From: an uncultured Pseudomonadota bacterium
GTDB taxonomy: Bacteria; Desulfobacterota; Desulfobulbia; Desulfobulbales; Desulfurivibrionaceae
Assembly (NCBI GenBank): GCA_937868185.1
Contig: CALMMG010000133.1
Span: forward strand, 1-53,192
Reading direction: 5' to 3'
Length of the DNA stretch: 53,192 bases
In this document: one piece after another, positions 1 to 53,192 of the stretch
How positions within the stretch are numbered: position 1 is the first letter of the stretch
How the letters are laid out: the number at the start of each line of letters is the position of its first letter
Notes under the pieces: model-generated
Database searches by the model: none
Told to the model about the DNA's origin: nothing
What the model saw: only the letters and a program-made list of their open reading frames with translations
Made by a program: the position numbers and the translations under genes

Positions 1-45
1 GGTCTTATGATTCACGCCGATGATGACGATGCTCTCAGCCAACAT
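1..45 (-). CDS. hemA: Glutamyl-tRNA reductase, N-terminal fragment (runs off window)
   Basis: Only the first 15 codons are present, from an ATG at 45 leftward off the edge. They read MLAESIVIIGVNHKT. The GVNHKT string is the hallmark start of glutamyl-tRNA reductase, which reduces Glu-tRNA to glutamate-1-semialdehyde, the first step of C5-pathway tetrapyrrole synthesis. The ATG lies inside the end of ccsB (11-nt overlap), so the two are probably translationally coupled. The hemL gene further along the window encodes the next enzyme of the same pathway. The call rests on a short but very characteristic motif plus operon context. Confidence 0.8.
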   Translation of the reverse strand, partial: MLAESIVIIGVNHKT

Positions 46-850
46 AGGAATGCACGCCTCCCAAGAGATAGGTCACACCCCAGAGGGTGAAAAGAACCGC
101 GGCAAACCCAGCAATGGCCATGATTGCCGCCCGCCTGCGCCGCCAACCCATGGTGAGCCGCTGATGCAGGATGGCCGCGTAGATGAGCCAGGTGATCAGC
201 GACCAGGTTTCCTTGGGGTCCCACTGCCAGTATGCCCCCCAGGCCTGCTTTGCCCAGACGGAACCGGTAATGATCCCCAGGGTCAGCAGGAGAAAACCCA
301 GGGCCAGGCAATGCTGGTTGAGATTGTCAAGCGCCTCCAGGGAGGGCAACCGGCTGTAAAATATCCCGAATTTCTTCTTCTTGATCTCCCGCTCCTGGAG
401 CAAGTACATGACCCCGCCGCAGAAAGCCAGGGCCAGGAACCCGTTGGCCATGATGGCGATGCTGGCATGCACCGGAAGCCAGTTGCTCCTGAGGGCCGGA
501 GGCAACGGCGCCATCTCCTGGGAGGAAAAGGCCGCGATCAGCATCAGCAGGGAAATAAGCGGCGAAACAAACACGCCAAAGTTTTTCACCCGATACCGCC
601 ACCAGAAAGAGAGAAAGGCCCAGGTCATGGACCAGGCAAAAAAGGAAACCGCTTCATGGCTGCTGGTCAGGGGGGTATGCCCTGCGGCTATATAACGGGC
701 AACAAAATAAACGGTATGCAGGATGCCGCCGGCAAGAAGAATTGCCCGAGCAACGGCCCGCACCTGTTTATGCTGGGAGAGAAAATGGACCACATACACT
801 GCGGTGGCCAGAAGGTACAGATACAGGGTGAGTTGAAAAAACAGGGTCAT
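35..850 (-). CDS. ccsB: Cytochrome c biogenesis protein CcsB/CcsA (HemX-like)
   Basis: A 271-residue polytopic membrane protein with about eight hydrophobic segments. Near residue 200 it carries the tryptophan-rich WWD-type motif (WGAYWQWDPKETWS) of the CcsA/ResC haem handlers. These proteins bring haem across the membrane for covalent attachment to apocytochromes c in System II. Conserved histidines flank the motif (for example in ILHQR and GVHSYVG). Its start overlaps the stop of the precorrin-2 dehydrogenase gene (ATGA) and its end overlaps hemA, giving a tight tetrapyrrole/cytochrome operon. In this arrangement it is often annotated HemX or CcsB. The family is secure; which partner (CcsA or ResB) it works with cannot be seen here. 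Confidence 0.9.
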   Translation of the reverse strand: MTLFFQLTLYLYLLATAVYVVHFLSQHKQVRAVARAILLAGGILHTVYFVARYIAAGHTPLTSSHEAVSFFAWSMTWAFLSFWWRYRVKNFGVFVSPLISLLMLIAAFSSQEMAPLPPALRSNWLPVHASIAIMANGFLALAFCGGVMYLLQEREIKKKKFGIFYSRLPSLEALDNLNQHCLALGFLLLTLGIITGSVWAKQAWGAYWQWDPKETWSLITWLIYAAILHQRLTMGWRRRRAAIMAIAGFAAVLFTLWGVTYLLGGVHSYVG

Positions 851-1557
851 CGCGTCGCTCCTGAAGATTGCTGGTATTCCTGCCTGGCCACCTCCAAGCA
901 GTCAAGGGGAACATCAGAGCCCAAGACTTCCTGAATATGGGCGGCAAGCTTTTTCCAGAGGCCTTCTTTAATCCAGACCGCCATCTCGGGGTCGGCCAAC
1001 CGGGCAAAAATCACCTTGTTTTCCGCGTGCGGCCTGCCGCTGGCCAGAACGGTGTCCCGCAGAGCGCCAAGAATATCCACCAGCGCCCCATACTCCGGAC
1101 CAAACTGAACCTCCAGGGCCTGACGTAAAGCGCTGGCCAGCGCCGGACTTCTCCCTGCGGTGGAAACGGAAATGGACAGGTCTCCCCGTCGCGCCGTGGC
1201 CGGAAGAATAAAGTTACACCATTTCGGCACATCCGCCACATTGAGCAGAATGTTCCGCACTTCGGCCTCGGCATGGATCCGCTCCTGCACCACGGGGTCA
1301 TCGGTGCAGGCAATGACCAGAAAAAAACCGGCCAGATCACCTTCCTGATACAACCGGGCCAGCCACTCAATGGTACCCTCCTGCCGCAGGGCAGCCAACG
1401 ACTCGCTCAACTCGGGGCTGATTACCGTGACCTTGGCACCATGAGCCAGCAGCCCTTGCACCTTACGCTCGCCAACCTTGCCACCGCCGATGACCAGACA
1501 TTGCCGCCCGGCGATCTTAAGACAGACGGGAAAATATTGAGAATTATCTGTGACCAA
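847..1557 (-). CDS. Precorrin-2 dehydrogenase / sirohydrochlorin ferrochelatase (Met8/CysG-N type)
   Basis: A protein of about 236 residues that opens with YFPVCLKIAGRQCLVIGGG, the typical start of the sirohaem synthase N-terminal domain. The glycine-rich GGGKVGERK loop binds NAD. The NVADVPKWC segment retains the aspartate that is catalytic in CysG and Met8. The enzyme oxidises precorrin-2 and inserts iron, or in some lineages feeds the alternative haem route through sirohaem. I prefer the TTG at 1557, which has a GGGTGG Shine-Dalgarno-like sequence upstream. The frame stays open to 1665, but that stretch lies inside the upstream MBL gene and lacks family similarity. It overlaps ccsB (ATGA) and probably forms an operon with ccsB and hemA. 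Confidence 0.86.
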   Translation of the reverse strand: MVTDNSQYFPVCLKIAGRQCLVIGGGKVGERKVQGLLAHGAKVTVISPELSESLAALRQEGTIEWLARLYQEGDLAGFFLVIACTDDPVVQERIHAEAEVRNILLNVADVPKWCNFILPATARRGDLSISVSTAGRSPALASALRQALEVQFGPEYGALVDILGALRDTVLASGRPHAENKVIFARLADPEMAVWIKEGLWKKLAAHIQEVLGSDVPLDCLEVARQEYQQSSGATR

Positions 1558-2176
1558 GGATTTCCACCCGTACACGTCCGGCAAGTGCTGCAGCAAAACG
1601 ATCCGCATCATCGCTTGTCCCGACAATGGCCGCATAATGCATGGGCACCGCAATTTTAGGGCCAATAAGGATGGCCGCCTGCGCCGCTTCCTCGGCGGTC
1701 ATCACATAGGTCCCGCTCACAGGCAGCAAGGCAATATCTGCCCGGATCTCTTTCATCTCTGGAATATAATCGGTATCGCCGGCATGGTACACGCGCACTC
1801 CGTCAACAGTGAGAATAAAACCAAGCCAACTGTTGGACTGGGGATGAAACTGCTTGTTGGTATTGTAAGCAGGAACCGTCTCGATGGTAATGCCCTCCAC
1901 CTCGCGACGCTCGCCCGGAGCAAGGGTGACGATCTTACCCTTAAGTTTTGCTGCGGCCTGTATTTCGGTAACAATGAGCGTGGAGGGCTGCTGAATCGTG
2001 AGCACGTCCGGAGGAGAACAGTGGTCGTAATGCGCATGAGAAATACAGATGATGTCGGCGGGCGGCAACCCCGGACCAAGCTGAAAGGGATCGAAATAGA
2101 TAATCTTGCCCCCGGCCTGCAGCAAAAAAGCATCATGGCCGAGCCAGTGAAGGTTTTCTAAAACTTTTTCCAACAT
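1544..2176 (-). CDS. Metal-dependent hydrolase, MBL fold (UlaG-like)
   Basis: A protein of about 210 residues with the metallo-beta-lactamase signature SHAHYDHC (HxHxDH) near residue 60. A later AGDTDY aspartate and a PMHYA histidine complete a binuclear metal site. The compact form without extra domains resembles the UlaG-like branch of broad-specificity Zn hydrolases. The substrate cannot be predicted. The ATG at 2176 is chosen because GGAAGGGGGG sits just upstream; 14 further in-frame codons upstream look non-coding. Its end overlaps the proposed start of the sirohaem synthase gene by 14 nt, so the two are probably co-transcribed. Confidence 0.82.
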   Translation of the reverse strand: MLEKVLENLHWLGHDAFLLQAGGKIIYFDPFQLGPGLPPADIICISHAHYDHCSPPDVLTIQQPSTLIVTEIQAAAKLKGKIVTLAPGERREVEGITIETVPAYNTNKQFHPQSNSWLGFILTVDGVRVYHAGDTDYIPEMKEIRADIALLPVSGTYVMTAEEAAQAAILIGPKIAVPMHYAAIVGTSDDADRFAAALAGRVRVEILGHR

Positions 2177-2219
2177 AGCCCCCCTTCCATATTTATACCC
2201 AATCCGCTCTATAATCAAT

Positions 2220-2246
2220 TTGACACGTTCCGCAAACTATTATAGT
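2220..2246 (+). promoter_or_regulatory. Candidate sigma-70 promoter for yjbQ
   Basis: TTGACA at 2220-2225 and TATAGT at 2241-2246, separated by 15 bp, which is shorter than ideal. It lies 70 bp upstream of the YjbQ start. On the other strand a TATAAA (around 2190) may serve the divergent MBL gene. Confidence 0.4.
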
Positions 2247-2315
2247 CATAACCGTACAGTTTTCTTGCAGAACTTAGGAGTACTTGCCCCATCATTTCGG
2301 CCCAGCAGATCTCCC

Positions 2316-2711
2316 ATGCCAACAGGAACTTTTGCCGTTGCCACCTCGACGACCATGCAGTTTGCCGACATCACCGCCCAGGTGCAAAAGGGTGTGACTA
2401 CAAGCGGCATTCAGGACGGGGTTTGCCATGTGTACAACCCCCATACCACCGCTGGGCTGACCATCAACGAAGGGACAGACCCTGCGGTGCAGACCGATAT
2501 CCTTACCGCCCTGCAAAAAATCGTGCCGATGAATCATCCTTACCAGCATCTGGAGGGCAATTCTCCGGCCCATGTCATGACCTCGCTTGTCGGCAGCTCG
2601 GTAACAGTCTTCATTAAAAATGGCCGTCTGCAGCTTGGCACCTGGCAGAAAATCTTCTTCTGCGAGTTTTACGGGCCCCGGGCCCGTAAGGTCTTGTGGC
2701 GCATCGCTTAA
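2316..2711 (+). CDS. YjbQ/UPF0047 family protein (secondary thiamine-phosphate synthase-like)
   Basis: A 131-residue single-domain protein with the complete UPF0047 signature: NPHTTAGLTINEG, then HLEGNSPAHVMTSLVGSS, then a C-terminal GTWQKIFFCEF. The histidines of the first two blocks are the conserved set of the family. Members have been given a weak thiamine-phosphate synthase activity, but the physiological role is unsettled. The ATG at 2316 gives the usual family length; 32 further in-frame codons upstream are not family-like. It is transcribed away from the MBL gene and is apparently monocistronic, because the next gene is convergent. Confidence 0.85.
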   Translation: MPTGTFAVATSTTMQFADITAQVQKGVTTSGIQDGVCHVYNPHTTAGLTINEGTDPAVQTDILTALQKIVPMNHPYQHLEGNSPAHVMTSLVGSSVTVFIKNGRLQLGTWQKIFFCEFYGPRARKVLWRIA

Positions 2712-2741
2712 CCGTTTTCACCAAGTCGTCCGAAGAAAAAA

Positions 2742-3476
2742 TCAAGGCATCCCTTTACGTAACAGATCCCGTTCTCGCAACCGCACATATTGGAGAAGCC
2801 CTTCCTCTTCGCCCTTGGTAAGGTCAAAAAGTATACCATAACAATATTTTTTGTTGTCTCCCCGGGTTACCCGCATTACCCTTCCCTTACTGATGTTCAT
2901 ATAAGTGCCTGCGCTCAGCCCGGTTCCAGCGCCAGGGAAAAACACAGCCAGATCAAGAAGGATATCCCCTGGCTCAAGGTGAGCAAACCTGTCCGTGCAC
3001 ACGAAAATACCGTTGGCACTAACATCAAGAACCTGAAACCCTTGGCGCATTTCATTTTTATGCATGAACATGACTGTACTGCCGTTTGGCACGCTCACCC
3101 GATAGTTGGAGCGCCGTTGCAAGCGGAACAAATTCGAGGGAAACTCAGTAAAGATGCTGCTCTCGGTGGTGCGCGTCACCTGGACCCGCACCTTATTCCA
3201 AACCATGGTGTCGTCCTTGAACAGAATATGGATACTCTCCTGGGTTCCGGGCCAGTCAATGGGCTTATCAATCTCGAGCATCCGATCATCGTAGTTGACG
3301 ATGACCGTCTTGGGAGACTGATAACCTTTGTGCACCAGAGAAACGAGTTCCCTTTTTTCCCGCAGCCGGTCAAGGGCCATCCGAATCAACTCATGCGATT
3401 CGGTGGATTGTGTCCCGTTTTCCAGAGTTATCCACTGCTCTGATATATTTCCATCACGGCTTTTAAAAGTGATCAT
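2742..3476 (-). CDS. PilZ-domain c-di-GMP receptor, YcgR-like
   Basis: A 244-residue protein in two parts. Residues 1 to about 110 resemble the YcgR N-terminal domain (beta-rich, with a region reading LEIDKP). Residues about 115-240 form a PilZ domain. The c-di-GMP-binding elements are intact: an arginine motif RLQRRSNYR (RxxxR) and LDVSANGI (DxSxxG). YcgR-type proteins brake flagellar motors or regulate secretion or adhesion when c-di-GMP rises. No flagellar genes are in the window, so the output is unknown. It faces away from the gene starting at 3506 with only 29 bp between starts, so any promoters must overlap coding sequence. Confidence 0.82.
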   Translation of the reverse strand: MITFKSRDGNISEQWITLENGTQSTESHELIRMALDRLREKRELVSLVHKGYQSPKTVIVNYDDRMLEIDKPIDWPGTQESIHILFKDDTMVWNKVRVQVTRTTESSIFTEFPSNLFRLQRRSNYRVSVPNGSTVMFMHKNEMRQGFQVLDVSANGIFVCTDRFAHLEPGDILLDLAVFFPGAGTGLSAGTYMNISKGRVMRVTRGDNKKYCYGILFDLTKGEEEGLLQYVRLRERDLLRKGMP

Positions 3477-3505
3477 TTTTTAACCCAAAATTACTGGAAG
3501 CCACT

Positions 3506-3751
3506 ATGAACAGCCGAAAAACACATCCCACTCCCCTGAAGGCAGCAAACATCTGCTTTGGCCTGAATCGGGAAACCGATGAGCGTTCCCTGGCTGCATT
3601 TCTGCAACGATTCGCCGAACCGGCCTTCCTACAAACCCTCATTCCCCGTCTGGAAGAAGAAGAAATCACCTCGCTCCTTGATTTTCTTTCCCGCCTGATG
3701 CATAAGCATTGTAGCGAAAAGGAGTACCACCGCCTGTTCCTCAAAGACTGA
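3506..3751 (+). CDS. Small conserved-looking protein of unknown function
   Basis: An 81-residue soluble protein, predicted mostly helical and acidic in the middle (RLEEEEITSLLDFLSRLM). It has no motif I recognise. The ATG at 3506 is preceded by GGAAG at a suitable distance, and codon usage resembles the neighbours, which supports a real gene. Its stop codon is embedded in a small inverted-repeat element (3748-3806). It lies divergent from the PilZ gene and 116 bp ahead of the UbiD gene. No function is offered. Confidence 0.5.
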   Translation: MNSRKTHPTPLKAANICFGLNRETDERSLAAFLQRFAEPAFLQTLIPRLEEEEITSLLDFLSRLMHKHCSEKEYHRLFLKD

Positions 3752-3806
3752 TGGCGTCGTAAAAATTCCAAACTCCTGTTTCGTGGTCGTGAGCCGAGGC
3801 CATCAG
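3748..3806. repeat. Short element bounded by 8-bp inverted repeats (REP-like)
   Basis: CTGATGGC at 3748-3755 is exactly inverted at 3799-3806 (GCCATCAG), enclosing about 43 bp that begin GTCGTAAAAA. It starts over the stop codon of the upstream small gene. Short palindromic elements with this kind of end are common dispersed repeats in this phylum (recalled, not checked). Only one copy is visible in the window. Confidence 0.35.
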
Positions 3807-3867
3807 ATCAGGAATCAACCCATCATTGATACTCACAAAATAGCATATCATCAAGGAGAGCGCAAAG

Positions 3868-5652
3868 GTGAGCCAGAATATTATCAAAGATCTCCGGGCC
3901 TTTCTCGAAATACTGCGCCGGGAAGATTCCCTGCTCGAGGTTTCCACCCCGGTTGATCCGCATCTGGAGATTGCCGAGATCCATCGCAGGGTGATCGCCC
4001 AAGGCGGCCCGGCCCTTTTGTTCACCAATGTTAAGGGCAGCAGCTTCCCGGTGGCCACCAACCTCTTCGGCACTGCCCACCGGCTTGAGCTGGCCTTTGG
4101 CAAACGCCCCCAACAATTCGTGACCGACTTGGTCAAGACGGCGGAAACCCTAATGCCCCCCAGCCTGGGCAAGATTTGGGAAATGCGCTCCCTGTTGGGT
4201 CAAGCCACCAAGGTGGGCTTAAAAAAGGTCCCGACAGACAGGGCCCCCATCCTGGAGGCCTGCCAGACTCCAGTCCGACTGAGCGAGTTGCCCCTGCTCA
4301 CCTCCTGGGCCACGGACGGCGGCGCCTTTGTCACCCTGCCCCTGGTCTACACCGAACACCCGGATGGCCGCGGCCACAACCTGGGCATGTACCGCATCCA
4401 GCGTTTCGATGACCGCACCACCGGCATCCACTGGCAGATCCACAAGGGCGGCGGCTACCATTACCATGCCGCGGAGAGCCGCAACGAATCCCTGCCCATG
4501 ACCCTGTTCATCGGGGGCCCGCCGGCCCTGATGCTGGCCGCCATTGCCCCCCTGCCGGAAAACATCCCGGAGCTGATGCTGGCCTCCCTGCTCCTCGGCG
4601 AAAAGCTGCCCATAACCAGAGACCCGGCAGGCGGCCATCCCCTGGTAGCCCACGCCGAATTCGCGGCCAAGGGCTTTGTCCCACCCCACATGCGGCGACC
4701 CGAAGGCCCCTTTGGCGACCATTACGGCTACAACTCGCTCACCCACGACTACCCTGTTTTCCATGTGGAACGACTCTACCATCGCCGCGACGCTATCTAT
4801 CCGGCCACGGTGGTGGGTCGCCCCCGGCAGGAGGATTTTTACATCGGCGACTATCTCCAGGACCTGTTGTCCCCGCTCTTCCCCCTGGTGATGAACGGAG
4901 TGCGCCAGCTCAAGACCTTTGGCGAAACCGGCTTCCACTGTCTGGCCGCAGCCAAGGTCACCAACCGCTATCCCCGCGAGGCATTTGCCTCGGGCCTGCG
5001 CATTCTTGGCGAAGGCCAGCTCTCTCTCACCAAATTCCTGATCCTCACCGATGGCGAGATTGAAGTGACGGACTTCAAACGGCTGTGGGTCCACGTATTG
5101 GAGCGGATCAACTGGCAGACCGACCTCTTCGTCTTTGCCAATGTTTCTCAAGACACCCTGGACTACACCGGCCCCTCCGTGAACAACGGCTCCAAAGCAA
5201 TGATGATGGGACTTGGCAAGGAGCCCCGGCGCATCCTGCCAGAGTCCTTTCACGGCGAACTGCCCCAGGGCTGCGACAAAGCCACGGTCTTTCTCCCCGG
5301 CACCCTCGTAGTTCAAGGCGAGGGCTTTGCGCGGGAACAAGATTTACCCGCCCGTCTGGCCCACTGCCCAGCACTGTCCGACTGGCAGGTGGTTGTGTTG
5401 GTTGATGACGCGCAGGCTACCACGGAAAATCTCCAGGAATTTCTCTGGACCGTTTTCACCCGTTTCGAACCGGCCGCCGATATCCATGCGGCCGCCACCG
5501 AGTTACGCCGCTTCCACCCCGGCCTGACCCCCCCCATCATCTTCGACTGCCGCCTGAAGCCGTGGTACCCTGAAGTTCTTGAGGTGGACGAAAAAACCCG
5601 GCGGTTGGTGGACGGAAAAATCAGCGATATCTTGCCGCCCCGCTACCGCTGA
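3868..5652 (+). CDS. UbiD family prenylated-FMN-dependent decarboxylase
   Basis: A 594-residue UbiD-type protein. Recognisable blocks include the N-terminal LRAFLEILRREDSLLEV, LGMYRIQRFDDRTTGIHWQ, and the EGPFGDHYGYN segment that carries conserved acidic residues of the family. UbiD enzymes reversibly (de)carboxylate aromatic or unsaturated acids using prenylated FMN made by UbiX. At about 600 residues it matches the long form found in anaerobes, often assigned to menaquinone biosynthesis; aromatic-acid metabolism is an alternative. No ubiX or mqn gene is nearby to decide. The start is a GTG at 3868 with AAGGAG upstream. It sits alone between small unknown genes. Confidence 0.88.
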   Translation: MSQNIIKDLRAFLEILRREDSLLEVSTPVDPHLEIAEIHRRVIAQGGPALLFTNVKGSSFPVATNLFGTAHRLELAFGKRPQQFVTDLVKTAETLMPPSLGKIWEMRSLLGQATKVGLKKVPTDRAPILEACQTPVRLSELPLLTSWATDGGAFVTLPLVYTEHPDGRGHNLGMYRIQRFDDRTTGIHWQIHKGGGYHYHAAESRNESLPMTLFIGGPPALMLAAIAPLPENIPELMLASLLLGEKLPITRDPAGGHPLVAHAEFAAKGFVPPHMRRPEGPFGDHYGYNSLTHDYPVFHVERLYHRRDAIYPATVVGRPRQEDFYIGDYLQDLLSPLFPLVMNGVRQLKTFGETGFHCLAAAKVTNRYPREAFASGLRILGEGQLSLTKFLILTDGEIEVTDFKRLWVHVLERINWQTDLFVFANVSQDTLDYTGPSVNNGSKAMMMGLGKEPRRILPESFHGELPQGCDKATVFLPGTLVVQGEGFAREQDLPARLAHCPALSDWQVVVLVDDAQATTENLQEFLWTVFTRFEPAADIHAAATELRRFHPGLTPPIIFDCRLKPWYPEVLEVDEKTRRLVDGKISDILPPRYR

Positions 5653-5753
5653 GCAAAAAAAACTTAAACCTTCTTTCTCTTAAAGATTGACGATCCTTCT
5701 GCCGAATAGCTATGTTATAAATAGGAAAATCAATAAGCATAGGGACGTCCATC

Positions 5754-6188
5754 ATGAAGATCACCACGATTACTCCTGGCCAGCAGGATATTTCAACCAT
5801 CGGCAAGGGCTCCGCCCCGGCCACGGGACTCTCTTTCCAGGATATTCTCGCGCAGGAACTGGCCACAGCCAAAAGCCCAACCACCACACCCATAGCCGCC
5901 GCTTCCGCCACCACCCCGATCCCAGCAGCCCTAAGGCTGGATAGCCTCACCCTGACAGAAGACACTATCAACACCCTGGAAAAATTCGGCGCCGCCTTGG
6001 GCAATACCTCCTTTTCCGCCCAGGATCTTGAGCCTTTTGCCACAGCCCTTGAAAATGACACCGCCGCCCTGGTCAGCCTGAAAAATCAGCTGCCAAAAAA
6101 CAACCCCCTTTCCTCCCTGCTTGAGCGGGTGGCCACAGCCTCCTATGTCGAGGCAGCCAAGTTGCGACGCGGTGATTACCATGCCTGA
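5754..6188 (+). CDS. Unknown protein, Ala/Thr/Pro-rich N-terminus
   Basis: A 144-residue protein with two halves. Residues 1-60 are rich in Ala, Thr and Pro and probably disordered. Residues 60-144 are predicted helical (LTEDTINTLEKFGAALG, then PLSSLLERVATASYVEAAKL). No signal peptide or membrane segment is seen. The low-complexity leader followed by a helical tail is reminiscent of flagellar-type small secreted or regulatory proteins, but I do not recognise a family. It begins at ATG 5754 about 100 bp after ubiD and may be co-transcribed with the pseudouridine synthase gene downstream. Confidence 0.55.
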   Translation: MKITTITPGQQDISTIGKGSAPATGLSFQDILAQELATAKSPTTTPIAAASATTPIPAALRLDSLTLTEDTINTLEKFGAALGNTSFSAQDLEPFATALENDTAALVSLKNQLPKNNPLSSLLERVATASYVEAAKLRRGDYHA

Positions 6189-6288
6189 ACCGCGGCTTCC
6201 GCTATCCGGACATCCCGCCCCCAAGCGCCTGTTTTCTTGCCCCCCTGCTTCTGCGCCCTTCCGCGTCTGACCCCCAAAGCACATTTCC

Positions 6289-7002
6289 ATGCCCGAAGAA
6301 CGGCTACAAAAAATTTTGGCCAAGGCCGGTATCGCCTCCCGGCGCAATGCCGAGGAGTTAATCCGTCAGGGAAAAGTAACAGTGGACGGCACGGTCATCA
6401 CCGAAATGGGCTGCCGGGTTGACCCTGACAGGCAAGTTGTCGCCTTTGAAGGGCGTCCCCTGCGCCGGGAGGAAGAAAAAATATATCTCCTGCTCAATAA
6501 ACCCCGGGGCTATGTCACGACTCTCCACGACCCGCAAGGCAGACCCATTGTCTCCGCCCTGCTCACCGGCATCACCAGCCGGGTTTTTCCCGTGGGCCGC
6601 CTTGATTTTGATACGGAAGGCGCACTCATCCTGACCAATGACGGCGATTTTGCCGAACGCATTCTCCACCCGCGTTTTGAAATAGAACGAACATACCAGG
6701 CCACGGTACGCGGCCTGCCAACACCTGAAAAAATTCGGGAGCTTGAGGAGGGGGTCGAGCTTGAAGGAAAAAAAACATGGCCAGCCAAGGTACACATCAT
6801 TGCCGAAGAGCCAACGACATCCACTCTGGAAATCACCATCCACGAAGGGAGAAAAAGGCAGGTCCGCAAGATGTTTGAGGCCATAGGCCACCGAGTTCTG
6901 GCGCTCAAGCGAATTGCCTACGGAGGCTTGCGGCTTGGCGCCTTGCCGACCGGAAAATACCGACGGCTCACCCCTGCAGATCTCGCCCTTATTTCCTCTT
7001 AA
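6289..7002 (+). CDS. rluB: 23S rRNA pseudouridine synthase, RluB/RsuA family
   Basis: A 237-residue protein with an N-terminal S4 RNA-binding domain (residues 1-60, RLQKILAKAGIASRRNAEELI) followed by the RsuA-type catalytic domain. The catalytic aspartate lies in VGRLDFDTEGALILTNDG near residue 105. The C-terminal HEGRKRQVRKMFEAIGH block is also typical. The family converts specific uridines in rRNA to pseudouridine. RluB (23S U2605 in E. coli) is the best match by length and by the NKPRGYVTT block, but RsuA and RluE are close relatives. It starts at ATG 6289, about 100 bp after the unknown gene. Confidence 0.85.
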   Translation: MPEERLQKILAKAGIASRRNAEELIRQGKVTVDGTVITEMGCRVDPDRQVVAFEGRPLRREEEKIYLLLNKPRGYVTTLHDPQGRPIVSALLTGITSRVFPVGRLDFDTEGALILTNDGDFAERILHPRFEIERTYQATVRGLPTPEKIRELEEGVELEGKKTWPAKVHIIAEEPTTSTLEITIHEGRKRQVRKMFEAIGHRVLALKRIAYGGLRLGALPTGKYRRLTPADLALISS

Positions 7003-7013
7003 AAAAAATCCTC

Positions 7014-7043
7014 TTTACAATTGAATACTTAGCTGTTTAAGAT
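7014..7043 (+). promoter_or_regulatory. Candidate sigma-70 promoter for the IHF/HU gene
   Basis: TTTACA at 7014-7019 and TAAGAT at 7038-7043 with an 18-bp spacer, in an AT-rich stretch 60 bp before the start codon. The spacing is good and the -10 is 4/6. Confidence 0.4.
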
Positions 7044-7102
7044 GTTTTATCTTACTGTATTTAATGTTGTTTTTTTTAACGGTAACGCATCGGAGAAGGG
7101 CG

Positions 7103-7387
7103 ATGAACAAATCGGAGTTGATCGAAGCACTTGCGGAAGAGATGCATGTTCCCTTGCGGGACGCGAGTTCAGCCGTGACCACCATCCTTGATGCCATGGG
7201 CGATGCCTTGGCAAATGGAGAGAGCATAGAAATCCGGGGGTTTGGCAGTTTTGTGGTCAAGGAGTACGAATCGTATTTCGGTCGCAACCCGAAAACCGGA
7301 GAAAAAATCAAGGTCAAGCCTAAAAAACTTCCCTTCTTCAAGGTCGGCAAGGAGCTGAAGGAACGGGTCAACGAGTCGGCGGATTAA
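7103..7387 (+). CDS. IHF/HU family nucleoid DNA-binding protein (IhfB-like)
   Basis: A 94-residue protein that spans the whole HU/IHF fold. It has MNKSELIEALAEE, the IEIRGFGSFVVKEY beta-strand region, and the GRNPKTGEKIKV arm that inserts into the DNA minor groove (the proline in RNPKTG intercalates). The ERIEIRGFGSF-like wording and the KSELI start favour the IHF beta subunit over HU. The ATG at 7103 follows GGAGAAGGG; 13 codons upstream in frame are not family-like. It would bend DNA, which is relevant because IHF commonly assists sigma-54 promoters such as the one at 19295. Its stop overlaps that of the convergent rimO by 4 nt. Confidence 0.88.
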   Translation: MNKSELIEALAEEMHVPLRDASSAVTTILDAMGDALANGESIEIRGFGSFVVKEYESYFGRNPKTGEKIKVKPKKLPFFKVGKELKERVNESAD

Positions 7388-8733
7388 ACAGATCTTTCTG
7401 CGCCTATAATCTCACCAACGAGATCATAGGGGTGGGCCTCAGTGATCCGAACATCCACAATATCTCCCGGGTTGGCTACTCCAGCATTGATATACACACA
7501 ACCATCAATCTCCGGGGCCTGAAAACGGGTCCTCCCTTCCAGCAAGAGATCGGTTTCCCGGCTCCAACCTTCGACCAACACCTTTTCCACCCTGCCGATC
7601 ATTGTCTGATTTCGAGCAAGAGAGATCCCGTTCTGCAACGCCATAAGCCGCTGATGGCGCTCGCTCTTTTCCTCTTCGCTGCATTGATTGGGCAGAGTGT
7701 AGGCAGCACACCCCTCTTCATTTGAGTAGCCAAAGATCCCTACATGCGCCAGTTGCTGCGCCTGCATGAAATCGGCGAGCTGTTGCACATCCTCCTCGGT
7801 TTCACCGGGAAACCCAACCATGAAGGTGGTTCGAATGGCAGCCTGGGGCAGAATCGAACGGATCCGTCCCAGGAGTGTGTCAATCTGCTGGCGACCATAG
7901 GACCGGTTCATACCCTTCAGCACGGAATCAGACACATGCTGGAGCGGGATATCCAGATAGGGAACTATCCGGGGATTGGCGGCCATGAAATCAAGGAGCT
8001 CAGCGCTAACCCGGGTGGGATATAAATAGAGCAGACGGAGCCAAGGGATATCACATGATGCCAGCAATGCGCGCAGTAACTCCACCAAATGAGGCGCGCC
8101 AGCACCAAGATCATGGCCATAGGCGGTAAGATCCTGGGCCACCAGAGTCAGCTCCCGCACCCCATTTTCCGCAAGCATTCCTACCTCAGCAACCAGATCG
8201 TCAAGGTGGCGACTGCGCAGGTTGCCGCGCAGGGAAGGAATCAAGCAATAAGCACACCGGTTGGCGCAGCCCTCGGTAACTTTCATATAAGCCCGATGCG
8301 CCGGGGAAGAAAGCCGACGGGGAAAGGTACTGTCCAAAAGAAAGGTCGGCGGAGCAACATACACATGTGTTTTTTTTGCCTGGGCAAGCCCCAGCACTCT
8401 GCTTACTACATCCTGGGTTCCCTCGGTGCCGATGAAAAGATCGACCTCAGGCAGCTCGCTGGCCAGGTCAGCGCCGTAGCGTTGCACCATGCAGCCAACC
8501 ACCACCAGTTTTTTTTCAGGGTAACGCTCCTTGACCTCTGCCAGGGTCAGAATCTCCTCAATCCCTTCTTCCACCGCTGACTGGATAAAGCCGCAGGTAT
8601 TGACCAACAGCAGATCTGCCTCTTCCGCTTCCTCACAGGGGGCGAAACCGGCCTCAACAAGCAGGCCAAGCATGAGCTCGGTATCCACCAAATTTTTAGG
8701 ACAACCAAGACTTACAGTAAAAACAGTACGCAT
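7384..8733 (-). CDS. rimO: Ribosomal protein S12 methylthiotransferase RimO
   Basis: A 449-residue radical SAM methylthiotransferase with the three domains of the family. The N-terminal UPF0004 domain has VSLGCPKNLVDTE, NTCGF and VVGCMVQRYG cysteines for one 4Fe-4S cluster. The radical SAM core has CANRCAYC (CX3CX2C) near residue 155. A C-terminal TRAM-like region ends near YDLVGEIIG. RimO adds a methylthio group to an aspartate of ribosomal protein S12. The SLGCPKN start and RSRHLDDL distinguish it from the tRNA enzyme MiaB. It is co-directional with the nucleoside phosphorylase gene 17 bp upstream. Confidence 0.93.
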   Translation of the reverse strand: MRTVFTVSLGCPKNLVDTELMLGLLVEAGFAPCEEAEEADLLLVNTCGFIQSAVEEGIEEILTLAEVKERYPEKKLVVVGCMVQRYGADLASELPEVDLFIGTEGTQDVVSRVLGLAQAKKTHVYVAPPTFLLDSTFPRRLSSPAHRAYMKVTEGCANRCAYCLIPSLRGNLRSRHLDDLVAEVGMLAENGVRELTLVAQDLTAYGHDLGAGAPHLVELLRALLASCDIPWLRLLYLYPTRVSAELLDFMAANPRIVPYLDIPLQHVSDSVLKGMNRSYGRQQIDTLLGRIRSILPQAAIRTTFMVGFPGETEEDVQQLADFMQAQQLAHVGIFGYSNEEGCAAYTLPNQCSEEEKSERHQRLMALQNGISLARNQTMIGRVEKVLVEGWSRETDLLLEGRTRFQAPEIDGCVYINAGVANPGDIVDVRITEAHPYDLVGEIIGAERSV

Positions 8734-8750
8734 TATCGCCTCACTATTTT

Positions 8751-9476
8751 TTATGCCGCAGCCAGACCGCTGACACAGCGCATAAGGTCAGCCACCAATC
8801 CCTGCGAACGCCGACGGAATTCCTTGCTCTGAAAAGCAGGCTGCCAGGGGTCCTGCCATAATAGGTCGGAAACCATCAGGACAGCCGCCAGCTCAACCTG
8901 ACGAAAGGCTGCGACCTGCATGAGCGCGGAACACTCCATATCCACGGCAAGAATTCCTTCCCCACCATAGCGGACAACCTTTTCTCTGGTCTCACGGTAC
9001 AGGGCGTCAGTGGTCCAGATCGGCCCCTCCCTGAACACTTTGCCAGTGCTGACGCAAAAATCCTTCAGAGCCTCGCGCAACCGGGGAGAAGATTCACTTC
9101 TGCCCTCCATGGGGTAATGTCCGGAGGTCCCCTCTTCACTAATGGCCCAAGTCGGCAGCACCAGTTCGCCCACGCCCAGGTCAGACTGGAGCGAGCCACA
9201 CCAACCGCAAACGATGATTCGGCTGGCGCCAAGGGCAATGAGCTTTTCCAGACAGATCACCGCCATGGGTGCACCAACCGCAGGGCCGGCCCAGAACATG
9301 GGGGAAGATTGGCCAAGATAGAGGTTGCTGTGAAACAAAAAATGCCGGGACCAGCCTTCCTGTCCTGAGATCTGTGTTGCCAGTCTGGACTCGGAGGGGT
9401 TGACCAACAAAATGCCCCACGGTGGGAGTTGCGGCTCGTTTTTGCAACGGCAAGGCTGGACAACGACTTCGCTCAT
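8751..9476 (-). CDS. Nucleoside phosphorylase (purine/uridine phosphorylase family)
   Basis: A 241-residue protein of the PNP_UDP_1 fold. The phosphate- and nucleoside-site features are visible: GASRIIVCGWCGSL, WTTDALYRET, and the VDMECSALM block, where the Met-Glu pair contacts the ribose. Such enzymes cleave purine nucleosides, uridine or methylthioadenosine with phosphate. The sequence does not match MTAP/MTAN wording strongly, so the substrate is open. The start at ATG 9476 has only a weak Shine-Dalgarno. It is 17 bp from rimO and probably co-transcribed with it. Confidence 0.8.
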   Translation of the reverse strand: MSEVVVQPCRCKNEPQLPPWGILLVNPSESRLATQISGQEGWSRHFLFHSNLYLGQSSPMFWAGPAVGAPMAVICLEKLIALGASRIIVCGWCGSLQSDLGVGELVLPTWAISEEGTSGHYPMEGRSESSPRLREALKDFCVSTGKVFREGPIWTTDALYRETREKVVRYGGEGILAVDMECSALMQVAAFRQVELAAVLMVSDLLWQDPWQPAFQSKEFRRRSQGLVADLMRCVSGLAAA

Positions 9477-9500
9477 GACCGAGGACCCCAGAAAACGGAA

Positions 9501-9531
9501 AAGGCCGCAGGGGGGAAACCCCTGCGGCCTT
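9501..9531 (-). terminator. Rho-independent terminator of the atp operon
   Basis: A perfect inverted repeat AAGGCCGCAGGGG / CCCCTGCGGCCTT with a short loop lies 26 bp past the atpE stop. On the minus strand the stem is followed by T-rich sequence (TTTTCCGTTTTCT). Confidence 0.85.
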
Positions 9532-9556
9532 ACAAAACTAAAATATCGCGAAAAAC

Positions 9557-9961
<405 letters not shown>

Positions 9962-9971
9962 TTACACGTAA

Positions 9972-10694
9972 TTAGTGGGCATGCTCCATGGCTGCGGAAA
10001 AGTAGAGAATCGAGAGCAGCAGAAAAACCAGCGCCTGCACGATGGAAACAAACACGCCGAGACACAGAATCGGCAGCGGAGCAAAATAAGCACCGGCCAG
10101 CATGAACAGGATGCCCAGCAGGGTTTCCTTAGCCATGATATTACCAAAAAGACGGATGGAGAGAGACAAAATACGGGCAAAATGACTGATGAGCTCGATG
10201 GGGAGCATGAGGGGAATCAGCCAGGGAATGGGTCCGAGAAAATGTTTGATATAACCGATGCCATGGAACTTGATGCCCAGAATGTGGGTGGTGAAAAACA
10301 CAATCAGGGTACAAGCCAGGGTGATGTTGAGGTTGGAGGTCGGAGACATGAAGCCAGGCATCAAGCCGATCATGTTCGCCACCAAAATATAGAGGGCAAA
10401 GGTGGCCAGCATGGGGAACATCATCCGCGCCCCGTCCTTGCCCATGTTGTCCGCCATGAATCCCTCAAGGCCGCCGATGACGACCTCCCAGAAATTCTGG
10501 CCCTTGCCCGGCACCAAGGACATCTTGCCCAGAGTCAGTTTGGGAACAATGACCAGAAAGAGCATGACCAGCCAGGTGTACGTCATGTGCGGGGAAACCA
10601 GCTTGGCCAGCAGGGTGTCACCAACCGGACCGTGGGGAACGGGCATTCCCAGGCTTTGCAGAATCAACGAGATAAACAATATTGGATGTTCCAT
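9972..10694 (-). CDS. atpB: F0F1 ATP synthase subunit a
   Basis: A 240-residue protein with five to six membrane helices. The essential arginine of the proton half-channels is in the LSIRLFGNIMAKE helix near residue 178. The N-terminal MEHPILF start and the C-terminal histidine (AAMEHAH) are typical. It delivers protons to and from the c-ring. AGGAGG lies upstream of the ATG. Order atpZ-atpI-atpB-atpE, all leftward. The F1 genes and the b subunits are absent here and presumably lie in a second operon, a split common in this phylum. Confidence 0.93.
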   Translation of the reverse strand: MEHPILFISLILQSLGMPVPHGPVGDTLLAKLVSPHMTYTWLVMLFLVIVPKLTLGKMSLVPGKGQNFWEVVIGGLEGFMADNMGKDGARMMFPMLATFALYILVANMIGLMPGFMSPTSNLNITLACTLIVFFTTHILGIKFHGIGYIKHFLGPIPWLIPLMLPIELISHFARILSLSIRLFGNIMAKETLLGILFMLAGAYFAPLPILCLGVFVSIVQALVFLLLSILYFSAAMEHAH

Positions 10695-10720
10695 GGACGT
10701 ACGAGCCTCCTTAACCTGTA

Positions 10721-11122
10721 CTACTTTGTCGAATAAATACTTCTTGCTGCAACCATCACGGCAAGCCCAACACCTAAAAGCACGGTGGACAGGCCAACCA
10801 GCAGAGCGAGGATGTGAACCAACTGATACCTGACCAGAAGGAAAAGAACACCCACGACTACGGACAGACGCAGATAATATCGAATAAAAAACAAAGGCTT
10901 GACCGCATCAAGCGGTCCACCAAACAACCGAATCAGATCCCTTTTCAAAAACAGAAAACTTACGTTTACTATCGCCCCGCCGACAAAAACGGAGAGGGCA
11001 TGAAAACCTGAAAACCCCAACCAGGCCAAACCGGTGAGCACTCCCAGCAACAGCCAGTTAAAGACCATGACCTTGCCAAGCGACATCTCGCCCTCTGATG
11101 GAGGAGAAACACTGACCACCAT
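10721..11122 (-). CDS. atpI: ATP synthase subunit I (AtpI family)
   Basis: A 133-residue membrane protein with four predicted helices and the position of an AtpI chaperone, directly ahead of subunit a. Recognisable parts are the FLFLKRDLIRLF loop between helices 2 and 3 and the YYLRLSVVVGVLFLL helix. AtpI assists assembly of the c-ring and is not part of the final enzyme. Its ATG shares one base with the atpZ stop (TGATG), so translation is coupled. The family is weakly conserved, so the assignment leans partly on context. Confidence 0.78.
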   Translation of the reverse strand: MVVSVSPPSEGEMSLGKVMVFNWLLLGVLTGLAWLGFSGFHALSVFVGGAIVNVSFLFLKRDLIRLFGGPLDAVKPLFFIRYYLRLSVVVGVLFLLVRYQLVHILALLVGLSTVLLGVGLAVMVAARSIYSTK

Positions 11123-11346
11123 CAGAGATCCTTTCTGCTGGCCATGTCATACAGGTTTTTAAACGCCGCCGCCACCCCAAACCCAAGAAAAATCAGGGTC
11201 AACCAAGGAGAGGTTCTGCCATCAAACACCTTATGATCCAGATAGTACCCAATGCCGACGCCAATAAAGATGGAGAAGGCAACGGACATGCCAACGGTGC
11301 TGAATTGAGCCAAGAGCCGCAGTGTATCCTTGCGGTTACTGGACAT
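11122..11346 (-). CDS. atpZ: AtpZ/AtpI-type small ATP synthase accessory protein
   Basis: A 74-residue protein with two membrane helices and the GVGIGYYLDHKVFDGRTSPW loop typical of the AtpZ family (PF09527), which sits at the head of F0 operons. AtpZ has been linked to c-ring assembly and Mg2+ or Ca2+ transport. The ATG at 11346 is chosen with AAGGGG upstream; a GTG two codons earlier is an alternative. It is the first gene of the F0 operon, with a candidate promoter 57-86 bp upstream. Confidence 0.8.
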   Translation of the reverse strand: MSSNRKDTLRLLAQFSTVGMSVAFSIFIGVGIGYYLDHKVFDGRTSPWLTLIFLGFGVAAAFKNLYDMASRKDL

Positions 11347-11402
11347 CTTCACCCCTTGTCGAGCTGACCGAACAAAGAATCCATCGATTTACGACCGATA
11401 GG

Positions 11403-11432
11403 ATTACTATCATTGCATCCCCCCAAAGTCAA
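11403..11432 (-). promoter_or_regulatory. Candidate sigma-70 promoter of the F0 operon
   Basis: Reading leftward, TTGACT at 11432-11427 is followed after 18 bp by AGTAAT (4/6). It lies between the hemL stop and the atpZ start, so the F0 genes need not depend on hemL transcription. Confidence 0.4.
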
Positions 11433-11443
11433 CGGCTTTTTTC

Positions 11444-12736
11444 TTATTTGGCCAACTTTTTGAATGAGCATTCAGTTTTCTCCAGCGCCATGGCCAGCTC
11501 GGCTTCGCTCTGGGCTCCGGAGATAAAAAGAGCCTCGAACTGGGAGGGCGCCAGCCAGATTCCCTGGGCCTGCATCTGCCGAAAATGCTGGCCATATCTG
11601 GCCGTATCCGCCTGCATGGCGGAATCGAAATCCACTACCGGCCCTGCAGTAAAGAAAGCGGTCATCATGGAACCCACCCGATTCAGGGTGGTCTGGCCGG
11701 GCAGGTATTTTTCGGCAAGCATAGTCAGGCTCTGAGCAAAGCGGGCTGATTTCTCCTCCAACGCGGCATAAAAGCCGGGCTGGGCCAACTGCCGCATGGT
11801 CGCAGCGCCCGCTGCCATGGCCAGGGGATTGCCGGACAGGGTTCCGGCCTGATACACCGGGCCGATCGGCGAGATCGTATCCATGAGTTCCGTTTTGCCG
11901 CCATAGGCCCCAACCGGCAGGCCGCCACCAATGATCTTGCCAAGACAGGTGAGATCCGGCATGACCCCATAATACTCCTGCGCTCCGCCCAGAGCCAGAC
12001 GCAAACCGGTGATTACCTCGTCGAAGATAAGAACAATACCAAGTTCAGTGGTCAGGGTGCGGAGCTTTTGCAGAAATCCGGGCTGCGGGGCGACAACTCC
12101 CATGTTCCCGGCCACCGCCTCGATGATCACGCAGGCAATATCCAACTTTTCATCCCGCAGGGTCTGTTCCAAAATCTCCAGATTATTATAAGGAATAGAC
12201 ACTGTGTTCTTGACAATATCCTCAGGCACTCCGGGACTGCCAGGAATGCCGAGGGTGATCACCCCGGAGCCCGCCTTGACCAGGAAACTGTCGGCATGCC
12301 CATGGTAGCAACCGTCAAACTTCACCACCACATTGCGACCGGTGTACCCTCTGGCCAACCGGATGGCGCTCATGGTCGCCTCTGTTCCCGAACTGACGAA
12401 CCGCACCTTTTCCACCGAGGGCAGAGCGTTGATCACCAGTTCAGCCAGTTCAATCTCCAAGGGGCAGGGGGCGCCGAAGCTGGTACCGTCTTGCAGGGTT
12501 TTCTCAATGGCCTCGACCACGGCCGGATGATTGTGGCCAAGGATCATCGGCCCCCAGGAGCAAACAAAATCAAGAAACTCATTGCCATCCACATCGTGGA
12601 TTTTTGAACCAGCGGCTCTTTTGACAAAGAGAGGCTCGCAGCCCACAGATTTACAGGCCCGCACCGGGCTGTTCACTCCGCCGGGGATAAGCTGCTGCGC
12701 CTTTACAAACAGGGTATGCGATAAGTCGGTCTTCAT
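11444..12736 (-). CDS. hemL: Glutamate-1-semialdehyde 2,1-aminomutase
   Basis: A 430-residue PLP enzyme of aminotransferase class III. It starts at ATG 12736 behind AAGGAGG. Motifs in order: PGGVNSPVRA at the N-terminus, FVSSGTEATMSAIRLARG (cofactor phosphate binding), a YHGHADSFLVKAGSG segment, the IFDEVITGLR aspartate that contacts the PLP ring, and the Schiff-base lysine in CLGKIIGGGLPVGAYGG. It converts glutamate-1-semialdehyde to 5-aminolevulinate, the step after HemA. Although upstream of the F0 operon in the same direction, it is separated from it by a candidate promoter. Confidence 0.95.
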   Translation of the reverse strand: MKTDLSHTLFVKAQQLIPGGVNSPVRACKSVGCEPLFVKRAAGSKIHDVDGNEFLDFVCSWGPMILGHNHPAVVEAIEKTLQDGTSFGAPCPLEIELAELVINALPSVEKVRFVSSGTEATMSAIRLARGYTGRNVVVKFDGCYHGHADSFLVKAGSGVITLGIPGSPGVPEDIVKNTVSIPYNNLEILEQTLRDEKLDIACVIIEAVAGNMGVVAPQPGFLQKLRTLTTELGIVLIFDEVITGLRLALGGAQEYYGVMPDLTCLGKIIGGGLPVGAYGGKTELMDTISPIGPVYQAGTLSGNPLAMAAGAATMRQLAQPGFYAALEEKSARFAQSLTMLAEKYLPGQTTLNRVGSMMTAFFTAGPVVDFDSAMQADTARYGQHFRQMQAQGIWLAPSQFEALFISGAQSEAELAMALEKTECSFKKLAK

Positions 12737-12946
12737 GCTCCTGGCCTCCTTGACTTCTCAATGGTTGATGGTCCCGCCAAAAAGAACGAGGACACAGGTC
12801 AATGACAATGATGCAACGCCTGCGACATGCGTTCTCTGTCTCCGGCGAGCGGAAAATATAGCAGGCTGCCGTCACGCTGTCAAAATTCTTTCAGGGATCC
12901 AAAAACACCGCATCTGAAAACCCTTTGCTTTTCGGCATCCTTTCCC

Positions 12947-12976
12947 TTGACACGACAAAGCCGTTCATAGCAATAT
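12947..12976 (+). promoter_or_regulatory. Candidate sigma-70 promoter ahead of the PilZ/ParA cassette
   Basis: TTGACA at 12947-12952 and CAATAT at 12971-12976 with an 18-bp spacer, 64 bp before the first start codon. The rest of the 12737-13039 gap holds no convincing gene. Confidence 0.45.
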
Positions 12977-13039
12977 GAGGGGCAAGAGTAAGCAATCGTA
13001 AGGATTATTCTACCAAACAGAACCATGCCAGGAGGCGCC

Positions 13040-13480
13040 ATGGAAATACATGACCCGAATCTTCATCTAAAACTTATGGAAATGTGCGACTGCTATCTTG
13101 GCACGGACTATGCCCCCACCATTCAAAAGGTGGCAGATAACCCCTCCGCTGACATCCAGGAGGACGCCCTCCGGTACCTCGCCCTGGCCCTTCTCTTCAC
13201 TCTCACCGAAGAAGCGCACCAGCTTTCCATCAAAAGGAAAAAGGATAAGATCACCGTTACCATTAAACACGATGATGAAAAAATCGCCCTCCGTCCTCCA
13301 GCCCGGCCTGTCTTTGAAAAGATTCTCGCCATTATACGCACCATCCTCCATTTAGAGGAAGACAAGGGGGGCATGCCGCTGACCCTTGGCCTTAAAAATG
13401 ACCAGATCGAGGTCCAGGTAAAAATAGAGCGCACTGCGGACAAGGAAACCCTCAAGGTGAAATTTCCCGAGTTGGGCTGA
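13040..13480 (+). CDS. Unknown protein heading the PilZ/ParA cassette
   Basis: A 146-residue soluble protein. The ATG at 13040 follows AGGAGG, which decides the start over an in-frame ATG five codons earlier. The N-terminal half is helical and has MEMCDCYLG and LRYLALALLFTLTEEAHQL. The C-terminal half looks like alternating short strands (KITVTIKHDD, KNDQIEVQVKIER). No cofactor motif or membrane segment is seen. It is the first of five rightward genes (PilZ, RHH, ParA, unknown). A 244-bp gap with an inverted repeat and a second promoter separates it from the PilZ gene, so it may be a separate transcript. I do not recognise the family. Confidence 0.6.
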   Translation: MEIHDPNLHLKLMEMCDCYLGTDYAPTIQKVADNPSADIQEDALRYLALALLFTLTEEAHQLSIKRKKDKITVTIKHDDEKIALRPPARPVFEKILAIIRTILHLEEDKGGMPLTLGLKNDQIEVQVKIERTADKETLKVKFPELG

Positions 13481-13511
13481 GTATCTCGCCTGCCCTATCG
13501 GCAAGACGCTG

Positions 13512-13557
13512 CAAATGAGAAAAAATTTCGCCGTCCCGTCTCCATTTTTTCCATTTG
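13512..13557. repeat. Imperfect inverted repeat (14-15 bp arms)
   Basis: CAAATGAGAAAAAAT at 13512-13526 pairs with ATTTTTTCCATTTG at 13544-13557, one base unpaired, around a 17-nt loop. It lies just after the first cassette gene. There is no clear U-tract after the stem, so it could be a terminator-like hairpin or an operator. Confidence 0.45.
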
Positions 13558-13607
13558 CCCACAATTCCACCCGGCCTTGTCATTGGGCAACAACTGGCTG
13601 TTTTCCC

Positions 13608-13637
13608 TTGACAATCTTAGCAATGCCAATGAATAAT
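13608..13637 (+). promoter_or_regulatory. Sigma-70-type promoter of the PilZ-RHH-ParA genes
   Basis: TTGACA at 13608-13613, 18-bp spacer, AATAAT at 13632-13637 (5/6). It leaves a leader of about 80 nt with a run of nine T at about 13672-13680 before the PilZ start at 13725. Confidence 0.55.
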
Positions 13638-13724
13638 CAAACATCTCCTGCATATTCGTACCTCTTGAGGAGTTTTTTTTTAGATTTTCTCTCTCGTCAG
13701 CATATGATCACTAAGGAGCCGGCA

Positions 13725-14198
13725 ATGACGACCAAGAAAAAAACTGGGGTCGAAGAAACAGCCCCCTGGGAGCTTACAGAGTTGCCTGTCGCTCCGGCCG
13801 GGGCCAAGCCCGCCGACGCCGATCTCAAAAAAATCATCCGCAAGAACTATCGTGAACCCATTGGCGAAGATGATGCGGTCTATGCCGAAATCGATGGCCT
13901 CGGTCAACGGGTCTGCGATATCGGCAGCCGCGGCCTGGGTCTCATCGTTCCCACCCTTGATAGCTTTCTTGCCGGCACGCCTTACAGCATCACACTACAT
14001 ATCGGCGACAACACCATTGCCCTCCGGGGAAAAGTCACTCATATTTCTCCAAGCGAAACCTCCGGCGAATGCCACTGCGGGATCGAATTCATCGACCTCA
14101 GCCAAAAAGACGAGCACGCCCTGCAGAATTTTCTGACCGCCCACCACGCCAGACTTTTTGGCACAAAAAATAGCTCTGCCGACCTTGGCCGGGATTGA
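13725..14198 (+). CDS. PilZ-domain protein
   Basis: A 157-residue protein with a polar N-terminal tail (residues 1-45) and one PilZ domain (about 45-150). The arginine motif is present as IRKNYREP (RxxxR). The second motif reads CDIGSRGLGL, where the usual DxSxxG serine is replaced by glycine, so c-di-GMP binding is plausible but not certain. The ATG at 13725 is preceded by AAGGAG; the frame is open further upstream but lacks PilZ-like sequence. It is followed by the RHH protein (30 bp) and the zinc-ribbon ParA, which suggests a c-di-GMP-responsive adaptor for a positioning ATPase (inference). Confidence 0.72.
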   Translation: MTTKKKTGVEETAPWELTELPVAPAGAKPADADLKKIIRKNYREPIGEDDAVYAEIDGLGQRVCDIGSRGLGLIVPTLDSFLAGTPYSITLHIGDNTIALRGKVTHISPSETSGECHCGIEFIDLSQKDEHALQNFLTAHHARLFGTKNSSADLGRD

Positions 14199-14228
14199 AT
14201 CGCAACCTCATCATGAACCCGAGGCAAA

Positions 14229-14633
14229 ATGGCGGCAAAGCATAAAAACGACATCATGGATGACCTGCTCAAAGGCACATCGGAGGACGCTGGGCATGAG
14301 GGTTCATCCCTTGCCAAGCTGATTCATCGCGCCGAAAAAGCGTCAACAGCCAAGCACTCTCCCGAAAGCCGGTCGTGCCCAAATCCCCCGAAAGTACCTC
14401 CGAGCGGTGACAGCAAAAAAAAATCCACCCACTATCTTTCCGGAGAAATTTTCGCCGACCTGGATGATGCGAGGGATAAAATCAACGAACTTGTGCAGCC
14501 GCGCTTGAAATCCCGGGTTTCAAAGTCCCGGATTGTCGATCAAGCGCTCAGGATGATCCTCAAGGAATTTGAGGAAAAAGGCGAGAAAAGCCATCTGATC
14601 AAAGAGATTTTAAAGGGCATTCGCCAGAAATAA
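14229..14633 (+). CDS. Ribbon-helix-helix-type DNA-binding protein, probable ParA partner
   Basis: A 134-residue protein with a disordered, Ser/Pro/Lys-rich N-terminal half (residues 1-65) and a C-terminal segment. The latter reads KSTHYLSGEIFADLDDARD, then SRVSKSRIVDQALRMILKEF, which is the strand-helix-helix pattern of MetJ/Arc/CopG-like proteins. A flexible basic tail plus an RHH domain directly upstream of a ParA ATPase is the layout of plasmid ParG- or omega-like centromere-binding proteins. Here it would be chromosomal. The N-terminal tail could stimulate the ATPase, as ParG does (inference). ATG at 14229, 30 bp after the PilZ gene. Confidence 0.65.
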   Translation: MAAKHKNDIMDDLLKGTSEDAGHEGSSLAKLIHRAEKASTAKHSPESRSCPNPPKVPPSGDSKKKSTHYLSGEIFADLDDARDKINELVQPRLKSRVSKSRIVDQALRMILKEFEEKGEKSHLIKEILKGIRQK

Positions 14634-14669
14634 CAAGAAGTTGGCCTCAGCCGGCCCGGAGACTTCACA

Positions 14670-15635
14670 ATGATCATTACTTGCCCTCATTGCAAAAAAC
14701 AGCATAATATCGATGAAAAAAGAATCCCGCCCAATGTCAAGATGGCCCGGTGTCAAGGCTGTGGCCAACAGTTCCCTCTTGAGATTCCGCGTGAAGAAAC
14801 ACCCCCTCCCCCATCACAACCGACGACCATCGAGGCCCCGCCTCCTGCTCCCGGCCCCGCGACTCCGTCCAATCAAGAAACCAGAAGGATCGGCGTCTCC
14901 CTAAGTAAGGGTGGGGTCGGCAAGACCACAACCTCAGTGAATCTCGCAGCCGGGCTTGCCTTGGCCGGCAAAAGGGTTCTCCTGGTTGACACCGACACCC
15001 AGGGACAATCGAGCTTCATGCTGGGCGTAAAACCCAAGGGTGGCCTTACCGAGCTGGTAACCGGCGAGCTGCCCCCCGAAGAGGCAATTATTCAGGCCCG
15101 CAAAAACCTATGGATCTTGGCCGGCGGCAAATCCCTGGCTGGCCTCAAGCGCCTCATCGACCGCAAAGACTACGGCGGCGAGCTGACCATTGCCCAGGCC
15201 CTGACCCCGCTTGAAAAAGACTACGATTATGTGGTGGTGGATACCTCGCCGGGCTGGGACCCGCTCACCGTCAATGTTCTTTTTTATGTCAACGAGTTGA
15301 TGACCCCGGTCTCGCTGGAGGTCATGTCCATCCAGGGGTTTGGTGAGTTCCTGAAAAGCATCGCCTCCATCCAAAAATTCCGCAAGGAGGTCGAGCTCCG
15401 TTACATCCTGCCCACCTTCCGCGACATGCGGGTGAAGAGAGGAACCGAGTTTTTGGAGGAGATTGAAAAAATTTACGGGGAGAAGGTCTGCTCCCCGATC
15501 CGTTACAACGTCCGGTTATCCGAGGCGCCGGCCTATGGCCAGACCATTTTTGAATTTGCCCCCGGCTCCAACGGCGCTCAGGACTACCGCGATCTTGTCC
15601 GCAAAGTCACTGGAGAACCGGATCTTTTTACCTGA
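14670..15635 (+). CDS. ParA-family ATPase with N-terminal zinc ribbon
   Basis: A 321-residue fusion. Residues 1-37 form an MJ0042-type zinc ribbon: CPHCKKQHNIDEKRIPP, then CQGCGQQFPL, with four cysteines in two CxxC pairs. A Pro-rich linker (about 45-68) follows, then a Soj/ParA ATPase from about 72 to 315. The deviant Walker A is SKGGVGKTTTSVNLA with the signature lysine, followed by LLVDTDTQGQSS (Walker A') and VVVDTSPGWD (Walker B). ParA proteins cycle on nucleoid DNA with ATP and position plasmids, chemoreceptor clusters or other cargo. The zinc ribbon is an unusual addition and may bind cargo or partner. The RHH gene lies 36 bp upstream. Confidence 0.85.
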   Translation: MIITCPHCKKQHNIDEKRIPPNVKMARCQGCGQQFPLEIPREETPPPPSQPTTIEAPPPAPGPATPSNQETRRIGVSLSKGGVGKTTTSVNLAAGLALAGKRVLLVDTDTQGQSSFMLGVKPKGGLTELVTGELPPEEAIIQARKNLWILAGGKSLAGLKRLIDRKDYGGELTIAQALTPLEKDYDYVVVDTSPGWDPLTVNVLFYVNELMTPVSLEVMSIQGFGEFLKSIASIQKFRKEVELRYILPTFRDMRVKRGTEFLEEIEKIYGEKVCSPIRYNVRLSEAPAYGQTIFEFAPGSNGAQDYRDLVRKVTGEPDLFT

Positions 15636-15716
15636 GCCGCCCGCCCATATGCCGCGCTCCTATCCAAAAATATTCAGCCTGTGCATCCCATACAGGACAA
15701 GGGGGGCTTTCTGCCC

Positions 15717-16205
15717 ATGGACTTTGAGAGCAAGCTGATTCCCATTCTGCGCGAGGGAATCGAGATCGTGAAGATGATCTCTTTTAAAAAATTAAAAGAA
15801 GCCCTGGCGAAGAAACATCCCGACCATGAAGCCGTCTTCATCGCCAAAATTGCCGGGGCGTTGGTCAATACGATTTTCGGCGCTCCACCCCACGAAGAGC
15901 CCTTTGCCGTCTTCGCCCGGAACCACGCAAACCTCATTGCCCACGAACAGACCAAGCTCGGGGCCATGCTTGAGGAGCTGCGGATTCCTCTCACCGACGC
16001 CCTCCGCATCCAATCCCTGTGCGACCACCAAGAGGGTCAGGACAGCACCGCCACCCTCCAGCAGGCGCAAGCCCTGGGAATCCTCTTGGCTGACCGCGAC
16101 CTGCCGCTCCCCCACAGCTTCATTGAACTGGTTCGCAAGCTGGGCAGCGCCTTTGGCCTACTGTTGCCACCCTTGCCCAACACCGACAGCGCAACAACGC
16201 ATTAA
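15717..16205 (+). CDS. Unknown helical protein closing the ParA cassette
   Basis: A 162-residue soluble, largely helical protein with no recognised motif. It contains FESKLIPILREGIEIVKMI and KLKEALAKKHPDHEAVFIAKIAGALVNTIFG. The start at ATG 15717 is preferred because of a G-rich stretch (AAGGGGGG) upstream; an ATG at 15681 is the alternative. It follows parA by 81 bp in the same direction, and the next gene is convergent, so it ends the cassette. It could be cargo or an adaptor of the ParA system, but nothing in the sequence shows that directly. Confidence 0.6.
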   Translation: MDFESKLIPILREGIEIVKMISFKKLKEALAKKHPDHEAVFIAKIAGALVNTIFGAPPHEEPFAVFARNHANLIAHEQTKLGAMLEELRIPLTDALRIQSLCDHQEGQDSTATLQQAQALGILLADRDLPLPHSFIELVRKLGSAFGLLLPPLPNTDSATTH

Positions 16206-16214
16206 AATCTGCGA

Positions 16215-17576
16215 TCAGCCCTCGAGCTCGTATTTCTTGATCTTGCGCCATAAGGAGACCCGGTCAATGCCCAGCGTTTGGGCGGCCAGACTCTTGTTGT
16301 CCCCATGTTCCTTTAACACCCACTCGATATAGGCCCGTTCCTGATCGGCAAGGCTCGGGATGCCGCCACTTTTCCGGCGGAAGGTCTGGAAACAGGCGCC
16401 GCGCAGGTCTTCTGGCAGATGCCCGACCTCAATGGTATCGCCGCTGGCCAGAGCCACCCCGCGTTCGATAATGTTTTCCAACTCCCGGACATTGCCCGGA
16501 AAATCATAACGCTGCAAAATATCCACCACCTCCGGGTCGATATTCCGCACCTCCTTGTGCATCAACACCCCATATTTCCTGATAAAATGCTGAATCAGCA
16601 GGGGCAGATCATCCTTGCGCTCGGCCAGGGGCGGGATCTGGAGCGCCACCACGTTTATCCGAAAGAAGAGATCCTGCCGGAAATGCCCCAACTTCACCTC
16701 CTCGGGCAGATTCCGGTTGGTGGCCGCGAGAAAACGGACATTGACCTTGATCGGCGCAACCCCGCCAAGATGCATCACCTCTTTTTCCTGGATCACCCGG
16801 AGGAGCTTCACCTGCATGGCCGGCGACATCTCCGTGATCTCATCCAGAAAAAGGGTGCCGCCATCGGCCATCTCCACCAACCCCTTCTTCATTTCCACCG
16901 CCCCGGTGAACGCCCCCTTTTCATGACCAAAAAGCTCATTGGCCAGCAGATCCTCCTGAAAAGCTCCGCAATTCACGGAAAGCAAGGGGCCATTTCGGCG
17001 ATTGCTAGAGGCATGGACAAACCTGGCCAACAGCTCCTTACCGGTGCCTGATTCCCCACAGATCACCACATTGCTGTCCGAGGTGGCAACCTGCCCTGCC
17101 GTGGCCAGCAGTTTTTTCATCCCAGGGTTATCGGTGATAATCCGGGCTTCCCCCTGAAAGGCCTTAAGATGCTCCCGCAGCCTGCTGTTTTCCCGTTTGA
17201 GCCTGGTTTTCTCCAGGGCTTCCAGCACCACCTTCCGAACCTCATCCAGCTTGTATGGCTTGGCTATATAATGGTAGGCCCCACCCTTCATCGCATCAAT
17301 GGCAGAATCCACTGTGGCATATCCGGTAATCATGATCACCTCGGTATCAGGATACAGCTCTCTGGTGCGCTTCAGAATCTGCATGCCTCCGACCTTTTCC
17401 ATTTTCAGGTCGGTGAGGACAAGGTCGAACATATTCTCCTCCAGCAAATGCAGGGCTCGCGGACCACTCTGGGAAGCAGTGACCTCATAACCCTCTTTTT
17501 TCAAAACATGCTTAAGGTTGTTCAAGGCTATTTCTTCGTCGTCAACGACCAATATTTTTGCGGCTTCTTCATTCAT
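16215..17576 (-). CDS. Sigma-54-dependent response regulator (NtrC family)
   Basis: A protein of about 453 residues with three domains. A receiver (about 8-120) has the phosphoacceptor in LVLTDLKM and the lysine in YIAKPYK. An AAA+ domain (about 140-380) has Walker A GESGTGKE and the GAFTGA loop that contacts sigma-54. A Fis-type helix-turn-helix lies at the end (NKSLAAQTLGIDRVSLWRKI). It activates sigma-54 promoters from distant sites. The ATG at 17576 is chosen: it overlaps the kinase stop by 8 nt and has AGGA 8 bp upstream; an ATG two codons earlier is possible. The partner kinase is immediately upstream and a matching promoter with palindromes lies beyond it (19125-19310). Confidence 0.93.
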   Translation of the reverse strand: MNEEAAKILVVDDEEIALNNLKHVLKKEGYEVTASQSGPRALHLLEENMFDLVLTDLKMEKVGGMQILKRTRELYPDTEVIMITGYATVDSAIDAMKGGAYHYIAKPYKLDEVRKVVLEALEKTRLKRENSRLREHLKAFQGEARIITDNPGMKKLLATAGQVATSDSNVVICGESGTGKELLARFVHASSNRRNGPLLSVNCGAFQEDLLANELFGHEKGAFTGAVEMKKGLVEMADGGTLFLDEITEMSPAMQVKLLRVIQEKEVMHLGGVAPIKVNVRFLAATNRNLPEEVKLGHFRQDLFFRINVVALQIPPLAERKDDLPLLIQHFIRKYGVLMHKEVRNIDPEVVDILQRYDFPGNVRELENIIERGVALASGDTIEVGHLPEDLRGACFQTFRRKSGGIPSLADQERAYIEWVLKEHGDNKSLAAQTLGIDRVSLWRKIKKYELEG

Positions 17577-19032
17577 AACCATGTTCCTGTTGCGTTGCCG
17601 GTAACCAAATAATGAAGGTAGTGCCAAGACCGGGTCTGCTTTCCACACTGATTGACCCGCCATGCCACTCAATTATGTCATGAACAATAAATAACCCAAG
17701 ACCGGAGCCCTTGCCCACGTCCTTGGTGGTGAAAAATGGATCGAAGATCCTATTAACATGCTCTGCGTCAATACCAGGCCCGTCATCTTCGATGAGAATT
17801 TCCACTTCATCAAGACCGGTGCCGCATCCTGTGCCAAGGGCGGAAACCCAGATATGCCCGTTGCCCTGCACTGCGTCGATCGCATTCTTGATCAGGTTGA
17901 GCAGAACCTGCTGCATCCGCTGCTTATCCACGATAATGAAAAGATCCTCCGGGATGTCCACGGCGATAATCACTTCGCTGGGTGCAGTCCCACGCAGGAG
18001 CAGAATTGTTTCATCCACCAGCTTCCTAAGGAGCACCTTCTCTTTCTTGCATTCCTTAATCCGGGAGAAATCCAGCAGGGTTCGCACTATATCCCGAGCC
18101 TTATCCGACTGGGTCTCGATCTGGCCAATAAGATTCTTCTTGAACTCCAAATCATCCTCTTCAATCTCTTCCCCCAGAATCTGAGCCGAGGTGGAGATGT
18201 TGGAAAGAGGGTTGTTCAACTCGTGGGCCACCCCGGACAGGAGGGTACCCAGCGCTGCCAGTTTTTCCGATTGCACCAACTGATGCTGTCGCATCTGCAA
18301 TTCCTTGGTCATCCGGTTGAATGCTGTGAGCAACGAACGGATCTCCTGCTCCCCTTCCCCCACCGCGACTTCAACAAAATCACCCTGAGAAATCCTTTTG
18401 GTGTATCCTTCGAGAATCTTTAGGGAATTCACCACCTTCCTCCCCAAAAGGGCAGCAATAGTCAGGGCAGAAACAAACAGGCAGAGCATGGAGGCCAGAA
18501 GGATCTTCTGGGTCGTTTTCAGGAGGGTCTTGATTTTCCTCTTTACGGCATCCCGGGTTTTTTCGCCAAATTCGGTGAGTTCCTTGCCCGAGGAGCGGAC
18601 CTGCTCTTCCAACTTATCCTGAGTCCGGCCCATCCCCGGGTAGTCTGCCCCCTGAGCAATTTCCTGGTAATGCACGTGGAGTTGCCCCATGAACCCATTG
18701 TAGGTGTCGATTACCCGTGCAAGTTGCTGGATCTCGGAGGAAGAGACAACCAGATGCAGGGCGGCCGCATTATTCCCAAAGATATCCCTGATTTTTTCCC
18801 AATAGAGCTGATTTTCCTGAAAATCCTTTTCCTGCCGGTAGAGAAAATAATTCTTCTCGAATCTGCGGACCTCAAGGGTCGTATTAAAAAAATCCTCAAT
18901 AACCTCGCCGAAGGCAACCTGTTCTTCCACCCGCTTGACGATGACATACGTTAAAACCGCAGAGCCCACCATGAGGAGAAGCAACAGGTTGAAACCGTAA
19001 GTGATCTTCTTGCGTATGCCGAGATGGAACAT
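17569..19032 (-). CDS. Membrane sensor histidine kinase (partner of the sigma-54 regulator)
   Basis: A 487-residue kinase. TM1 is at about 12-32. A helical periplasmic region (about 35-180) has RRFEKNYFLYRQEKDFQE, as in four-helix or HBM-like sensors. TM2 is at about 183-205 and HAMP at about 205-258. The H-box is GVAHELNNPLSN. N (NLIKNAID), G1 (DDGPGI) and G2 (GKGSGLGL) boxes follow. The signal is unknown, but the HBM-like helical sensor is typical of small-molecule ligands. Its last codons overlap the regulator gene, so they form a two-component operon. It starts at ATG 19032 with AAGGAAAG upstream. It is divergent from the UspA/TauE operon that it probably controls. Confidence 0.9.
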   Translation of the reverse strand: MFHLGIRKKITYGFNLLLLLMVGSAVLTYVIVKRVEEQVAFGEVIEDFFNTTLEVRRFEKNYFLYRQEKDFQENQLYWEKIRDIFGNNAAALHLVVSSSEIQQLARVIDTYNGFMGQLHVHYQEIAQGADYPGMGRTQDKLEEQVRSSGKELTEFGEKTRDAVKRKIKTLLKTTQKILLASMLCLFVSALTIAALLGRKVVNSLKILEGYTKRISQGDFVEVAVGEGEQEIRSLLTAFNRMTKELQMRQHQLVQSEKLAALGTLLSGVAHELNNPLSNISTSAQILGEEIEEDDLEFKKNLIGQIETQSDKARDIVRTLLDFSRIKECKKEKVLLRKLVDETILLLRGTAPSEVIIAVDIPEDLFIIVDKQRMQQVLLNLIKNAIDAVQGNGHIWVSALGTGCGTGLDEVEILIEDDGPGIDAEHVNRIFDPFFTTKDVGKGSGLGLFIVHDIIEWHGGSISVESRPGLGTTFIIWLPATQQEHGYE

Positions 19033-19050
19033 GATTTGCTTTCCTTATCC

Positions 19051-19075
19051 CGCAAGGGGGCCGATTCCCCCTGCG
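19051..19075 (-). other. Hairpin in the kinase leader
   Basis: CGCAAGGGGG (19051-19060) and CCCCCTGCG (19067-19075) form a stem with one bulged A and a 6-nt loop, 18 bp before the kinase start and just outside its Shine-Dalgarno. It could affect translation, or it could be chance in a G/C run. Confidence 0.35.
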
Positions 19076-19124
19076 ATTTCCTATTTAAAAACACAATACC
19101 CCCACTCAAAAACAAAGTCCAGAG

Positions 19125-19174
19125 GTTGCATTTGGCAACACCTGTTTTACTATTGCAACACCTAGTTAACTTGC
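19125..19174. promoter_or_regulatory. Candidate upstream activator sites, distal pair
   Basis: GTTGC-N5-GCAAC at 19125-19139, followed by a weaker GCAA...TTGC dyad at 19155-19174. Both contain GCAACACC, with starts exactly 20 bp apart (19135 and 19155). They lie about 190 and 155 bp upstream of the predicted start of the sigma-54 promoter, a normal range for NtrC-type enhancer sites. Confidence 0.5.
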
Positions 19175-19210
19175 TGATATTTCAAGATATTATTTTTTAA
19201 CAAAAAATCA

Positions 19211-19228
19211 TGTTGCGATAACGCAACA
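19211..19228. promoter_or_regulatory. Candidate upstream activator site, proximal palindrome
   Basis: TGTTGCGATAACGCAACA is a 7-bp-arm palindrome centred about 100 bp before the predicted sigma-54 start site, sharing the GTTGC/GCAAC half-sites of the distal element. It is the best candidate for the binding site of the Fis-type domain of the neighbouring regulator. Confidence 0.6.
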
Positions 19229-19294
19229 CCGCCATTCCAAACTGGAACAGATGTAACATTTTGAAATTACAGAATAAAAATATTTACTCACCCA

Positions 19295-19310
19295 TGGCAT
19301 GCTTGTTGCT
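19295..19310 (+). promoter_or_regulatory. Sigma-54 (-24/-12) promoter of the UspA/TauE operon
   Basis: TGGCATGCTTGTTGCT fits the consensus TGGCAC-N5-TTGCW with one mismatch and the required GG-N10-GC spacing. The start codon at 19374 lies about 50 bp beyond the predicted start site. GCAACAA at 19321-19327 forms a further dyad with the -12 region. Confidence 0.75.
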
Positions 19311-19373
19311 TTACGACTATGCAACAACAAAGCATCCAAGCTGTTCACGCACCATGCATACTGGAACGGGCCA

Positions 19374-19898
19374 ATGAGCACCCTGACAAAATTATTCAAA
19401 AAACTTGAAGAGTCCATGACTGCGGCTACTTTTGCCGAGGCCGGAGAGTTCGAAATAGCCAGCCAGTTCATCAAGACGAACAAGAATGCGCGCAAACGAG
19501 TGCTCCTTGGGACTGACAAACCGGAAATCGAGACCAGAACCATCAGCTACGCAATGCATCTCTGTCAACGCCTCGGCGGCGGCCTGGAAATTTTCCATAT
19601 GCTGCACCTGCCGGAAAATGAAACAGGCCTCATTCTCAACCAGGAAAAAGAGCCGCTCGCCTCTCTCAACACCGCTCTTCAAGAAAAAGGCGTTATCTAC
19701 CAGCCGGTCAGTGGCCCTGGCTGCTTGGCCGACGAGGTGCTCCGCCATGCCAGTCCCCGCCGGGACATCCTCTGCGTTGTCTTTGATGCGCTGGAACCGG
19801 ACGGCGCAAGATGCCGCAAAGCAAAAGAAAACATGATCGCCAAATTTCAGGCGTTGCACTGCCCTGTCGTGATGTACGCAGGGTCGTCCAGAGCCTGA
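19374..19898 (+). CDS. UspA-like protein with N-terminal FAEAGE motif
   Basis: A 174-residue soluble protein. From about residue 38 it follows a UspA-like alternation of strands and helices (KRVLLGTDKPE, GLEIFHMLHL, DILCVVFDAL, CPVVMYAG). The Gly-rich ATP loop of classical Usp proteins is missing, so it may not bind nucleotide. Residues about 15-33 (MTAATFAEAGEFEIASQFI) are echoed in the next gene, which suggests a shared targeting or interaction helix. It is the first gene of the sigma-54 operon, with a weak Shine-Dalgarno at the ATG of 19374. The UspA assignment is tentative. Confidence 0.65.
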   Translation: MSTLTKLFKKLEESMTAATFAEAGEFEIASQFIKTNKNARKRVLLGTDKPEIETRTISYAMHLCQRLGGGLEIFHMLHLPENETGLILNQEKEPLASLNTALQEKGVIYQPVSGPGCLADEVLRHASPRRDILCVVFDALEPDGARCRKAKENMIAKFQALHCPVVMYAGSSRA

Positions 19899-19935
19899 CA
19901 TCTAAAACTAAATTCAGACCAAGAAGGGAGAGAAA

Positions 19936-20283
19936 ATGAACATCACCACCTTAGACAAAAACATGTCGGCCATCGCCTTTGCCGAATCTGGCGAACACGA
20001 CACCGCCCGCCAGATTCTGGGCGCAAACGCCACAAAGCAGTATGGTAAATCACCGGCTCCGGCAGCAAAACGCAAGCCCTACCTGAAGACCATCATCTTC
20101 GGGACGATGTCACTTTCCGCCTATTACATGCTCTTCACCAACGAAAAACTGGTCACCCAGGTTTTCACCGCGGGCGGCTGGCACTGGGTGTTTCCGGTTG
20201 GGGCAGCCTTCTTCTTTTCCTTCATCCACGGGGCCTTTGCCAGCAACCTGCTGAGCAGCATCGGTCTTGAAGCAAAAAAATAA
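19936..20283 (+). CDS. Small membrane protein with FAESGE motif
   Basis: A 115-residue protein. Residues 10-28 (MSAIAFAESGEHDTARQIL) closely match the start of the previous protein. A basic linker (about 36-50) then leads to one or two membrane helices (about 51-70 and 80-100). The tail is cytoplasmic or short. Such a protein could anchor partners of the operon to the membrane. AAGGGAGAG precedes the ATG. It lies between the UspA-like gene and the TauE permease, with gaps of about 40 bp on either side, so co-transcription is likely. I do not know a named family. Confidence 0.65.
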   Translation: MNITTLDKNMSAIAFAESGEHDTARQILGANATKQYGKSPAPAAKRKPYLKTIIFGTMSLSAYYMLFTNEKLVTQVFTAGGWHWVFPVGAAFFFSFIHGAFASNLLSSIGLEAKK

Positions 20284-20322
20284 CCCAGCCGCTCTGGCTT
20301 AGCTAAAGGAGATTTACCCACA

Positions 20323-21651
20323 ATGAAGAAGTTACTGATTATACTCATGTTCGCCCTTGTTCCCCTCTCCCTGCTCACCCAGCCGGCCCTTGCCGCCGGC
20401 GGCCCCCCCAAGGACATCCTCAAAGGCATTATTACCGAAATGAATGTTGCAGAACGCACCGTTGTCTTCCAGAAGGATGGCACCGAGGAGTTCACCACCC
20501 TCGCCCTAGGCGAGGATATGAAGCCCGAGGATATACGATTGAACAAAAAGGTCCTGATCAGTCTGGACAAACATGCTGCCGCTAGCAATGTGATGAAGGA
20601 AGTCTCCGTCATGTTCATGAACATGACCGGCGGCAAGCTCCTCGCCCTGCTCGTCATCGGTCTGATTGGCGGCTTGCTCTCCGGCTTCATCGGCTCCGGC
20701 GGCGCTTTTGTCATGACCCCAGCCATGATGTCTCTGGGCGTGCCCGGCGCAGTGGCGGTGGCCAGCAACATGTGCCACAAATTCCCCAAGGCCATGGTCG
20801 GCGCTTACAAGCGCTGGAAATACGGACAGGCCGACATCAAGCTCGGTCTGGTTATGGCCGTCACCGCCGTTATCGGCGTGCAGATCGGTATCACGATCCA
20901 GAAATACATCATGGATCACTTTGGCAGCGCAGGCTCCAACCTCTATATCTCCACGGTTTTCATGGTAGTACTCGTTTTTGTCGGCGGCTATGTCTTTTAT
21001 GATGCTTGGAAGCTTGCCAAGGGCGACGGCAAAGAGACCGTGAGCAAGCTGGCCCTGCGCATGCAGAAGATCCAGCTCGCACCCATGATGCATTTCAAAA
21101 CCGCCAAGGTGACCATCTCCGCCTGGATCACCATCCCGGTCGGCGTACTCACCGGCATGCTCGCGGCCACCATCGCGGTGGGCGGCTTCATCGGCGTTCC
21201 CGGCATGATCTATGTGGTCGGCGCCTCTGCAATAGTTGCCAGCGCCACCGAGTTGATCATCGCCTTTGTTATGGGCGCCTGGGGTTCCGTACAGTGGGGT
21301 CTTTCCGGCCTTATCGATATCCGTCTCTCCCTGCTGCTCCTGGCCACCTCCCTGATCGGCGTGCAGCTCGGCGCGTTGGGTACCACCTATGTTAAGGACT
21401 ACATCATCAAGGTGGTCATGGCCACCACGATGCTCATCGTTGCAGTCAGCCGCGGCGCCAAGATTCCCGGCTACCTTGCCGACCTTGACCTGATGACCCC
21501 GATGAGCGAATCCATGCATTCTCTGCTCGAAGGCGTCAGCTTCTGGGCTCTGGTCCTCGCCCTTGGCTCCGCCGGTCTCATCATCACCGTAGCCATGGTG
21601 AAAGGGATGAGTGCCGACCGCCAGAGCAAAAAAGCCCTTGCCGGAGTATAA
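20323..21651 (+). CDS. TauE/SafE family anion permease with periplasmic N-terminal domain
   Basis: A 442-residue protein. A signal sequence (1-24, ending ALAAGG) and a periplasmic stretch of about 80 residues (ending near VSVMFMN) precede the TauE/SafE permease. The permease has about eight to nine helices with the repeated family motif, GFIGSGGAFVMTPAMMSLGVP and then VGGFIGVPGMIYVVGASA. Members export or import sulfite, sulfonates or related organic anions. In a sulfate-reducer-like host, sulfite or thiosulfate is plausible but unproven. The leader plus soluble domain is an addition to the usual compact family form of about 260 residues. AAGGAG lies upstream of the ATG, and only 3 bp separate it from the tandem UspA gene. 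Confidence 0.83.
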   Translation: MKKLLIILMFALVPLSLLTQPALAAGGPPKDILKGIITEMNVAERTVVFQKDGTEEFTTLALGEDMKPEDIRLNKKVLISLDKHAAASNVMKEVSVMFMNMTGGKLLALLVIGLIGGLLSGFIGSGGAFVMTPAMMSLGVPGAVAVASNMCHKFPKAMVGAYKRWKYGQADIKLGLVMAVTAVIGVQIGITIQKYIMDHFGSAGSNLYISTVFMVVLVFVGGYVFYDAWKLAKGDGKETVSKLALRMQKIQLAPMMHFKTAKVTISAWITIPVGVLTGMLAATIAVGGFIGVPGMIYVVGASAIVASATELIIAFVMGAWGSVQWGLSGLIDIRLSLLLLATSLIGVQLGALGTTYVKDYIIKVVMATTMLIVAVSRGAKIPGYLADLDLMTPMSESMHSLLEGVSFWALVLALGSAGLIITVAMVKGMSADRQSKKALAGV

Positions 21652-21654
21652 GCC

Positions 21655-22509
21655 ATGGCCAAGTACCGAAAGATCCTTGTCGCCTACGACGGTTCTACTT
21701 CGGCCCAAAACGCTCTCTCCCTGGCAAGCCAGCTTGCCAGGGAGGACAAGAGCTGGATCAAGGTGTTAGCCGTTGTCCCCCCCTACCTGGGAGACTTGGA
21801 GCTACTCGGGGTCTCGGATATCAAAGCAACTATTGCCGGAACCGGCCAAGACTTGCTGGCCGATGCCAAGCAAAGGGCAGACCACGAAGGGGTCCACATC
21901 CTGACCAACCTGGAACAGGGTGAACCTTATGAGCAGATTGTCCATGTCGCCGAAGAGGAAAATTGCGATCTCATTGTCATGGGTCGCCGGGGCAAGGGCA
22001 AGATGGAGCGAGCCTTGATCGGTAGCGTCACCGCCCGGGTCATCGGGCATACCAACAAAGATGTTCTGGTTATTCCGGAAACCGCCCAGCTTTCCTGGGA
22101 GAATATCTTGCTGGCCACGGACGGCTCAACCTGTTGCGACAACGCCCTGGCCCGGGCCCTGGAGATAGCTCAGGAACGGAAAACTAAACTCTCCGCCGTT
22201 TCCGTGGTGTATACCAATGACGAGTTTTATGCCCTCGGCCAGGAAGTTATGAAGGGACTGTACCAGGAAGCGGACAAGGTTCTGGACAAGGTCCGGAATT
22301 GGGCGGGGGATCTCGGGGTACAAACGGAGCTGTTCGTGCGGGATGGTGAGCCCCACCAAGCCATCACCGACATGGCCACAGAAATCTCCGCCAGCCTCAT
22401 CATCATGGGTTCCCATGGCCGAAAAGGCTTGACCCGACTGCTCATGGGCAGCGTCACCGAACGGGTTATCGGCTATGCCGACTGCCCGGTCCTGGTCTGC
22501 CACCTGTAG
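21655..22509 (+). CDS. Tandem universal stress protein (two UspA domains)
   Basis: A 284-residue protein with two UspA domains (about 4-142 and 146-284). Each has the ATP-binding loop GxxGxxxxxxxxxGS: GRRGKGKMERALIGS and GSHGRKGLTRLLMGS. This implies nucleotide binding in both halves. Such proteins support survival under energy or redox stress. It begins 3 bp after tauE and ends the sigma-54 operon, which is closed by a strong terminator at 22544-22574. A permease fused or linked with Usp domains is a recurrent theme and suggests ATP-dependent regulation of transport (inference). Confidence 0.9.
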   Translation: MAKYRKILVAYDGSTSAQNALSLASQLAREDKSWIKVLAVVPPYLGDLELLGVSDIKATIAGTGQDLLADAKQRADHEGVHILTNLEQGEPYEQIVHVAEEENCDLIVMGRRGKGKMERALIGSVTARVIGHTNKDVLVIPETAQLSWENILLATDGSTCCDNALARALEIAQERKTKLSAVSVVYTNDEFYALGQEVMKGLYQEADKVLDKVRNWAGDLGVQTELFVRDGEPHQAITDMATEISASLIIMGSHGRKGLTRLLMGSVTERVIGYADCPVLVCHL

Positions 22510-22543
22510 TCACACGTTCTACTCAACCACCAAGCTGTTTCCC

Positions 22544-22574
22544 GCGGGCGCTCATTTGAGCGCCCGCTTTTTTT
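22544..22574 (+). terminator. Rho-independent terminator of the UspA/TauE operon
   Basis: GCGGGCGCTCA / TGAGCGCCCGC with a minimal loop, directly followed by seven T. It lies 35 bp after the tandem UspA stop. Confidence 0.92.
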
Positions 22575-22642
22575 CTGCGACGACTTTCGTCAAGCTCTCT
22601 TGCCCATCGCATTCCCGCACGCATTCGGGTATCTTCACTCCC

Positions 22643-24148
22643 ATGCTTCTCATCCACCCTCCAGCCGCCAAAGCCTGCGAACCTCCAGCCGGGATTGCCC
22701 GTCTGGCCGGAACCCTCCGTGGGCATGGCCTGCCCTGCACCTTGCTGGACGCCAACCTGGAAGGCCAGCTGTTCCTGCTCGCCGCCCCAACCTCCGACAC
22801 AGATACCTGGAGCCTCCGCGCGGGCAGAAATCTCAACGATAATCTGGCGGCCTTGCGCACCCCGAATCTGTACCAAAACCCTTCCCGCTACCGGCGGGCA
22901 GTGGCGGATGTCAACCGGGTCCTGGAGCAGACCGGCAAGCGACACCATCTCTCCCTCAGCCTTGCCAACTATCAAGAACAGGGGCTCTCTCCTTTAAGCA
23001 GCGCGGATCTTATCCAGGCGGCCGAGAACCCCGAGGCAAACATCTTCTTTCCCTACTTCTCGGCCCGACTCCCCGACCTTATCGAAGAAACCCGGCCAAC
23101 ACTGGTTGGCTTCTCCCTGAACTATCTGAGTCAGGCCCCCACCACCTTTGCCATGATCGGCTTTCTCAAGAAGCACTATCCTGGGCTGCCCATCGTCGTA
23201 GGCGGCGGGCTGGTCACCTCCTGGCTGCGCAACCCGAGTTGGAGCAACCCCTTTGCCGGGTTGATCGACCATTGCTTTGCCGGCCCCGGCGAAGAAGCGC
23301 TGGTCCGCCTCCTTTCCGGCGATTTTTCTCCACGCCACCAGACCCCTTCCTACCTCGGCCTGCCACTGGCCAATTACCTGGCTCCCGGCCTGATCCTGCC
23401 CTACGCCGCCTCTTCGGGTTGTTACTGGAACCACTGCCTGTTCTGCCCGGAAAAGGCCGAAGGCAACCCCTACCAACAGATTCCTCCGGCCACCGTGCTG
23501 GCAGATATTGCCAGCCTCAAGACAACCACCCGCCCGGCCTTGCTCCATTTTCTCGACAACGCAATTAGCCCGGCCCTGATGCAGGCCCTGGCCGCCGAGC
23601 CGCCGGGCCTCGACTGGTACGGCTTCGCCCGGATCAGCCCCCTGCTGGCCGAGGATGATTTTTGCCAGGCCCTGCGCCGATCCGGCTGCCGGATGCTGAA
23701 GTTGGGTCTTGAATCAGGCGACCAGTCGGTGCTGAACGCCATGAACAAAGGCCAGGATCTGGCCCTGATCGAGAAGGTTCTTCAAACCTTGGCCACGGCC
23801 GGGATCGCCACTTACATCTATCTGCTGTTCGGCACCCCCTCGGAATCTCTGGCCGAAGCGCGGCGGACCTTGGCCTTCGTAGTCCGGCATCATTCAGCCA
23901 TCACCTTTCTCAATCTGGCCGTGTTCAACATGCCCATCGGCAGCCCGGAAGCGCCCTCCGTGGTGCGCAGCGCGTTTTACGGGGGCGATCTCTCCCTGTA
24001 CACTGATTTCGAGCACCCAAAGGGGTGGTCCCGCAAAGAAATCCGCAGGTTTCTCGACCAAGAATTCAAGCGTCACCCAGCCATTGCCCCTATTCTCCAG
24101 CGCGACCCACCGCTTTTCACTTCCAACCATGCCGCCTTTTTCTGCTGA
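22643..24148 (+). CDS. Radical SAM protein with B12-binding-like N-terminus
   Basis: A 501-residue protein. The start MLLIHPPAAKACEPPAGIARL and a later VGGGLVTSW-type Rossmann segment (about 185-195) resemble cobalamin-binding radical SAM enzymes such as the BchE/HpnJ group. The cluster motif is GCYWNHCLFCPEK near residue 260, spaced CX4CX2C instead of the common CX3CX2C. LKLGLESGDQSVLNAMNKG is the usual downstream block. A substrate cannot be predicted. There is no clear Shine-Dalgarno at the ATG of 22643, and the terminator just upstream implies its own promoter. It stands alone between two UspA genes. Confidence 0.78.
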   Translation: MLLIHPPAAKACEPPAGIARLAGTLRGHGLPCTLLDANLEGQLFLLAAPTSDTDTWSLRAGRNLNDNLAALRTPNLYQNPSRYRRAVADVNRVLEQTGKRHHLSLSLANYQEQGLSPLSSADLIQAAENPEANIFFPYFSARLPDLIEETRPTLVGFSLNYLSQAPTTFAMIGFLKKHYPGLPIVVGGGLVTSWLRNPSWSNPFAGLIDHCFAGPGEEALVRLLSGDFSPRHQTPSYLGLPLANYLAPGLILPYAASSGCYWNHCLFCPEKAEGNPYQQIPPATVLADIASLKTTTRPALLHFLDNAISPALMQALAAEPPGLDWYGFARISPLLAEDDFCQALRRSGCRMLKLGLESGDQSVLNAMNKGQDLALIEKVLQTLATAGIATYIYLLFGTPSESLAEARRTLAFVVRHHSAITFLNLAVFNMPIGSPEAPSVVRSAFYGGDLSLYTDFEHPKGWSRKEIRRFLDQEFKRHPAIAPILQRDPPLFTSNHAAFFC

Positions 24149-24197
24149 TTGCGGCAACTGCCCGAGCCACCAACCCTCTGCCCCCTTTTTTTTTGCT

Positions 24198-24227
24198 TTG
24201 ACAAAAACCTCGCCGATTACAGATAAT
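24198..24227 (+). promoter_or_regulatory. Sigma-70 promoter of the single-domain uspA gene
   Basis: TTGACA at 24198-24203, 18-bp spacer, GATAAT at 24222-24227 (5/6), about 80 bp before the start codon. Confidence 0.6.
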
Positions 24228-24307
24228 GATACAAAGACATCGGCCTTGCCAGCCCAGCGAAACACTTGGGCCGGTCCTATTGCAAACATCTACAAGGGAG
24301 GGGTTTT

Positions 24308-24730
24308 ATGTATAAAAAAATTATGGTTGGTTACGATGGAACAAAATTCAGTGATTGTGCGCTGAAGGAGGCGATTGCCTTGGCAAAGGAGTCGGGTGCT
24401 AAACTCCTGCTGATCACCGTACCGGAAATCAATGTGGAACTCCAGGCCATGGCGCCGGAGGCAAATAAGCTGATGGAAGAAAAAGCTCGCACCGATCTGG
24501 ACCTGGCCGCAGCAAAGGTGAAAAAGGCCGGGCTCGCCTGTGAGGCAAAGGTCGTCGCCGCAGCCTCTGCCCAAGAAGCACTGGTGGAAACCGCCAAAAA
24601 AAGCAAGGTGGACTTGATCGTGCTCGGCACCCATGGCCGCACCGGTCTTGTGCGGTTGCTCATGGGCAGCACCACGGCCCGAGTGATTGGGCATGCCCTC
24701 TGCAATGTACTGGTGGTGCGCTGCCCATAA
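24308..24730 (+). CDS. Universal stress protein, single UspA domain
   Basis: A 140-residue UspA protein with MVGYDGTKFSDCAL at the N-terminus and the ATP-binding loop GTHGRTGLVRLLMGS near residue 108. The C-terminal strand CNVLVVR is also typical. It is expected to be a cytoplasmic dimer that binds ATP. The ATG at 24308 is chosen for the AGGGAGGGG upstream, over an in-frame start 14 codons earlier. It has its own promoter. It is convergent with the nickel transporter genes. It is the third gene with UspA character within 6 kb. Confidence 0.9.
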   Translation: MYKKIMVGYDGTKFSDCALKEAIALAKESGAKLLLITVPEINVELQAMAPEANKLMEEKARTDLDLAAAKVKKAGLACEAKVVAAASAQEALVETAKKSKVDLIVLGTHGRTGLVRLLMGSTTARVIGHALCNVLVVRCP

Positions 24731-24758
24731 AGCGCCTCCCTGTCTGCCTGGTAAGTCG

Positions 24759-25535
24759 TTACCCTTCAGGATTTGGGGGTGACGACTTTTGCCCACAAAC
24801 CGGGCAACCTTGCATGGCAAAAGGCTTTTCCAGCCGACAGGCTGCAAGCAACGGTTCGTCGCGAAAGATCTCCAGGGTCGGGCCATCGGCTCTGACCTCC
24901 CCCTCGTGCAGAACGATGGTCCGCTCGCACAGTTCCAGGACCATATCCAGATCGTGACTGGTGAAAATCCGGGTGTGGTGAAAATCCTTCAACAACGCCA
25001 TAAGCTGCCGGCGGGCAAAGGGATCAAGACCGCTAGTCGGCTCATCCATGACCAGGATATCCGGCGACATGGCCAGCACCGTGGCAATGGCCACCCGTTT
25101 TTTTTCCCCGCCGGAAAGACGATAGGGCGGTTTATCGCGCAGATGCCAGGCCCCGACCCGACCCAAGGCCTCCTGCACCCGCTCTTCCACCTCCACCCCA
25201 GCCAAGCCCAGATTTAACGGGCCAAAAGCCACATCGTCAAAAACCGTGGGCATAAACAGTTGATCGTCCGGATCCTGAAAAACCATACCCACCGTACGCC
25301 GGATCTCTGGCAGGGTGGCGGGGGTCAGGGGAAAATCGCCGATGCGGATCGCACCCTGACTGGTGGTCAGATAGCCGTTCAGATGCAAAAGCAGGGTGGA
25401 TTTACCCGCGCCGTTGGCGCCGATGATCGCCACCGATTCGCCATGGGTGATCCGAAAGGAAACACCCCGCAACGCTTCGGTTCCGTCGGGATAGACATGG
25501 TGCAGATCCTTGACCTCAACTATATGATGGCTCAC
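24759..25535 (-). CDS. nikO: Nickel/cobalt ECF transporter ATPase (NikO/CbiO)
   Basis: A 258-residue ABC ATPase with Walker A GANGAGKS, a Q-loop (VFQDPDDQLFMPT, typical of ECF ATPases), signature LSGGEKKR, Walker B ILVMDEPTSGLD and switch histidine FTSHD. It energises metal uptake with NikM and NikQ. The extreme C-terminus carries a CPVCGQK motif, a possible metal-binding addition. It overlaps nikQ by 4 nt and ends the operon. Nickel, not cobalt, is preferred because nikR lies at the head of the locus. Confidence 0.9.
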   Translation of the reverse strand: MSHHIVEVKDLHHVYPDGTEALRGVSFRITHGESVAIIGANGAGKSTLLLHLNGYLTTSQGAIRIGDFPLTPATLPEIRRTVGMVFQDPDDQLFMPTVFDDVAFGPLNLGLAGVEVEERVQEALGRVGAWHLRDKPPYRLSGGEKKRVAIATVLAMSPDILVMDEPTSGLDPFARRQLMALLKDFHHTRIFTSHDLDMVLELCERTIVLHEGEVRADGPTLEIFRDEPLLAACRLEKPFAMQGCPVCGQKSSPPNPEG

Positions 25536-26344
25536 CCGCGCCCCCCTGTGACGATCATTCCCAGAATCTGGGAAACATTTACCAGACGAAAAAGAAGAAA
25601 CAATCCCGACCAGCCGGCAAGAAAAAAGATATCCCTGACCCCGAACCTGGTTATCCGGCGCGGATGGAATTCCCCGGCAAACCCCCTGGCCAGCATGGCG
25701 AGATGGATCCGCTCCGCCCGCAGCCAGGTACGCAGGAGAAGATGGCTGATCAGCGAGCCGTAAGAACTTAAACCCAACCCTTTTTTACCAAAAGCTCTGA
25801 GCTCGCGAGCCCGTGCCGTCCGGCCCCCTTCTTCGGTAAGAACAAAGAGATAACGGTACAAGAAAAGAAGCTGCACGGTAAAGATTCTGGGCATCCCCAA
25901 CTGGTCAAGGGCATGACAGATCGCGGGAAAGCCGGTTACTGCCACAAGAATAAGGGCGCCACCGACAGTGAGCATCGACCGAACCAAAATGGAGGCGAAG
26001 GAAAGCCAGCCGCCACTGATAACAAAAGGACCGAGACGAACCAGCACCGTCTGATCAAACAGGGGGTTGAACATGCCCACCATCACGGCAAAGGGAAGGA
26101 CAACCAGAATTTTTTTCACAATATAGCGTGGCGACAAATTCCCCAGCGCCATGAGTACTGCCGGATAAAGGAAAAAAGGAAATAATGCGGCCAGCTCATA
26201 TTTATGCACAGAAACCACAGCCAGGATAAAGGCCAGGGTTACCAAGACCTTGGCTCGGGCATCGAGGCGATGTACAACCGTGTCCCCGGCGGCCAGCAGG
26301 TCAAGCTGCCTGAAATCCTTTATTGTTCCGGCAATGGATGCCAT
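25532..26344 (-). CDS. nikQ: Nickel/cobalt ECF transporter transmembrane subunit (NikQ/CbiQ)
   Basis: A 270-residue protein with five to six membrane helices and the CbiQ-family cytoplasmic coupling motifs: ARELRAFGKKG, then RAERIHLAMLARGF (the A-R-G pair that contacts the ATPase). It is the T component that links the substrate protein NikM to NikO. The ATG at 26344 has GGAGAGG upstream; 20 further in-frame codons upstream are not family-like. An 81-bp gap separates it from nikM and a 4-nt overlap joins it to nikO. Confidence 0.88.
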   Translation of the reverse strand: MASIAGTIKDFRQLDLLAAGDTVVHRLDARAKVLVTLAFILAVVSVHKYELAALFPFFLYPAVLMALGNLSPRYIVKKILVVLPFAVMVGMFNPLFDQTVLVRLGPFVISGGWLSFASILVRSMLTVGGALILVAVTGFPAICHALDQLGMPRIFTVQLLFLYRYLFVLTEEGGRTARARELRAFGKKGLGLSSYGSLISHLLLRTWLRAERIHLAMLARGFAGEFHPRRITRFGVRDIFFLAGWSGLFLLFRLVNVSQILGMIVTGGRG

Positions 26345-26425
26345 CCGCCTCTCCCAAGAAAAAGAGGGGAAGAGGTATTCAGCCTGTTCCCCGTGTTCAC
26401 ACAATCCCCGAACTTCCGGGCGGCC

Positions 26426-27448
26426 TCAGACCACCCTGCTCTGTTTTCTTAAGAAAATACCGCTTAAGAAAGCAATGGCCAAAGTCAGCAGACCGCCGAC
26501 AATTCCTGCCACGCTGGTTCCCAGAGAGGATTCCGTTTCCGTCTCGTTTTCCGGTTGTTGCGCTGATTTTTTGAACGTATACTCCGGCAAAAAAGCGACT
26601 GCCTCCTGAAGCGCGGCAAGTTTGGCGTGTACCCCTTGCTGCGGCCCGGCAAGTTCTTCGGTGCCGGTGACCTTGGCAATGGCCCATTCCAGACCGTCCG
26701 GCTTTTCCGAGGCAAACCAGGAAACAAGCCCCCCGATGAGCAGGGCCAGAGCAAGAAAGGCTGCCAGGACGTTACGCAGCGGGGTTGCGCCAAGGGGCCT
26801 CGCTTCCTGGACGCTGCGGATAATTTCCGGGCGGGCTTGGTACACAAAAGAAACCACCGCACCGGTCACCAGCCCCTCCACTACGCCGATAGCCAGATGA
26901 ATCGGCTGCATGAGGCTGATAAAGGTGGCAAAGGGCAGAGAGGAAATCCCCGAGGCCACGGTCTCAAGCACCACGGCAAAAGCTCCCAGCTGGAGACCGA
27001 CGATGGCGGCAACCATGGCGGCCACGGCTATCCTGGCCTTGCTCGGAGCGTTGCCGACCAACGGCTTGTAAATGAAGGGATAGGCAAGAAAAGCCGGGAA
27101 AAACCCGAGATTAAAGATATTGCAACCCAGGGCCAACAATCCCCCGTCGGCAAAAAATAGCGCCTGCACCACGAGGACCGAGGCAATGGTGATGAAGGCG
27201 GCAGCAGGACCGAGCAAAACCGCCAGGAGCAGGCCGCCGCCAAGATGGCCGCTGGAGCCGGTGGCCGGGATAGTGAAATTGATCATCTGCGCGGCAAAAA
27301 GAAAGGCACCAAGAACACCCATGAGCGGCGCCTTGCCCGTATCCATTTCCGTGCGTAGCTTTCTGGAACAGTATATGATGGTGGTGGCGGAAACAGCCCA
27401 CATGGTCCCGCCGACCGCGGGGGATAGCAACGCATCTGCCATATGCAT
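26426..27448 (-). CDS. nikM: Nickel/cobalt ECF transporter substrate-binding subunit, NikM with NikN-like C-terminus
   Basis: A 340-residue fusion. The N-terminal about 210 residues are NikM/CbiM: it starts MHMADALLSP, so His2 is in place, and His68 in GSSGHLGG matches the second metal ligand of the family (His67 in NikM2). The C-terminal part has a helix, a periplasmic segment that includes the CbiN/NikN-type PDGLEWA motif, and a final helix (about 315-335). The fused M-N form is known in this transporter class. It is the first inner-membrane gene after the outer-membrane barrel, 43 bp away. Confidence 0.9.
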   Translation of the reverse strand: MHMADALLSPAVGGTMWAVSATTIIYCSRKLRTEMDTGKAPLMGVLGAFLFAAQMINFTIPATGSSGHLGGGLLLAVLLGPAAAFITIASVLVVQALFFADGGLLALGCNIFNLGFFPAFLAYPFIYKPLVGNAPSKARIAVAAMVAAIVGLQLGAFAVVLETVASGISSLPFATFISLMQPIHLAIGVVEGLVTGAVVSFVYQARPEIIRSVQEARPLGATPLRNVLAAFLALALLIGGLVSWFASEKPDGLEWAIAKVTGTEELAGPQQGVHAKLAALQEAVAFLPEYTFKKSAQQPENETETESSLGTSVAGIVGGLLTLAIAFLSGIFLRKQSRVV

Positions 27449-27491
27449 GATGTTTTCTCCTTATTTTTACTAGAGAAAGTTAGATTATCCG

Positions 27492-28277
27492 CTAAAATTT
27501 CCAAGTGACGCCAGCAAGCACCGTACGGTCAGTTTCGCGATCGTTGAGCCCGTATTTGATCCCGCAATCGAGTGCAATCTCCTCAGAAAGGGTATAGATC
27601 AGGCCTGCCAAAACAAAGGCAGGATCGGTGCTGGCGAGTTTTTCCGCATTGCTTTCAACCCCGAGGTTGGCAACGGCGGTGAGATTTTCGGTCAGGGCAA
27701 GAGTAGAGGCGATGGACGCATGCCAAAGGTCTTTTTCTTCATCCAGGGTGTTTTCGTTTCTAATGTAGCCGAGATTGAGATGGAAGCCCCACGGGTCCAT
27801 TTCCTTTGAAGTAACGAAAAACAGGCTGTAAGTTGCCTTACCCGCGCCCAAACCTTCTTGATCGTCCCCTGTGGGCAGGGTGAGTCCTGGTTTGAGGGCA
27901 AGGCTGAAACCGTTATCTTCATAAAACCTCCACTTCACGGCGAGGGAGGTATCGGAGAAACCATTTTCGGTCAGGGTGGTTGTGTCGTCGCTGGTTCTGA
28001 CATGCAGATAAGGGAGGTCGACAACGAGATCCACCGCTTCGCTGAGCCCATAGGTAAAGCATGCGTCGCCCTGTCTTGTTTTGGTGGTAACCCCATTTTC
28101 CTTATCATGCCCATATTCGCCGGTCAGCTCGAGCTGGGCCTTGCCTGTGCCCATGGTGCCGGCATCATCCGTGATCAACGGGTGCGCGGCAGAAGCGGCA
28201 GTCGCGCAGGAGAGGATGCCAAAGAAGACAAAGGGGAAAGAGAGGGATTGAATCCGCGAGACAGGAGATAATTTCAT
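27492..28277 (-). CDS. Outer-membrane beta-barrel protein linked to nickel uptake
   Basis: A 261-residue protein with a signal peptide (about 1-30, ending TAASAAHPL) and then a repeated pattern of amphipathic strands ending in a C-terminal phenylalanine (TWKF), typical of outer-membrane barrels. AHPLITDDAGTMGTGKAQLE at the mature start is the pattern of the transporter/MetA-pathway family (PF13557-like). The ATG at 28277 has AAGGA upstream. It heads the leftward nik operon, divergent from nikR. The likely role is passage of nickel or a nickel complex through the outer membrane (inference from context only). Confidence 0.72.
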   Translation of the reverse strand: MKLSPVSRIQSLSFPFVFFGILSCATAASAAHPLITDDAGTMGTGKAQLELTGEYGHDKENGVTTKTRQGDACFTYGLSEAVDLVVDLPYLHVRTSDDTTTLTENGFSDTSLAVKWRFYEDNGFSLALKPGLTLPTGDDQEGLGAGKATYSLFFVTSKEMDPWGFHLNLGYIRNENTLDEEKDLWHASIASTLALTENLTAVANLGVESNAEKLASTDPAFVLAGLIYTLSEEIALDCGIKYGLNDRETDRTVLAGVTWKF

Positions 28278-28403
28278 TTCAGGCATTCCTTCGATGTCTT
28301 TAATAATAATTAACGTGTTCCCTGGCCTCATGCCGGGTATTTTCCAACAAGCAAAACAAAATTCCATTGCGGCGGTAGTGCACCCACCGACAGGTAGCAC
28401 GAC

Positions 28404-28434
28404 ATTTTATTTAGTAACACGGACTAAATAAAAT
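28404..28434. promoter_or_regulatory. Palindrome between nikR and the nik operon, candidate NikR operator
   Basis: ATTTTATTTAGT and ACTAAATAAAAT are perfect 12-bp inverted arms around AACACGG. The left arm plus spacer contains GTAACACG, and a related GTAGCACG occurs exactly 20 bp upstream (28394 and 28414). GTAACAC resembles one recalled half-site of NikR motifs in this phylum. Confidence 0.5.
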
Positions 28435-28476
28435 ATTCGCAGATAGGTGTCAATACTTTTTACAAGGAGAAGTCAT

Positions 28477-28899
28477 ATGGGAAAAACAATCCGTTTCGGA
28501 ATATCCCTGGATGAAAAGCTACTGGAAATCTATGACCACCACATAGAGGCCAAAGGCTACATGAACCGCTCCGAAGCGATCCGCGACCTGATCCGCTCCG
28601 CTCTGGTAGAGGAAAAATGGGCTGCCGCCGGAGACGCGGAAGTGGTCGGCACCGTGACCCTGGTGTACAACCACCATGTCCGGGATCTTTCCGACAAACT
28701 AACCGAGCACCAACACGCCCATCACGACCGGGTTATCTCGGCGCTCCATGTACACCTCGATGCGCACAACTGCCTGGAGGTTCTGGTGGTGCGGGGACCG
28801 GTGGGAGAGGTAAAACGGATCGCCAACGAACTCATCGGCGTAAAGGGCGTCAAGCATGGCCAGCTGGTCATGACCACCACCGGCGAGGAACTCCACTGA
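28477..28899 (+). CDS. nikR: Nickel-responsive transcriptional regulator NikR
   Basis: A 140-residue protein with an N-terminal ribbon-helix-helix (residues 1-45, [17 protein letters not shown]) and a C-terminal ACT-like metal domain. With a constant offset of four, the E. coli high-affinity Ni ligands H76, H87, H89 and C95 correspond to H80, H91, H93 and C99 here, all present. Ni-bound NikR represses nickel uptake genes. The ATG at 28477 has AAGGAGAAG upstream. It is divergent from the barrel-nikM-nikQ-nikO genes, with a 31-bp palindrome between them that probably serves both. Confidence 0.95.
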
Positions 28900-28950
28900 C
28901 AGTCAGGCACCATCGGGACCAGACCAGGGGCAACAAGCTCCACCTCTTGT

Positions 28951-28979
28951 TTGACAGGCCTTGCCCCTTGCGTTATATC
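28951..28979 (+). promoter_or_regulatory. Sigma-70 promoter of the REC-kinase gene
   Basis: TTGACA at 28951-28956, a 17-bp spacer, TATATC at 28974-28979. Near-consensus, about 50 bp before the start codon at 29030. Confidence 0.72.
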
Positions 28980-29029
28980 CTGATACAAAGAAGTAGTAGT
29001 CACCTCAATTCCTCAGGCAGGGACCTTTC

Positions 29030-30145
29030 ATGCCCCAGACCGTGCTCTTCGTTGATGACAATCCGGTAATCCTTAAAACCATCGAACTGGCTTTTGCCAA
29101 GGAAGAATACGGAGTGCTCTTAGCCAGCAGCGGCGAAGAAGCCCTGCGACTGGTGGAAGAGGATTCGCCCCAGGTCATTGTCAGCGACCTGCGCATGCCC
29201 GGCATGACCGGTCTGGAGTTTCTCCACCGCGCCCGGCAGAAAAATCATTTTTTTGTCGGCATGATCTTCACCGCCTACCTGGACATCGACAGCATCATGC
29301 AAGCGGTAAGCGAAGAGGCGGTCTGGCGCTACATCACCAAACCCTGGCAGGACAATCGCGAATTGGTCATGGCGGTGCGCAACGGTTTCCAGTACCACGA
29401 GGCCATGGCCTACCGCCGCCAGGCAGAAGAACAGCTCCAGCGGGCGGAACGCCTCGCGGCTCTCGGCCATCTGGTGGCCGGGATCGCCCACCAGTTCAAC
29501 AATATCGATGTGGGCATCCTCGGTTATGTGCAGATGGCCCTGCTCCACAAGGATCTACCGGACGAGGTCCGGGAACATCTGGAACAGGTTCGGGTATTCA
29601 CCAAACGCGGTACGGAAATCGTCAGGGAACTGACCACCTTCAGCGACCAGAGCGCCCAGTGGGGTTTTGCCCTTGGCAGCCTGACGGATACGGTAATCGA
29701 GTCCCTTTCCTTCTGCCGCAAGGAGATGGAAACAGAGAGCATCCAGATCGAAACCGAGTTTGCCCAAAACTGCAATGCGGTGCTCAATTTCGGCCTAGCC
29801 AAACAGCTGATCATGAACCTGATCCGCAACGCCGCCCATGCCACCCTGGGAAAAGAGGTCCGCACCGTGCGGGTCGAAACCGGGAAACAGGATAAAAATG
29901 TTTTTGTCCGGGTCACGGATAACGGGTGCGGCATTCCCGCGGGTTATCTCCCAAAAATCTTCGACCCGTTTTTCACCACCAAGGGCGTCCAGGCCTTGCC
30001 AGGCTCCGCGCAGGCCGCCGTTTCCGGAGTTGGCCTGGGCTTGAGCCTGAGTCAGACTGTGGCCCAAGCCCATCACGGCAAGATAACGGTCCAGTCAACC
30101 CCGGACAAAGGCTCGTGTTTCACCTTCAGCCTGCCTGAGGCCTAG
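29030..30145 (+). CDS. Cytoplasmic REC-histidine kinase
   Basis: A 371-residue soluble protein with a receiver first (about 4-122, phosphoacceptor in VIVSDLRMPGM, lysine in YITKPWQ), then a coiled coil and a kinase core. The H-box is GIAHQFNN, with Gln in place of the usual Glu next to the histidine. The G1 box is DNGCGIPAG and the G2 region GVGLGLSLS. An N-terminal receiver suggests it is an intermediate kinase driven by another kinase. The Glu-to-Gln change next to the histidine, if real, could weaken phosphotransfer or phosphatase activity. It is convergent with the Ca-loop protein, 2 bp apart. Confidence 0.85.
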   Translation: MPQTVLFVDDNPVILKTIELAFAKEEYGVLLASSGEEALRLVEEDSPQVIVSDLRMPGMTGLEFLHRARQKNHFFVGMIFTAYLDIDSIMQAVSEEAVWRYITKPWQDNRELVMAVRNGFQYHEAMAYRRQAEEQLQRAERLAALGHLVAGIAHQFNNIDVGILGYVQMALLHKDLPDEVREHLEQVRVFTKRGTEIVRELTTFSDQSAQWGFALGSLTDTVIESLSFCRKEMETESIQIETEFAQNCNAVLNFGLAKQLIMNLIRNAAHATLGKEVRTVRVETGKQDKNVFVRVTDNGCGIPAGYLPKIFDPFFTTKGVQALPGSAQAAVSGVGLGLSLSQTVAQAHHGKITVQSTPDKGSCFTFSLPEA

Positions 30146-30147
30146 CA

Positions 30148-31218
30148 TCACAACGCGAGATCAACCTCCTGCACCGTTCCCACCCCACCCTTTTCCCCCA
30201 GAAAAATCGAGCTTTCCCGAAGCTGCCCCTGCAATCCATTCCCGCTGTCTTTCAGGGCAAAGGTGGTTTTGACCGGGGCAAGAAAGATGCCCCCGACATT
30301 CTTCTCGGCAAGAGTAGCCAGCGAATCATTCCCGGCCGCGTCCCGCATCCATACCCGCAGCTGGGTATACAGCGGATCGTTTTCATCAAGCCAGCCGTTG
30401 CCATCGCTGTCCAGCTTGGCCAGTTCCGCAAACCCCTGCCCACTGACTGGGCCATAAAGCTCCAAGCCGTTGTTAATCTTACCGTCTTGATTGCGGTCTA
30501 GCGCAAGAAAGCCGCTGCCAGGGGCAAGCCCGGAGATTTGTTCGGTCTTGCCATCCGCATCAAGGTCAAAGGCGAAGCGCATCCCGCTCAACTCCGCCGC
30601 CTGGCCGTTGAAATTAATCACCAGCGGATCAACCAGATGGGCGTCTCCCCCCCTGAGCTGCACCCTGTTCGTCGCGGCAAATTCCCGCTGCATGGCGAGC
30701 TGGAGCTGGAAATCAATGGTCTGCCCGTCGGCGGTGACAACCTGACCGGCGGCGGCAAAGGTGGTGGATTCCTGCTCTTTCACCGTTTCCACCAGATCAT
30801 ATTCAAGCCCCCATCCCTGGCGGGCAGGAGGTTGGTCTGCCGGGGTTACCTCCTGCCCCCCCCCAGGATATGGGCCCGTATTGTCAGAGGAAACCCTCTC
30901 CATACTGGTAATACGGATTTTTCGACCAGTAAGCGCCTCCAGAATAAGGCGCATGGCTTTCAGCTTCGGCTCTTCCGGCGAAGAGGCATCAGGCGGCGTG
31001 GCGACAGAGGCAGTCCCGACCACCAGAGGCTGGGCCGCAGCTTGCTGGAGCTGCCTGGCTTGCGGGGAGATCCGCACCTGTGCGGCGGCAGGCTTTTCTT
31101 CCCCGGCAAAGACCGGCCGGTTGTTGCCCACCCAGAACCGGAGCGATTCTTTCCTGGCGTGTTCTTCTTGGAGCGCGTGGGTACTTGCCAGATTGACAGC
31201 GGCAGTGGCGATTTTCAT
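30148..31218 (-). CDS. Protein with EF-hand/dockerin-like calcium loops
   Basis: A 356-residue protein with no signal peptide. The N-terminal part (1-130) is Ala/Gln/Pro-rich. A beta-rich region follows (about 140-215). Three acidic loops are clustered at about 220-285: DLDADGK, DRNQDGKINNGLE and DSDGNGWLDEND. They fit DxDxDG calcium binding. MKIATAAVNLASTHALQ at the start is typical of a family seen in many proteobacteria with no assigned role (recalled). The ATG at 31218 has AAGGAGGG upstream. Export would need a non-classical signal. No operon partner. Confidence 0.65.
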   Translation of the reverse strand: MKIATAAVNLASTHALQEEHARKESLRFWVGNNRPVFAGEEKPAAAQVRISPQARQLQQAAAQPLVVGTASVATPPDASSPEEPKLKAMRLILEALTGRKIRITSMERVSSDNTGPYPGGGQEVTPADQPPARQGWGLEYDLVETVKEQESTTFAAAGQVVTADGQTIDFQLQLAMQREFAATNRVQLRGGDAHLVDPLVINFNGQAAELSGMRFAFDLDADGKTEQISGLAPGSGFLALDRNQDGKINNGLELYGPVSGQGFAELAKLDSDGNGWLDENDPLYTQLRVWMRDAAGNDSLATLAEKNVGGIFLAPVKTTFALKDSGNGLQGQLRESSIFLGEKGGVGTVQEVDLAL

Positions 31219-31652
31219 GATGAAACCCTCCTTGAAAGGGATACTCCCTCCTCAGGATACGTTTCGGCTTTCGGGGATAAAAAGTTAAAAATTTAGGGAG
31301 GGGAGCAGTGACCTTTGCCCCGCTTAGTGGACACCGGGTTAGCCTGCAAGTTTAAAATATTTCGTCTCGCACAGGCCCGGACTTTGAAAAGCCCAAGGTA
31401 GAGGGCCACCGCCAGATAAAAACACCCTGAGGCTGTATAAATATTAAGTCATGTCGCCGGACCAAACCTAATCGGGCTTCTCAGGAAAGAAGTCCCGCAG
31501 CCAACGATTTGACGCAACGGGTAAAACGCCAATGTACTGCGCGGCTTTTTTCCCGACCATCAGAGTATACAACCGCCCTATTTCCGAACAAACAAAATTT
31601 GTCTCAGAGATTTTCCTTTGCCTGTTTGCTGCCTTTCCCGTATTCTGTACCC
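31219..31652. other. Gene-poor 434-bp gap
   Basis: I see no convincing gene. A frame open from about 31509 leads into the HDOD gene but lacks a family-like sequence. A hairpin at 31473-31497 (CGGGCTTCT / AGAAGTCCCG, one bulge) is the clearest structure. The stretch may hold the HDOD promoter or a small RNA; there is no direct evidence for either. Confidence 0.5.
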
Positions 31653-32528
31653 ATGAACCTCCGCGATTTCCTCAAAAAAGTCAAAGACCTGCCCACCATT
31701 TCTGCCGTGGCCAACGAGATCAATGCCGCCGACAAGAATGACGCGCTCACCGTGAAATCGCTGGGAATGATCATTACCCGTGACCCTGCCCTCACCGCCA
31801 CGGTGCTCAAACTCTCCAACTCCGCCTACTACGGAATGGCCCGCCAGATAACCAGCATCGAACGAGCGGTTACGGTCCTGGGCTTTGACACCATCAAACA
31901 TCTGGCCCTGGCCATCTCCGTCTTCCATGTCTTTAAAACACAGAAAGGGCAACTCTTTGACCTGAAAGATCTCTGGTATCATTCCCTCGGGACTGGTCTC
32001 GCGGCAAAGCATCTTGCCCTGCGCAGTCCGATTTCGGCGGCAGACAAAACCCTGCCGGAGCAAGCCTTTATCTGCGGCATCCTGCACGACATCGGCAAGA
32101 TCGCTTTTGCCCAAAATCTGCCGACCGAAATGGCCGAGATCATGAAGCAAACCCGAAGCGGCACCACCGCCCAATACGAAATTGAAAAAACCATCCTTGG
32201 CTTCAATCACCAGCGGGCCGGACAGGCCATGGCAGAATTATGGAATTTCCCGGAAGATTACCAGACCGTGATCAGGCTGCACCACGCTCCCTCTGCCGCT
32301 GCCACAGGAAATAACCCAAAGGTAGCAACTCTGGTCATGGCGGTTTACCTGGGCAACAAAATCGCCAAGGCCCTGCATCTGGGAGAAAGCACCGACCAAC
32401 ACATGGCAAAGGTGACGCCGGAGGATTTGAGAAACCTGGGGCTTAACAAACTGACCCTGCCCGAGATTATCCAACAGATCAGAAACGAGTATGCCCAATG
32501 CCTTGCAGCATGGTCATATGAACTGTGA
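31653..32528 (+). CDS. HDOD-domain signalling protein
   Basis: A 291-residue protein that is almost entirely an HDOD domain. It has the family blocks LPTISAVANEIN, RDPALTATVLKLSNSAYYG, SIERAVTVLGFDTIKHLAL and an intact GILHDIGK motif. HDOD proteins usually lack phosphodiesterase activity and act in signalling, often beside c-di-GMP genes. Here an HD pair is kept, so activity is not excluded. The ATG at 31653 starts the domain without a leftover extension. The next genes (leftward) include an HD-GYP-like protein. Confidence 0.88.
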   Translation: MNLRDFLKKVKDLPTISAVANEINAADKNDALTVKSLGMIITRDPALTATVLKLSNSAYYGMARQITSIERAVTVLGFDTIKHLALAISVFHVFKTQKGQLFDLKDLWYHSLGTGLAAKHLALRSPISAADKTLPEQAFICGILHDIGKIAFAQNLPTEMAEIMKQTRSGTTAQYEIEKTILGFNHQRAGQAMAELWNFPEDYQTVIRLHHAPSAAATGNNPKVATLVMAVYLGNKIAKALHLGESTDQHMAKVTPEDLRNLGLNKLTLPEIIQQIRNEYAQCLAAWSYEL

Positions 32529-32556
32529 TGATTCGGCAGCAGCGGTCAGCCTTGCC

Positions 32557-33885
32557 TCACTCCTTGACACTGACAAAAATCCCCTGGTTCGGCGGATCCA
32601 AGTCATAATAGCGCTTCAGCAGCATGATACTGGACGCGGCAAGAACGGTTCCCTTGGTGAGCAATAAAATCCCGGTGCCGCTGAACACATCCCGGCTCGC
32701 CTCCATTCCCTCCTGCAGGTCATTGGGCAGCAATTCGATCTCGACGTGGTCTGTCCTGGGCCGGATCTTTTTATAAAAGATTTCTGCCTGCTCAAAAACC
32801 ACGGGGATCAGCTTGGGGTCGAATAATGTTCCCTTCTGAAGCTCCACCTCCTTGCGCAGGAGCTCAAAACCTGTGCCCCCCATACCTTTACGGATTTTCG
32901 TATCAATATAATCGGTTAGGGCAATGATCCGAGCACCCAGGGGGATGTCTGCCTTCTTCAACCCATCGGGAAAGCCGCTGCCGTCATAGTGTTCATGATG
33001 GGCGCGGATGAGCAGCCCGGCCTCCCGCAGCTCTTCAATCCGGTCAATGGCCGCCTGGCCGCGGACCGGATGCTGGAGATACTCTTCCCGTTCCGCAAAA
33101 TTCATCTGCTCAGCCTCCCGCGCCAGCATGAGGTCGGGAATCCCTATTTTGCCGATATCATGGAGCAGGGCCCCCACCATGATAGTTTCCCGCTCCTCGC
33201 TCTCCAGGCCGAGTTGCTTGGCAACATTCACCGAGACCTCAGCAACATTGCGGGAATGGGTCCGCATCCCTTTGTTCCGCAACTCGATGAGCCCGGAAAA
33301 AGCAACGATGGTGTTCTTGAAATTGACCCGTAATTTGCTGTTGATAGCCCGCACACTATCGTAACTCTTCTGGAGTTCCATGGTCTGTTCCTGAACAATG
33401 GATTCCAGCTCCGTGTTCCACTTCTTCAATTCGGCGTTCTGCTGCTTGACAATGGCAGCCAACCGCTTGTTTTCCGTGAGCAGGTGATACATGTGCAAAG
33501 CGCCCTTGACTGCATGGACAAGCTCCTCGTCGTTCCAGGGCTTATTCAGATAGCGAAAGGTTCCGCCCCGGTTGATGGCGTCAATGGCCGCATTGACATC
33601 GGCATAGCCGGTGAGCAGAATCCGGATGGACTGGGGGGAAATCGCCTTGGATTTTTCCAAAAAATCAACCCCGGTCATCTCCGGCATCCTCTGATCGGAG
33701 ACAATGACCCCAACCTCCTTCTCCCGGGCCAAAATTTCCAACCCCTGAGCCCCGGATGCGGCCGTGAAGACCTCGACCTCTTCATCCATAAAAAGCCGGC
33801 GCAGGGAACGGAGGATATTTTCCTCATCGTCCACAAAAAGAATCTTCCCCTTTTCCGGGGAGGAAGGGGTTGGTCTCTCGCTCAT
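32557..33885 (-). CDS. Response regulator with HD-GYP-like output domain
   Basis: A 442-residue protein. A receiver (about 13-130) has its phosphoacceptor in VIVSDQRMPEM and KPW at the end. A coiled coil follows (about 135-185), then an HD domain (about 190-345) with GALLHDIGKIG and HHEHYDGSGFPDG. The GYP of classical HD-GYP enzymes reads GFP here (Tyr to Phe), so c-di-GMP phosphodiesterase activity is likely but not assured. The last about 95 residues are an extra domain. Its start overlaps the stop of the REC/PAS gene (ATGA), so the two are translated together. Confidence 0.85.
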   Translation of the reverse strand: MSERPTPSSPEKGKILFVDDEENILRSLRRLFMDEEVEVFTAASGAQGLEILAREKEVGVIVSDQRMPEMTGVDFLEKSKAISPQSIRILLTGYADVNAAIDAINRGGTFRYLNKPWNDEELVHAVKGALHMYHLLTENKRLAAIVKQQNAELKKWNTELESIVQEQTMELQKSYDSVRAINSKLRVNFKNTIVAFSGLIELRNKGMRTHSRNVAEVSVNVAKQLGLESEERETIMVGALLHDIGKIGIPDLMLAREAEQMNFAEREEYLQHPVRGQAAIDRIEELREAGLLIRAHHEHYDGSGFPDGLKKADIPLGARIIALTDYIDTKIRKGMGGTGFELLRKEVELQKGTLFDPKLIPVVFEQAEIFYKKIRPRTDHVEIELLPNDLQEGMEASRDVFSGTGILLLTKGTVLAASSIMLLKRYYDLDPPNQGIFVSVKE

Positions 33886-34763
33886 TGTTTTTCCTCATTT
33901 CCCGATACAGCAGAGGCCGGGTCCGCTTCATGACGTATCCCCCCGCAATCTCCACTATCAAACACCAGCACCGTCCCGGCTTGGCCGCCCGCCTCGTCCA
34001 TCATGGCTGCCCGCACGCAAAACTGCCGCCCGGCAAGGGCAAGCACCCTGCTGACAACCTTGTCTGGCCGCGCCTCCGCCAGCAGGGCGCCCCACTCAGG
34101 CGGCAGAACCTCCGCCGCATCCGCACCCAGTTGTGAGTGGCGAAAACCACGCAACACCTCTTCGGCAAAGCGATTCCGCTGTACCAACACTCCCGCCCGG
34201 TCAAAACCAACCACTCCCATGGGCAGGATGTCCAGGATGACCTGACTGTGCCTGAGCACCTTGTTCTGAAACAAAAGCTCTTCCGTACGCTCCGCCACCT
34301 TCTCTTCAAGCTGGACGGCAATACGGGACAGCTCATCGTTGGCTTGCCGCAGCTGTTCGTTGAGTTCGTTATTGGCCTGAACCAAGAAATAGCTCTCCAC
34401 CGCCTTGGCGATGGTTATTTTCAGCTCGTCATCGTTCCAAGGTTTGGGGATGAACTTGTAAACCTGTCCTTCGTTGATCGCCGCCACCACGGCCGCGGTA
34501 TCAGCATAGCCGGAAAGCACGATGCGGATGGTCTCGGGCCAGCGGTCATGCACCTCTTTAAAAAAAGCGACCCCGTCCATCTCCGGCATCCGGTAGTCGG
34601 AGATCACCACCTGCACCGGCTGGTGCTGCGCCAGAATGGCGAGCCCCTCCTGACCTGATTCCGCAGTGAGGATTTCATAATCCTCATCCATAAAAAGCCG
34701 TTTCAGGGATTTCAAGACGTTCGCCTCGTCATCCACGCAGAGAATTGTCACATCTTCTAACAT
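33882..34763 (-). CDS. Response regulator with coiled-coil and PAS-like domain
   Basis: A 293-residue protein. Its receiver (about 6-122, VVISDYRMPEMDG, KPWND) is close in wording to those of the HD-GYP-like and EAL proteins nearby. A coiled coil (about 130-170) and a PAS-like region (about 175-280, GVVGFDRAGVLVQRNRFAEE) follow. No kinase or output enzyme is attached. It could pass a phosphate or a conformational signal to its neighbours. It lies 10 bp after the two-CW kinase gene and overlaps the HD-GYP-like gene, giving a three-gene unit: kinase, REC-PAS, REC-HD-GYP. Confidence 0.82.
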   Translation of the reverse strand: MLEDVTILCVDDEANVLKSLKRLFMDEDYEILTAESGQEGLAILAQHQPVQVVISDYRMPEMDGVAFFKEVHDRWPETIRIVLSGYADTAAVVAAINEGQVYKFIPKPWNDDELKITIAKAVESYFLVQANNELNEQLRQANDELSRIAVQLEEKVAERTEELLFQNKVLRHSQVILDILPMGVVGFDRAGVLVQRNRFAEEVLRGFRHSQLGADAAEVLPPEWGALLAEARPDKVVSRVLALAGRQFCVRAAMMDEAGGQAGTVLVFDSGDCGGIRHEADPASAVSGNEEKQ

Positions 34764-34773
34764 CCCGCAGCCC

Positions 34774-36729
34774 TCACTCGGTCTTGACCGGCAAGGTCAC
34801 GACAAAGGTTGTCCCCTTGCCCACCTCGCTGGTCACTTCAATCTTGCCCCCATGCTTCTTGGTGACGATATCGTAGGTTATGCTCAACCCCAGGCCGGTG
34901 CCCTTGCCCACCTCCTTGGTGGTGAAAAACGGCTCAAAAATCCGGTTGAGATTTTCCGGAGGGATGCCACCGCCTGTGTCGGCAATGGCAATGGTTATCT
35001 CCGTTTCACTCGCCCTGGTGGTGATCACGATCTCGCCCTTGGTTTCGATGGCATGCGCCGCATTGACCAGCAGATTCATAAACACCTGGTTCAGCTGCTG
35101 CGGATAGCATAGGGTCTGGGGAAGATCGCCATACTCTTTTTTTACCGTACATTTGTATTTAAGCTCATTCCAGATGATATTCAGGGTGTCATCCAGACAC
35201 TGGTTGATATCGGCCATACTGTGGTCGGACTGATCAATCCGGGAAAAACTTTTCAGATTCTGGACGATCTTGCGGACCCGGTCAACGCCATCCAGGGATT
35301 CAGCAATCAGGGAGGGCAGGTCTTCGAGGATCGCTTCGATCTTGAGCTGCTTGCGGACCTCCGCTAAGCGGAGTCCACGGTCATCACCCGCTTCCTGGGG
35401 AAAGATCTCCGCCTGGGTCTTTAAAAATTCCGCCACCCGCGCCGTGTATTTCTGCAGGGTGCCCAGGTTGCTGGTAACAAAGCCGATGGGGTTGTTGATC
35501 TCGTGGGCCACGCCTGCGGCCAGCTGGCCGATGGAGGCCATTTTTTCCTGCTGGACAAACTGGGACTGGGTTGCCTTCAGTTCATCGTAGGCACCCTGCA
35601 ACTCACGGTTCTTTTTTTCTATGATCTGCATCATATGGCTAAACTGAATGCCGATCCGCACCACCGGATCATCGGCCGCCTCCTGGTAAAATTCGCAGGC
35701 CAGACAATCGTTGATCTTTTGCGCGAACTTGCCCTGCACCTTCCCCTTGCAGTGGGTTCCGGAAATGGTCCAACATTGCAGGGGCTCCCGCCCGAAACAA
35801 CCACAGCTTTTCTGACCACAGTCCATCATCTTCCAGCACGGTTCATAGTCCGGCGGCAGGGTGAAAAAAATCTCTCCTCCATTCCCATTGTTGGTGACCC
35901 GCTGGATCATGGAGGACATCTCCGCCAGGGCGCTTTCGAGCCTTTTCCTGTCCTGCTCGACCCTGAGCAGAATCCGCTTGCGTTCGGAGATATCCTGCAG
36001 GGTCATAATCCGCAGCTGTGCGCCGTTTTTTACTTCGGGCAGATAGCACGCCAGGTGGAAAATCCTGCCGCTGGCCTCATGGAGTAATTCATCCGGGTGA
36101 TCGTCGGTCTGGCTCGGATTCCGGCGCAAACCAATTTCCCGAAAAAGATTTTCCCATCTCCGGCCAAGAATCTCCGGGTACGGCTTGCCAAAAAGATCGC
36201 ACACCGCCTTGTTGCAGCGCTGCACCTCCCCGGCTGCATCCACCAGAAGGACCAGCTGGGAAACCCCGTCCATGGTCATGGTCCATTCATCCTTGGCCCG
36301 TTTGACCTGGGAAAAAAGCTGCCTCAGCGCTTCATGTTCCTGTTGCGCCAACGACCCGGCCGGATCGGTTTCGGCAAGGGCCCTCGCCTGCAGGAGAAGG
36401 TCTGTCTCCCCTGCCCTTTCGCCGGCAAGCGGAGAAACGACAAGCGCATACGCCCCCGCATAGGGCTTTTCGCCAAAGAATCCCTCCTGCGTCCAGCAAA
36501 CCGGCTTGTTTTCGGCAATTGCCTTGGCAATCTGGCAATCCGCAAGACAATCTCCAGCACCCTCCCGTCCGCAAAACAACCCGCAACTGGACATCCCTTC
36601 GCCAGAAAGGACAAGTCCGGTAAGCTCCCTGGCCGCCCTGTTCATGAACAGAATCTGCCTGGCCGAGGTAACGACGAAGAGCGGATCGCTTATATTTTCA
36701 AATAATATCATATAATTGGCTAAAAACAT
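34774..36729 (-). CDS. PAS histidine kinase with two-CW cysteine domain
   Basis: A 651-residue cytoplasmic kinase. PAS-1 (about 5-105) holds a cysteine cluster ([17 protein letters not shown], plus a CW pair). PAS-2 is at about 150-255. A two-CW type domain (about 296-350) has CW at 298-299, CW at 319-320, further cysteines at 304, 309, 311 and 327, and CLAC at 342-345. The H-box is [12 protein letters not shown] (His about 409), followed by N, G1 and G2 boxes. The cysteines suggest redox or metal sensing (inference). The kinase core resembles those at 41683 and 44173 but is clearly diverged. It is the first gene of the three-gene unit. Confidence 0.88.
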
Positions 36730-36865
36730 ATACCCTCGCTCCGCATTTTCCCAATGACACGCATGCCGAATCGCACGGCAATAACCAAAGGTAACGAATC
36801 AACACCGGGACTTCATGTGCGACCAAGTCCCCCTCCCTTTGCGGGATGGGGATACACAACAGAGA

Positions 36866-39007
36866 TCAAGGCCGCAGTGGAGATTCCCGCCGCTGCTTGA
36901 TAACTCCTTCGTAATACTGGAAAGCCTCACGGATCTGAGTACGCAACGGCTGTATGTCCCAGGGCTTGCTGAAAAATTTATAGATAGCCCCCTCATTGAT
37001 CGCCTGAACAACAACGTCCATTTCCGCATACCCAGTAAGAATGATCCGCACAGTATCCGGATAGAGCACCTTGACACGGCTCAGAAACTCGGTACCGCTC
37101 ATCCCGGGCATCCGCTGGTCGGAAAGAATCACCTGCACCTGATTTTTCGCCAAAAGGTCAAGTCCCTCGTAGGCGCTTTCCGCAGCGAGAACCTCATATC
37201 CTTCATCTGCCAACACCCGCTGCAGGGCAGTAAGAACAGGAATATCATCATCAACAAGCAGCAGGGTCCGCGATTGGTGCGAGGCTTCCAAAGCCGGAAA
37301 TTTCTTACCCTGACGCAACAACTCGGAAAACTCCTCAGCCGGAAGGGGTTTGCTAAAAAAATACCCCTGTATTTGATCACAGCCGTTTTGCCATAGATAG
37401 CCGACCTGAGCCTCGTCTTCAACGCCTTCGGCCACCACCTCAAGCCGCATCCGATGGGCCAACGCGATAACCGAGGTGGCGATGGTTGCGGCGCCGGGAT
37501 CGGTAACAATGTCGATGACAAAGGAACGGTCAATCTTCATTTGGTCGATGGGAAACCGGCTCAAATAGGCGAGGCTGGAATACCCGGTGCCGAAATCATC
37601 CAGAGAAAGGCGGAGCCCGAGGCGCTTCAAAGCGGTCATCCGTGCCACCGCTTCTTCCGGCTTGTCCATCAGCATACTTTCGGTCAGTTCCAGCATCAGG
37701 TGCGAAGGCGCCACACCATAACGCGCCAAAGCCTTACCGATCACCTCCTCCAGTCCACCACACCGAAACTGCCGGGCCGAGACATTAACCGCCACCTTAA
37801 TCTCTGCCAGTCCTGCATCCCGCCAGGCATACATCTGCCGACAGGCCTCTTGGATTACCCAGGCGCCGATACCCTCGATCAAGCCATTTTTCTCCGCGGC
37901 GGGAATAAACTCCAGCGGCGGCACCATGCCGCAACCGGGGCGTTGCCAGCGGAGCAGAGCCTCGGCCCCCGCGATCCGGCCGCTCCGCAGATCGACCTTG
38001 GGCTGGTAATAGAGGAGAAATTCCTCCTGTTCCAGAGCTTGGCGCAGTGCGTCCTCCAAAATCAAAGTGGTCCGGGCCTGGACATTGAGCGCACTGGTAT
38101 AATAACAGAACTGATTGCCCCCCAGCTCCTTGGCCCGGTGGACCGCCGAATCGGCCCCGACCAACAGGGCTGGGGCCGTGGCGCCATCCTGGGGATAAAC
38201 GCTGATACCGACGCTGGCCCGCACATATGCCTTGTCACCATCCGCCAGGATGAACGGTGCCTCCAGTGCTGCCTGTATCCTCCGTGCCAGGATTTCCGAT
38301 TCCTGGTAGTCATGCAGCGCGTCCAGCACCAAAACGAATTGGTCCCCGCCCAACCGCGACAGGGTGTCTTCCCCCCGCAGCATAGTTTGCAGCCTGTGAG
38401 TGACCGCAACCAGCAGATCATCGCCTACGGCATGGCCGAAGCTGTCGTTGATGATCTTAAACTGATCCAGATCGATAACCAGCACCGCAGCCCGTTTCTC
38501 CTCACGACTGGCCCGTTCCAGGGTATGCTGCAACCGGGCCTCCATAAGCAGCCGGTTGGGCAGGCCGGTGAGAGGGTCATAATGAACCAACCGCTGAAGC
38601 CGCTCTTCAGTCAGCTTGAGTTGGCTAAGGTCGGAAGCCACGCCCACGTAATGGGTAGGGTTTCCCTGTTCGTTGCGAATTGCATTGAGGGTGAGCAGCT
38701 CGGGATAGATTTCACCGTTCTTGCGCCGGTTCCAGATCTCGCCCTGCCAATGCCCGGTTTCCTGTAATGTTGCCCACATGGCCTGGTAAAACAGCTGATC
38801 GTGCCTCCCGGACTTCAAAATGCTGGGTTTTTCACCAAGAACCTCAGCCTCATCATATCCGGTAATCTCGGTAAAAGCCGGATTGACGGCAAGTATCTTT
38901 GGACCAAGATCGGTGATGATCACCGCATCGCTGATGCTGGCAAGGATTACGGCATCAAGACGCAACACCTCTTCCGGCGTCCATACCGATCTGCAAAAAT
39001 CCATCAT
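36866..39007 (-). CDS. PAS-GGDEF(degenerate)-EAL-REC protein, probable c-di-GMP phosphodiesterase
   Basis: A 713-residue protein: PAS (about 15-130), GGDEF (about 135-300), EAL (about 320-565) and a C-terminal receiver (about 585-705). The GGDEF signature reads GGDQF, replacing the metal- and catalysis-linked Glu, so cyclase activity is probably lost and the domain may bind GTP as a regulator. The EAL domain looks intact (GAEALLRW, ELTESMLM, DDFGTGYSSL), so hydrolysis of c-di-GMP is expected. The ATG at 39007 has GGAG upstream; a TTG five codons earlier is rejected. A C-terminal REC is the less common order and implies control by a neighbouring kinase. Confidence 0.9.
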   Translation of the reverse strand: MMDFCRSVWTPEEVLRLDAVILASISDAVIITDLGPKILAVNPAFTEITGYDEAEVLGEKPSILKSGRHDQLFYQAMWATLQETGHWQGEIWNRRKNGEIYPELLTLNAIRNEQGNPTHYVGVASDLSQLKLTEERLQRLVHYDPLTGLPNRLLMEARLQHTLERASREEKRAAVLVIDLDQFKIINDSFGHAVGDDLLVAVTHRLQTMLRGEDTLSRLGGDQFVLVLDALHDYQESEILARRIQAALEAPFILADGDKAYVRASVGISVYPQDGATAPALLVGADSAVHRAKELGGNQFCYYTSALNVQARTTLILEDALRQALEQEEFLLYYQPKVDLRSGRIAGAEALLRWQRPGCGMVPPLEFIPAAEKNGLIEGIGAWVIQEACRQMYAWRDAGLAEIKVAVNVSARQFRCGGLEEVIGKALARYGVAPSHLMLELTESMLMDKPEEAVARMTALKRLGLRLSLDDFGTGYSSLAYLSRFPIDQMKIDRSFVIDIVTDPGAATIATSVIALAHRMRLEVVAEGVEDEAQVGYLWQNGCDQIQGYFFSKPLPAEEFSELLRQGKKFPALEASHQSRTLLLVDDDIPVLTALQRVLADEGYEVLAAESAYEGLDLLAKNQVQVILSDQRMPGMSGTEFLSRVKVLYPDTVRIILTGYAEMDVVVQAINEGAIYKFFSKPWDIQPLRTQIREAFQYYEGVIKQRRESPLRP

Positions 39008-39080
39008 GTGCACACTCTCCAAATATTTCAGCTGCCCATAAAGCAGGAAGGGTCTTCACGGCGCGAGGAAAACGGGTCTC

Positions 39081-41453
39081 TCAATGCGACTTACGCTTCT
39101 CCTGCGCTTTATCGAGGACGCTTCTGATTATTTCACTCATCTCTTTCCGCAAAACCGGTTTCAGCAAAAAGGCATCAATCCCCAGGGCCTTGGCTTTGAT
39201 ATCGTCTATCTTGGCGCTGAACCCCGTACAGAGAATGATGGGTATATCCGCTCGTATTTTTTTCATTTCCAGCACCAGTTGATCGCCGGTCAGATACGGC
39301 ATGGTCTGGTCGGTGAGAACCAGATCAAATGCATGGGGCGCAAGGCGAAAAGCCTCCAAGGCCTCAATGCTGCTCGTTTTCGCAGTGACGTGGTAACCAT
39401 GAAATGCCAGGATCTTCTGGATTGATTCGGTGATGGGCAACTCGTCATCCACCAGCAGAATCCGTTCATCACCTGTCACCAGCGGCGTGCTCATGATCGC
39501 GGCCAAACCCTCCTCGGCTTTGCCAAGCACGGGAAAATAGACCTGAAATGAGGCCCCCTGGCCGGGTTCACTGTACACCCGGATGTCCCCCCCGTATTTT
39601 TTCACGATTCCCAAAACAACGGCAAGGCCAAGTCCGGTTCCCTCCCCATGTTTTTTGGTGGTGAAGTAAGGATCAAAGATGCGCTCCATGGTCGTCGCAT
39701 CCATGCCTGGCCCGGTATCACTCACCGAAAGCACGAGGTAGGGCCCGGGGGACAGACGGCGTCCCAGGGTGGCATCGGAAGCGCCGATTTCCTCCTGGGA
39801 CAAAGCCACCTCCATAAGCCCGCCCTGCTCCCGCATGGCATGGTAGGCATTGGTGCAGAGATTCATGACAATCTGGTGGATCTGGGTCGGGTCCGCAAGG
39901 ATGGTAATACCCTCGGCATCAAATCGCTGGACGACCTCTATGGTGCTGGGCAGCGAGGCCTTCAGTAATTTAACGGACTCCTTAACCACCGGGACAATCT
40001 GGACAGGACTTACCTCATGCTCCCGCTCCCGGCTGAAGGTCAGGATCTGTTTCACCAACTCCTTGGCCCGGTTGGCGGCCTTGTATACCTCCTGCAGATT
40101 CTGCCAGTTTGGACTGCCTGGAACCTCCGTGGACATGACCATATCCGTATAGGCAATGATCGGCACCAGGATATTGTTGAAATCGTGGGCGATCCCCCCT
40201 GCCAGGGTGCCGATGGCCTCCATCTTCTGGATCGTACGAATCTGGGTCTCCAGACCGGATTTTTCCTGCTCCGCCAGTTTGCGGGGGGTAATGTTGGTGG
40301 CAACCTCCATCCGGACATATCTGCCGTTGGTCCACTCGATGGCCTGATCCCTACATTCATACCACTCTTTATTCACCGTGTTCTGAAACTCCCACACATA
40401 GACGCCTGTCGGCTTTCCGGCATCATCCAGCAAGCGGTCGTTGGTACAGAAAGCGCACGGCCCGGGCTGATCGGTTTGCAGGGTCTGCCAGCAAGTCTTC
40501 CCGGCAAACTCACCCCAGATATCCCGACCAGCCTTGTTCATAAAGAGCAGCTCATAGGTCTCAAAATCGGCAACGTAGACAAGGGATTCCAGGCTGTCCA
40601 CCAGAATCTTGAACCGTTGCTGGGCATTGTGGGTCTCTGTCTCCATCCGGGTGCGTTCGGTTACATCCCTGATGATGCCGCCAAAATGGGCTTCTCCCTC
40701 CGCAACCCAGTCGGAGATATTGAGTTCCAGGGGAAACTCGCCCCCGTCCTTCCGTCTGCCCTCAAAGGCAAACGCCTTGCCAAGGTACGAGGAGACGCCC
40801 GTGGCAACAAAATTCTGCATCCCCTGCCGATGTCTTTCCTGATATCGCTCGGGCATCAGAATGGTTACCGGCTTTCCCTCAAGCTCCTTTTCGCGATAGC
40901 CGAACATCTTTTCCGCCGCCCTGTTAACCGAAACAATTTCCCCTTGTGTGTTGGCTATTACGATGCCATCGTGCGAGGCTTCGACAAGGGAGTGGAAACG
41001 ATCCTTTGATTTCTGCAAGGTATCGAGCTGATGTTCCAGTGCACGACTCAGTCGCCGATTTTCCTCCAAGGATCTCAAAAGATTGGGCAAGGTCAGCATC
41101 CGCGGCAGAAGCGGGATCAGAAACAGGGCCGTGGCAATGGAGACGAGAGCAGTAATCGCCTTAACAACCCCCTCCTCCCAGTAGGAGGGGACATAGATCG
41201 TCCAGGCGGCCATAAAATGCGTACCGCCGCAGGCAAAAATAAAGGCGCCGAACAGGAGAAACATCCAAAAGAATGGCAGATCCCGCCGCTTAAAAACCAG
41301 ATAAAAAAGCATCCCTGCAATCAGAAAATAGGCCAGGCCGGTGACGAGATCCGAACCGACATGGAGCCAGAGCAGCGCCGGATTCCAGACCAGACAATAG
41401 CCGTGCGGCATAAAATCCGTTGACTGGGAAAATTGTTCCAAAAATTCACGCAT
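39081..41453 (-). CDS. Hybrid histidine kinase with ethylene-receptor-type membrane domain
   Basis: A 790-residue hybrid kinase. Three N-terminal helices (about 28-52, 62-85 and 95-118) match the ethylene-binding domain of plant ETR1. With a constant offset of 10, D25, Y32, I35, I62, C65 and H69 of ETR1 are D35, Y42, I45, I72, C75 and H79 here; P36 is Ala46. C65/H69 bind Cu(I) in ETR1. Then come PAS-1 (about 148-265), PAS-2 (about 280-390), H-box GGIAHDFNN (about 423), ATPase domain, and a C-terminal receiver (about 668-785, LVLTDQTMP). The ATG at 41453 has AAGGA upstream. The ligand in this host is unknown. Confidence 0.88.
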   Translation of the reverse strand: MREFLEQFSQSTDFMPHGYCLVWNPALLWLHVGSDLVTGLAYFLIAGMLFYLVFKRRDLPFFWMFLLFGAFIFACGGTHFMAAWTIYVPSYWEEGVVKAITALVSIATALFLIPLLPRMLTLPNLLRSLEENRRLSRALEHQLDTLQKSKDRFHSLVEASHDGIVIANTQGEIVSVNRAAEKMFGYREKELEGKPVTILMPERYQERHRQGMQNFVATGVSSYLGKAFAFEGRRKDGGEFPLELNISDWVAEGEAHFGGIIRDVTERTRMETETHNAQQRFKILVDSLESLVYVADFETYELLFMNKAGRDIWGEFAGKTCWQTLQTDQPGPCAFCTNDRLLDDAGKPTGVYVWEFQNTVNKEWYECRDQAIEWTNGRYVRMEVATNITPRKLAEQEKSGLETQIRTIQKMEAIGTLAGGIAHDFNNILVPIIAYTDMVMSTEVPGSPNWQNLQEVYKAANRAKELVKQILTFSREREHEVSPVQIVPVVKESVKLLKASLPSTIEVVQRFDAEGITILADPTQIHQIVMNLCTNAYHAMREQGGLMEVALSQEEIGASDATLGRRLSPGPYLVLSVSDTGPGMDATTMERIFDPYFTTKKHGEGTGLGLAVVLGIVKKYGGDIRVYSEPGQGASFQVYFPVLGKAEEGLAAIMSTPLVTGDERILLVDDELPITESIQKILAFHGYHVTAKTSSIEALEAFRLAPHAFDLVLTDQTMPYLTGDQLVLEMKKIRADIPIILCTGFSAKIDDIKAKALGIDAFLLKPVLRKEMSEIIRSVLDKAQEKRKSH

Positions 41454-41682
41454 GCAAAAATCCTTTTCTCGCAAGAGGGAAGAGATGCTCTTCTGCCCTT
41501 ATATGACGGCCCGTATCCAGAGATATGGTATCATAATCCGCCGGGAAGAAGAGATAAAAAAAGGAGTGGCGGCAAGGTCAAATTGCACGAAGAAAAACAC
41601 CAATTAGACACCGCCCCGCACCTGTGCTACTATGATGCCCAAATCAGCTTCTTCCTGCCAAAAAATGGGGGCACCATCCCAG

Positions 41683-43968
41683 ATGAAATTCCGGCTTATC
41701 TTTCTTGCCCTTGGGCTCCTTGCCCTCGCCGCCACCATCACCGGTGGAGTCGTATATTTCCAGACGGTCAGCACCCTGGTCCATGAACAGGCGCAGAAGA
41801 CAGCCCAGGATAGCAGCGAACACCTCGACAAGGGCATTTCCTCAATGCTCAAAACCGACCAAAAGGCCGTGGCGGTTCTGGCCGATATGTGGTCGGTTCA
41901 GAATTTTTTCAACAAGCAAACCCCGGAGAACTTGGCGGAAGTACGATTCGCGCTGGATGATTTTCGAGAAGCGTACAACGCCACCCGTTGCTGCCTTCTC
42001 GACCGCAACGGGCTTGTTATCGCCGCCAGCGCCGACAATAAATCCCCTGTCCAGATTGGCGATGACTACTCTAAGCGTCCTTTTTTCCTGAAGGCGCGGG
42101 AAGGAGAACCCTCCACTTCCCTGGCTCAAGGGGCTACGAGCAAGGAACCGGCCATCAATCTGAGCCAACCGATTTTCTCCGAAAAGACATTGATGGGCGT
42201 CGCTCTCCTTACCGTGCCGCTGGCTGATCTTGAGGAATTATTCGCCCATTCCACCGCAATCGTCGCCCTGACCGACGAACACAACCTCATTTTTGCCACC
42301 AACAAAAATGAATGGCTCTTCAAGGTGCTGGGGACCAGCACACCGGAAGCGCTCGTTGATCTTGCCGAAAACAAACTGCTTAAAAACGAAAGGCCCAGCC
42401 AACTTCCCATAACCATTGATGAGGCCAAGGGCACAGCCCACTTCCCCGATGGCAGGGGATATCTTTTTTCCCGTTCCCCGCTCTCAAACGCGCCGGGCTG
42501 GCAGATCAACTATTTTCAGGAAGATGTCCAGATTGAGGCCCGACTTTACCTGGCCCTGTTCGGCAAGGCCGGCATGCTTCTGGCCGGGATGACCCTTTTT
42601 GTCCTCGGAGCACTAGGCTATCTTTACCGACTGACGGGAGTGTTTTTGCGGCAGCGGGAGCAGGCGGAAACGAAGGCCGAGTCAGCCCATCTTTTTCTCT
42701 CCCAAATTCTGGATGTCGCCGCCGACGGCATGCGGGTTATAGACACGAATTTCACCGTGGTGCAGACCAACCAGACCTTTATCACCATGGCGGGGATGGA
42801 GGAAAAAGATATCCTGGGCAAGAAATGCCATGAGGTGTTCTGGGGCCCTCGCTGCAACACCGAAGGCTGCACGCTGCGGCAGATACTGGCTGGCAAAAAA
42901 CGATTTGAATATGAATCCGTCAAGGAAAGTCCGGCCGGGGAGATCATAAACTGCTGGGTTATCGCAGTCCCCCTCTACGACTCGTCCGGCACACTCATCG
43001 GCATCCTGGAAAGCCATCGGGATATCACGGAACGGATTGAAAACGCGATTGCCAAGGAAAAGGCCTTTACCGAGGCGAAGACGCTTGCCGAAAAACTGGC
43101 CGCAAGCAACGAGGCGCTGCACCGCCAGCAGCAGGAACTTGCCCTGGCCCACGACACCCTCAAGCAGAGCCAGGCCCAGATCCTGCAACAGGAAAAGATG
43201 GCCTCGGTGGGGCAGCTGGCTGCGGGAGTAGCCCATGAGATCAACAACCCCATGGGCTTTATTGCCAGCAATCTGAGCTCCCTGGCAAAATACCTGGAGC
43301 GCCTCAGCGAATTTATCCGGGCCCTTGAAAAGAAGCTCCCCTCGGATACCCCGGACGAAGAGCTTGCCGCCCTGCGGAAAAAGCTCAAAATTGATTACAT
43401 CCTGGAAGACTCCCAGCATCTGGTGGCAGAATCCCTGGACGGCGCGGATCGGGTCAAAAAAATCGTCCAGGGGCTCAAGAATTTCTCCCGAATCGATCAG
43501 GCCGAGCGGTTGCCCAGCGATATCAACGAGTGCCTGGACACCACCCTCAACATTATCTGGAACGAACTGAAATACAAATGCGAGGTGAAGAAGGAATACG
43601 GGGAGCTGCCTCTCACCGTGTGCAATCCGCAGCAGCTCAACCAGATGTTCATGAATCTGCTGGTCAACGCGGCCCAGGCCATTGAAACCAGGGGAGAGAT
43701 CCGGATCAAGACCTGGGGTGACCAGGATTGGATCTACACCAGCATCAGCGATACCGGCAGCGGGATTCCCCAGGACAAGATCAAGCGGATCTTCGAGCCG
43801 TTCTACACCAGCAAAGAGGTGGGCAAGGGCACGGGGTTAGGGCTGAGCATTGTCTACGATATCGTGGTCAAGAACCACCACGGCGATATCCAGGTGGAAA
43901 GCGTTGAGGGCCAGGGGACAACCTTTACGGTCAAGATTCCGGTGATCGCCACGCTGCCTCCGGCCTAA
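41683..43968 (+). CDS. Membrane histidine kinase with Cache-like sensor (kinase copy 1)
   Basis: A 761-residue kinase. TM1 is at about 1-25. A large periplasmic sensor (about 30-285) has double-Cache features (LLDRNGLVIAAS, YSKRPFFLKA, INLSQPIF). TM2 is at about 290-315, a PAS at about 335-445 and a coiled coil at about 450-500. The kinase core has H-box [12 protein letters not shown] and G2 GKGTGLGL. From 43133 on, the DNA is identical to that of the next kinase gene, as far as compared by eye. ATG 41683 is chosen as the start nearest TM1. It is divergent from the ethylene-type kinase across a 229-bp gap. The ligand is likely a small organic acid or similar (family knowledge). Confidence 0.87.
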   Translation: MKFRLIFLALGLLALAATITGGVVYFQTVSTLVHEQAQKTAQDSSEHLDKGISSMLKTDQKAVAVLADMWSVQNFFNKQTPENLAEVRFALDDFREAYNATRCCLLDRNGLVIAASADNKSPVQIGDDYSKRPFFLKAREGEPSTSLAQGATSKEPAINLSQPIFSEKTLMGVALLTVPLADLEELFAHSTAIVALTDEHNLIFATNKNEWLFKVLGTSTPEALVDLAENKLLKNERPSQLPITIDEAKGTAHFPDGRGYLFSRSPLSNAPGWQINYFQEDVQIEARLYLALFGKAGMLLAGMTLFVLGALGYLYRLTGVFLRQREQAETKAESAHLFLSQILDVAADGMRVIDTNFTVVQTNQTFITMAGMEEKDILGKKCHEVFWGPRCNTEGCTLRQILAGKKRFEYESVKESPAGEIINCWVIAVPLYDSSGTLIGILESHRDITERIENAIAKEKAFTEAKTLAEKLAASNEALHRQQQELALAHDTLKQSQAQILQQEKMASVGQLAAGVAHEINNPMGFIASNLSSLAKYLERLSEFIRALEKKLPSDTPDEELAALRKKLKIDYILEDSQHLVAESLDGADRVKKIVQGLKNFSRIDQAERLPSDINECLDTTLNIIWNELKYKCEVKKEYGELPLTVCNPQQLNQMFMNLLVNAAQAIETRGEIRIKTWGDQDWIYTSISDTGSGIPQDKIKRIFEPFYTSKEVGKGTGLGLSIVYDIVVKNHHGDIQVESVEGQGTTFTVKIPVIATLPPA
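43133..43962 (+). repeat. 830-bp direct repeat, copy 1 (kinase module)
   Basis: Covers the end of the coiled coil, the H-box and the whole ATPase domain of the first kinase. Copy 2 lies exactly 1992 bp downstream. The boundaries are sharp: the sequences differ at once at 43132/45124 and 43963/45955. Confidence 0.9.
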
Positions 43969-44172
43969 TTAGCCTGGCACAGAAGCCGCCTTCCTGCGCT
44001 CCAGGCTGATGCGGCAGCCTACCTCCGCCACCATTTTCCATCCCCCCCCTGAAGGGGTCGTACTGTCCCTCCTCCCCTTGCCCCAGCCTTCTTTTTGTTT
44101 GTGTAAACAGACAGCAAAATGCTACCTTTTTAAAAAAGCCCGGCCACAAAAGGTGGCAAGGAGAAACCATTG

Positions 44173-45987
44173 GTGCACCAAAACAGCCGCACAATTTCAT
44201 TCCACCGCCATGTTGTTGGAGGGCTGATTGCTTGGACAGGGATCGTTTTTTCCTTGCTCACCTGGGCGCTGTATCTCCAGCTGTACGTCACCCCACGAGA
44301 ATATGCCGAGGTAGAAGCCCGCGCTTATTATAAGCGCGACTTGAGTTTTCGCCTGTGGGCAGCTTCCCATGGCGGGGTCTATGTGCCCATTAACGAGAAA
44401 ACGCCTCCCAACCCTTACCTTGCCCATATTCCTGAACGGGATCTTATCACGCCTTCCGGTCGTCACTTGACCTTGATGAACCCCGCCTACATCATGCGAC
44501 AACTCTATGAGGAGCATGCAGAAGGTTACGGCATGCATGGCCGACTCACCAGCCTTAACCCGCTTCGTGAGGAAAACGCGCCGGATCCTTGGGAAAAGAA
44601 AGCGCTTCTTGCGCTGGAGCAGGGGCATGCGGAGGTAAAGGAATTCGTGGAATCGAATGGGGCCCTGCTGCTCCGCATGATGCAACCCCTGATCACGAAA
44701 AAGGGGTGTCTCAAATGCCACGCCCACCAAGGATACAAGGAAGATGATCTGCGGGGAGGGGTGAGTATTACCCTGCCACTTGCCTCTTTTGTGGATCGGG
44801 AAAAAAGGAAAACCTTTCCCGTGTTGTTTTCCTATGGCGCCTTGTGGCTCCTGGGTCTTTCCGGCATCTGGCTGTGGACCCGTCGCCTTCAGAGTCGTAT
44901 TCAGGAACGGGATTTGGCAGAGCAACAACTCCACGAATACCGAGACAACCTCGAACACCTTGTTGCCACAAGAACCACGGAGTTGGAGTCCGTAAACAGC
45001 AAACTATTGAGTGAAGTGCAGGAGCGCAAAGCAGCCCAGACCGCGTTGGATGAGGCCCTGACCCAGGCACAGCATCTTGCCAAAGAGCTTCGGGAGAAAA
45101 ATGCTGACATCAACCGAAGCCACAAGGAACTTGCCCTGGCCCACGACACCCTCAAGCAGAGCCAGGCCCAGATCCTGCAACAGGAAAAGATGGCCTCGGT
45201 GGGGCAGCTGGCTGCGGGAGTAGCCCATGAGATCAACAACCCCATGGGCTTTATTGCCAGCAATCTGAGCTCCCTGGCAAAATACCTGGAGCGCCTCAGC
45301 GAATTTATCCGGGCCCTTGAAAAGAAGCTCCCCTCGGATACCCCGGACGAAGAGCTTGCCGCCCTGCGGAAAAAGCTCAAAATTGATTACATCCTGGAAG
45401 ACTCCCAGCATCTGGTGGCAGAATCCCTGGACGGCGCGGATCGGGTCAAAAAAATCGTCCAGGGGCTCAAGAATTTCTCCCGAATCGATCAGGCCGAGCG
45501 GTTGCCCAGCGATATCAACGAGTGCCTGGACACCACCCTCAACATTATCTGGAACGAACTGAAATACAAATGCGAGGTGAAGAAGGAATACGGGGAGCTG
45601 CCTCTCACCGTGTGCAATCCGCAGCAGCTCAACCAGATGTTCATGAATCTGCTGGTCAACGCGGCCCAGGCCATTGAAACCAGGGGAGAGATCCGGATCA
45701 AGACCTGGGGTGACCAGGATTGGATCTACACCAGCATCAGCGATACCGGCAGCGGGATTCCCCAGGACAAGATCAAGCGGATCTTCGAGCCGTTCTACAC
45801 CAGCAAAGAGGTGGGCAAGGGCACGGGGTTAGGGCTGAGCATTGTCTACGATATCGTGGTCAAGAACCACCACGGCGATATCCAGGTGGAAAGCGTTGAG
45901 GGCCAGGGGACAACCTTTACGGTCAAGATTCCGGTGATCGCCACGCTGCCTCCGACCCAAGAGTCCGCTAGGAAAATTCCGAATTGA
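44173..45987 (+). CDS. Membrane histidine kinase with DUF3365 (CxxCH) haem sensor (kinase copy 2)
   Basis: A 604-residue kinase. TM1 is at about 16-38. A periplasmic DUF3365/Tll0287-like domain (about 40-205) has a c-type haem motif CLKCH (Cys179, Cys182, His183). TM2 is at about 210-232, then a coiled coil, then a kinase core identical to that of the preceding gene. The haem suggests redox, oxygen or NO sensing (inference). Start GTG 44173 is used; a TTG one codon earlier is equally possible, both served by AAGGAG. The C-terminal tail differs from copy 1 by nine extra residues. A 204-bp gap separates the two genes. Confidence 0.88.
   Translation: MHQNSRTISFHRHVVGGLIAWTGIVFSLLTWALYLQLYVTPREYAEVEARAYYKRDLSFRLWAASHGGVYVPINEKTPPNPYLAHIPERDLITPSGRHLTLMNPAYIMRQLYEEHAEGYGMHGRLTSLNPLREENAPDPWEKKALLALEQGHAEVKEFVESNGALLLRMMQPLITKKGCLKCHAHQGYKEDDLRGGVSITLPLASFVDREKRKTFPVLFSYGALWLLGLSGIWLWTRRLQSRIQERDLAEQQLHEYRDNLEHLVATRTTELESVNSKLLSEVQERKAAQTALDEALTQAQHLAKELREKNADINRSHKELALAHDTLKQSQAQILQQEKMASVGQLAAGVAHEINNPMGFIASNLSSLAKYLERLSEFIRALEKKLPSDTPDEELAALRKKLKIDYILEDSQHLVAESLDGADRVKKIVQGLKNFSRIDQAERLPSDINECLDTTLNIIWNELKYKCEVKKEYGELPLTVCNPQQLNQMFMNLLVNAAQAIETRGEIRIKTWGDQDWIYTSISDTGSGIPQDKIKRIFEPFYTSKEVGKGTGLGLSIVYDIVVKNHHGDIQVESVEGQGTTFTVKIPVIATLPPTQESARKIPN
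45125..45954 (+). repeat. 830-bp direct repeat, copy 2 (kinase module)
   Basis: Same sequence as 43133-43962, offset 1992 bp, in the same frame of its kinase gene. No mismatch seen in the lines compared, and the reading frames on both strands agree. Confidence 0.9.
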
Positions 45988-46077
45988 CCAGAGCGCCAAA
46001 CTTTTCGGCAGCGCCAAGAAAGTGTAAGTTCAGAAGCGCCGCTTTGCTGCTGCCGCAGATGCGGTGCTAGTGAACGA

Positions 46078-46842
46078 TTACAGCGGTACCAACTCCACCT
46101 CGCCCCAAGCGCCCAACTCCTCGCCCCGAATGATGACTACGCCCAAAACCCCGGGCACGGTTGGCGCCTTGGCCAGGGCCACCTCAAGGCTCTGCCCCGG
46201 CTGCACCGCGTTGCCGACCAGGGTGGCCACCGCATCGGCCAGGGCGGTATCCTTGGCCAGCACCGTTACGGCGTCTGCTTCACCCAGACTCAGGGAATGG
46301 CCCACGGTGCCGGATGAGGTGCAGATGCCGAGGGGCATGAGGCTGGCTGGAATCTTCAACCCCACCCGATTACTGTGCGGCGAGATCCCAGCAAAAATGC
46401 CGACCACGCTCTCCTGGTTGCGGCAAAAATAGATATCCCCCCCGTTTTCCACCACCACCTCGCCTGCGCCCGCAGCCAAAAGAGCCAGCCCGACATACTC
46501 GGCCATGGCCCCAGCCACTGCAGCCATGGGCCCAACCGCCGCCGCGATTCCTGCGGCGAGCATGGCCTTGACAATGGGCGGAGCGGTGGGATCGGTGGGC
46601 AGGGGGACAAGGGAGGTAGCAAATTCAGGATAGCGGGCAATGTAGCCCTCCAGCTGGCTGCGGTATTGAAACACCGCCGCGCTGGCCTCGTGATGCAGCT
46701 CTTTTCCGGCAAGGATCTGCAGGTCCGTTTCCCTGATTCGCACCTCGAAGCTGACCAGCTCGCCATGCTCGACACGGTTCCGGTAGGTTCTCTTGCGGTA
46801 GGAACAGGGGTCCGGAAGCTTTTTTTTTCTTTTGACGGTCAC
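46078..46842 (-). CDS. UPF0280 (ApbE-related) family protein
   Basis: A protein of about 254 residues with the features of UPF0280: a basic N-terminus, YRKRTYRNRV, a Gly/Ala-rich central helix (AAGIAAAVGPMAAVAGAMAEYVG), and VVENGGDIYF and CTSSGTVGHSLS. The last two resemble FAD/flavin-handling blocks of ApbE. UPF0280 genes occur in anaerobes and methanogens, but the reaction is not established. A GTG at 46842 is chosen, giving the normal family length. It has no good Shine-Dalgarno, so the exact start is uncertain. It is divergent from the glycosyltransferase pair. Confidence 0.78.
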   Translation of the reverse strand: MTVKRKKKLPDPCSYRKRTYRNRVEHGELVSFEVRIRETDLQILAGKELHHEASAAVFQYRSQLEGYIARYPEFATSLVPLPTDPTAPPIVKAMLAAGIAAAVGPMAAVAGAMAEYVGLALLAAGAGEVVVENGGDIYFCRNQESVVGIFAGISPHSNRVGLKIPASLMPLGICTSSGTVGHSLSLGEADAVTVLAKDTALADAVATLVGNAVQPGQSLEVALAKAPTVPGVLGVVIIRGEELGAWGEVELVPL

Positions 46843-46920
46843 GGCATGGCTGGTATGGTGTTGGGTTATTGGAGTAAGATCTTGGCGGCAGTATAGCGGA
46901 GAACAGGACGGGCGGCAAGG

Positions 46921-47550
46921 ATGGACAGAAACAGGCAGGCGCGGCTCATTCTTTTTACCCGGTATCCCGAGCCGGGCCGGACGAAAACCCGGCTGATTCC
47001 CGCCTTGGGAGCCCAGGGCGCGGCCGCGCTTCAACGGCGAATGAGTGAAGCGATTGTCAGCCACATGGTGCAGTTTGCCAGCCAATCTCCGGTGCGCCCG
47101 GAAATCCGCTATGCCGACGGGAACCAGCAGGCCATGGCGGATTGGTTTGCCAACGACATCCCCTGCCTGACCCAAGGCGAGGGAGACTTAGGCGACCGGT
47201 TGCACCGGGCCTTTGCCCAGGCCTTTAGCCAAGGCGCCGGGCCAGTGGTGGTGATTGGCGCCGATTGCCCCGGCCTTACCCCTGCCCTCTTTGCCCAAGC
47301 CTTTGCTGCCCTAGGCAGCCATGACCTGGTGCTCGGTCCGGCCATGGACGGGGGCTACTATCTTATTGGCCTCAAGCACCCTGCCCCTGCCCTTTTTTCG
47401 GAGATCCCCTGGGGCAGCGGAGAGGTGCTGACCACGACCCTGAAACAAGCGCAGACTCTCGCCCTTGCAACCCACCTTTTGGAACCTCTTGCCGATGTTG
47501 ACCGCCCGGAAGACCTGCGACATTTCCATCATTATCCCGACCCTCAATGA
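46921..47550 (+). CDS. DUF2064 / TIGR04282-type glycosyltransferase
   Basis: A 209-residue nucleotide-transferase-like protein. It starts with LILFTRYPEPGRTKTRLIPALG, the signature of rSAM/selenodomain-associated transferase 1, and has VVIGADCPGLTPAL and LGPAMDGGYYLIGL (metal- and NDP-sugar-binding regions). These are often annotated as arsenosugar biosynthesis glycosyltransferases because of synteny elsewhere; no arsenic gene is seen here. It overlaps the next transferase gene by 56 nt, so they act as a pair. Confidence 0.83.
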   Translation: MDRNRQARLILFTRYPEPGRTKTRLIPALGAQGAAALQRRMSEAIVSHMVQFASQSPVRPEIRYADGNQQAMADWFANDIPCLTQGEGDLGDRLHRAFAQAFSQGAGPVVVIGADCPGLTPALFAQAFAALGSHDLVLGPAMDGGYYLIGLKHPAPALFSEIPWGSGEVLTTTLKQAQTLALATHLLEPLADVDRPEDLRHFHHYPDPQ

Positions 47551-48220
47551 GGCGGAATGCATCGGCCAAACCGTGGCCGGATTGGTCGGACAGCTTGGGG
47601 TGGAGGTGATCGTGGCCGATGGCGGCAGCCATGACCAAACCGTGGCCACGGCCTTGGCAGCCGGGGCCACAGTGATCGACGCACCGCTGGGGCGAGGCAG
47701 CCAACAGAACGGAGGGGCGCGAGCGGCAAGAGGGAGGGTGCTGCTCTTTCTCCATGCCGACACCCTGCTGCCGGAGGGCTTTGCTGCGCACATCCGCGAA
47801 GCCCTTGCTCAGCCTGGCATCGTAGCCGGAGCCTTCCGCCTAGCCATTGGGGCCACAGGCTGGCGGTTCCGACTCCTTGAACGTTGCACCAATTGGCGGG
47901 CTACTTGGTTTGGGCTGCCCTATGGTGATCAAGCGCTGTTTCTCTCCGCCGCCCGGTTTCAGGCAATGGGAGGCTTTAAGGAGATTGCTCTGCTGGAAGA
48001 TCTTGAGTTGGTGTGTCGCTTGCGGAAAATGGGGAGAATCACCCTGCTTAAAGCTCCGGTCCTTACCTCACCCCGCCGGTGGCAACGGCTGGGCTTTGTG
48101 CGTACGACCGTTATCAATCAACTGATTGTGCTTGGTTTTTTTTGCGGGGCCAGTCCGAACCGGCTGGTCCGCTGGTATGTCGGAGACCGGAAGAACAATC
48201 CCAGGCTCCTTGGGAAGTAA
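47495..48220 (+). CDS. TIGR04283-type family 2 glycosyltransferase
   Basis: A 241-residue GT-A protein. It has SIIIPTLNEAECIGQTV at the start, VIVADGGSHDQT (DxD-like) and LLFLHADTLLPEGF, then GGFKEIALLEDLEL. This matches rSAM/selenodomain-associated transferase 2, the usual partner of the preceding gene. The acceptor is unknown. The ATG at 47495 has GGAAC upstream; a start ten codons earlier is possible. Its last 153 bp overlap the cvpA gene on the other strand. The C-terminal RLVRWYVGDR is typical of the family, so the end is real. Confidence 0.83.
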   Translation: MLTARKTCDISIIIPTLNEAECIGQTVAGLVGQLGVEVIVADGGSHDQTVATALAAGATVIDAPLGRGSQQNGGARAARGRVLLFLHADTLLPEGFAAHIREALAQPGIVAGAFRLAIGATGWRFRLLERCTNWRATWFGLPYGDQALFLSAARFQAMGGFKEIALLEDLELVCRLRKMGRITLLKAPVLTSPRRWQRLGFVRTTVINQLIVLGFFCGASPNRLVRWYVGDRKNNPRLLGK

Positions 48221-48700
48221 ATAGCGGTGCAGGTTTTGGTCCGGGACAAAGGAAAGCAGAAACCCGGAACTTTTAGTGAGATAGGGGGCGGCAAAGGAGC
48301 CGGTCATGAGCGGGTTGGAATCCGCCAGCAACCCGGACATCACCATAAAGAGAACGGAGGTAATCACCGCCGCCTTGACCAGACCGAACATCCCGCCCAT
48401 GAACCGATCAAACCAGCCGAGAAGTGAGAGGCTCATGACCTTTTTGAGCACAAAGCCCAGGGCCATGACCCCGAGAAAAACCGCAAGAAAAAGCAGGGCA
48501 TAGGTCACAAGAAAACAGAGCTGGGGCGAAGAGATCAGCGAAGAAAGACGCGGGCTGATCTGCTCATAATAGCGGCCGGCAAAGAGGTAGCCAAGGATGA
48601 GCGCGGCCAGGGAGGCCAGCTGCCGGACAAAGCCGATCCAGATGCCGCGGACAAGAAAGATGAGTATGATGGCGATGACACCAAAATCAATTGCAGTCAT
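48068..48700 (-). CDS. cvpA: CvpA family membrane protein
   Basis: A 210-residue protein with four membrane helices in the first 130 residues. It has DFGVIAIILIFLVRGIWIGFVRQLASL and GWFDRFMGGMFGLVKAAVI, which match CvpA/colicin V production proteins. Roles in envelope stress or purine-linked phenotypes have been reported, but the molecular function is unknown. The typical length is about 165, so the last about 45 residues are an extension read into the opposite strand of the glycosyltransferase gene. Start ATG 48700. Confidence 0.82.
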   Translation of the reverse strand: MTAIDFGVIAIILIFLVRGIWIGFVRQLASLAALILGYLFAGRYYEQISPRLSSLISSPQLCFLVTYALLFLAVFLGVMALGFVLKKVMSLSLLGWFDRFMGGMFGLVKAAVITSVLFMVMSGLLADSNPLMTGSFAAPYLTKSSGFLLSFVPDQNLHRYLLPKEPGIVLPVSDIPADQPVRTGPAKKTKHNQLIDNGRTHKAQPLPPAG

Positions 48701-48783
48701 GGTTGATCCCCTGGGACAAGAGTTTCTTACGGCTTACAAAAACTTGCGGCCGAGGGCAAGGATTTTTACAAAAGGAGAGCACA

Positions 48784-49545
48784 ATGGCGTTTGCCCAAGC
48801 CATTTTTGAAGAATGCTGGCCGCGCTGGCAGCAGCATTTTAGCCCCAAGACCCGCTTGCAGCTGCGGGCCGTGGTGCTTGAGGCCCTGTCCGACTGCCCG
48901 GACGCCGTGGCCAGCCGATATCTCAGCGCAGACGAGCTGGGTCAATGGTCCGGGTTTAGCCAGAAAAAGAGACGCACCGAATGGCTGGGCGGACGGCTCG
49001 CTGCCAAATGGGCGGCGGCGGAACTTCTCGGCGTGGCAGAGGCGGAGTGGCGAACCCTGGTGATCAAAACGGAAGAAGATGGCCGCCCCTATCTGACCGC
49101 CGCAACCAAGGCCATGGTCCCGTTCCTCTCCATCTCCCATAGCGGGGGGCTGGCCGCTGCCCTGGCGGCAAATCTCCCGTGCGGGCTTGATATCCAGCAA
49201 CCAGGGCCAAAGATCCATACCGTCAGACAACGCTTTGCCCGCCACGAAGAGACAGAGATCCTGAAGTCCTCTCTGCCGAAATCTTTTGCCGAAACGGACC
49301 GGCTCACCATGCTCTGGGCGGCCAAGGAGGCAGTACGCAAAACGGTTCGAACCAGCCCCCTGCTCGGGTTGCTGGAGACCAGACTGGTTACAGGGGCCGG
49401 AGGTGGAACTCCGCAAGAACCGTTGGTGCTGACTTTTACTTCGGGCAGAGAGCAGGATGGCTGCCCTTCCCTCATTTCCGTACTCTGCTTTTTTTCGGAC
49501 AATCTGGCCTGGGCCATGGCTTGTCTGCCTATAACCAAGGAGTAA
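48784..49545 (+). CDS. 4'-phosphopantetheinyl transferase family protein
   Basis: A 253-residue Sfp-type protein. The family motifs are present: FLSISHSGGLAAALAA, CGLDIQ (Mg-binding Asp) and LTMLWAAKEAVRK (W-x-x-KEA). It transfers phosphopantetheine from CoA to a carrier protein. The Gln after the Asp (GLDIQ) is a slight deviation from the usual GxDxE. ATG 48784 has AAAGGAGAG upstream. Only 3 bp separate it from the Crp/Fnr gene, so the two are co-transcribed. No fatty-acid or NRPS genes are nearby to name the acceptor. Confidence 0.84.
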   Translation: MAFAQAIFEECWPRWQQHFSPKTRLQLRAVVLEALSDCPDAVASRYLSADELGQWSGFSQKKRRTEWLGGRLAAKWAAAELLGVAEAEWRTLVIKTEEDGRPYLTAATKAMVPFLSISHSGGLAAALAANLPCGLDIQQPGPKIHTVRQRFARHEETEILKSSLPKSFAETDRLTMLWAAKEAVRKTVRTSPLLGLLETRLVTGAGGGTPQEPLVLTFTSGREQDGCPSLISVLCFFSDNLAWAMACLPITKE

Positions 49546-49548
49546 CCC

Positions 49549-50229
49549 ATGGAACTTATGTCTTTTCTCAAACAGGTCCCGCTTTTTGCCGGCCTGACCA
49601 GCGAGCAGTACGACGAGCTGGCCATGATCATCACCCTTCAGGATTATGGTCGCGGCCAGAGCATCTTTGCCGAAGGCGATCCGGGCACCGGGTTCTATGT
49701 GGTCATGGAGGGGTTGGTCAAGATCTACAAGCTGTCCATGGAGGGCAAGGAGCAGATCCTCCATATCTTCGGGCCTGGCGAGCCCTTTGCCGAGGCCGCC
49801 GTCTTTACCGGCTCGACCTTCCCGGCCCATGCCCTGGCCCTGGAGAAAAGCCGGACCATCTTCATCCCCCGCCGCGCCTTCATCGAGCTGATCCAGACCA
49901 ATCCGGCCTTGGCCATGAACATGCTGGCAGCCCTGTCCATGCGGCTGAAAAAGTTTGCCCATCTGATCGAGGATCTGTCGCTCAAGGAGGTCCCGGGCAG
50001 GGTGGCGGCCCATCTCCTCTTTCTCAGCAGCCAGCAGGGGGACAATGACACCGTCAAGCTCAACATCGGCAAGGCCCAACTGGCCAGCCTGCTGGGCACC
50101 ATCCCGGAAACCCTCTCCCGCATCCTGACCAAACTCGGAAAACAGGGATTGATCAGCAGCGAAGGGGCGCAGATCACCATTTTAGACCGCGACGGCCTGG
50201 AGGATCTGGCCATGGGGGAAAAACTTTAA
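49549..50229 (+). CDS. Crp/Fnr family transcriptional regulator
   Basis: A 226-residue regulator with a cyclic-nucleotide-binding fold (about 1-125, GQSIFAEGDPGTGFYVVMEGLVKIYK) and a winged helix-turn-helix (about 165-220, IGKAQLASLLGTIPETLSRIL). It lacks the N-terminal cysteines of FNR, so an iron-sulfur cluster is unlikely. The ETLSR recognition helix is FNR/DNR-like. Regulators of this type in anaerobes respond to NO, redox or haem. It is 3 bp after the PPTase gene and convergent with the RelA/SpoT homologue. Confidence 0.88.
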   Translation: MELMSFLKQVPLFAGLTSEQYDELAMIITLQDYGRGQSIFAEGDPGTGFYVVMEGLVKIYKLSMEGKEQILHIFGPGEPFAEAAVFTGSTFPAHALALEKSRTIFIPRRAFIELIQTNPALAMNMLAALSMRLKKFAHLIEDLSLKEVPGRVAAHLLFLSSQQGDNDTVKLNIGKAQLASLLGTIPETLSRILTKLGKQGLISSEGAQITILDRDGLEDLAMGEKL

Positions 50230-50249
50230 TCCATCGGCGATAACGGTTA

Positions 50250-52364
50250 CTACTGCTCCAGCCCGAACTCAAAGGCCATCCCGGTCTTATCCAAGTGGCC
50301 AAGGATATTCTTCAGACCTTGCAGGGTATCCACCTGAAAATTGATCTGCCAGGCCGAGGTGCGAGACGGCTGGCTGGAAAGCAGATCGATCTCGCTGATC
50401 CGCATCTCTTCCGGAGCCACACCCAACATCATCAGGACACGGTTCCGGGACGGAGCCTCCAGGACGAGGATGGTCTGCATCTTCGGCACCGGGGTTTCCT
50501 TGAGCCGCCAGCGCACCTCCACCACATCCTCCCGCTGGATATTGAGGGAGGTGATGGTGTTGCACTCCTTCTGGTGGATTGAAAGCCCCCGTTCGCTGAG
50601 CAGGCCGTACAGCCCTTTGTCCGTGGGGGTCGGATTGCAGCAGCGGGAAAATTTAATACAGACCGGGTCCAGGGTGGCAAGTTCGATGCGGTTCAGGCTG
50701 CCGGTGGGCGGCAGCAAGGTTTCCCTCCCCGCGTACAACCGGGTTTTGATTTCGTTGATGAGTTCCCGCAACCGAATTCTGCCCTCACCCAAGCCAAGAA
50801 AAAGCTCTGACAGCTCCCTTATCTCGAGAGCCGCCAAGATGGGTTCCATGCCCGGCTTTTCCAGAAGATCGGCGGGCAGGCCGTAGTGTTTGAGTTCCTG
50901 GAGCAGGATACTCTCACCGATCATGCGGGCCAGAGTCTCGCGGCGGTGGCGGAACAGCTTGGAAAGCTCCGCCCGGGCCTTGGGGGTCTGACAGAGCTGC
51001 TGAATTTCCGGCTCGAAACGCACCGGCTCTTTCTGGCAGATGATCTCCACCTGATCGCCGTCTTCAAGCAGGGCGTAGGGCTCCACCTGACGCTTGCCGA
51101 TCTTGGCCTTGATGCACCGCTTGCCCACATCTGTGTGCACCTTGAAGGCAAAATCCAACACGATACTGCGGGCAGGCAGTTCAATGGGGTCGCCCTTGGG
51201 GGTGTAAGTGTAAATGGCCTTTTTGCCGCTGACCGCGATCATCTCCCGGTAGGAAAGATCCTCGTCCGTCCCCAGGATATCCAGCATCTCCCGCAGTTCC
51301 ACCTCGAAACTGGAAGGCACCGTTTTGTGGGCAAACCATTCCCGCACCAGGCCGGTGCGGGAGGAGGTGGTCATCTCAGCAGTGCGGATTTTGAAGAGAT
51401 AGTTGCACCCCTTGATATTGGCCCGGGTATGCAAGCTCTGGTAACCGGTGGCCTTGGGGTTGGCGATAAAATCCCGGATGGTGCGGGGGATGGGCGGAAA
51501 GTTCTGGTGGATGACCCCGAGAATCCGGTAGCAGGTCTGAATATCGTTGGTAACAATGATGAATTCCAGGGGGTTGGCGATGGTTTTGTGCAGCACCTTC
51601 TGGGCCGGATCATAGTAAGCCCACAGCCCTTTAGGGTTGAGGCGGATCTCGTGGGTGATCCACACCTCCTTCATCCGCTCCTCAAGGGTGCGTTTGATAG
51701 CCAGCACCTCTTCGCTGCTCTGCAGCCGTTTGATGACACCCTGCACCTTCTGGCTCTGCCGGGGAAATTTGTACATCAGGGCCAGGGTGTACAGTTCGCG
51801 CTTGATGGAGTTCAAGCCCATGACCTTGGCCAGGGGCGCGTAGATATCCAGGGTTTCATCGGCGATTTTCTGCCGCTTGTCCTTAGGCATGGAGGCCATG
51901 GTCCGCAGGTTATGCAACCGGTCGGCCAGCTTGACCAACAGGACTTCAAGGTGGGCCGCGGCCCCAGAGAAAAGCTTGCGGTGAACCAGCTTATAAAAGG
52001 TCTGTTTGTTTCCAGCAAAATTGGCGATCTTGGTGCAGGCATCGACAATGATCTCGATATTCTTGCCGAAGATCTCGCCGATCACCTCGGTTGTCACTTC
52101 GGGCACATCCTCCACCGTGTCGTGGAGTACGGCGGCAGCCAAGAGCTCCGGATCGTGGATCTCCAACTCCTCCACCAAAATCTTCGCCACCTGGAGGGGA
52201 TGACTGACATAGGCCTCGCCGGACTTGCGCCGCTGGTCCTGATGGGCGGAAACGGCAAAGGAGAGCGCCTCCCAGAAGACCTTGGCCGGTCCTTCCTGGC
52301 CGCCAATAATCTGCTCCATGCGCTCACAATAAGCGGCTATGTTAAATTTTTTGGAAGGGGCCAT
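50250..52364 (-). CDS. RelA/SpoT homologue with apparently inactive synthetase domain
   Basis: A 704-residue protein in RelA/SpoT order: hydrolase (about 30-185), synthetase (about 230-340), TGS (about 395-455) and ACT-like C-terminus (about 625-700). The hydrolase is intact: His55, His81-Asp82 in HDTVED, and Asp148 in KLADRLHN. In the synthetase, the Rel Seq residues D264 and E323 align with Ala263 and Leu (NYLFKIRT), and the RxKD lysine with Asn243, while GYQSLHT remains. (p)ppGpp hydrolysis is therefore likely and synthesis unlikely (inference). ATG 52364 is chosen as the family-like start, with GGAAGGGG upstream. Confidence 0.85.
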   Translation of the reverse strand: MAPSKKFNIAAYCERMEQIIGGQEGPAKVFWEALSFAVSAHQDQRRKSGEAYVSHPLQVAKILVEELEIHDPELLAAAVLHDTVEDVPEVTTEVIGEIFGKNIEIIVDACTKIANFAGNKQTFYKLVHRKLFSGAAAHLEVLLVKLADRLHNLRTMASMPKDKRQKIADETLDIYAPLAKVMGLNSIKRELYTLALMYKFPRQSQKVQGVIKRLQSSEEVLAIKRTLEERMKEVWITHEIRLNPKGLWAYYDPAQKVLHKTIANPLEFIIVTNDIQTCYRILGVIHQNFPPIPRTIRDFIANPKATGYQSLHTRANIKGCNYLFKIRTAEMTTSSRTGLVREWFAHKTVPSSFEVELREMLDILGTDEDLSYREMIAVSGKKAIYTYTPKGDPIELPARSIVLDFAFKVHTDVGKRCIKAKIGKRQVEPYALLEDGDQVEIICQKEPVRFEPEIQQLCQTPKARAELSKLFRHRRETLARMIGESILLQELKHYGLPADLLEKPGMEPILAALEIRELSELFLGLGEGRIRLRELINEIKTRLYAGRETLLPPTGSLNRIELATLDPVCIKFSRCCNPTPTDKGLYGLLSERGLSIHQKECNTITSLNIQREDVVEVRWRLKETPVPKMQTILVLEAPSRNRVLMMLGVAPEEMRISEIDLLSSQPSRTSAWQINFQVDTLQGLKNILGHLDKTGMAFEFGLEQ

Positions 52365-52531
52365 GGATGGTCGTGGTCTTTCTTCTTCGGTTATGGGTAA
52401 TATGGATGATCTGTCCCTGCAAATAAGGTACAATCGCAGGTAGCAGAGTATGTTGTAAGGGTATTTCGTTCTCCGCCCTTGTGCAATGATTTTCCTTTTC
52501 TGCAAAAAAATACCCGAGGAGAGGTACGCCT

Positions 52532-53192
52532 GTGACAAACAAAAGAAGGGGTTCCCACAGCAAACAGGGGCGGCCGGGAAAACGACAGCGCGAGGGCACC
52601 AAGCCGCCGCGTCATCAACACCAGGAATCACGATTTGAAGGCGAGATCCTCGGCCGAATCTACACGGCGGAGATGCCGCTTTCAGCCCAGGAGCTGTTTG
52701 CGGCCCTTGAACTGAGCAAGAGCCACCGGCAGGAGGTGTTGGGGGTGCTGGAGGATCTCTGTCGGCGCAAGGTGCTTTCCTGCCGCAAGGACACCTTTGC
52801 CCTGCGCAAGAGTGTGGAGCTGTTTGCCGGCCCGATCAGCGTCACCACCAAGGGGTATGGCTTTGTTGCTCCCACCGAGGCTCCAGCCAAACTGGAGATC
52901 GACAAGGACGTCTTTATCCCGCCCGGCATGTTGGGCGGCGCGGCCCACAACGACAAGGTCCTGGTCCAGTTGATGAGCCGCCGCCAGGATCGTTACGAGG
53001 GCAAAGTGATCGCGGTGCTGAACCGGGCCACCACCCGGCTAGTCGGAATCTACATGGCCGGCGGCAACACCGGCCTGGTGACCCCGGAGGACTCTCGCTT
53101 CCCCTACAATCTGATCATCCGCAAGGAGGACAGCCGAGGGGCCAAGAACGGCGACGCGGTCTTGGCCGAGGTCACCTCCTTTGCCGCCGGGC
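52532..53192 (+). CDS. rnr: Ribonuclease R, N-terminal part (runs off window)
   Basis: 220 codons are present with no stop before the edge. Residues 1-30 are basic and disordered. Residues about 38-95 form the winged-helix (RNase_R-N) domain. Residues about 100-150 begin the cold-shock-like OB domain (TTKGYGFVAP, KDVFIPPGMLGGAAHNDKV). RNase R is a 3' to 5' exoribonuclease that degrades structured RNA and rRNA. The start is GTG 52532, with GGAGAGG upstream. It is divergent from the RelA/SpoT homologue across a 167-bp gap. The catalytic RNB domain lies outside the window. Confidence 0.88.
   Translation, partial: MTNKRRGSHSKQGRPGKRQREGTKPPRHQHQESRFEGEILGRIYTAEMPLSAQELFAALELSKSHRQEVLGVLEDLCRRKVLSCRKDTFALRKSVELFAGPISVTTKGYGFVAPTEAPAKLEIDKDVFIPPGMLGGAAHNDKVLVQLMSRRQDRYEGKVIAVLNRATTRLVGIYMAGGNTGLVTPEDSRFPYNLIIRKEDSRGAKNGDAVLAEVTSFAAG

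Follow-up and report, generated by a model that had tools for sequence, protein, structure and literature searches.

A histidine kinase core probably copied recently onto a haem-Cache sensor in the neighbouring gene

The closest described precedent for the locus analyzed here is provided by Tlp2, Tlp3 and Tlp4 of Campylobacter jejuni, paralogous receptors whose signalling domains are identical and whose dCache sensors are divergent (~30%); the DNA identity of their C-terminal halves has been proposed as a substrate for homologous recombination (PMC9769880, PMC6433261). For histidine kinases, a myxobacterial survey deemed direct shuffling between proteins to be rare and favoured domain loss followed by gain (PMC4603909). 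Two further systems are relevant to output and input, respectively. NosK of Burkholderia pseudomallei, a kinase with the HEINN motif, phosphorylates the REC-HD-GYP protein NosR in vitro (PMC12570481). For c-haem Cache domains (DUF3365/Tll0287) fused to signalling modules, properties of NO sensors have been reported in a 2026 preprint, which also assigns the Tll0287 family to the Cache superfamily (PMC12889525).

Our analysis concerns a stretch of 53,192 nucleotides, here called the window, from an uncultured sulfur-cycle bacterium. It contains two adjacent genes on the plus strand. HK1 (41632..43968) encodes a native, syntenic protein of 778 aa with the order dCache_1, PAS, linker, HisKA and HATPase_c; the conserved start is probably M18 (41683), and the dCache_1 sensor domain lies at 41782..42507 (aa 51-292; PF02743, 5.2e-14). 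An intergenic region of 201 nt (43969..44169), in which no sigma-70-like promoter was found, carries an AAGGAG-like ribosome site ahead of the TTG start of HK2. HK2 (44170..45987; 605 aa) consists of a Tll0287-like, i.e. c-haem Cache, domain, a linker, HisKA and HATPase_c; its Tll0287-like/DUF3365 domain (44413..44778, aa 82-203; PF11845, 1.4e-18, 68.2 bits against a cut-off of 24.1) includes the CXXCH motif CLKCH (44707-44721, aa 180-184). Judged by their sequences, both proteins are histidine kinases: each has a phospho-acceptor His and the HEINNP motif, and in both HisKA (28.8 bits, cut-off 26.9) and HATPase_c (97 bits, cut-off 26.4) exceed the Pfam thresholds. Scores with the T2SS_HK model (NF038348) were 313.5 and 327.3 bits, in the kinase part only and below the curated cut-off of 450.

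By direct base comparison, all 830 bases of 43133..43962 recur without a mismatch at 45125..45954, an offset of 1992. An earlier note on this DNA had described these intervals as identical and in frame, and alignment returned all four coordinates exactly. The repeat amounts to 276 whole codons in the same frame of HK1 and HK2 and includes the phospho-acceptor His of each kinase: copy 1 spans the end of the coiled-coil linker, the DHp (His535, codon at 43234), the HATPase and the tail of HK1, and copy 2 the DHp (His353, codon at 45226) and HATPase of HK2. Chance is excluded as the origin of this identity, because the kinase core that comes closest to it within the window (34786-35577, minus strand) reaches only 69% identity and the 53-kb window holds no other exact direct repeat of at least 50 nt. 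In the whole metagenome-assembled genome (MAG) of 205 contigs, these two are the only full copies of the core.

Mismatches start again at 43132 and 43963, on either side of the first copy, and beyond the repeat the two genes share only ~20-35% identity, save for ~84-108 nt directly upstream. There the HK2 linker (45041..45124) matches HK1 43049-43132 at 44 of 84 nt (52%), in register (codon-shuffle p=4e-5). The boundaries had been called sharp, which is accurate for the right edge: the tract ends 6 nt before the HK1 stop codon, which follows two codons on, and HK2 continues into a private C-terminal tail (TQESARKIPN, 45955..45987) outside the repeat, where homology between the genes is not clear. 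The left edge, by contrast, lies inside a diverged yet related coiled-coil linker and not against unrelated DNA, as far as the sequence tells. The in-register homology implies that the HK2 sensor segment was already part of a kinase with a related coiled coil, so that the register was kept. A similar qualification applies to the sensor halves, earlier regarded as unrelated: they give no blastp match to each other, but since Tll0287 has been placed in the Cache superfamily (PMC12889525), they are unrelated in sequence and perhaps not in fold.

We compared 17 genomes of the genus, including the genome under study. HK1 and its neighbours are present in 8 of them, again including our own (G000, G002, G005, G007, G008, G009, G013 and G015); in G015, HK1 is split over two contigs with the contig break inside the core, and a 360-nt probe detected no second core copy. 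The usual gene order is PAS-HK, GGDEF/EAL, ETR-type kinase, HK1, a variable slot, UPF0280 and TIGR04282. In the slot, HK1 and UPF0280 are only ~50 nt apart in G002, while a REC protein occurs in G005 and G015 and extra kinases in G007. HK2, on the other hand, was found in this genome only. No orthologue was found in the genus or order, in agreement with a search of genome contigs using the HK2 sensor. Across 258 genomes of the order, no match to that sensor exceeds 50% identity, and the homologues checked have other kinase parts. A donor of the sensor within the genome itself was considered and rejected (the best paralogues are 40-44% identical and belong to other kinases).

HK1 orthologues share the linker (ELAASN..LHRQQ.ELALAHDTLKQSQAQILQQE), core and C-terminal tail (IPVIA.PP) of HK1, whereas the linkers of two kinases with related cores, the PAS-HK and a HAMP-PAS kinase of G011, differ from it. 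For this reason we infer that the repeat is HK1-type sequence and that HK2 would be the recipient. The earlier note had proposed that a module was copied very recently or that gene conversion took place; the two-copy state in this genome next to one-copy relatives, together with the silent sites discussed below, supports this. The shared linker, core and tail add the direction from HK1 to HK2.

Is the same core family affected elsewhere? When species genomes were searched with the HK1 alignment, 77 loci with related cores emerged; adding the genus loci and the window gave 90 loci, 46 of which contain at least two cores. Besides the window, five loci show long near-identical blocks amid diverged stretches: L155 from Geobacter sp. 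UBA6169 (cores 95% identical overall, with uninterrupted matches of up to 203 nt), L092, L104 and L105 from Nitrospirota MAGs, and L119 from BMS3Abin06. A test of synonymous codons with orthologue controls, restricted to codons for the same residue in both copies, replaced a longest-exact-run test on raw bases because it removes the effect of protein conservation. Synonymous identity proved to be clustered in L155, L092 and L104 (p ~0.001 or less) and in L119 and L105 (p 0.003-0.03), p values that come from approximate permutation tests on multiple pairs in loci chosen by similarity; among 43 orthologue control comparisons, few gave p <0.03 and none p <0.01. Seven further loci (L089, L098, L100, L109, L108, L103 and L115) did not convincingly pass both statistics. 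Upstream of the cores, the neighbouring kinases cannot be aligned with each other in L155, L119 and L104; in L092 and L105 they are related there, although diverged. Clustered synonymous identity is a mark of gene conversion between neighbouring kinases, and the five loci look conversion-like by this measure. We tentatively suggest, with less than even confidence, that this REC-HD-GYP-linked kinase family evolves in a concerted manner: clustered genes would repeatedly overwrite their cores by conversion, which would keep many unrelated sensors tied to a single output and could even let them mix in heterodimers, with the window as the freshest complete event.

What could have produced the identity in the window? 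The two copies show a dS of 0 across ~187 synonymous sites (95% bound 0.016), as the earlier remark that silent sites agree had anticipated, while HK1 orthologues differ by 0.26-0.78; silent-site identity of the pair thus far exceeds that of the orthologues, as expected of a gene-conversion pair. A converted tract would also be expected to lie between diverged homologous sequences, which is the case on the 5' side but not clearly on the 3' side. An old identity held by strong purifying or codon-level selection, with no recent copying, is scarcely conceivable under these values. In every HK1 orthologue, conservation is indeed higher in the core than in the sensor, and the dS of the core is somewhat lower too, but the orthologue cores stand under the same constraint and nevertheless accumulate silent differences between species, so selection cannot explain the identity; HK1 and PAS-HK are 69% identical, and 0 differences at 187 synonymous sites are not achievable by selection. 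We consider it probable that the HK1 core was recently copied within the genome onto the haem-Cache sensor of HK2, placing two inputs on one output. The old resident gene HK1 would have donated its last coiled-coil turns, the DHp and ATPase domains and most of its tail to its neighbour, by RecA-type gene conversion or an equivalent templated recombination; a 5' crossover in the homologous linker would have preserved the register of the coiled coil. The observations behind this reading are the identity, the shared frame, the one-copy relatives, the HK1-type linker, core and tail, and the mosaics in neighbouring kinases elsewhere.

There may, however, have been no earlier HK2. A 1.16-kb segment with the intergenic region, the haem sensor and the linker, plus a duplicate HK1 core, could have been inserted behind HK1 by template switching, microhomology-mediated duplication or single-crossover integration of a circle, leaving HK2 as a brand-new chimera; we give this a substantial chance, if somewhat below even. 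HK2 is absent from every relative, no HK2 with a diverged core was found in the genus or order genomes searched, which also counts against conversion, and the slot between HK1 and UPF0280 is a variable site (empty, or holding a REC gene or extra kinases). Furthermore, the exact tract runs through the poorly conserved, lineage-specific tail of HK1 (VIATLPP) almost to its stop codon, which fits a fresh duplication better than conversion. Against such an insertion, the in-register linker upstream of the tract indicates that the sensor segment came from a kinase of related design, and in other loci adjacent members of this kinase family display conversion in patches and not just duplication of whole cores. 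Nor do tails and intergenic DNA support a specific insertion product: they were tried as a means of telling insertion from conversion and rejected, the flank similarities to relatives being short and not consistently above shuffles. Our confidence in conversion partly overlaps with that in a new chimera, because a recent templated copy of the HK1 core into HK2 covers both.

Exact repeats of 830 bp exceed usual short-read inserts, although a simple loop of the form A-R-B-R-C can still be traversed by an assembler. An assembly effect, in which copies that truly differ (~1-5%) were merged into one consensus traversed twice, or in which the repeat is a mis-join, would suit the length and exactness of the repeat, its A-R-B-R-C layout and a MAG with 205 contigs and 5.8% contamination. 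We regard it as unlikely. Reading frame and register are preserved across the second junction, which falls at a homologous linker; each gene is intact and has its own 5' region, and the window is free of Ns. Since the sensor segment is joined to the core at both ends, we reason that the order is forced in the assembly graph. Even a collapsed pair would need a recent copy to be nearly identical. The two copies may differ at a few sites hidden by the assembly consensus. We take the finding to be real and a recent templated copy from HK1 to be the interpretation that holds, subject to read-level proof.

With regard to the output, identical DHp and ATPase domains would let HK1 and HK2 phosphorylate the same response regulator or regulators, and mixed dimers may form. 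The probable target is encoded beside the third, diverged member of the core family, the PAS-HK (34774..36729, minus strand; 69% nucleotide identity, not recently converted), which is followed by a REC response regulator (33882..34763, minus) and a REC-HD-GYP response regulator (32557..33885, minus). The latter scores 462.1 bits with the NosR family model NF053512 (cut-off 400), has the motifs HDIGK and HHEHYDGSGFP, and is our candidate for the shared output. A REC-HD-GYP homologue occurs in 48 of the 90 loci, often in the order HK-REC-REC-HD-GYP as in the window; L104 and L105 show the same succession of HK, REC(s) and REC-HD-GYP, and related kinases on Burkholderia and Vibrio plasmids adjoin an HD-domain phosphohydrolase. 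By analogy, we infer that the core family addresses REC-HD-GYP c-di-GMP regulators and that HK1 and HK2 share this output. Against it stands that the kinase adjoining the REC-HD-GYP gene is PAS-HK, neither HK1 nor HK2. As for the inputs, HK1 would contribute a small-molecule signal and HK2 a periplasmic haem signal. The idea that ligand and redox inputs feed one core survives with regard to two inputs and one core; given the properties reported for related domains (PMC12889525), "redox" is better worded as NO or redox, and NO sensing by HK2 is plausible.

If the direct repeats recombined with each other, 1992 bp would be lost, i.e. the HK2 sensor and one core, leaving the HK1 sensor, one core and the HK2 tail, or else the unit would be duplicated. 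Of the earlier suggestion that such recombination could fuse or delete sensors, deletion (or re-duplication) therefore stands; fusion is impossible because both repeats lie 3' of their sensors. Without selection, the pair should be unstable; that it is present agrees with a recent origin. The usual view is that paralogous two-component pathways are driven apart to avoid cross-talk; here the opposite state appears at its start, with one core, two sensors and zero silent divergence, and signs of repeated homogenization among adjacent kinases with this type of core are seen in other phyla. Natural core conversion as a way of wiring new inputs to an old output hence becomes testable. The HK1/HK2 junction also marks a natural cut point in a signalling coiled coil, which could be useful for the design of chimeric kinases.

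How does the locus compare with the known systems? Like NosK-NosR (PMC12570481; NF053512), it combines a HEINN-type core with a REC-HD-GYP regulator that passes the NosR cut-off. However, NosK lacks a sensor of its own and is governed by the FIST protein NosP, whereas HK1 and HK2 each possess a Cache sensor, and the regulator in the window lies beside PAS-HK; no FIST domain was found among the neighbours scanned, and we do not claim membership in the NosP/NosK/NosR system. HK2 resembles the sCache_heme sensors (PMC12889525) in that a Tll0287-like domain carrying CXXCH is joined to a histidine kinase, but the sensor of HK2 shares no more than ~50% identity with others in the order, and haem and NO binding are predicted by analogy; a PDB sequence search with this sensor gave no match. 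The myxobacterial survey (PMC4603909) likewise describes new kinases arising by duplication and exchange of input domains; the shuffled core of HK2, by comparison, retains full sequence identity with its source. Tlp2, Tlp3 and Tlp4 are chemoreceptors with one sensor family, whose dispersed genes bound invertible regions, while HK1 and HK2 are histidine kinases in a direct tandem pair. Domain shuffling and identical signalling halves are therefore already known, best in C. jejuni; the novel feature here is the swap of an entire core, identical in sequence, between adjacent histidine kinases, together with mosaics elsewhere in this core family that look conversion-like.

Neighbouring histidine kinases with related cores were found in Geobacter sp. 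UBA6169 (L155, 4457-9134), in three Nitrospirota MAGs (L092, 6403-8621; L104, 6052-8360; L105, 2867-6822) and in BMS3Abin06 (L119, 1949-8734). At each of these loci, diverged sequence is interrupted by long, near-identical patches in the cores; this mosaic pattern suggests gene conversion between nearby histidine kinases in Geobacter and Nitrospirota.

Between species of the window's genus, the sensor dS of orthologues of HK1, the dCache_1 kinase, tends to exceed the core dS (for the pair from G000 and G013, 0.26 in the core vs about 0.5 in the sensor), hinting at either codon constraint or core exchange between species. The HK1 gene of the congeneric genome G015 is divided within the core between two contigs (L033 and L034), about 110 nt are absent, and a search of this genome with a 360-nt probe revealed no second core copy. 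Because a TAG immediately precedes the conserved second Met in its reading frame, the true start is probably this later ATG. In G007, the variable slot 3' of HK1 holds an additional kinase (L035, 11492-12345), whose core matches switch between two frames near 12208; this suggests a frameshift, i.e. a broken copy or an assembly error. In the majority of congeneric genomes, HK1 adjoins a histidine kinase whose N-terminal domain resembles that of ethylene receptors (in the window at 39081-41474, minus strand; match to ETR1_N, E 6.6e-35).

In PAS-HK, the diverged third member of the core family (window 34774-36729, minus strand), a Cys-rich insert with the motif CxxCEFY separates the PAS part from the core and is possibly a metal site. 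The insert also occurs in kinases of L105 and L119 and is shared by two phyla. PAS-HK belongs to a PAS-HK, REC and REC-HD-GYP cassette (window 32557-36729, minus strand), and the Nitrospirota loci L104 and L105 display a gene order of this kind.
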